Positions 1 through 21,287 of a stretch of 21,287 nucleotides of DNA are shown in pieces. The position numbers and the translations under genes are program-made. The notes under the pieces were generated by a model, which was given only the letters and a program-made list of their open reading frames with translations, did no database searches and was not told the DNA's origin. Source of the DNA: a virus. Location: IMG/VR virus record IMGVR_UViG_3300036791_000774, positions 1 through 21,287 of that record; one strand, given 5' to 3'. Positions within the stretch are counted from its first letter, which is position 1. Each line of letters starts with the position of its first letter.

Positions 1-74
1 CCTCCTGGGTGGCGATAGACGCCTGGTCGGGCCTACCTTGCCCGCCGTAGGCCCGCCAGGTCGACATAGAGAAT
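1..74. repeat. Left copy of the 74-bp terminal overlap
   Basis: Bases 1-74 match 21214-21287. Positions 1-66 and 69-74 are identical, and 67-68 read ta here but ac in the right copy. The Rpf-like reading frame passes through the joint without interruption. The simplest reading is therefore a circular or circularly permuted genome cut open by the assembler, not a physical terminal repeat. The mismatch changes one codon synonymously (Ser) and the next from Met (here) to Leu (right copy). Confidence 0.9.
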
Positions 75-478
75 TGCAGACCGCCGAAGTACCCATTGCC
101 GGTGTTGGCGGCCGGATTGCCACCCGACTCATAACGGGCAATACAGGACCACGGCCAACGCCACCCGCTCGAGGGCTTGGGTGCCGCCACCGTCGCCGGC
201 GTCGTGGGCGCCTGGGGCAGCCGAGGCGCCCGGGGCTTAGACGTGACGACGGTGGCAGCGGGCCGGCGTGCCGCGAGAGACGACGGAGACCCTGGCAGCA
301 CGCGCGGCGGGGGTGGCACCACGGTGGTGGGTATGAGCGGGTGGCGCCAGACGGGGTCGCCTTGGGGCAAGGGTGGCCCGGCGGCCACTTCGGCGGTCGG
401 GTTCGAGGGGACGACGAGGACGGCTACCCCGGTGCCAAAGGTGACCGCGGCCACCGCGGACAGGGCCAGGCGGGCCAT
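1..478 (-). CDS. Rpf-like transglycosylase, N-terminal 159 codons (continues at 21140-21287)
   Basis: The ATG at 478-476 overlaps the upstream TGA (TGATG). Joined to 21140-21213 across the circle junction, the gene encodes 183 residues. Residues 1-25 are a hydrophobic signal peptide or membrane anchor. Residues 26-108 are a Pro/Ala/Thr-rich linker of the kind found in wall-spanning proteins. Residues 109-183 form a resuscitation-promoting-factor/lysozyme-like domain: RYESGGNP with the expected catalytic Glu117, then [21 protein letters not shown] and AERVLAGQGW. Two cysteines (112 and 181) could form the family's disulfide, although Cys112 sits earlier than the usual CESGGN cysteine. Rpf proteins cleave peptidoglycan and wake dormant actinobacteria. 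Here the gene lies among early genes, not beside the lysin. The domain call is firm; the role in infection is unknown. Confidence 0.88.
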
Positions 479-645
479 CAGCGGGCGTCCTGGTCGTAGA
501 ACAGGGCTTTGGCGGCCTCGACGATCTCGGCGGGCGGGTCGTCCATGTAGGGGGCGTTATCGGCGATGAGCCGGCACTCTTTGCAGAGCAGGTCGTTGAG
601 TTCGGCCCGCCGGCCGCAGCGGGTGATGCAGCGGGGCCACATCAT
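478..645 (-). CDS. Small zinc-finger-like protein (55 aa)
   Basis: The start ATG at 645 overlaps the stop of the 111-aa gene (ATGA), and the stop TGA overlaps the Rpf-like start, so translation is probably coupled on both sides. The protein begins [16 protein letters not shown] and carries a CX3C pair and a CX2C pair (CKEC), a plausible four-cysteine zinc site in its first half. The second half is acidic and helical ([15 protein letters not shown]). It resembles the small zinc-binding ORFs common in early regions of actinophages. No family is recognised. The call rests on clean overlaps and the Cys pattern. Confidence 0.7.
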
Positions 646-977
646 GGCCGCCCCGGCTGGTACATGAGCGGGTCGCCGAGTTCGGCGAGGACGTGGGCGA
701 GCGCGCGGCGGGCGGGGTCGTGCATGAGGGGCCGCTTGCGTTGCACCTCGTCGCGGGCCAGGTCGGCGATGAGGCGGCGGATTCCGGCCCGGTTGATGTA
801 GGTACCTTCCCCTAGGGACGGGTCGAGTTTGTCGTAGGGGATGAGGTGGTATTGGGGGCGGCCGTGGAACTGGTTGACGACGGTGCAGAAGTCTTCGCCT
901 AGTTCGATGACGACGCCGCCGCGGCCGACCTCGCCGTCGAGGGACTCGAAGACGGCGGACCCGAGGCGGGGGATCAC
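642..977 (-). CDS. Hypothetical early protein (111 aa)
   Basis: The gene starts at the ATG at 977, four bases inside the end of the Bet-like gene, and ends in an ATGA overlap with the next small ORF. The N-terminal half looks like a small beta-rich domain (GRGGVVIELGEDFCTVV, then YHLIPYDKLDP). The second half is helical with basic patches (RRLIADLARDEVQRKRP). No signal peptide or membrane segment is present. I do not recognise a family. Its place directly after the annealase suggests an accessory role in DNA metabolism, by context only. Confidence 0.7.
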   Translation of the reverse strand: MIPRLGSAVFESLDGEVGRGGVVIELGEDFCTVVNQFHGRPQYHLIPYDKLDPSLGEGTYINRAGIRRLIADLARDEVQRKRPLMHDPARRALAHVLAELGDPLMYQPGRP

Positions 978-1771
978 GCGAACGGCCTCGTGGCGTCTTG
1001 GGGGTCGTAGCGTTCGGTGCCGGGTTCGGATTGGCCGGCTTCGGGGGCGTTATCGTGCACCCAGGCGGGCACCCGCTCGGCGTCGGCCCCGGATTCGCCG
1101 GCCACCTCCTGGGGCCGGGGCAACGTCGATGCTTCGGCCTCGGCGAGCACCGAGCCGGTGTCGTCGCCGGGTTCTCCGGTGGCCAGCCGGTAGGAGATGT
1201 CGTTCGGGAACGCCCGTCTGAGGGCCAAAGATTCGGCGACCTTGCCGAGCATGTGCGACGGCATCCGGTACCAGAACGGCGACAGCTTCTGGCCGCCGTT
1301 GGGGGCGGGCACGTACTGGGCGAACTCGGACCACTTGGCGGTCCCGTTGGCCGGGCGCGACCAGTCCTTGCGCAGAACCAGGACCCGGGCGCAGTACGGG
1401 AAGGCCTCGTCGTCGGTCCACACTTCCTCCCACTCGAGGGGGAGTTTGGGGCGGGGCAGCCGGTCGGTGGTCTCGTCGAAGCGGCGCGGGCCGCACCATT
1501 CGGGGCCGTCGATCCCATCCAGCAGGCCGGTGCGTTCGGCCCGAGCCCGGCGTCCGTCGACGGTGATCTGCGGCCGGTACACGACCCGCTGAGCGCGGCG
1601 GTCGTAGCGTCCTATCAGCACGATCTGGCCGGCGAAGGGCGACAGTTCCAGGGCGGTGCAAACCCGGGCGAAGTGGCGCAGCTCTTCTTCTCTGGCGTCG
1701 TACACGCCGAGCTGTTCGCGCAGAACCTTGACCGTCAGGTCGGTGGGGATGTCGGGAACGGTGATACTCAC
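974..1771 (-). CDS. Bet-like single-strand annealing protein
   Basis: This 265-aa protein starts at a GTG (1771) that overlaps the preceding stop (GTGA). It has the features of the lambda Bet/RecT annealase group: an N-terminal ELSPFAGQIVLIGRYD block (residues 42-57), YRPQITVDGRRARAERTG (65-82) and a strong C-terminal signature, FWYRMPSHMLGKVAESLALRRAFP (166-189). The family coats single-stranded DNA and anneals complementary strands during phage recombination and replication. The last 70 residues are acidic and low in complexity, typical of the variable tail. No lambda-type exonuclease or SSB is visible nearby. The VRR-NUC protein at 20802-21173 is the only other early nuclease in the same train apart from HNH proteins. 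The family call is strong. Confidence 0.88.
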   Translation of the reverse strand: MSITVPDIPTDLTVKVLREQLGVYDAREEELRHFARVCTALELSPFAGQIVLIGRYDRRAQRVVYRPQITVDGRRARAERTGLLDGIDGPEWCGPRRFDETTDRLPRPKLPLEWEEVWTDDEAFPYCARVLVLRKDWSRPANGTAKWSEFAQYVPAPNGGQKLSPFWYRMPSHMLGKVAESLALRRAFPNDISYRLATGEPGDDTGSVLAEAEASTLPRPQEVAGESGADAERVPAWVHDNAPEAGQSEPGTERYDPQDATRPFA

Positions 1772-1923
1772 GCGGCGGCCCTCTGCAGCTTGTGGCGGAC
1801 GGCTTCGATGCCGGCCCAGAACAGCTCCAGGCCGACGCCGTCGCCGGCTTCGATCAGGTGGCGGCGCAGTTCGTAGAACTGCGACGGCAGGTCGAGGACG
1901 TGGGTCCTCAGCTGGTCGTTCAC
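1768..1923 (-). CDS. Small helical protein (51 aa)
   Basis: A GTG at 1923 overlaps the stop of the excisionase-like gene (GTGA), and the gene ends in another GTGA overlap with the Bet-like gene. The protein (begins MNDQLRTHVL, ends AVRHKLQRAAA) is predicted almost wholly helical, with no membrane segment or cysteines. A longer frame runs upstream to 2130, but that part would cross the promoter and the excisionase frame, so it was not used. Function unknown. The tight overlaps on both sides are the main support. Confidence 0.68.
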   Translation of the reverse strand: MNDQLRTHVLDLPSQFYELRRHLIEAGDGVGLELFWAGIEAVRHKLQRAAA

Positions 1924-2099
1924 GACGCCGCTTTGGGGGTGAGCAGGTCGTCGACGTCGATCCGGCGGAAGCGGACCACGTCGCCGATCTGCACCGAGGG
2001 CAGGACGCCGTCGGCTTTCCAGCGCCAGACGGTGCGGACCGAGACCCGGGCTCGTTCGGCCACCTCCGGCGCCGTGAGTAGTTCCTCGAATGTTGGCAT
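1920..2099 (-). CDS. Excisionase-like / AlpA-MerR-type DNA-binding protein
   Basis: This small (59-aa) winged-helix protein is the first gene of the leftward train. The motif TAPEVAERARVSVRTVWRW followed by DGVLPSVQIGDVVRFRR is typical of the excisionase/AlpA helix-turn-helix family (HTH_17). Members act as recombination directionality factors or small transcription regulators. It is divergent from the repressor-integrase operon, where an Xis or Cro-like protein is expected. The ATG at 2099 is preferred because a good promoter (-35 at 2137-2132, -10 at 2114-2109) places the transcript start near 2102, making the mRNA almost leaderless. A GTG at 2105 would give 61 residues. Excisionase versus Cro-like function cannot be settled from sequence. 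Confidence 0.82.
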   Translation of the reverse strand: MPTFEELLTAPEVAERARVSVRTVWRWKADGVLPSVQIGDVVRFRRIDVDDLLTPKAAS

Positions 2100-2108
2100 A
2101 CTCACAAA

Positions 2109-2137
2109 TGTAGACCATCAGGGGCAACACCTGTCAA
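2109..2137 (-). promoter_or_regulatory. Leftward early promoter
   Basis: On the minus strand a perfect -35 TTGACA (2137-2132) is followed after 17 bases by TCTACA (2114-2109), with an overlapping TACATT. The predicted start of transcription is within a few bases of the excisionase ATG at 2099, so a leaderless mRNA is likely. This 73-bp divergent gap (2100-2172) would also be the natural operator region for the XRE regulator on the other strand. No clear palindromic operator stands out in it. Confidence 0.6.
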
Positions 2138-2158
2138 CCACGTTCCCCGTCGGCTTGC

Positions 2159-2164
2159 TACCAT
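2159..2164 (+). promoter_or_regulatory. Possible -10 element of the repressor-integrase operon
   Basis: TACCAT fits the TAnnnT actinobacterial -10 pattern and ends nine bases before the XRE ATG at 2173. Transcription would start at or just before that ATG, giving a second leaderless message. No convincing -35 hexamer is seen 16-18 bases upstream, so the call is weak. Confidence 0.3.
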
Positions 2165-2172
2165 GTCGCTCT

Positions 2173-2433
2173 ATGTCAACTACTGTCCCGGTGTGGACGT
2201 TGGGCGACCGGCTCCGTAAGGCCCGGCTGATGGCCGGCCTGCATCAGCGTGACGTGGCCGAGTACCTGGGCCTGTCGAGCGGCGCCGTCGGCATGTACGA
2301 GATGGACGTGCGGACCCCGAAGCTAGGTGTCCTCCGGTTGTGGGCCATGCGCTGCGGGGTGCCGCTCGAGTGGCTTCAAACCGGCCAGGTCGACCCCACG
2401 TCAACCGGATGGTTTAACGCGGTGGCGGCATGA
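2173..2433 (+). CDS. XRE-family transcription regulator (86 aa)
   Basis: The ATG at 2173 is chosen because the HTH begins soon after it and a -10-like element lies directly upstream. The longer upstream frame crosses the divergent promoter. Residues 10-62 form a Cro/CI-type helix-turn-helix: LGDRLRKARLMAGLHQRDVAEYL, then GLSSGAVGMYEMDVRTPKL. No oligomerisation or peptidase domain follows. The protein ends FNAVAA, a hydrophobic and alanine tail somewhat like ssrA/ClpXP degrons (speculative). It is the first gene of the rightward lysogeny operon and overlaps the next gene by ATGA. It is a likely phage repressor or co-regulator of the divergent promoter. Confidence 0.85.
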   Translation: MSTTVPVWTLGDRLRKARLMAGLHQRDVAEYLGLSSGAVGMYEMDVRTPKLGVLRLWAMRCGVPLEWLQTGQVDPTSTGWFNAVAA

Positions 2434-2807
2434 GCGGCGCGTTCCTCGACGCGGCCATGGTGTCCCGGTGCCTCCGGGCCATGTCCCGGCGTGTCGGCGA
2501 TGGCGACGTGGCTGCCCTAGAGGAATTTGATCGTCTCCGCCATGAGCTAGACGGCCACATTCTCGACGCCGTCACCCGGCTACGGGCCGAGCCGTGGTGC
2601 TACAGCTGGCGTCAGATCGGTATCGCGTTGGGTGTCACCCCCCAGGCCGCGGCCCAACGCTTCGTGAAGGCCCGCGGCGCCCCCGGAGCCCGAAAGCCGG
2701 GCGGGCAACCCCTCGACCCGGTCCGGTCCCTGGACCCGATTTGGCATCAAGGCGACGTTGATGCCAACCGACGGAAAGACGTCCCGCCGGGCGGAGACCC
2801 CATCTAG
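2430..2807 (+). CDS. HTH regulator with candidate attP inside its 3' end
   Basis: This 125-aa protein starts at an ATG overlapping the XRE stop. The N-terminal half is helical (AALEEFDRLRHELDGHILDA). A helix-turn-helix follows at about residues 59-81 (YSWRQIGIALGVTPQAAAQRF), similar to sigma-like or MarR-like HTHs found beside integrases in actinobacterial elements. After residue 82 the tail is Pro/Gly/Asp-rich and appears disordered. A perfect 10-7-10 inverted repeat (2741-2767) covers codons 104-113, so integration at this site would replace roughly the last 15-20 residues. The stop is followed by the integrase ribosome-binding site. It could be the true immunity repressor or an activator of the integrase; the HTH call is moderately firm. 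Confidence 0.78.
   Translation: MSGAFLDAAMVSRCLRAMSRRVGDGDVAALEEFDRLRHELDGHILDAVTRLRAEPWCYSWRQIGIALGVTPQAAAQRFVKARGAPGARKPGGQPLDPVRSLDPIWHQGDVDANRRKDVPPGGDPI
2741..2767. other. Candidate attP core: 10-7-10 inverted repeat
   Basis: TTGGCATCAA (2741-2750) and TTGATGCCAA (2758-2767) are exact reverse complements separated by GGCGACG. Two inverted arms of about 10 bp around a 7-bp spacer match the core-site layout used by tyrosine recombinases, in which the spacer is the strand-exchange overlap. The site ends 55 bases upstream of the integrase start. No T-run follows, so it is not an intrinsic terminator. A regulator-binding operator is the main alternative. Confidence 0.5.
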
Positions 2808-2811
2808 GAGG
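2806..2811 (+). promoter_or_regulatory. Ribosome-binding site of the integrase
   Basis: AGGAGG overlaps the last bases of the HTH gene stop and lies 11 bases before the GTG at 2823. It fixes that GTG as the integrase start. It is one of the few strong Shine-Dalgarno sequences in the window. Confidence 0.75.
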
Positions 2812-2822
2812 TTTCCGACCCC

Positions 2823-3671
2823 GTGCTGCTCACTGACGCCGTCCCCGCCTACCTTGCCGACCGTCTCGCCCGCGGCGAGCTTCGTCCCAACAGTGTCCAT
2901 CAGGTCCGTTGGCGTCTCAGCGTGCTGGTAAAGGCGTGCCCGCCCGGTCTGCACCTCGCCGACCTGGACCGCTACCATGTCGCCGCCTGGCAGGCGGCCA
3001 TGGTCGAACAGCGGCCGGCGACGCGGCGGGCGGGCGTGTCGGCGGTACGGACGTTCTGCCGATGGGCGCAGGCCGAGGGCCTGCTGGAGGGCGACCCGAC
3101 CGCCAGGGTGGGCCGGGTGGTCGAACCGAGACGGGACACCCGGGCGCTGTCGGCGGGCAAGGTAGCCCGCCTGCAGTTGGTGCTACCGGATCTGCGGGCG
3201 CAGGTGATCGTGGCCTTGATGTTCGGGGTGGGGTTGCGCTGCTGCGAGGTGGCCCGCCTCCACGTGGACGACTACGACGGCGACCCAGACGGCCCGCAGG
3301 TGCGGGTGGTCGGCAAGGGCGACCATGAGCGGCGAGTGCCGGTACCGTTGGCGGTAGCCGCCGTCCTCGACGACTGGTTGGCCGACCGGGGCCGGGGTCC
3401 GCTGGTGGGCCTGTCGGCGGCTCGCCTGTCGGTGCTGGTGTCGGGTTGGATGGACCAGGCCGGGCTGAAGCGGCGGGCCTATGACGGTGTGTCCGCCCAC
3501 GCCCTGCGGCATACGTTCGCCTCGGACGTTTTGGACCGCTGCGGGAACGTGCGGGTCGCCCAGGCGCTGCTGGGTCACCAGTCGCTGGCGACCACGCAAA
3601 GGTATCTGCGGGTGGCGTCCATGGACCAGATGAGAGCCGCCGCCGACCCGGACTGGCCGCCCGCCGCCTAG
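2823..3671 (+). CDS. int: Tyrosine integrase
   Basis: This 282-aa phage integrase (XerC/D-like, without a long arm-binding domain) starts at a GTG behind AGGAGG. Residues 1-90 form the SAM-like core-binding domain (YLADRLARGEL, TRRAGVSAVRTFCRWAQ). The catalytic domain has the full set of active-site residues: Arg139 (GVGLRCCEVARL), Lys165 (GKGDHERRVPVP), His226 and Arg229 (HALRHTF), His252 (LLGHQSLATTQRY) and the nucleophile Tyr261. It recombines phage attP with a host attB. The best attP candidate lies just upstream at 2741-2767, and a likely excisionase is encoded at 1920-2099. Its TAG overlaps the stop of the opposing 37-aa ORF (shared CTAG), leaving no room for a terminator. Confidence 0.95.
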   Translation: MLLTDAVPAYLADRLARGELRPNSVHQVRWRLSVLVKACPPGLHLADLDRYHVAAWQAAMVEQRPATRRAGVSAVRTFCRWAQAEGLLEGDPTARVGRVVEPRRDTRALSAGKVARLQLVLPDLRAQVIVALMFGVGLRCCEVARLHVDDYDGDPDGPQVRVVGKGDHERRVPVPLAVAAVLDDWLADRGRGPLVGLSAARLSVLVSGWMDQAGLKRRAYDGVSAHALRHTFASDVLDRCGNVRVAQALLGHQSLATTQRYLRVASMDQMRAAADPDWPPAA

Positions 3672-3781
3672 GTGACCAGCCACCTCACGGCCAGGTAGAC
3701 CAGCTCGGCGGCGGCGCCGGCCCCGAAGCCGATGGCCGCCCACACCGCCAGGATGGCGAGGCGCTGTTTACGGTCGCTCAG
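3668..3781 (-). CDS. Tiny one-helix membrane protein (37 aa), likely CTG start
   Basis: The frame reads LSDRKQRLAILAVW followed by a hydrophobic Gly/Ala-rich stretch and a short ELVYLAVRWLVT end, giving one transmembrane helix after a basic N-terminus. It follows the TAA of the 29-aa ORF directly, and the first possible start is CTG at 3781. No ATG, GTG or TTG occurs before residue 13. It is the last gene of the leftward train, and its stop overlaps the integrase stop. It fits the cluster of small membrane proteins that follows lysins and may be a holin or antiholin. The odd start codon keeps confidence moderate. Confidence 0.5.
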   Translation of the reverse strand: MSDRKQRLAILAVWAAIGFGAGAAAELVYLAVRWLVT

Positions 3782-3871
3782 TTAGCCGCGCTGGCCGAGT
3801 ATGCGCAGCAGGGCGGCCAGGGCGATGATGCCGACCTCGATAAGCAAGACGATGGTCTGGGTGTTGTTCAC
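3782..3871 (-). CDS. Tiny one-helix membrane protein (29 aa)
   Basis: A GTG at 3871 overlaps the stop of the 62-aa holin-like gene (GTGA). The product starts MNNTQTIVLLIEVG, continues with a run of hydrophobic residues and ends RILGQRG. This is a single transmembrane helix with a basic C-terminus. Such minimal membrane peptides accompany holins in actinophage lysis cassettes. The short length limits certainty, but the overlap and strong hydrophobic pattern favour a real gene. Confidence 0.55.
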   Translation of the reverse strand: MNNTQTIVLLIEVGIIALAALLRILGQRG

Positions 3872-4056
3872 TCTTTATCGCTACCCCCGTTGGCGGGCAG
3901 GGCGTTGACGACTATGGCCACCCCGCCGACCAGGCCGAGCACGGCCAGCAGATCCGTGGACGTGTCGCGGTTGAGGACGAGCACCACGATGGCCAGGGTG
4001 AGGGCGGCCACGCCGAGGAGGATCTCGATCCAGATCCGTTTGACCCGCCACGGCAC
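3868..4056 (-). CDS. Holin-like membrane protein (62 aa)
   Basis: The GTG at 4056 immediately follows the lysin stop (TGA GTG). Two hydrophobic helices are evident: about residues 8-28 (IWIEILLGVAALTLAIVVLV) and 35-53 (DLLAVLGLVGGVAIVVNAL). They are joined by a polar NRDTSTD turn, and the tail is charged (GGSDKE). A short two-helix protein directly downstream of an endolysin is the usual setting for a holin, which times lysis by opening the membrane to the lysin. No sequence family is claimed; the call rests on topology and position. Two further one-helix ORFs follow. Confidence 0.68.
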   Translation of the reverse strand: MPWRVKRIWIEILLGVAALTLAIVVLVLNRDTSTDLLAVLGLVGGVAIVVNALPANGGSDKE

Positions 4057-4722
4057 TCAGGGCAGCGTTTCTTTTCTCCACGGCGCCGAGGGGGCAGAGA
4101 TGTCCTTCCACCAGTGGTCGACCTTGCCGTCGCCGCGTTCGCGGTAGACGTGATGGGTGTTCTCGGCGAAATATGACGTCACGTTCTCATCCTCCAGGTT
4201 GGCGGGCGGGCCGGCACCACCGGCCATAGCTAAGACTTCGTCTATCGGGAACCCGGGGCCGCAGTCGGTGTGGCCACCGCCGGCGGCGCCCAGGTCGACG
4301 TGTTGGCAGACACCGCGGCTCGAGCCTTGCGCCTGGCCCGGGGTGAGCTTGACGAGCGGGATGCCGAAGGCGGCGGCCTCCTCGGCGATCCAGGCGGCGG
4401 TGTTGGCCAGCATGCCCTGGTGGCGGTCCCATTCGGCGGGCGTCCAGGCGGCGAAGGCGCACAGCTCGGCCGAGGTGGCCACCGGGTTGAAGTTGCCCTG
4501 CGTCCAGGATTTGTTGGCCCGGGTCACGTACTCGCCGACCGTGTTGGCGGTGTCGTCTATCCCCACCTGGGACGACACCCCGCTCGAGGGGTTGGCGAAG
4601 AAGCTGCCGAGGCTCTGGTAGGTGAGGGCGCCCTCGGCGGTGTGCAGGACGATGAGGCGCACCGCGGCGCCGCCGCGCGACGAGTAGTTAGGCGACGGTA
4701 TCCAGACCCGCCGTAGCGTCAC
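4057..4722 (-). CDS. Endolysin, N-acetylmuramoyl-L-alanine amidase
   Basis: The chosen start is GTG 4722, which overlaps the stop of the 25-aa ORF (GTGA). The longer frame to 4911 would run back through that ORF and the tail gene. The 221-aa protein has an Amidase_2/PGRP fold: VLHTAEG (His27), an HQGMLANTAAWIAEEA helix, CQHVDLG (His141) and GHTDCGPGFP (Cys154). His27, His141 and Cys154 are the likely zinc ligands, as in T7 lysozyme. The enzyme cleaves the amide bond between muramic acid and the peptide stem. About 55 C-terminal residues after the catalytic domain (YFAENTHHVYRERGDGKVDHWW) may bind the cell wall. There is no signal peptide, so export depends on a holin. Small holin candidates follow. 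Confidence 0.9.
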   Translation of the reverse strand: MTLRRVWIPSPNYSSRGGAAVRLIVLHTAEGALTYQSLGSFFANPSSGVSSQVGIDDTANTVGEYVTRANKSWTQGNFNPVATSAELCAFAAWTPAEWDRHQGMLANTAAWIAEEAAAFGIPLVKLTPGQAQGSSRGVCQHVDLGAAGGGHTDCGPGFPIDEVLAMAGGAGPPANLEDENVTSYFAENTHHVYRERGDGKVDHWWKDISAPSAPWRKETLP

Positions 4723-4796
4723 TCGTCGGGCGTGGTCGGCGGGTGGGACGGCTCGTCGTCGGGTTCGGGTACGGGCTCGGGTTCGGGCGTGGTCAT
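4719..4796 (-). CDS. Short Pro/Glu-rich peptide (25 aa)
   Basis: ATG 4796 is preceded by AAAGGAGC, a good ribosome-binding site, and the stop overlaps the lysin GTG. The product begins MTTPEPEPVPEPDDEP and is acidic and proline-rich with no fold expected. It may be a real structural or lysis-associated peptide, or a translated leader that delivers ribosomes to the weakly marked lysin start. The second view is attractive because the lysin has no Shine-Dalgarno sequence of its own. Confidence 0.5.
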   Translation of the reverse strand: MTTPEPEPVPEPDDEPSHPPTTPDE

Positions 4797-4813
4797 GTTT
4801 GCTCCTTTGTGTG

Positions 4814-5620
4814 TTAGACGGTGTCGAAGCTGACGCCGTCGAGGCCCCACTGGGTGTTACCGGTCCCCGATATGGTGACCGTCCCGGTGTTGGCCACGAT
4901 GGTGGCCGCAACCACGATGGTGCCGCCGTTGTTGAGGTAGGCGGGGAAACGGGCCGTGTTCACCGGCCGGTAGCCGACCGGCAGGGTGAAGGCGGCGGTG
5001 TTTTGGGTGCCGCCGGCGATGATGCCCCGCAGGTAGACCCGGGTGCCGACCAGTTTGTAACCGCCGGGGGAGCCGGCCAGGTCGGCCCAGCCGTTTGTGT
5101 AGGCGGGCGCCTGCCAGGTGCCGACCGGCTGGGGGATCGGCACGGCCAGCTGCTGGGCCGGGCGGGCGTCGGTGATGTTGCCCTGGGTGACCGCGGCGGA
5201 CCCGCCGGGGACGAGCACCTGGCCGAGGAGCACGGTCCCCGCCGGCAGGGCCGGGGCTACGGGGCTGGCGGCGGGTACCCCGGCCACGGTGTCGAATATG
5301 AAGTCGTTGCTGGCGCCGCCGTCTAAGTCGGTGCCCCGGGGCCGGCAGATGATGAGGTCGATACGGTTCTGGCCCGACCCGGGGGCGGCCGCGATGACGA
5401 CCGTTTCGACGGCGTCGGAGACGCACAGGGTGGACCCGGTGGCGTTCTGGGATGGGGCGGCGACGGTGCCGGGCGCGACGTTGACCGACATGGTTCCGGC
5501 CACGGCGGTGAGGGCGCAGCCGCTCGAGGCCGGGTTGGGCCACAGCGACGAAATGAGGTGGCGGTCAACCGAGGCGGCGTAGCTTCCGGCCTGTTCCCAG
5601 AGCGGCGTATATCGGGTCAT
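4814..5620 (-). CDS. Minor tail / receptor-recognition-type protein (268 aa)
   Basis: The ATG at 5620 has GGAG about eight bases upstream and follows the hub gene by four bases. The N-terminal part (YTPLWEQAGSYAASVDRHLI) is the kind of adaptor that opens many actinophage tail-tip proteins. It is followed by a beta-rich region (GTMSVNVAPGTVAAP, NRIDLIICRPRG, GQVLVPGGSAAVTQGNITDARP) and a C-terminal jelly-roll-like domain (YLRGIIAGG, AFTLPVGYRPVN, WGLDGVSFDTV). This last domain resembles the heads of tail fibres that contact the cell surface. It is the last tail gene before lysis. No receptor can be inferred. Confidence 0.72.
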   Translation of the reverse strand: MTRYTPLWEQAGSYAASVDRHLISSLWPNPASSGCALTAVAGTMSVNVAPGTVAAPSQNATGSTLCVSDAVETVVIAAAPGSGQNRIDLIICRPRGTDLDGGASNDFIFDTVAGVPAASPVAPALPAGTVLLGQVLVPGGSAAVTQGNITDARPAQQLAVPIPQPVGTWQAPAYTNGWADLAGSPGGYKLVGTRVYLRGIIAGGTQNTAAFTLPVGYRPVNTARFPAYLNNGGTIVVAATIVANTGTVTISGTGNTQWGLDGVSFDTV

Positions 5621-5624
5621 GGGG

Positions 5625-6950
5625 TCATCTCCGGGCTAGGGCGTTGATGTCGGACTGCGACTCCTGGATCATCTGTATCAGGGTGCGGCCGGGCTGGCCG
5701 ACGGTGAGGGCCACGTCTTCTTGGCCGTCGTCGCCGATGGTGTAGGTGATCCCCAGCACCCGGACGCTGGTGTTCACGTTCAGCCGACCGGAGCGCACCA
5801 CCAGCGGCACCACGTCGCCCATGTAGGGGGCGCCGTAGTAGTAGGCGCCGGCGGTGAGGGTGAGCGTGTAGGTGGGGATGAGGGAGCCGTGCAGGGACAG
5901 ATCGCCCTGCGCCTGGGCGACCAGAGAGTTGGCGTCGGTGAGGCTGGGGGCGTTGTCGGCCGACATCCACAGCCCGACCGGGTTCTTGGGCACGTTGTTG
6001 GCATCCGATGACCACGTTTCGGCGAACAGCTGGGCCGCGTTGGGGTCGGCGGAACCGTTGTTGCCGATGACCCGCCAGTAGTTGCCGTAGATGGAGCTGT
6101 CGACGGTGCGCTGCACCTGGGCCACGGTGGAGCCGTACACCAGGGCCAGGTCGGAGCGTTGCACCCCCTGATAGGGGTAGAAGATGCGCAGGGCGTCGGC
6201 GGTGCCGCCCAGGCCGGCCGGCAGGATGTCGTAGTCGAACCCGTTGAGCAGCTTGGCCAGCCCGTCGGTGATGGTGAGCAGATCGGTGGAGGCCTGGTAG
6301 GGCAGCGTGCGGATCTGGGTTGATTTGATGGTGCGGACGGTGCCGTCGGGGTTGACCAGGGCCAGGGTGACGGGCAGCACCGACCCGGGCGCGAAGGAGG
6401 TACCGCCGGAGCTGCTCACGGCGCTGGCCCGGTTGACGAGGTCGGCGACGATGTCGTCCTGGTCGGCGGCGGTGTAGGTGACCGCGGCGGTGAGCAGGCG
6501 GCGGGAGAGCATGGCAATGTAGTCATGGGCGGTCACGTTGACGACGTGGGACTGCTCGTCGAGGTTGTCCTGGGTTTGGGTGATGGGACCGCGGAACATG
6601 GGCCGGTCTATGCCGGCGGTGTCGTCCCAGCGCCAGGCGACCACGTCCTGGGCCAGCTCGGAGATGAGGGCGGCGGCCTCGGAGCGCCCGTCGATGGTGA
6701 AGTCCAGCTGGGCGGCGGTGTCCCAGGCCCGGGTCAGGACCCGGGATATGGAGTCGGTGAGCGCCGCGGTGGACGTCTGGTAGAGCGACAGCTGGCCGGT
6801 GAAATCCCGGTTGTGCAAGGTGAGCCGCCATTGGCCCCGCCCCGGTGGCACCGGGTAGGTACCCGGCGCCGCCCGCTCGCCGGGTGGCTCGAGCCGCTCG
6901 AGGTCGGCGACCTCGGGGCCGCGCCCCGCCGGCCAGGTGGTAACGCTCAT
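5625..6950 (-). CDS. Tail hub protein, Gp37/ReqiPepy6-like (441 aa)
   Basis: The ATG at 6950 overlaps the stop of the distal tail gene (ATGA). The protein matches in outline the siphovirus Gp37-like hub family of actinophages: WRLTLHNRDFTGQL near the start, LDFTIDGRSEAA, FRGPITQTQDN, VVNVTAHDYIAML and a C-terminal VVRSGRLNVNTSVRVLGITY with DVALTVGQPGRTL. Hub proteins form the baseplate centre below the tape measure and open towards the host envelope. Length and gene order (tape measure, distal tail, hub, receptor-type protein) agree. No catalytic wall-degrading motif is seen here. Confidence 0.82.
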   Translation of the reverse strand: MSVTTWPAGRGPEVADLERLEPPGERAAPGTYPVPPGRGQWRLTLHNRDFTGQLSLYQTSTAALTDSISRVLTRAWDTAAQLDFTIDGRSEAAALISELAQDVVAWRWDDTAGIDRPMFRGPITQTQDNLDEQSHVVNVTAHDYIAMLSRRLLTAAVTYTAADQDDIVADLVNRASAVSSSGGTSFAPGSVLPVTLALVNPDGTVRTIKSTQIRTLPYQASTDLLTITDGLAKLLNGFDYDILPAGLGGTADALRIFYPYQGVQRSDLALVYGSTVAQVQRTVDSSIYGNYWRVIGNNGSADPNAAQLFAETWSSDANNVPKNPVGLWMSADNAPSLTDANSLVAQAQGDLSLHGSLIPTYTLTLTAGAYYYGAPYMGDVVPLVVRSGRLNVNTSVRVLGITYTIGDDGQEDVALTVGQPGRTLIQMIQESQSDINALARR

Positions 6951-7837
6951 GTCAGATATCCGTCCTGCCAGACGGCCTGGACCTGGGTGACCCCGGTGGT
7001 CGACCCGCCGGTCATGCCCATGGTCGTCGACGCCGGGTCGATGGGCAGGACCGGCCAGACAGTGTTGAACCAGTCCAGCCAGGCCAGCTCCGAGGCGCCG
7101 CCGGGGCCGTCCAGGTAGGCCGTCTTGGCCACCGTGTCGACCTGGACGTAGTGGCCCTGGTCGATGCGGAAGGCGGGCACGAACTGCACCCGCGACACCG
7201 CCCCCACCGACGGCGTGAACGTCACTACCGGCCCCGAGCAGGGGCCGTAAATGTTGAGGACCGGCCGCACCGGCAGATCACCGACGGTGGTGATGGTGGC
7301 CGTCGAGGGCGACCCACCCCCCAGCGGGTAGGTGCGCGAGTAGATGAGTGGATAGGTGCGCCCCGACCCCGCCGCGGCGCCGGCCAGGGCGGTGACGGTC
7401 TGCACGGTCGGGTCTCTGATGATGGGGTCGGCGGCCTTCCATTGCAGCTGAATGTCGCGCTCCACGTTGCCCTGGATGGGCCAGGCGTAGCCCGAGCCCC
7501 GCAGGGTGAGGGTCCGTTCCGCGGCGCCGGGCCGGTCGAGGATGTAGTGCAGGACGGGGCGGGCCGAGGGGACCATGAACGGGGCGAAGTTGTCGGCGAT
7601 GTCGTCGATGCGGGCCCCGGCGCCGGCCTCGGCCTTGATCTCGGCGTTGACGATGCGGGCGCCCATGTAGGCGGTGCGGTCCACGGCGCCGTCGGTGTCG
7701 GGCCGGTTGTTTATCACCTCGCGCACCTCGGGGTAGCCGAGGTCCAGGTTGACGCAGAACCAGCCGCCCGCCCACGACTCCAACGGCACGCTGAGGCCGC
7801 CCAGGGTGAGCCACGCCTGGCGGATACACCCGTTCAT
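6947..7837 (-). CDS. Distal tail protein (Dit-like, 296 aa)
   Basis: ATG 7837 overlaps the tape measure stop (ATGA). The longer frame upstream to 8293 lies inside the tape measure gene and is excluded. The N-terminus (LTLGGLSVPLESWAGGWFCVNLDLG) and the later blocks AERTLTLRGSGYAWPIQGNV and LQWKAADPIIRDP are typical of siphovirus distal tail proteins. These form a ring joining the tail tube to the hub. The C-terminal half (VRPVLNIYGPCSGPVVTF) resembles the galectin-like extension of actinophage Dit proteins. Position right after the tape measure supports the call. Confidence 0.82.
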   Translation of the reverse strand: MNGCIRQAWLTLGGLSVPLESWAGGWFCVNLDLGYPEVREVINNRPDTDGAVDRTAYMGARIVNAEIKAEAGAGARIDDIADNFAPFMVPSARPVLHYILDRPGAAERTLTLRGSGYAWPIQGNVERDIQLQWKAADPIIRDPTVQTVTALAGAAAGSGRTYPLIYSRTYPLGGGSPSTATITTVGDLPVRPVLNIYGPCSGPVVTFTPSVGAVSRVQFVPAFRIDQGHYVQVDTVAKTAYLDGPGGASELAWLDWFNTVWPVLPIDPASTTMGMTGGSTTGVTQVQAVWQDGYLT

Positions 7838-9906
7838 ACGGCCTTCTTGCGGGCCGCCCACGCCACCCGGTCCATGAAGGCGTCGACGTCCAAGGCGGTG
7901 GCGAAATGGGCGTTGTCGATGTGTACCACCGGGCCGCGTCCGGCCGCGGCGGCGGGGGCGGGCGATATCACCTCGCCGGCGTGGGCGAACACCAAACCGC
8001 TGGAGGTCATGAGGCCGCCCTGGGCCAGGTGGGGGATGGTGGGCAGGCCGACGGTGACCTTGGGGATGCCGACGGGACCGATGTGCCAGCCGCCGATGGT
8101 GAACTTGAGCCGGTTCCACAGGTCGATCAGGTTGTCGAGGGCGCCTCTGAAGGCGTCGGTGATGCCGTGCCACATGTTCGACACCGCCGCGGTGACCCGG
8201 TTCTCCAGGCCGGACACCCAGCCGATCATGGTGTTCCACACGCCGGCCACCAGGCCCCACACTCGCGACGCCTCGGAGTAGACGCTGTTCCACAGGCCGG
8301 CCGCGACTCCGGCGATACGGCCGGGCAACCCGGCCATCCAGCCGATGACCCCGTTCCAGATCCCCTCGGCGATCCCCGCCGCGGTCTGGGCGGCGTCAGA
8401 GATGAACTGAAACAGACGCCCCGCTACCGCCTGCAGCCGGGCCGGGATACCGACAAAGAAGGCGACCAGGCCGTTCCAGATGGCGACGATGTAGTCGATG
8501 ACCGCCTTGGCGGCCTTCTTGATCGAGTCGAAGTTCTTGTAGATGAGGGCAGCCGCAATTCCGAATGGACCTAGGAGCACCCCCGCCAGGTAGGGCCAGT
8601 ACGCCTGAATCCACTTCCAGACGTCCTCGATGATCTTTTTCATATCGGCCCAAATGGTCTTCCAGTTCTTCCAGATCAGGTAGACGGCCGCGGCGAGGAT
8701 GGCGATGGCGGCGATTATCAGCAGGATCGGCGCCAGCGTCGCCCAGATGCTGGGTGCGGCGGCGTCGTTAGCTGCCGCTTCGACGTCGGTGGCGGTCGCC
8801 GCGGCCTTCTGGCCGGCGCTGAAGGCGTCCATGATCCCTTTGCCGGTTTTCATGATGGTGCCCACCCCCGCAAGGGCCGCCCCGGTCTTCTGGAGGGTTG
8901 GCCCGTACTTCTGGCCAAGGACCGATACCTGATCCTCGACGGCGGTCGACACCGCTTTGATGTGACCGCTAAAGGTGTCGGATGAGGCGGCCGCCTGACC
9001 TCTCAACTTGTCGCCCAGCTGGTCGATGGCGGTCCCCGACCCGCTGGTGGCCTTGGCCATGGCCTGCTGGGTGGCGGTCAGTTTCTGGTGGGCCTGCTGC
9101 GATTTGAGACTGGCGGTGGTCACGTTCTGCTCGGCGTTGCGCAAGGCGATGGCATCCGCGGTGGTCAGCTTCTTTTTCTGGGCGTCGAGCGTTTCCAGAT
9201 CGGCGAGTTTCTGTTTCGCCGAGGTCAGCGCCTTGTCGGCGGCGCCGGCCTGAGTGGTGGCAGCAGTCAGCTGCTTGGTGATCGTCGCCGTCGAGGTGGC
9301 CGTCACCCCGAACTCCTTGAGGAGTTTGGTGTTGCCGTTGTAAACCTTGGCCACCCCCGAAGCGGCGGTGACCAGATCCTCGTGTTTGGCGGCGGCCAGG
9401 TCGGTGGCCGTGCCCAACAGCTGCAACGCCTTGGTCGGGCTGCCGGTGGCCTGGGTCAGCTCCTGTAAAGCCTCCTGGGTTTGGACCGACGTGTCGCCGA
9501 ACTTCTCGTTGTGTTTGATGGCCGCGTCGATCTGGCCGGCGTACTTCTCATACGAGCCGCCGGTGTTCTGGATGGCCTGGTCGAGCTGCTGGTGGGCGGC
9601 CGCCTCCTTCGATCCCAGCTGGGAGAACAGGCCGCCAACGGCGACCATCGTGCTGCCGGCGCCCAACATCACCGAGGAGACGTTCTTACCGTGTTCGGCC
9701 AGACCCGACAGCCCTTCGTCGACCTTCGACAGGACGTCGCCGAAGGGTCCGAGCACGCCGGTCTGGTTCAGGGTGCCCAGGAAGCTGGAGAAGGCGGCGT
9801 GAGCGCCCGAGGCGGCCTTGGTGAACTTCGAGCCGACGTCGGTGGCCGATTTGGCCAGGTTGGAGGCATCACCGAGGATGCGCACCATCACCGAAGGGCC
9901 GGCCAT
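7834..9906 (-). CDS. Tape measure protein (690 aa)
   Basis: This is the longest gene in the window. Residues 1-390 are a long Ala/Lys/Gln-rich helical region with coiled-coil character (AKQKLADLETLDAQKKKL, QQAHQKLTATQQAM). Hydrophobic segments follow at about 387-412 and 436-456, then repeats containing IWNGVIGWMAGLPGRI, LWNSV and VWNTMIGW, which are typical of tape measures. The C-terminus has an LAQGGLMTSSGLVFAHAGE motif common in the family. It sets tail length; at about 1.5 angstrom per residue the tail would be near 100 nm. GGAG abuts the ATG at 9906 with no spacer, so the start is uncertain; Met7 is an alternative. No Rpf or peptidase motif is visible inside it. Confidence 0.92.
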   Translation of the reverse strand: MAGPSVMVRILGDASNLAKSATDVGSKFTKAASGAHAAFSSFLGTLNQTGVLGPFGDVLSKVDEGLSGLAEHGKNVSSVMLGAGSTMVAVGGLFSQLGSKEAAAHQQLDQAIQNTGGSYEKYAGQIDAAIKHNEKFGDTSVQTQEALQELTQATGSPTKALQLLGTATDLAAAKHEDLVTAASGVAKVYNGNTKLLKEFGVTATSTATITKQLTAATTQAGAADKALTSAKQKLADLETLDAQKKKLTTADAIALRNAEQNVTTASLKSQQAHQKLTATQQAMAKATSGSGTAIDQLGDKLRGQAAASSDTFSGHIKAVSTAVEDQVSVLGQKYGPTLQKTGAALAGVGTIMKTGKGIMDAFSAGQKAAATATDVEAAANDAAAPSIWATLAPILLIIAAIAILAAAVYLIWKNWKTIWADMKKIIEDVWKWIQAYWPYLAGVLLGPFGIAAALIYKNFDSIKKAAKAVIDYIVAIWNGLVAFFVGIPARLQAVAGRLFQFISDAAQTAAGIAEGIWNGVIGWMAGLPGRIAGVAAGLWNSVYSEASRVWGLVAGVWNTMIGWVSGLENRVTAAVSNMWHGITDAFRGALDNLIDLWNRLKFTIGGWHIGPVGIPKVTVGLPTIPHLAQGGLMTSSGLVFAHAGEVISPAPAAAAGRGPVVHIDNAHFATALDVDAFMDRVAWAARKKAV

Positions 9907-9913
9907 CTCCTAT

Positions 9914-10356
9914 CTACCTGCGGGCGCGGCGCATGGCCGCCTCGGCCTGGGCGTTATGGGCGCGAATGGCGTCCGCCTCGGCCTGCATGTGGCGGACCAT
10001 GGCCGCGAACATGTCGTCGTCGAGGGCGTCTAGCTGCTCGGGGAGGCAGTGCCAGTAAGCGCAGAAGGCAGCGTAAGCGTCGGCTCGCTGCCCCGCGTAG
10101 GGTCGGCCTCGACGACGTCCACCTCCACGTCATAGGCGTGCATCCACAGCGACGTCGGGTCGCGGTCGGGGTGATCGGCCAGCAGTTTGCGGAAGGCGAT
10201 GATCCTAAACGGCTGGTTCTGGGCCAGCTCGGGGAACGGGACGTCCATCTCCAGGCGGGCCAGCTGGTCTATCAGCCGCTGGGAGGGCAGCCGGGTCGTG
10301 AACGCCTGGGTGACCGCGATCACCTCCGGGAGCACCTCGTTGGCGGTGTCAGTCAT
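9914..10356 (-). CDS. Tail assembly chaperone, G-T type product of a -1 frameshift
   Basis: The short chaperone frame (start 10356, stop 10030) overlaps a second open frame that has no start codon of its own near its beginning. It is open from 10129 to the TAG at 9914-9916 and reads RPYAGQRADAYAAFCAYW, then EQLDALDDDMFAAMVRHMQ. It lies in the -1 frame, directly before the tape measure, exactly where lambda-like G-T fusions occur. Slip points that fit are CCCT (10102-10099, Pro codon CCT moving to CCC) or GCGGGGC (10096-10090). Neither is a perfect X XXY YYZ heptamer. The fusion is well supported; the exact slip site is inferred. Confidence 0.75.
10030..10356 (-). CDS. Tail assembly chaperone, short form (G-like, 108 aa)
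   Basis: The ATG at 10356 lies eight bases inside the end of the gp10-like gene. The protein is acidic and helical (LPSQRLIDQLARLEMDVPFPEL, FRKLLADHPDRDPTSLWMHAYDVEVD), like actinophage tail assembly chaperones encoded before the tape measure. These bind the tape measure and recruit tail-tube subunits but are absent from the virion. The last 25 residues after the frameshift zone are Thr/Pro/Ser-rich, as expected for the terminated product. Confidence comes mainly from position and the downstream -1 frame. Confidence 0.8.
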   Translation of the reverse strand: MTDTANEVLPEVIAVTQAFTTRLPSQRLIDQLARLEMDVPFPELAQNQPFRIIAFRKLLADHPDRDPTSLWMHAYDVEVDVVEADPTRGSEPTLTLPSALTGTASPSS

Positions 10357-10792
10357 GGGGGTCGGTCCCTTCGTTCGTCCAGGCGAAATTGGCTATCGCC
10401 GCCTCGGTGGCCTGCGAGTAGACCTGCGCCGACTGGCCGGCCAGATCGTGGGCTATCGGGAACATGTACCGGCCCTGCGACAGGTAGGGGCGGGTGGAGA
10501 CGCGCGGCGCCCGGCGGGTGCCGCCGAACTCCACCCAGCCGGCATAACGGGCCGACGTGCTACCCATCCGCACCGACGCCCCGGTGCGGATGGCGCTGAC
10601 CCTGACAGTGCCGGCCAGACGGCCGCTGACCTGGGGCAGCGTCGACCGGGTGGCGGCCGCCACCGGCTCCACCGCGCTCTTCGCCGCCGCCCCCAAAGCC
10701 TTGTTCAGGGCGCCCCGATCCGACGTCAGTTTGGACAGGTCGCGGGCCAAAGCCCGCATCCCGATGACCGCCACTGTCGGTGTTTGCGCCAT
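10349..10792 (-). CDS. HK97 gp10-like head-tail / tail completion protein (147 aa)
   Basis: The sequence has the gp10-like pattern: a basic helical N-terminus (MRALARDLSKLTSDRGALNKAL), then LPQVSGRLAGTVRVS, YAGWVEFGG and RPYLSQGRYMFPIAHDL. The family forms part of the neck or finishes the tail end. The gene lies after the major tail protein, whereas gp10-like genes more often precede it, which is a mild order change. The start ATG at 10792 is one base from the preceding stop. The family call is fairly firm. Confidence 0.8.
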   Translation of the reverse strand: MAQTPTVAVIGMRALARDLSKLTSDRGALNKALGAAAKSAVEPVAAATRSTLPQVSGRLAGTVRVSAIRTGASVRMGSTSARYAGWVEFGGTRRAPRVSTRPYLSQGRYMFPIAHDLAGQSAQVYSQATEAAIANFAWTNEGTDPHD

Positions 10793-11506
10793 CTACGCCT
10801 TGCCGGCCGTCCAGGCCGTGCCGCTCCAGTGGTTGGCGAGCAGGTCGCCGGTGATGATGTACTGGCCGGTAGCCCACGCCGCCGTCGGCGACGCCGTCAC
10901 GCCCGACAGGGCGGCCAGGTTCGCCGGGGCCTGCGCCCCCGACGGCGTGTAATAGCCGGGCGAGCCCGCCACCGCCGAGGCCGCGGCCACCGAGCCCAGA
11001 TCCACCGTGGGCGCCCCTTGCAGGTTCCAGTCGATGGCGCACTCCGACGCCGCCCCGGCGTCCCCGAAGAGCAGATCGAAGGGCTGGGGGATGACGTAGC
11101 CGGATATCCACGGGTTGGCCGCCGACGGCGCCCGCGAGCTGTACGGCCTGGCCCGGAACTGGGCCGGGGTGGCGTTGAGCACGTATGCCTGGTAGGCGGC
11201 GTTGAGCGTTTGGTACACAGCGCCCGAATCGAACGTTTGGTAAAAAGTGACACGAAGGTGATATTTCGTGACACCGGGCCAATCCACTTCTCCACACAGC
11301 GAGGTCACCGTGACCGGTTTATTTTCAGCGAACGTGGCCTCCACATGCTTTACCAAGCACGAAAGATTCACGCCGGTCAGCTCGAAATAGGCGTTGTTCA
11401 GGATGAGCGGGTTAGCCGCGGGCGGCTGGGCGTCGCCGGTATACAGCGGTGAGACGCCGCCGTTCCCGTTCCCGCCGTTGGTCCGTTCTTCGGTCTTGGT
11501 TACCAT
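10793..11506 (-). CDS. Major tail protein (237 aa)
   Basis: ATG 11506 has AAGGAG six bases upstream, one of the clearest ribosome-binding sites in the train, consistent with a highly made structural protein. The protein has a beta-rich tube-like core (LILNNAYFELTGVNLS, VDWPGVTKYHLRVTFYQTF, VYQTLNAAYQAYV, CAIDWNLQGAPTVDL). A C-terminal segment, SPTAAWATGQYIITGD with HWSGTAWTAGKA, is seen at the end of many actinophage tube proteins. It stacks as rings to form the tail tube. Position between the terminator-like gene and the chaperones agrees. Confidence 0.85.
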   Translation of the reverse strand: MVTKTEERTNGGNGNGGVSPLYTGDAQPPAANPLILNNAYFELTGVNLSCLVKHVEATFAENKPVTVTSLCGEVDWPGVTKYHLRVTFYQTFDSGAVYQTLNAAYQAYVLNATPAQFRARPYSSRAPSAANPWISGYVIPQPFDLLFGDAGAASECAIDWNLQGAPTVDLGSVAAASAVAGSPGYYTPSGAQAPANLAALSGVTASPTAAWATGQYIITGDLLANHWSGTAWTAGKA

Positions 11507-11515
11507 GTTCGCTCC

Positions 11516-11902
11516 TTACATCTGGATGGTGAGGACCAGTTCGACCTGCAATATCTGGATGCCGCCGGCCCCGGTGTAGTTACGCCAGTTCCGCTCCTCG
11601 GTCGGATAGCCCACCTGCACCGTGCCGCCCAGGGTGGCGTCAGCGGCGACGGCCTGGCGGCACGTTTCCTTGAGGGCGTCGATGGCGTCCTCGGACTCGA
11701 TGCCCCCGACGATGACGAGCGGCAGGCTGACCTCGTCGATACCCAGCCCGGCCACCGCGTAGGTGACCGTCGGACGGTGAATGACCACCGCCGGCGGGTT
11801 CAGCGTCTCGGGCGGCCGTTCGTGGATGGTTACGGCGCCCTCGGTGGCGTTGGTGAGCATGAACGCCAGCGCCTGGGTGACCGGCGCCCGGTTCCAGCTC
11901 AT
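11516..11902 (-). CDS. Tail terminator-like minor tail protein (128 aa)
   Basis: The gene overlaps the connector gene by four bases (ATGA at 11902) and ends nine bases before the major tail gene. The fold pattern fits tail terminators: an N-terminal helix (TQALAFMLTNATEG), beta strands (PPAVVIHRPTVTYAV, LPLVIVGG), a central helix (AIDALKETCRQAV) and a final strand (IQILQVELVLTIQM). These proteins cap the tail tube and join it to the head. Sequence families are weak here, so position and secondary structure carry the call. Confidence 0.7.
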   Translation of the reverse strand: MSWNRAPVTQALAFMLTNATEGAVTIHERPPETLNPPAVVIHRPTVTYAVAGLGIDEVSLPLVIVGGIESEDAIDALKETCRQAVAADATLGGTVQVGYPTEERNWRNYTGAGGIQILQVELVLTIQM

Positions 11903-12231
11903 ACGACTATGGCCAGGTAGGCGGCGATCAGCGTTTCGATGTCGGGGTCTTTGGGGCCGACCCGGACCACGCCCATGTCACCCCAGCCGATGGTCCCATC
12001 GACCGAGTCGCGGCGGCGGTACAGGCGGGCCGCCTCGTACTGGGCCACCGTGAACAGCGGGTCGGGCAGGAAGCTGTTGGCCGGGGGTATGACGGCCGGG
12101 TCGACCCGGTTGGTAGTCCAGGCGATGGCGGCCGCCAGGTCGGTGGCGACGAGATTGTCGTCGCCGGTGTTGCCGGCCTGGACGCGCAGCAGGTTCTGTA
12201 CGTCGGTCACGGTCGGCCAGGCGGTCGCCAT
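11899..12231 (-). CDS. Head-tail connector, gp6-like (110 aa)
   Basis: This small helical protein begins with WPTVTDVQNLLRVQ and contains DLAAAIAWTTNRVDPAV and QYEAARLYRRRDSVDG, matching the usual pattern of HK97 gp6/gp15-type connectors. It ends DIETLIAAYLAIVV and overlaps the next gene by ATGA. Connectors bind under the portal as a ring and join head and tail. The gene follows the capsid gene after a 15-base gap with GAGGA upstream of the ATG. Confidence 0.8.
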   Translation of the reverse strand: MATAWPTVTDVQNLLRVQAGNTGDDNLVATDLAAAIAWTTNRVDPAVIPPANSFLPDPLFTVAQYEAARLYRRRDSVDGTIGWGDMGVVRVGPKDPDIETLIAAYLAIVV

Positions 12232-12246
12232 CTCGCTGGGTGTCCT

Positions 12247-13605
12247 CTACTTGCTCTTACCGGATGATCCGGCGGCCGGCTGGGTTTCGGCCTCTTCCTC
12301 GGCAGGGGCGGGGATGGTGGTACCGGCGTCGATCTTGGCTATCGACATCGGGTAGCGGCCGATGACCGGCGCCGCGTAACCCCACACGCCCAAACGGATC
12401 GACTCGGGGCCGAGCACCTCCTCATAGCGGAAGTTGAACGTCGACGACTCCAACAGCAGCGAGTCGTCGGTCTTGGCCACATAGATGTGGTTGTCGACCG
12501 CCGCCCAGGACGGGACGACCTGTAGGCCGACCACCTCCCCGGCGATCTGGCCGTAGGTGACCAGATCGCCCAGGCCGTAGGCGTTCATCGGCCCGTGCGA
12601 GCCGGTCGTCACCAGCGGCCGCTGCTGGGAGTCCTTCTCCTTACCCATGTACGCCCAGGCGCCCTCCGAGCACAACACGACCCGGGGCGGCGCCTTGCGG
12701 TGCTTACGGACCGAGGCGGTGGCGTCCAGGTAGGCGTCGAACAGGTTCACGTACACGGGGGCGGTACCGGGGAACACGATGGTGGCGGCGTAGGCGCTGG
12801 CGCCCTCGAAGGCGGCCACCACGGCCTGCTCGATCTGCTCGTTGTAGGAGCCCATGCAGTCGGCGTAGATGATCCCGTCCACGGCCGGGTTCGACCCGTC
12901 GACCAGCTGGCGCGACACGTCCACCTTGCCCGTGTACGTCTTCGGGCTGGTGGTGAGCAGGTTGGCGTTGAAGGAGCCGTCGTTGGGGGCGCTGTTCTCC
13001 GACGCCTGGGCCGTCACCGCCGCGCCGGGGGCGATCTGGATACCGATGTTGATCGGGTTGGCGTCGGTGATACCGACCCGGCGCAACGAGTCGGCCCACG
13101 GTCGGGCGCCGTGGGCGATGATGGCGAACTCCTCGAACAGCCAGGTCGGCGGGACGATACCGGCGCCGGTGCCGGTCGTCCCGGCGGCGCGCATCTGCAT
13201 GTTGTGGCGTTCCAGGATCGATCGGCATTCGGTGTCGTTGTCGAGCTGGGCGTGGAGCATGTCACGGAAGAAGGAGCGGCGCTCGGTCGGGTGGGCGTCG
13301 CGGCGGTACACCTCCGGTTCGGAGCGGACGTGCACCAGGCTCGACGAGCTGGTGGTGATCGTGTCGGGCAGGGTGGGGGCATCCGCCATGGCCCGCACCG
13401 CCGCATACCGGCGGTCGTCGGTTTCGCGCAACTCGACCAGACGCTCCCCCAAAGGCTGCATCTCCGAGCGCAGCCCGTCCAGGAGGCCGGCCTCGGCGTC
13501 GTTAGGGTCGCGGCCCTCATCGGCGCACGTGTTCAGGATCGTCTCGTAGGACTCGACCAGCTTCTGGTAGTCGCCGGCCAGCTTCTGCATAAGGCGGTTA
13601 GCCAT
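12247..13605 (-). CDS. Major capsid protein, HK97 fold with N-terminal delta-like domain
   Basis: Residues 1-75 are a helical, coiled-coil-like segment (LAGDYQKLVESYETILNTC, LRSEMQPLGERLVELRETDDRRY), typical of the scaffold-like delta domain removed by the prohead protease. The remainder has HK97 capsid features: GTGAGIVPPTWLFEEF, PINIGIQIAPGAAVTAQASE, TYTGKVDVSRQLVDGSNP, PRVVLCSEGAWAYMGKEKD, and a final SIRLGVWGYAAPVIGRYP. An acidic, low-complexity tail (PAPAEEEAETQPAAGSSGKSK) follows. No separate scaffold gene is seen. The 116-base gap upstream is the second-largest in the genome and may hold expression signals. Confidence 0.92.
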   Translation of the reverse strand: MANRLMQKLAGDYQKLVESYETILNTCADEGRDPNDAEAGLLDGLRSEMQPLGERLVELRETDDRRYAAVRAMADAPTLPDTITTSSSSLVHVRSEPEVYRRDAHPTERRSFFRDMLHAQLDNDTECRSILERHNMQMRAAGTTGTGAGIVPPTWLFEEFAIIAHGARPWADSLRRVGITDANPINIGIQIAPGAAVTAQASENSAPNDGSFNANLLTTSPKTYTGKVDVSRQLVDGSNPAVDGIIYADCMGSYNEQIEQAVVAAFEGASAYAATIVFPGTAPVYVNLFDAYLDATASVRKHRKAPPRVVLCSEGAWAYMGKEKDSQQRPLVTTGSHGPMNAYGLGDLVTYGQIAGEVVGLQVVPSWAAVDNHIYVAKTDDSLLLESSTFNFRYEEVLGPESIRLGVWGYAAPVIGRYPMSIAKIDAGTTIPAPAEEEAETQPAAGSSGKSK

Positions 13606-13721
13606 CTAGGGAACCTCACAAGGGCGGGGGTCGCAGGGGGCGCGACACAGGGAATCACCCTGGTCGGTTCACCCCTGCCCGGTTCCCGTACTGCGGGGTT
13701 CGGTTCCCGATGGTTCGACCG
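13606..13721. other. Gap upstream of the capsid gene with repeated GGTTC motifs
   Basis: GGTTC occurs five times on the plus strand, starting at 13666, 13681, 13697, 13702 and 13712. CGGTTCCCG occurs exactly twice (13680-13688 and 13701-13709), 21 bases apart, about two helical turns. A small hairpin, CAGGG-AATCA-CCCTG, is present near 13649-13663. GAGG precedes the capsid ATG by about eight bases on the minus strand. No T-run terminator or clear promoter is visible. The region may regulate or process capsid mRNA. Confidence 0.4.
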
Positions 13722-14642
13722 CTACCCCGACAGTACCCGGTCGAGCAGGCCGCGGGCGCGGAGCAGATCGGTGCGGTAACCGCCGATCGGGTGCTCCACC
13801 GACCGTACGGCGGTGATCTGGGCGCCCGCGTAGGCCGGCTCGTTCGTCAACGCCACATGGTCGAGGTGGGCGGAATGCTGCTCGTACACCCCGTCAGCCG
13901 CCTTGCGGGGGGCGTCGACCGGTTTGAACCCGACCGACAGGCCGGTGATCTCACCGGTACGGACCAGCTGTAACGCCTCCTCCCCGCGGGGGGTGTCATA
14001 CATGCGCCACGCCCCATACAGGCCGTCCTGGCGTTCGACCAGCTGCACCGTCTTACCGATCGGCAGGTCCGACGAGCGCTGCGAGTGGGTGGCGTGCAGT
14101 TTGACGGCGCCGACGTTGCCGCCGGAGATCTGGCGGGCGAAGGCGCCCGCCAGAAACCGTTCCCGGCCCAACACGGGGACGGCGGCGACGGTGCCGAAGG
14201 GGACGGCCCGGCCGTGCAGGGTGCGGCCGTCGCCGTCGGAACGGAACTCCACCTCGAACGTCCGGTATTGCATGACCGCCCACTCGGCGGGCGCTGGCGC
14301 CTTGGAGCGGCCCGAACCGGCCGAACCGCCGTAGGTGCCGGCCGGGCCGGTCATCGTCGGGTGCGCCGCGGCCAGCTTCTTGGCGTCGCCCATGGCCGCA
14401 GCCCGCTGGTCGGCGGTCAGGTTCGCCGCCTGGGGGATGCGGGCCAGGGCGTTCGCCAGGTGGGCGTCATCGAGTTTGCCGTCGGAGCCGTACACGGGAA
14501 AGAACCGGTGGGCGCCGTCGGTCTTACCTCCGGTCTTGGTGCCGCCCGGGGTTATGAGCAGGAACGCAGAGTCGGGTAGATCGTTGATGTAGGCGGTCGA
14601 CCACTGCGCCCGCAGGTACAGGGGCCGCATATCCAAAGCCAT
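13722..14642 (-). CDS. Prohead protease with fused N-terminal domain (306 aa)
   Basis: Residues 123-290 form an HK97-type prohead protease (peptidase family U35/S78): RTFEVEFRSDGDGRTLHGRA, AFARQI, VKLHATHSQ (candidate catalytic His183 or His186), GLYGAWRM, EITGLSVGFKPV (candidate Ser236) and HLDHVALTNEPAYAGA. It cleaves the capsid delta domain during maturation. Residues 15-95 are an extra domain (AYINDLPDSAFLLITPGG, HRFFPVYGSDGKLDDAHLANALARIPQA), which also occurs in other actinophage proteases and phage proteins. A low-complexity linker joins the two. AAGGAGG lies upstream of the ATG, and the gene directly follows the portal stop. The protease call is firm; the N-terminal domain's role is unknown. 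Confidence 0.88.
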   Translation of the reverse strand: MALDMRPLYLRAQWSTAYINDLPDSAFLLITPGGTKTGGKTDGAHRFFPVYGSDGKLDDAHLANALARIPQAANLTADQRAAAMGDAKKLAAAHPTMTGPAGTYGGSAGSGRSKAPAPAEWAVMQYRTFEVEFRSDGDGRTLHGRAVPFGTVAAVPVLGRERFLAGAFARQISGGNVGAVKLHATHSQRSSDLPIGKTVQLVERQDGLYGAWRMYDTPRGEEALQLVRTGEITGLSVGFKPVDAPRKAADGVYEQHSAHLDHVALTNEPAYAGAQITAVRSVEHPIGGYRTDLLRARGLLDRVLSG

Positions 14643-16007
14643 CTAGCCTCCTTGACCGTTAGCCGCGGCAGTGATTGGCGGGTTTTGCATGGGCATCCGG
14701 TTGGCGTCGGTCGGGGCCTGACCGATCGGCGGCATGACCGGGGCCGGGGCGGGCGGCTGCACCGGTTTGGCCGGGGCCGGCTCGCCGGGCATGACCGGGG
14801 CCGCCTTGACGCCGGCCGCTTTGATCTCGGCGTCGATCTCGTCGGCCACGATCGGCATAGGGTCGAGGTTCTCTTTGGCCCGGATCTCGTCTATCAGCAT
14901 CCACTGGCTGGTCGGACCCGGCCCGCCGAGCGCGAAGTTGTACGCCTGGTAAAGGGACAGAGTGTCGGTCCGCAGCAGCGCCGACAGATCCCAGAGGACG
15001 TTCTGGCCGCGGGGGATCAGCTCGATGGAGGCGGCCTCGGCCAGCAGCGCCGTCCACGGTGCTACCGCGTCGTTGCGGGCCTGGATCTCTTCGCCCTCAG
15101 CGTTCTTGTAGGTGCCGCCGCCGACCGTCGCCCCCAGCTTCGACGGCGGTATACCCCACAGGAGCGCCACGTCGATCAGCTCGTGCGCCCGAGACTCGAT
15201 CATCTGCGAGTCGACCGGCTTGAATGCCACCGGCGTGAAATCGGTCAGCTCGTTCAGGACGGCGATGCTGGGCGTACCCGCATATTTGGTGATCCACTGC
15301 GATTTGGCGGTATCGGCCTGCGCCTGGGTGACCTCCGGTCGGTGCACTTTGAGCACCCCGGTCGGCATTCCGCCCGAGTTGAAATAGGCGGCCGCGTACG
15401 ACTGCATGGCCAACGACATGGCGATCGGGTCGGAGGCGGTGTCGATCAGGCCCCGCCCCAGCGGCCAGCCCGCCCGACCCAAATGGGATTTGACATGCCA
15501 GATGTCGTTCGGGTCGTACAGTTGGCCGGCCACATACCAGGCGGCGATGGTCGGCGCCATCGGGTTCCCGGTGAAGCGGACCGCAGCCAGCGTCGGGTGG
15601 ATCGGTTTCAGGATGGTGGGCCAGCCGTTGCGGTCCCTGTCCACGATGATGCAAATAGCGTTCCCGTACAGGGTCAAGGATTCGGCCATGCCCGTCCAGA
15701 ACGCCATCGGCGTCTGGTTCGGGTCGGGCTGCACGATCACCGGTGGCTGGGGGTCCACTAGGTCAGTATCCCGGTACACGTTGCGCGGCAGCATGCCCAC
15801 TGTCCCGCACACATAGGCGCAGCCCCGCCAGAACGCCGGCACGCTGAGGGCATCCGACTCCGACGGCGGCGGCAGGATCGAAGAGGGCGGCCACCGCTGC
15901 TCCGGGCCGGCCATGAACTGGGTCGGACCCATCCAGCCCGGACTGTGGGAGGCGGGCGCCTGGTTCGGCGACGTCGCCGCCCGGTTCAGGAGGCGGGCCA
16001 GACCCAT
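14643..16007 (-). CDS. Portal protein (454 aa)
   Basis: The start is placed at ATG 16007 (MGLARLLNRA), three bases after the stop of the small membrane protein. The longer frame reaching 16085 would overlap that gene with Arg/Gly-rich residues. The protein fits the HK97-type portal family: FWRGCAYVCGTVGMLPRNVY, FWTGMAESLTLYGNAICIIV, YDPNDIWHVKSHL, GLIDTASDPIAMSLAMQSYAA, RAHELIDVALLWGIPPSKLG, WLLIDEIR-like spacing and ENLDPMPIVAD. It forms the twelve-subunit ring through which DNA enters and leaves the head. The C-terminal 60 residues are Pro/Ala-rich and probably disordered. Confidence 0.9.
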   Translation of the reverse strand: MGLARLLNRAATSPNQAPASHSPGWMGPTQFMAGPEQRWPPSSILPPPSESDALSVPAFWRGCAYVCGTVGMLPRNVYRDTDLVDPQPPVIVQPDPNQTPMAFWTGMAESLTLYGNAICIIVDRDRNGWPTILKPIHPTLAAVRFTGNPMAPTIAAWYVAGQLYDPNDIWHVKSHLGRAGWPLGRGLIDTASDPIAMSLAMQSYAAAYFNSGGMPTGVLKVHRPEVTQAQADTAKSQWITKYAGTPSIAVLNELTDFTPVAFKPVDSQMIESRAHELIDVALLWGIPPSKLGATVGGGTYKNAEGEEIQARNDAVAPWTALLAEAASIELIPRGQNVLWDLSALLRTDTLSLYQAYNFALGGPGPTSQWMLIDEIRAKENLDPMPIVADEIDAEIKAAGVKAAPVMPGEPAPAKPVQPPAPAPVMPPIGQAPTDANRMPMQNPPITAAANGQGG

Positions 16008-16009
16008 TG

Positions 16010-16180
16010 TCAGGGACGCTCGGTCACTTCGGCGGCGACCCCGAACGCCAGCAGGCCGACCCCGCCGGCCACCAGCCCCGCCCACACCGCCAGCAGCCCG
16101 AACCCGACCGCCATGGCGGCCACCCCGGTCAGCTGGACGATCACTGGCCCATATCGTCGCATATCGCGCCCGGTTCTCAT
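16010..16180 (-). CDS. Two-helix membrane protein between terminase and portal (56 aa)
   Basis: ATG 16180 overlaps the large terminase stop (ATGA), and the gene ends two bases before the portal start. The product begins MRTGRDMRRYGPVIVQL, with basic residues ahead of two hydrophobic Gly/Ala/Leu-rich stretches (about 15-31 and 33-49) and a short acidic end (EVTERP). It is therefore a small inner-membrane protein. It resembles a holin in topology but lies in the packaging module. Function unknown. The overlaps on both sides make it a credible gene. Confidence 0.65.
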   Translation of the reverse strand: MRTGRDMRRYGPVIVQLTGVAAMAVGFGLLAVWAGLVAGGVGLLAFGVAAEVTERP

Positions 16181-17493
16181 AGCACCTGCGGTTCGCCGGC
16201 GCCGGCCTTCACCAGCCCATAATGGGCCAACGTGACCGCCACCAGCGGGGAGATGTCGCCGCCGGTCTTGCGCGCCCACGCCCAGGCGTCCCCGAGCGGC
16301 CGTTTGCGGGCCTGGCCGGCGGCGGTGTTTAGGACCGGCTGCTCCAGGTGGCGGACCTGGCCTTCGACCACCGCATCGAAGAACTGCCCGCAGGCCTGAG
16401 CGTACTCCCGGGCTGTGACCGTCTCGGTGGACACGCCCGCCGCGGCCAGATCTACCAGCAGGGCTCCGGCCGGGCTGCCCGGGTCGATGATCGTCGGCCA
16501 CGGCTGCCACCGGCGTTGCAGGTCCTGAAGGCGGCCCACGCACCAGTCGGTGTTGGGCCGGTGGTCGACCACCTCGAGGTGGCGGCGCCGGTCGGCCCGC
16601 CAGCCGGCCACGCCGATGCTGGCGGCGCCGCGGTCGGGGGTGACATCCAGGCTGAAGCAGGGCAGGCCGGCCAGCTGCGACCTCGAGTCGCGGCAGGCCG
16701 CCCACGACGTCGGGTCGATCACCGGGCGCCCACCGGAGGCCCGCCGGTTCAGGTACGCCCGCGCGAACTCGCCCGGCTCCATAGCATCATGGTCGGCCCG
16801 GATGACCTCCTCGGTCACCGTGTGGCCCAGCGCAGGCATGCACTTCCACCACGTCGCCGGGTCGTCCGGGTCATCATCATCGGAGGCCGACCACTCGAAG
16901 TAGCAGACCCCCTGCCGCTCGTCGGCCTCCACCCGGGCCCGGCCGTCGTCGACCCGGTCGTGCAGGAAGAACGACTCGTCGGTGCCCATCGTCGACACCA
17001 CCCAGATCTGGGCGTTCGGCCGGGTCAGCATGGCCGGGCGGAAGGCCTGGGCTAGCCGCTCATCGCGTTGGGCGAACGCCTCGTCGATGATCCCCAGGTC
17101 GAGCGTCTGGCCGTGCCCGGACGACTCGCCCGAGGCGGTGATACCCACCGTCGAACCGGTCTGTTTGAAAACCCAACGCTCGAGGCCGGTCTGACGGCGC
17201 ACCGTGAACAGGCGGCGCAGCGGGGTCGTCGAAAGAATGTCGGCCTGCTCCTCCCACTTCGCCCGGGAGTTGTTGCGGTCCTGCGCCGCGTACAGGGTCC
17301 GCTGGCGGTCGCCCCAGTTCAGCGACCGATCCAGTTCGACCACCAAGACCACGGTCGTCTTGCCCGACTGGCGGGGCACCGTGACCCGCACCTCCCGGAA
17401 GGCGGGCCGGCCGTCGGCCAGCAGCTCGCCGGCCACGTCCACGACCAGCGCCTGCCAGGGCATGAGCGGCTGGCCCATCAGCTCGGCCAGCAA
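16177..17493 (-). CDS. terL: Terminase large subunit
   Basis: The 438-aa protein from TTG 17493 has the packaging ATPase and nuclease domains: PLMPWQ near the start, Walker A VPRQSGKTT (39-47), Walker B LGIIDEAF (Asp137, Glu138), motif III VVSTMG (165-170), and RNase H-like acidic residues Asp283 (SLDVTPDRG), Asp337 (TIIDPGSPAG) and Asp402 (LGDAWAWA). It cuts concatemers and drives DNA into the head. The start is doubtful. In-frame codons upstream read ATPRSPDRVTTGRRLAL, which looks coding, yet no ATG, GTG or TTG occurs between the TGA at 17604-17602 and the TTG. The true N-terminus may be longer. Confidence 0.93.
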   Translation of the reverse strand: MLAELMGQPLMPWQALVVDVAGELLADGRPAFREVRVTVPRQSGKTTVVLVVELDRSLNWGDRQRTLYAAQDRNNSRAKWEEQADILSTTPLRRLFTVRRQTGLERWVFKQTGSTVGITASGESSGHGQTLDLGIIDEAFAQRDERLAQAFRPAMLTRPNAQIWVVSTMGTDESFFLHDRVDDGRARVEADERQGVCYFEWSASDDDDPDDPATWWKCMPALGHTVTEEVIRADHDAMEPGEFARAYLNRRASGGRPVIDPTSWAACRDSRSQLAGLPCFSLDVTPDRGAASIGVAGWRADRRRHLEVVDHRPNTDWCVGRLQDLQRRWQPWPTIIDPGSPAGALLVDLAAAGVSTETVTAREYAQACGQFFDAVVEGQVRHLEQPVLNTAAGQARKRPLGDAWAWARKTGGDISPLVAVTLAHYGLVKAGAGEPQVL

Positions 17494-17521
17494 AGCGAGC
17501 CGACGGCCAGTGGTGACCCGG

Positions 17522-17803
17522 TCAGGACTGCGAGGCGTCGCCCATCTGGGTGGACAAGACCGCGAGGAAGGCCGAGAGGTCGTCGTCGCTTGTCGCAGCG
17601 GTCACCTCCCCCCGCAACCCGCGCAACACCTGCAGGTAGGCGTAGCCGACCTGGGTGACCGGCTCCTCGTGGGCGTCGATGATCTCGGCCAGGGTGCGGC
17701 CCAAAGCGACCAGGGCGGCGTCTTGAGGCTCGATCCGGCCGGTCAGTTTGAGGCTCGCCACGGTTCGCTCGAATGCGGCGCTATTCCGGCGTCTTGGGCT
17801 CAT
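17522..17803 (-). CDS. Terminase small subunit-like protein (93 aa)
   Basis: This small helical protein lies immediately before the large terminase. Its N-terminus is basic (MSPRRRNSAAFERTVASLK). A helical middle follows (ALVALGRTLAEIIDAHEEP, VGYAYLQVLRGLRGEV), as in actinophage TerS proteins that recognise the packaging site and load TerL. GGAGG abuts the ATG at 17803 without a spacer, which is unusual. The call rests largely on position and helical content. The palindromes just upstream (17872-17934) are candidate binding sites. Confidence 0.72.
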   Translation of the reverse strand: MSPRRRNSAAFERTVASLKLTGRIEPQDAALVALGRTLAEIIDAHEEPVTQVGYAYLQVLRGLRGEVTAATSDDDLSAFLAVLSTQMGDASQS

Positions 17804-17871
17804 CCTCCGCCAAGTTTGCCCGTTTCGTCCCCGACCCCGTCAAAAACGCGCAAAAAGGACTATGTGCGTGA

Positions 17872-17890
17872 TGCTCGACGTCGTCGAGCA
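17872..17890. repeat. 19-base palindrome upstream of TerS
   Basis: TGCTCGACG and CGTCGAGCA are exact reverse complements around one central T. As RNA or single-stranded DNA it would form a stem of at least eight pairs. On the plus strand it is followed by GAAAAAA, so there is no T-run for a terminator in either direction. It is best read as a binding site for a dimeric protein such as TerS. Confidence 0.7.
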
Positions 17891-17919
17891 GAAAAAATGC
17901 CCCCGGCCTCAGCCGCCCG

Positions 17920-17934
17920 CCGGTCGTCGACCGG
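17920..17934. repeat. 15-base palindrome near the TerS gap centre
   Basis: CCGGTCG and CGACCGG flank a single central T. The design is the same as the palindrome at 17872-17890 (CG-T-CG centre), and the two centres are 46 bases apart. The shared centre suggests both bind the same protein. Confidence 0.6.
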
Positions 17935-18048
17935 TCATCGTTTCCGGTGCCACCGGCCGACCCGCGGCCGACCTCATTTCTTATTTCGACCTACCCATGC
18001 CGCCGGCGGGCTACCCCCGTACACCACTTTCAAGGTGGGTCCACAGAT

Positions 18049-18312
18049 TCACCAGCGGCGCGAGGTTCGCCCCAGTTTCTTGGCCGCCCGGATCTGGTTG
18101 GTCACCGCGGCACCTAGCGCACTGTTGTGGTAGCTGCACATGGCTCGCAGGTTGCTCGGGTCGTGTGTGCCGCCACGTGCCAGCGGCACGATGTGGTCTG
18201 CCGTGGTTGCTAGCCGAGTGCAGCCAGACACACTGCACTTGCCTTGACTGGCAACCAAGACGAGTCGTCTGTTGGTCTGGTAACTGGCACGGTTGTAGGC
18301 CGGGTTCTTCAT
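18049..18312 (-). CDS. HNH endonuclease beside terminase (87 aa)
   Basis: The protein has a compact HNH nuclease: Cys26 and Cys31 (CSVSGC), ADHIVPLARGG with His40, DPSNLRAMC with Asn54, and SYHNSALG with His62. A basic tail follows (AAKKLGRTSRRW). HNH proteins next to terminase in HK97-type phages work with TerL in cos cleavage, and this position fits. The ATG at 18312 has no Shine-Dalgarno sequence. A ten-codon ORF (18345-18313, MTIPDNPGSL) ends with TAA directly before it and could hand over ribosomes from the upstream gene. The family call is firm. Confidence 0.88.
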   Translation of the reverse strand: MKNPAYNRASYQTNRRLVLVASQGKCSVSGCTRLATTADHIVPLARGGTHDPSNLRAMCSYHNSALGAAVTNQIRAAKKLGRTSRRW

Positions 18313-18344
18313 TTACAGAGAACCGGGGTTATCCGGAATAGTCA

Positions 18345-18779
18345 TCAGCGCACCGTGCCGACACGCGCCAGGGCTTCGACACATTCGGGACCGAAAGCCG
18401 CGAACCAGACAGGCATGAACACCGAACCGCCCACAAAGTCGAAGTAAGTGAAGGGCAGCGCTACGGCGTCAGCGGCCGCCCAAAGGGCCGGATGCCAAGC
18501 GGATTTAGCGTGCCCGACTAGAGCGATACCGTGCCGATGGTCGATGAACCGGCGAACCCATGGCGTCGCGTCGGAGTATGGCGGGTTCATCCAGACTCGG
18601 CCGGTCCATGGTTGGGCTAGACCGTCATCCTCGGGCGTGTAAATGCGGTCGGCCGGTATCCAGGGCACACCGCCGCGGGGCGCGCAAACGTCTAGGTCGA
18701 ACCGGAGCCCTAGCGCCGTGAACACGGTGGCCGGCGTGTAGCGCTCATCACGCTCCCGGCCTTGCATCTCTATCGTCAT
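18345..18779 (-). CDS. Dam-like DNA N6-adenine methyltransferase (144 aa)
   Basis: The protein matches phage Dam-type methyltransferases: ERYTPATVFTALGLRFDLDVC at the start, then PADRIYTPEDDGL, the catalytic NPPYS motif (about residues 65-69 in WMNPPYSD), and GIALVGHAKSAWHPALW. Such enzymes methylate adenine in phage DNA, probably against host restriction. The start is uncertain. ATG 18779 has a weak site. A better GGAGG lies at 18825-18821 with an in-frame ATC at 18812 eight bases on. The frame also extends to an ATG at 18899, but that overlaps the upstream HNH gene by over 70 bases. The function is clear; the N-terminus is not. Confidence 0.82.
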   Translation of the reverse strand: MTIEMQGRERDERYTPATVFTALGLRFDLDVCAPRGGVPWIPADRIYTPEDDGLAQPWTGRVWMNPPYSDATPWVRRFIDHRHGIALVGHAKSAWHPALWAAADAVALPFTYFDFVGGSVFMPVWFAAFGPECVEALARVGTVR

Positions 18780-18826
18780 CAGCTGTTGCTGATAAGTGCC
18801 GTTCTCTGGGATGTTCGTTCCCTCCA

Positions 18827-19246
18827 CTAACGGCCTGCCTTCAATCGTTCCTCGTACCGTCGCCGGAACATCCGCAAGCACGTTCGACACCCACGCCATT
18901 CCCTACCGTTGACAACCTGAATGCGGAGATTGGCGCCACTGAGCGGATGACCTTGCGGGCACTCGGTGACCTGGAAGCGCGGAGCGCGGCGGGTGTTCTC
19001 GCTCGGCGTGACGGGCTCGAGGTGGTCGAGGTTCACGCAAAGCCGGTTGCGGCAGAGGTGGTCGAGCTCTAGGTCGTCAGAGATCGGGCCGTTCGCCTTT
19101 ATCCATGCCAGGCGGTGCGCTGAGGTGGTCGTCTTGCCGATGCGGGCCACGCCGTAGCCGCCCCGGTTGACTGGTCCAGTCCAGAGGATGCACTCAGACG
19201 ATGTTTCAGTGTCTGAATCTCCCAGATAGGCCCGATTATCGGTCAT
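18827..19246 (-). CDS. HNH homing-type endonuclease (139 aa)
   Basis: The HNH_3-type pattern is present: CILWTGPVNRGGYGVAR, AHRLAWIKANG, LELDHLCRNRLCVNLDHLEPV and TPSENTRR. A C-terminal zinc-ribbon-like part follows (CPQGHPLSG and CRTCLRMF). Free-standing enzymes of this kind often behave as homing endonucleases inserted between phage genes. ATG 19246 lies within the last codons of the 55-aa ORF; a TTG at 19255 is also possible. It separates the replication genes from the methyltransferase. The family call is firm; selfish versus useful role is unknown. Confidence 0.88.
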   Translation of the reverse strand: MTDNRAYLGDSDTETSSECILWTGPVNRGGYGVARIGKTTTSAHRLAWIKANGPISDDLELDHLCRNRLCVNLDHLEPVTPSENTRRAPRFQVTECPQGHPLSGANLRIQVVNGREWRGCRTCLRMFRRRYEERLKAGR

Positions 19247-19403
19247 TCGCCCCAAGCGTCCTCTCTGCCAACCTCAGCCATTCTTCGGCGTCGATGGGCT
19301 CGCACCGTTCCAGGTGGTTGAGCGCGTTGCGGATCGCAACCGCTAGATAGGCGACCATCTGATTGGATTCCCGATAAACGTCATTATGCGGACTAGGGCT
19401 CAT
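19236..19403 (-). CDS. Small helical protein (55 aa)
   Basis: ATG 19403 overlaps the stop of the 149-aa HNH-like gene (ATGA), and the gene ends at TAA 19238-19236, overlapping the next HNH start. The product begins MSPSPHNDVYRESNQMVAYL and ends LRLAERTLGANDR, a helical soluble protein with no cysteine cluster. No family is recognised. The overlaps at both ends and a continuous open frame support it as a real early gene. Confidence 0.6.
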   Translation of the reverse strand: MSPSPHNDVYRESNQMVAYLAVAIRNALNHLERCEPIDAEEWLRLAERTLGANDR

Positions 19404-19849
19404 CGGGGGGTCAGTTCGCCGGGGCAGGGAGCGAACAGCCAGTCACCCAGGACGGCGTCTTCGGTTTCGATCCAGCCGCGACCCTCGCATACGCAGTCGC
19501 CGTTGTGACGCGGCCGCTTGATGGCCCGGTCGTGAGCTATCTCTACGTCGCTCACCAGGTCGTGATGTCGATGGCAGTACCAGAGGATCGGTCCGTACTC
19601 GGCCAGTTGTCCGTATTTGGCCCGGGGCAGAGCGTGGTGGTATTCGGCGCCACTATCAGGGCAGTCAGGCCAGGCGCAGCGCCTGTCGCGCGCCGAGCGG
19701 GCGGGTCGGCGGGCCATCTCGTCTACCGTGCGGCGCGACCGGGGCGGTAGATACGCCAGGATCCGGGCCGGCAGGATCCCTGTGAGTTGCTCGGGGGCCG
19801 CAGGCGGGCGGTCCAGTCCGTCAGGATCGAATAGCGGCGGATTGCTCAT
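19400..19849 (-). CDS. HNH-like zinc nuclease (149 aa)
   Basis: A proline-rich N-terminus is followed by an HNH/recombination-nuclease-like core: Cys58 and Cys63 (CAWPDC), EYHHALPRAKYG (His71-72), then YCHRHHDLVSDV (Cys92, His95-96). Another CVCEGRGW and a CPGEL cluster near the end suggest a second zinc site. Cys-Cys-His-His cores of this type occur in phage HNH nucleases and NinG-like proteins. It overlaps the replication-type gene by 29 bases. A nuclease role in recombination or replication is likely; the exact family is unsure. Confidence 0.72.
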   Translation of the reverse strand: MSNPPLFDPDGLDRPPAAPEQLTGILPARILAYLPPRSRRTVDEMARRPARSARDRRCAWPDCPDSGAEYHHALPRAKYGQLAEYGPILWYCHRHHDLVSDVEIAHDRAIKRPRHNGDCVCEGRGWIETEDAVLGDWLFAPCPGELTPR

Positions 19850-20357
19850 GGCCGATCACCTCGTTCAGTGTCAGATCTGACACCGCCCGCTGGTGCGAGC
19901 AGTGCCCCACGACCGCGTCTCCGCGCCACAACGTCCCATGCTCGTCACAGTGCGGGCACGCCACGATGGCGGCGGGGTCACGCGCCGCCTCCCAGGCGGC
20001 GGCGCTTGACCCCCGCTCCTTGGTTTTCTCCAAAGACTCCTTAGTCGTGACCCTGATGCATGAGGTGGTAGTGACCTGTTCACTAGGTGGTATGCGCCAG
20101 TGCACTAGGTTCAGGCACCAGGTTGATGCCCTTCCGGGCGATTTGACCACCGACAGGTACCCGTTATCCACAAGGCGCTGCAGCGCCCGGTGGGCGGTCG
20201 TGTAGTTGACTTTCATATCAGCGGCGACTCGCCCGACGGCTATCCGGGCGATCCCATGCTCGCGGTCGGCGCGGCAACAGACCACCACAAGGGCGTGCTT
20301 GGCCGTGTGGTCAATGTCCCAGACGTCGAGGGCGGCCATAACGGCGCGAATGTTCAT
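19821..20357 (-). CDS. Winged-helix replication-initiator-like protein (178 aa)
   Basis: The ATG at 20357 overlaps the stop of the 50-aa ORF. Residues 5-80 form a winged helix typical of phage replisome organisers and Rep proteins (HTAKHALVVVCCRADREHG, ARIAVGRVAADMKVNYTTAHRAL, LVDNGYLSVV). The linker contains VTTTSCIRVTTKESLEKTKE. The C-terminus has a zinc-ribbon-like CPHCDEHGTLWRGDAVVGHC. The gene's own DNA carries 22-bp-spaced repeats and a perfect DnaA box, like the lambda O gene, whose origin is internal. No helicase or helicase loader is visible, so the host may supply one. The initiator role is inferred. Confidence 0.72.
   Translation of the reverse strand: MNIRAVMAALDVWDIDHTAKHALVVVCCRADREHGIARIAVGRVAADMKVNYTTAHRALQRLVDNGYLSVVKSPGRASTWCLNLVHWRIPPSEQVTTTSCIRVTTKESLEKTKERGSSAAAWEAARDPAAIVACPHCDEHGTLWRGDAVVGHCSHQRAVSDLTLNEVIGHEQSAAIRS
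20059..20124. repeat. Three iteron-like repeats, 22-bp period, inside the replication gene
   Basis: Segments beginning CATGAGGTGGTA (20059), CACTAGGTGGTA (20081) and CACTAGGT (20103) are spaced exactly 22 bases apart, two turns of the helix, and a weaker CACCAGGT follows at 20116. The first two share AGGTGGTA, and the last two share CACTAGGT. The stretch just left (about 20020-20045) is richer in A and T than its surroundings. Repeats of this spacing are typical of initiator-binding sites. Confidence 0.55.
20164..20172 (+). other. Perfect DnaA box
   Basis: TTATCCACA is an exact consensus DnaA box, 40 bases from the repeats at 20059-20124 and inside the initiator-like gene. A protein resembling DnaA domain IV, the part that binds this sequence, is encoded at 20503-20805. 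Chance occurrence is possible but unlikely at this place in such GC-rich DNA. Confidence 0.6.
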
Positions 20358-20506
20358 TCGGGGTCCTTAGTGGCGAAGGCGTGCAGGATGGTGAGCATTT
20401 CGTCCACCGGGGCGATCATGGCGAGCCGGTAGGCGTGCGAGCGGTGGCGGATACCGCCGGGCTCGGGTTCTTCGAAGTCAAACCAGACGGCGGCCAAGTC
20501 GCTCAC
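20354..20506 (-). CDS. Small protein between DnaA-like and initiator-like genes (50 aa)
   Basis: GTG 20506 overlaps the upstream stop (GTGA), and its TGA overlaps the ATG of the initiator-like gene. The product begins MSDLAAVWFDFEEPEPGG and continues RSHAYRLAMIAPVDEMLTIL, a mixed acidic and helical protein without cysteines or membrane segments. It has no recognised family. Its place within the replication cluster suggests a supporting role, by context only. Confidence 0.65.
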   Translation of the reverse strand: MSDLAAVWFDFEEPEPGGIRHRSHAYRLAMIAPVDEMLTILHAFATKDPE

Positions 20507-20805
20507 CACAGGCTGCCCTGGTTGCCGTTGTAAAGCCGGTGTCTGAGCGCTTCGACGACATCGGGGTTCGCCAGCTTTGCTTTACGCGAGAACGTCGTCG
20601 CCGAGCCATGTTGGCGGCCGAGCACCTCGGCGACAGTCACCCATGACAGGCGGCAGTCGTCGTGTAGCAGCAGGATGGCGGCGAGGCGGGCCTCGGGTGC
20701 CGGCTTCGATTGGCGGTGCTTCAAGTCCTTGACGCTCACGTGGTAGGCGTCGGCGACCGTCTTCAGCACAATCTCGGGGTTGAGCGGGAACAGCGGGTCG
20801 GTCAC
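20503..20805 (-). CDS. Stand-alone DnaA domain IV-like protein (100 aa)
   Basis: The GTG at 20805 overlaps the VRR-NUC stop; the longer frame to 21132 overlaps that gene and is excluded. The sequence follows the DnaA C-terminal DNA-binding domain: VADAYHVSVKDLKHRQSK, PEARLAAILLLHDD, LSWVTVAEVLGRQHGSATTFSRKA and VVEALRHRL. In DnaA the last part (GGRDHSTV) contacts the DnaA box; here it reads GRQHGSAT, similar but not identical. No AAA+ domain is present. It could bind the TTATCCACA site in the nearby initiator gene or compete with host DnaA. The domain similarity is good; its action is inferred. Confidence 0.75.
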   Translation of the reverse strand: MTDPLFPLNPEIVLKTVADAYHVSVKDLKHRQSKPAPEARLAAILLLHDDCRLSWVTVAEVLGRQHGSATTFSRKAKLANPDVVEALRHRLYNGNQGSLW

Positions 20806-21173
20806 CTGAGAATCCTGGCGATGTCGTCGAGGTCCGCCGGGCGCCACACGTACGCCTCGGCGCCGGTGCCGCGGAACAGGTCCAGCCAGGCCAGCTGCTC
20901 GTGGGTGAGTCGGCCCCGCCGGGCTTTCAGTTCGGCCACCACCAGGCGGTCGCGACGGATGAGGAGGATGTCGGGGAAACCGGCGCCGTCGCCGGAGACG
21001 GGTGTCCGCCAGCCGTGCGAGGTGCGGGCCGGGCGGAAGTGGGTGGACGTCCAGCGCAGCAGTTTGGCCAGCTCGAGGACCTGGTCGGTGAAGGACGCCT
21101 CGGTGACCTCGGGCGCCGGGTCGTTCGTCCACTGCGCCACTACAGCCCGCACATACGGCTGGTGTTCGGCCAT
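20802..21173 (-). CDS. VRR-NUC family nuclease (123 aa)
   Basis: This is a compact PD-(D/E)XK nuclease of the virus-type replication-repair family. GFPDILLIRRDRLVVAELK holds the catalytic Asp and the Glu-x-Lys pair (about residues 67-84), followed by LTHEQLAWLDLFRGTGAEAYVW. Such nucleases act on branched or nicked DNA, often as Holliday-junction resolvases. It overlaps the end of the Rpf-like gene by 34 bases and the DnaA-like gene by four. It may serve the Bet-like annealase in the same early train, because no lambda-type exonuclease is visible. The family call is firm. Confidence 0.88.
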   Translation of the reverse strand: MAEHQPYVRAVVAQWTNDPAPEVTEASFTDQVLELAKLLRWTSTHFRPARTSHGWRTPVSGDGAGFPDILLIRRDRLVVAELKARRGRLTHEQLAWLDLFRGTGAEAYVWRPADLDDIARILR

Positions 21174-21287
21174 GCCGCCCAGCCCTGGCCGGCTAGGACT
21201 CTTTCGGCGACGGCCTCCTGGGTGGCGATAGACGCCTGGTCGGGCCTACCTTGCCCGCCGTAGGCCCGCCAGGTCGACAACGAGAAT
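21140..21287 (-). CDS. Rpf-like transglycosylase, C-terminal part (continues from 1-478)
   Basis: From the right end the frame reads [15 protein letters not shown], then EAVAERVLAGQGWAAWP and NTSRMCGL, ending at TAG 21142-21140. Codon phase matches the left-end fragment exactly when bases 1 and 21214 are taken as the same position. The circular gene therefore encodes 183 residues. The end contains Cys181, a likely disulfide partner. The VRR-NUC gene starts inside this gene in another frame. The first residues differ from the left copy (Leu instead of Met at residue 138). Confidence 0.88.
   Translation of the reverse strand, partial: FSLSTWRAYGGQGRPDQASIATQEAVAERVLAGQGWAAWPNTSRMCGL
21214..21287. 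repeat. Right copy of the 74-bp terminal overlap
   Basis: This repeats bases 1-74 with a two-base difference (ac for ta at the seventh and eighth last-but-six positions, 21280-21281). It closes the genome into a circle of 21213 unique bases. The variant gives the residue more common in Rpf domains (LQFSLSTW). Confidence 0.9.

What the first reader, a model, noticed from the sequence alone, without database searches (positions are those of the whole stretch)
1..478. Secreted or anchored Rpf-domain protein in the early region
The circular gene (478 to 1 and 21287 to 21140) encodes a signal or anchor, a Pro-rich linker and an Rpf domain with the catalytic Glu. Rpf motifs are known in some mycobacteriophage tape measures. 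Here it is a separate exported protein, expressed with recombination and replication genes and far from the lysin. It might wake dormant hosts, remodel the wall of lysogens, or block later phage entry. The usual CESGG cysteine is shifted to four residues earlier (C112, YESGG).
Basis: partly seen in the sequence, partly recalled or inferred. Interest (0 to 1): 0.68.

Follow-up and report, generated by a model that had tools for sequence, protein, structure and literature searches.

The report
Phage-encoded exported Rpf-type wall enzyme
A small temperate phage, probably of actinobacteria, carries among its early genes its own exported version of the bacterial "wake-up" cell-wall enzyme Rpf, in a variant whose two conserved cysteines have both moved four residues, which suggests that some phages manage host dormancy or wall growth with an enzyme of their own.

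Summary
The gene runs 478->1, then 21213->21140 on the minus strand (contig ends overlap by 74 b, 2 mismatches) and encodes 183 aa: hydrophobic N-terminus, Pro-rich linker, PF06737 (Rpf) domain with the catalytic Glu. Two related phage contigs carry 76-78% identical full-length proteins in the same early slot, without a join. Selection is purifying on the N-terminus and enzyme domain, relaxed on the linker. A close homologue's domain is modelled with the RpfB fold (Z 16.1, 0.7 A). The slot lies behind a divergent repressor/excisionase pair, among recombination and replication genes. A divergent Rpf-like protein holds the equivalent slot in a sister phage; other relatives have neither. The "shifted cysteine" is half of a coordinated move: both disulfide cysteines are displaced by four residues, in 10 of 80 viral domains (window not counted) and 0 of 107 bacterial ones. 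Standalone phage Rpf genes are not new (prophi79-1 gp102, Weasels2 gp46), but I found no paper treating them as exported early factors or describing the displaced pair. Best reading: an early exported muralytic enzyme that keeps the infected cell's wall growth-competent. That function is inferred, not shown. New variant of a known kind.

The parts
1..478 (-). Rpf gene, first 478 b of the coding sequence (ATG at 478-476); continues at 21213
   Evidence: PF06737 7e-16
21140..21213 (-). Rpf gene, last 74 b including the stop (21142-21140)
   Evidence: C-terminus matches uninterrupted homologues L001 and L002
407..469 (-). Residues 4-24: hydrophobic signal or anchor segment (cleaved or not: undecided)
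   Evidence: hydropathy 2.3 over 16 residues; near-invariant in three phages
164..337 (-). Residues 48-105: Pro/Ala/Thr-rich linker, relaxed selection
1..151 (-). Rpf domain from residue 110 (ends at 21143 across the junction); catalytic Glu117 at 128-130, displaced Cys112 at 143-145; Cys181 at 21149-21151
   Evidence: fold of the L002 homologue
21214..21287 (.). Terminal repeat of 1-74 (2 mismatches): contig overlap that closes the circle
481..648 (-). Small Cys-containing ORF whose stop overlaps the Rpf start (TGATG); no Pfam match
642..977 (-). 111-aa ORF, no family; 87% identical homologue in L002
974..1771 (-). RecT-type annealing protein
   Evidence: PF03837 4e-15
1920..2105 (-). Excisionase-type helix-turn-helix protein, first gene of the leftward operon
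2173..2433 (+). Repressor-type HTH protein, divergent from the excisionase (start inferred)
   Evidence: HTH_3 5e-11, PHROG 2328
20802..21173 (-). VRR-NUC nuclease gene, overlaps the Rpf gene's end by 34 b
   Evidence: PF08774 1.9e-6
19821..20357 (-). Probable replication initiator (weak)
   Evidence: PHROG 270 1.1e-3; 44% identical homologue behind Rpf in L001
4057..4839 (-). Separate endolysin of the phage
   Evidence: PHROG 12609 2.6e-22

Best explanation
The gene encodes an exported (signal-peptide or membrane-anchored) Rpf-type peptidoglycan-cleaving enzyme, made early after infection or induction from the leftward operon opposite the repressor, and held near the membrane face of the wall by a flexible linker. 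Gentle local cleavage by it keeps, or returns, the infected actinobacterial cell to a growth-competent state while the phage replicates; a separate endolysin does the final lysis. Shown: the ORF, its architecture and conservation, the Rpf fold of a close homologue, the position in the operon, the displaced Cys pair. Inferred: export, enzyme activity, early timing and the anti-dormancy role.
For: PF06737 over the cut-off; Rpf fold of L002's domain, pLDDT 96.2, Z 16.1 to RpfB; catalytic Glu kept in all aligned rows; purifying selection on the N-terminus and domain; gene order xis-RecT-ORF-ORF-Rpf-VRR-NUC; same kind of slot in L001, L002 and, with a divergent Rpf-like protein, L051; RecT on the same strand within 1.4 kb in 5 of the 5 records that have RecT, of 50 Rpf-bearing records; a Cys pair in 73 of 74 short ORFs and 0 of 6 tape-measure-size ORFs fits export of the short ones. 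Host Rpf loss lowers infection by two mycobacteriophages (PMC12908700, passage), and phage WC1 infection raises host rpf transcripts, which its authors suggest may prevent dormancy (PMC10986025, passages).
Against: No activity, transcript or export data. Early timing rests on gene order only, since all genes from excisionase to endolysin share a strand. At least seven relatives whose early region is held lack any Rpf-like gene, so the function is dispensable. In some phages the separate Rpf gene lies a few genes from the endolysin (BRock, Alone3), which fits a lysis role there.
Confidence: 0.42

Rival explanations
1. Lysis accessory: an exported muralytic enzyme that accumulates before lysis and weakens the wall so that the endolysin finishes faster.
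For: Rpf-type enzymes cut peptidoglycan (named family knowledge); BRock and Alone3 carry their separate Rpf gene a few genes from the endolysin.
Against: Here the gene is among recombination and replication genes, with integrase and repressor between it and the endolysin.
Confidence: 0.2
2. Released wake-up factor: the secreted enzyme acts on neighbouring dormant cells and makes new hosts available.
For: Rpf was found as a secreted factor that resuscitates dormant cells (PMC1796659 and PMC1084345, passages); a V-A-A-like signal-peptidase site at 31-33 is conserved in form (my reading).
Against: The first 47 residues are conserved beyond what a signal peptide needs, which fits an anchor as well; benefit to neighbours' phages is a shared good.
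Confidence: 0.15
3. Lysogenic conversion: the prophage expresses the enzyme and changes wall growth or dormancy of the lysogen.
For: The phage is temperate by gene content (integrase, repressor, excisionase). Patchy carriage resembles accessory genes.
Against: The gene sits inside the operon that starts opposite the repressor, and its start overlaps the previous gene's stop, leaving no obvious own promoter.
Confidence: 0.1
4. Superinfection exclusion: the enzyme alters the wall so that later phages inject poorly.
For: An anchored wall-active protein made early would be in the right place.
Against: Nothing in the neighbourhood points to it; host Rpf loss lowered, not raised, infection in the report of PMC12908700 (passage).
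Confidence: 0.07
5. Virion-borne entry enzyme, as the tape-measure Rpf domains of mycobacteriophages.
For: Tape-measure proteins are the commonest annotation in the listed phage hits; the TM4 tape-measure hydrolase motif aids infection of stationary cells (PMC1796659, passages).
Against: Separate gene outside the tail module with an export segment and a Cys pair; 6 of 6 tape-measure-size ORFs with the domain lack both Cys. The window's own tape measure matches only tape-measure families and nothing in Pfam.
Confidence: 0.06

Closest known systems
Actinobacterial resuscitation-promoting factors (M. tuberculosis RpfB, RpfC, RpfE; PF06737)
   Same: Domain, catalytic Glu, fold, export-type N-terminus, one Cys near helix 1 and one in the C-terminal tail.
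   Different: Both cysteines displaced by four residues; encoded by a phage; not the LysM, DUF348 or other modules of many host Rpfs (domain remark partly recalled).
Rpf domains in mycobacteriophage tape-measure proteins (e.g. DrLupo, Giles)
   Same: Phage-encoded Rpf domain.
   Different: Those are part of a very long virion protein and, in the 6 such rows examined, have no cysteines; this one is a short exported protein.
Standalone Rpf genes of other phages: prophi79-1 gp102, Weasels2 gp46, Shagrat gp107, BRock gp43
   Same: Short separate gene with an export-type N-terminus and an Rpf domain, some near DNA-metabolism genes.
   Different: Canonical cysteines; BRock and Shagrat proteins carry a C-terminal LysM-like part (my reading); different phage lineages and neighbourhoods.
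LysM-Rpf proteins of L108-L111, L113, L120, L124 (viral contigs)
   Same: The same displaced Cys pair, WPNTSRMCG-type tail.
   Different: LysM domain upstream of the Rpf domain (scored in L108 and L111) instead of the DPVWRHP segment and linker; no integrase found in their records.
Divergent Rpf-like proteins of L051 and L187-L195
   Same: In L051 an early slot between an excisionase and a replication initiator; anchor, linker, C-terminal domain with CE motif.
   Different: Below Pfam's cut-off in L051 (24.7 against 27 bits); no NTGNG loop; first Cys at the usual E-1 position.

Membership tests
Rpf / PF06737 transglycosylase-like | Sequence match over the curated cut-off | tested here: met
   59.1 bits against 27 on 159 of 183 residues
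Rpf / PF06737 transglycosylase-like | Catalytic Glu at the end of helix 1 | tested here: met
   Glu117 aligns with the invariant Glu of all rows
Rpf / PF06737 transglycosylase-like | Rpf fold | tested here: met
   Tested on the 78% identical L002 homologue: pLDDT 96.2, Z 16.1, 0.7 A over 76 residues to RpfB
Rpf / PF06737 transglycosylase-like | Cysteine pair at the canonical positions (conserved in most, not defining: tape-measure members lack it) | tested here: not met
   Both cysteines displaced by four residues; 10 of 80 viral and 0 of 107 bacterial rows share this. A reason to call it a variant
Rpf / PF06737 transglycosylase-like | Secreted or membrane-associated | tested here: inconclusive
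   Hydrophobic N-terminal segment; no signal-peptide predictor available
Rpf / PF06737 transglycosylase-like | Muralytic and resuscitating activity | not testable with these tools
   Needs purified protein
Phage endolysin | Lies in the lysis module | tested here: not met
   A distinct endolysin lies at 4057-4839; the Rpf gene is between RecT and VRR-NUC
Virion-associated lysin (tape-measure Rpf) | Domain inside a tail protein | tested here: not met
   Separate 183-aa ORF outside the tail genes

The most novel reading that the evidence does not exclude
A phage-associated branch of Rpf with a relocated disulfide serves as an early, exported growth factor of the virus: it holds or brings the infected (or neighbouring) actinobacterial cells out of dormancy so that the phage can replicate. 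The displaced bond tunes the enzyme, for instance for activity or redox control unlike the host's, and distinct Rpf variants have been recruited to the same genomic slot more than once.
Probability: 0.25. Interest if true: 0.8.

Novelty: new variant of a known kind. Interest (0 to 1): 0.52.

Why it matters
Dormancy can shelter bacteria from phages, and Rpf enzymes end it in actinobacteria. A phage that makes its own exported Rpf early would make the question whether viruses control host dormancy directly testable: the gene can be expressed, deleted and assayed. The displaced cysteine pair is a natural experiment on a bond that is conserved in Rpf and reported necessary for full activity (PMC4648573, passages). 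If active, such enzymes might also help to culture dormant actinobacteria.

Tried and rejected
Chance ORF: rejected. Virion or tape-measure origin: rejected as the likely reading (separate gene, export segment, Cys pair).

Bacterial source of the displaced-Cys form: sought, not found. A DNA pattern for WPxTxxMCG in 396 Actinomycetota genomes gave 4 matches, none in an Rpf gene; that pattern would also miss L001, whose tail reads RCG. Of 35 domains in the 30 best-scoring loci of the same 396 genomes all 35 are canonical, read by eye; 121 of the 396 have some Rpf match. Some of these loci overlap the 107. Absence from bacteria is therefore not proven.

Single origin of the displaced pair: a tree with the four Cys columns removed needs 2 changes, and again 2 when L150 and L188 are left out; starred branches do not rule out one origin. 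Only 69 columns, so unresolved.

Structure of the divergent kind: pLDDT 64.8 and no useful fold match; its link to Rpf rests on the sequence profile (2.2e-6 to RpfC). The Cys-Cys distance in the good model could not be measured, since no coordinates are laid in the Python box.

Literature: 9 searches. None of the listings shows a paper on a standalone exported phage Rpf in an early region or on a displaced Rpf Cys pair. Two actinophage papers, PMC13313380 and PMC10023795, hold none of the words Rpf, resuscitation or transglycosylase in the main text; PMC12090717 on soil Rpf has no 'phage' or 'virus'.

Rows dropped before the counts: L003 and L004 (the window itself), L043, L106, L107, L119, L183, L151, L166, L167 (copies). 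Searches examined 50 of the 62 loci first listed (left out: L109, L116, L118, L127, L139, L149, L155, L170, L175, L180, L190, L195).

Full report
OBSERVATION. The minus-strand ORF from 478 is open to the left edge of the contig. The contig ends share 74 bases with 2 mismatches, giving a circular unit of 21213 b; across the junction the ORF ends at 21140 and encodes 183 residues. The record (G000, 21287 b) is classed linear in IMG/VR, so the join rests on the overlap and on homologues. Two other viral contigs, L001 and L002, carry uninterrupted genes 76% and 78% identical over the whole length, including the last 24 residues that are read across the junction. Pfam PF06737 is matched at 7e-16 on the part left of the junction.

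ANATOMY. Residues 4-24 are hydrophobic (16-residue mean 2.3). The N-terminal 47 residues, with a conserved DPVWRHP at 41-47, are alike in all three phages. A Pro/Ala/Thr-rich linker (48-105) follows, then the Rpf domain (110-183). Nei-Gojobori counts over the three pairs: N-terminus pN 0.09-0.13 against pS 0.31-0.49; domain pN 0.11-0.13 against pS 0.40-0.65; linker pN 0.20-0.41 against pS 0.26-0.50. Both ends are kept by selection while the linker drifts, as expected of a tethered or exported enzyme. No signal-peptide predictor was on hand; anchor and cleaved signal both remain possible.

CYSTEINES. In RpfC a disulfide joins Cys15, next to catalytic Glu16, to Cys76, and replacing one or both cysteines is reported to impair activity (PMC4648573, passages). 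In the window protein the first Cys is four residues earlier and the second four residues later. Among 80 viral domain rows (copies and the window removed), 63 have the canonical pair, 10 the displaced pair, 6 no cysteine, and 1 (L188, the divergent kind) only the first; no viral row mixes the positions. All 107 bacterial rows have the canonical pair, 8 of them with a third Cys at E-5. The six without cysteine are all in ORFs of 1000 residues or more (tape-measure size); the short ORFs have a pair in 73 of 74. The displaced form was not found by a pattern search of 396 Actinomycetota genomes (4 matches, none in an Rpf gene), nor among 35 domains in the 30 best loci of a profile search of the same genomes. 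Trees without the four Cys columns need two changes for the displaced group; one origin is not ruled out.

FOLD. The domain of L002, with an alignment of 44 sequences from loci, is modelled at pLDDT 96.2 and matches RpfB (4emn) at Z 16.1, rmsd 0.7 A over 76 residues, and RpfC and RpfE. I did not model the joined window protein, which no single stretch of the window encodes.

SURROUNDINGS. A repressor-type gene (+, about 2173-2433) and an excisionase-type gene (-, 1920-2105) are divergent; a tyrosine integrase is at 2823-3671. Leftward from the excisionase come RecT, a 111-aa ORF, a small ORF whose stop overlaps the Rpf start (TGATG), the Rpf gene, a VRR-NUC gene overlapping its end by 34 b, a weakly DnaA-C-like ORF and a probable replication initiator; then HNH and methyltransferase genes and the large terminase at 16177-17493. 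The endolysin is at 4057-4839. The genes from excisionase to endolysin are on one strand, so early timing is inferred from order.

RELATIVES. L001: repressor, excisionase, a PHROG 10048 protein, Rpf, replication initiator. L002: RecT, the 111-aa ORF, a different small ORF, Rpf, a DNA methyltransferase. So the Rpf gene is kept while its neighbours change. L051 has, between an excisionase and an O-like replication initiator, an anchor-linker protein with a divergent domain (CEEGG motif), a kind related to RpfC at 2.2e-6 by profile. A scan for it returned 10 contigs including L051's own; three of them (L187, L189, L192) have terminases 68-69% identical to the window's. Relatives of which a stretch of early region is held but that show neither kind: L013, L029, L041, L046, L059, L097, L102. 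The gene is thus an accessory that recurs. Of 50 Rpf-bearing viral records 5 have RecT (L002's among them), and in all 5 RecT is on the same strand 407 to 1326 b away; two of the five (G437, G442) look like near-copies.

PRECEDENTS. 162 of 50,697 phage records hold a match. In the 60 listed rows tape-measure proteins are the commonest annotation, but separate short genes occur: BRock gp43, Weasels2 gp46, Shagrat gp107 (annotated glycosyltransferase), prophi79-1 gp102 (annotated RpfC). A standalone phage Rpf gene is therefore not new. The viral-contig scan found 264 contigs with a relative, of which the best 80 were kept.

MECHANISM. I favour an exported early muralytic enzyme that keeps the infected cell's wall growth-competent. 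Host Rpf matters to phages: reduced infection of Rpf-deficient mycobacteria is reported in a meeting summary (PMC12908700, passage), and host rpf genes rise during WC1 infection, which the authors suggest may be driven by the phage to prevent dormancy (PMC10986025, passages). The TM4 tape-measure hydrolase motif helps infection of stationary cells (PMC1796659, passages). These make the role plausible; nothing here demonstrates it. Lysis help, a released wake-up factor, lysogenic conversion, exclusion and virion entry are ranked as rivals.

VERDICT. Observation confirmed with corrected coordinates; interpretation partly supported; a new variant of a known kind, the new points being the paired cysteine displacement and the recurrent early slot.

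Noticed in passing
1-74 and 21214-21287: Contig ends repeat with 2 mismatches; the record is classed linear in IMG/VR, probably because the repeat is not exact.
   Followed up: yes
338-358: A DPVWRHP segment (residues 41-47) right after the hydrophobic part is invariant in three phages; role unknown.
   Followed up: no
L007 5914-6420: Rhodococcus phage Shagrat gp107 is annotated glycosyltransferase but is an Rpf-domain protein with a C-terminal LysM-like part.
   Followed up: partly
L051 10692-11249; L187-L195: A divergent Rpf-like family (CEEGGW, no NTGNG loop) with anchor and linker in about 21-kb phages, mostly below Pfam's cut-off in the records scored.
   Followed up: partly
L203, L209, L213, L217, L223, L230, L244, L274: Eight Streptomyces-type bacterial Rpf domains have a third Cys at the E-5 position besides the canonical pair.
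   Followed up: no
L108-L111, L113, L120, L124: LysM-Rpf proteins with the displaced Cys pair in viral contigs up to 114 kb without a detected tyrosine integrase (LysM scored in L108 and L111).
   Followed up: partly
20503-20817: A 104-aa ORF resembles the DnaA C-terminal helix-turn-helix (2.3e-5, below Pfam's cut-off).
   Followed up: no

Follow-up and report, generated by a model that had tools for sequence, protein, structure and literature searches.

The locus analysed here raises the question of whether its phage ties immunity to integration and, if so, which gene carries the attachment site. Integration-dependent immunity is established in the mycobacteriophages BPs and Brujita and in clusters G, I, N and P (PMC4557955, PMC9635641), and it is widespread in Gordonia phages (PMC5559632). 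For the window, i.e. the whole stretch of 21,287 nucleotides of viral DNA that was analysed, a preliminary description had proposed such a system, with attP in a perfect inverted repeat inside an HTH gene directly upstream of the integrase gene.

Gene order and the inverted repeat

According to the ORF list and searches with Pfam and PHROG profiles, the cassette consists of an excisionase-like gene on the minus strand followed by rep, HTH2 and int on the plus strand. The excisionase-like HTH_17 gene (1920-2105; Pfam HTH_17, 3.2e-10; phrog_66 excisionase, 2.9e-9) is divergent from rep and occupies the position of the 'excise' gene in EricDab and of an excisionase-like gene adjoining rep in the G376 prophage described below. 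The rep gene (2173-2433) encodes a predicted immunity repressor of 86 aa (HTH_3, 2.7e-11; phrog_2328 transcriptional repressor, 1.9e-19) with the C-terminus ..PTSTG-WFNAVAA. In a tblastn search it matches repressors of cluster P phages, among them Phayonce gp33, and its product is 46% identical over 70 aa to that of the rep truncated in the G376 prophage. The start of HTH2 (2430-2807), which encodes an HTH DNA-binding protein of 125 aa (phrog_686, E 0.0011), overlaps the rep stop by 4 bp. Its nearest relative is the homologue in L020 (57% over residues 6-124), and it is 49% identical to GMA5 orf18 (gene 18) over residues 8-78. The int gene (2823-3671, GTG start) encodes a tyrosine integrase of 282 aa ending in ..DWPPAA (Phage_integrase, 4.7e-19; phrog_1 integrase, 2e-36), which is 84% identical to that of L001, about 54-59% to those of L101-L109 and 54% to that of L020. 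The rep gene thus lies immediately 5' of int and is co-directional with it, HTH2 intervening, which is the arrangement looked for in integration-dependent immunity. Scans for sigma-70 promoters and terminators between 1900 and 3000 detected none.

Two further features of the window were noted. Positions 1-66 recur exactly at 21214-21279, with the sequences diverging afterwards, which probably reflects a genome that is circular or has terminal repeats and was slightly misassembled at its end. The final 50 bp of int (3621-3670) are identical to L001 3801-3850, compared with 81% in the rest of the alignment; an att site in this stretch was weighed and rejected, as the prophages show otherwise.

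The inverted repeat was found exactly as it had been described. It reads TTGGCATCAA-GGCGACG-TTGATGCCAA at 2741-2767, a feature without strand, with arms complementary at 10/10 positions and a spacer of 7, and it occupies codons 104-113 of the 125-codon HTH2 ORF, 55 bases before the GTG start of int. The homologues are also consistent with an unstructured HTH2 tail after residue 82, since their conserved domain stops near residue 80 and conservation does not extend into the tail. The repeat is the only dyad with arms of at least 10 and a spacer of 7 in the 21-kb window, where dinucleotide shuffles give an expectation of 0.08 for this class, and a perfect dyad with arms of at least 10 and any spacer of 3-12 occurred within 2430-2822 in 1.3% of shuffles. 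By these figures alone the repeat is moderately unlikely to have arisen by chance; with the comparative evidence added, it is clearly not a chance product. A search for its exact 10-7-10 arms in viral contigs gave no further match.

The repeat and the HTH2 family

The comparison of relatives showed that the repeat does not follow the integrase. It is absent from the Int-family relatives L001, L101-L108 and L111-L114 and from the G376 and G892 prophages, and the two prophages have neither an HTH2 match nor a TCAA-N7-TTGA site. L001, despite its similar Int, lacks both HTH2 and the repeat. Among the Int relatives L101-L116, HTH2 and the palindrome stand beside int only in L109, which is the same contig as L020. 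This HTH2 carrier also accounts for the single TCAA-N7-TTGA occurrence in 235 kb of Int-family loci, compared with 70 occurrences in 315 kb of HTH2 loci. In GMA5, HTH2 is accompanied by a palindrome, GGTGTCAA-N7-TTGACACC, and the sister phage GRU3 has neither. Since the repeat is missing from relatives that keep the integrase, an outcome that the preliminary description had itself named as refuting, the proposal that it is attP is contradicted.

The repeat belongs instead to a palindrome that accompanies HTH2. For this comparison, 46 non-redundant, well-scoring HTH2 loci were used, and sites were counted within -180 to +150. TGTCAA-N7-TTGACA adjoins HTH2 in 35 of them, as would be expected of a cognate operator, and always with a spacer of 7; other spacers occur in 0 or 1 of the 46 loci, and apart from the true arm, none of 180 permuted arms was found in more than 7. 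The density of the palindrome is 1.39 per kb near HTH2 compared with 0.057 per kb in the remainder of these loci, and all ten HTH2 loci of named phages besides the window carry it near the gene with at most 2 mismatches. Most sites of the family precede the HTH2 domain by 10-120 bp, and some have a TANNNT-like (-10-like) spacer such as TAGAGT a few bases before the HTH2 ATG (Toulouse, Noely). This position, together with the -10-like spacers near the start codon, suggests that HTH2 may regulate its own expression in phages with an upstream site. Tandem palindromes of this type, 17-46 bp apart, were observed upstream of HTH2 in L049, L051-L053, L056, L092, L097, L061 and L011.

The window site, CATCAA-N7-TTGATG, has two departures from the consensus in each arm, four in all. 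Its assignment to HTH2 rests on the spacing, the TCAA/TTGA core, the position, its likeness to the L020 site (TCAAGGCGAC[G/C]TTGA; TCAAGGCGACCTTGA in L020 vs TCAAGGCGACGTTGA in the window) and a covariation seen in two cases. The recognition helix reads (T/S)RQAA in nearly all HTH2 proteins, and G2 of TGTCAA is invariant in the sites counted (39/39). The two homologues with Pro in place of Arg are the window protein (TPQAA) and that of L098 (SPQAA), whose sites read CATCAA and CCTCAA, so that the G is lost in both. Such a loss would classically be read as that of an arginine-guanine contact, and the two cases suggest covariation between helix and operator. The absence of the repeat where HTH2 is absent, the presence of the palindrome where it is present and the loss of G with the change from Arg to Pro make it very likely that 2741-2767 is a binding site of HTH2.

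The phrog_686 proteins of Maggie and Toulouse (gene 19-20), NBR1, KYD2 and Noely resemble HTH2 in their domain and in the class of palindrome with a 7-bp spacer. They differ in the (T/S)RQAA helix, compared with TPQAA in the window, and in the location of the site, which in those phages is upstream of HTH2 and in the window in the 3' end of HTH2 before int. The site is in or just past the 3' end of HTH2 and before int in GMA5, L020 and L070 as well. Since it lies upstream of HTH2, inside the rep tail, in PensacolaC28, which has the order rep, HTH2, int, control of int by HTH2 is not universal, and the role of the site in the cassette may differ between phages. The tyrosine integrase of PensacolaC28 (L015) is annotated as two ORFs (2865-3110 and 3166-3741) beside an intact rep and HTH2, and looks broken.

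Two other explanations of HTH2 and its site were considered. The first is that they form a passenger module between rep and int without a role in lysogeny, in keeping with the lack of HTH2 in the closest Int relatives and with homologues in phages without an immunity system, as for Maggie (PMC5559632). However, the site between the HTH2 domain and int in the window, GMA5, L020 and L070 suggests adaptation to the cassette, and we regard a mere passenger as unlikely. The second takes the repeat for a recombination site or an accessory site of the Int reactions, in which HTH2 would have an architectural or directionality role rather than act on a transcriptional operator. Although no more than roughly 150 bp separate the repeat from int downstream of it in these four phages, the majority of HTH2 sites immediately precede HTH2 in phages without an adjacent int, and the -10-like spacers of some fit autoregulation. 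This explanation therefore appears quite improbable compared with an operator bound by HTH2.

A candidate attP core at the 3' end of rep

The part of the cassette that does follow int is the 3' end of rep. The rep bodies of the window and L001 are only remotely alike, and the L001 body is 76% identical to that of L020 over 91 residues. The rep 3' ends of the window (2397-2433) and L001, in contrast, agree at 32 of 37 positions (86%) and at 15 of 15 in GTCAACCGGATGGTT (2400-2414, plus strand). As L001 resembles L020 in the body and the window in Int and in the DNA of the 3' end, the rep 3' end segregates with int. The family core, TC[TA]ACC[AG][AG]ATGG, corresponds to 2401-2412. TCAACCGGATGGTT is found in L108 as well, TCTACCAAATGG is present in L020, L101-L104, L106, L107, L111-L113, L143 and L145, and L105 and L114 have the core with one mismatch, in L114 at the first base. 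The core is thus in frame at the 3' end of rep in about 17 phages of this Int family (the window, L001, L020/L109, L101-L108, L111-L114, L143 and L145), and the rep bodies that precede it are of at least five unrelated types. L112 and L113 share the tail but differ in the body, and L111 and L112 share the body but differ in the tail, which indicates a mosaic breakpoint at the core.

The core encodes STKW, STRW, STGW or PTKW, followed by a tail with -AA at its end in almost every case (-AVAA in the window; -AAA, -VAA or -LAA in relatives), and the Trp is invariant in every rep of the Int family that was read. In the window this is W80, whose TGG codon (2410-2412) begins the ssrA-like tail WFNAVAA (2410-2430, plus strand) and is predicted to become TGA on integration. 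The rare codons TCT, AAA and AGA are conserved within the core, which indicates that the constraint acts on the DNA. The shared core points to an attP of the window within the 3' part of rep. A tRNA search of the window found none, and on reading the rep 3' end no T-arm like those of GMA5 or Phayonce was seen.

Several palindromes were observed in or near the rep genes of other phages. Long palindromes with short centres lie inside rep, just upstream of a tRNA-like attP core, in L004 (GMA5, 2365-2396), L005 (GRU3, about 2051-2074), L006 (2135-2156) and L007 (2853-2872); that of GMA5 is CACGCCCCGTCACCGGATGGTGACGGGGCGTG, with a 14-4-14 structure. ACCGGATGGT is common to GMA5, GRU3 and the core of the window. 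In L001, a palindrome GGGGTTGC-N3-GCAACCCC (2417-2435) between divergent HTH genes is likely the operator of the switch of that phage.

Actinomycetota genomes were searched with an Int alignment, by which G376 and, in the order to which it belongs, G892 were found. The G376 prophage (39 kb), whose Int is only 43% identical to that of the window, splits a host gene that we take to be dtd from its tblastn match to a dtd query sequence. The 5' part lies at 873.96-874.2 kb and the 3' part at 834.7-834.95 kb, and the reading frame is uninterrupted again when the host flanks are joined. In the prophage, rep ends in ..GGSPTA with a TGA completed by host DNA, whereas the joined viral form ends in ..GGSPTAWNDDRPGQVLAFRRLAA before its stop; the missing rep tail is at the other end, before int. 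The G892 prophage (37.3 kb) is bounded by 21-bp direct repeats, GGCCGGTGGTGGGTCTCGTTG, at the 3' end of a gene that presumably encodes a histidine phosphatase, as named from its sequence rather than by a profile search. Its rep ends in ..GAAGGGSR in the prophage and in ..GAAGGGSRWNATRIAAVMPLHSDVAA in the joined form, each followed by a stop. attB could be reconstructed for both relatives. In both, the recombination point is at the same position as the core of the window, and recombination swaps TGG (Trp) for TGA (stop) and removes the -AA tail, which explains the invariant Trp of the phage cores. On the G761 contig, an unsplit rep (..PGSWCTPQSLKPAA and a stop) adjoins int. The integrases of the window (at 3657-3668), G376 and G892 themselves end in -AA (PPAA, DYAA and RSAA), which may be an ssrA-like proteolysis signal, by analogy with the C-terminal signal reported for BPs Int (PMC4557955).

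The search of host genomes that had been suggested in the preliminary description thus revealed repressor trimming in two relatives, with junctions in rep and not in the repeat, but neither a prophage nor an attB of the phage of the window was found in the genome scans. Among about 85,000 genomes scanned for the integrase, a two-sequence alignment gave no hit and a three-sequence alignment gave one distant Rhodococcus Int. Searches for the TCTACCAAATGG-type core in Actinomycetota returned matches at chance level (22-mer with at most 3 mismatches in 397 genomes; 13-mer in 247 genomes), and the four 13-mer matches lie outside tRNA genes and have no gene in common. These queries ended in TGG; for attB the expected ending is probably TGA, and it may have no more than about 6-7 bases in common with the core, as in G376.

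It could be argued that the core at the rep tail is kept only as a degron of the protein (STKW..AA) and not as attP, since the motif is in frame and the -AA tail is conserved in the protein. This is very unlikely, because synonymous positions are conserved, the core varies by single bases across codons (AAA, AGA, GGA) and two prophage junctions fall exactly at it. An attP in the repeat, with integration trimming the C-terminus of HTH2, is hardly tenable: the 7-base spacer is reminiscent of a tyrosine-recombinase overlap region, the repeat adjoins int and the HTH2 tail is unconserved, but it is missing in many phages of the same Int family, is found in HTH2 phages without a nearby integrase (Noely, Corgi, KYD2, NBR1, Toulouse), lies outside HTH2 in L020, is absent from G376 and G892 with their junctions in rep, and the published attP of GMA5 has a tRNA-Lys core (PMC5559632).

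Proposed mechanism and related systems

We consider it highly probable that this cassette confers integration-dependent immunity, with attP in the last codons of rep and the repeat as a site of HTH2. The mechanism suggested in the preliminary description is supported for the Int family by the two prophages, while gene and site have to be moved from the repeat in HTH2 to the rep core at about 2400-2414. Similarly, the repressor, for which the HTH protein or the pair of HTH proteins had been proposed, would be the product of the adjoining HTH gene rep and not HTH2.

In the free phage, the 86-aa Rep would carry the ssrA-like tail -FNAVAA and be degraded; by analogy, the C-terminal -AA tail may serve as the degron of the viral form. 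Int would recombine the core with a host site and join the TGG codon of W80 to host DNA. If TGG becomes a TGA stop as in the two family prophages, a stable, tagless Rep of 79 aa ending in ..PTSTG would result. Integration would leave HTH2 and int at the opposite end of the prophage. Given the location of the site, after the HTH2 domain and before int, HTH2 bound to 2741-2767 would probably regulate transcription that reads into int or starts at a promoter within it. Both the proteolysis of the tagged form and the direction of the effect of HTH2 on int are what we infer here. A more tentative extension, to which we give somewhat less than an even chance, is that HTH2 alone governs int once integration has parted int from the rep promoter, and that conversion of Trp to stop at non-tRNA sites is what arms the repressor.

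Compared with systems of the BPs and Brujita type, rep and int are likewise adjacent and co-directional, the (candidate) attP is in the 3' end of rep, the viral form has an ssrA-like tail, and the prophage form is truncated, as seen in the relatives. The site of the window differs in not being tRNA-like, and those of the relatives are at dtd and at a histidine-phosphatase gene; further differences are truncation through an invariant Trp that becomes TGA (relatives) and HTH2 between rep and int (window). GMA5 is an accepted case of integration-dependent immunity with gene 18, an ORF of no known function, between repressor and int, and its attP lies inside the repressor gene and not in gene 18 (PMC5559632). 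It shares with the window the order rep, HTH2/gene 18, int, the homology of HTH2 to gene 18 and a palindrome of its own (8-7-8, TGTCAA-N7-TTGACA) in the 3' end of gene 18. Unlike the window, with its CATCAA-N7-TTGATG operator, it has a 37-bp tRNA-Lys attP core, and its Int is about 31% identical. For the Bifidobacterium prophages Bb423phi2 and 689b-1, the viral repressor form was reconstructed in silico (PMC6109161). As in the relatives of the window, this form has a C-terminal tagged tail that is missing from the prophage form, but these are other phages with another att site. Neither a binding site of gene 18 nor a Trp-to-stop rule was described in the literature searched, which did not include the original 2013 paper (Broussard et al.). 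The cassette would represent a known mechanism in a new lineage, with an additional regulator that carries its own predicted operator.

These results would place integration-dependent immunity in an uncultivated actinophage lineage, in relatives of which the prophage junctions can be read directly at protein-coding genes. They suggest a simple rule by which a change from TGG to TGA at the crossover arms the repressor, and they give the phrog_686 HTH proteins a specific predicted DNA site. The mosaic comparison of the parts that travel with int and those that travel with HTH2 provides a cheap means of locating attP without a host.
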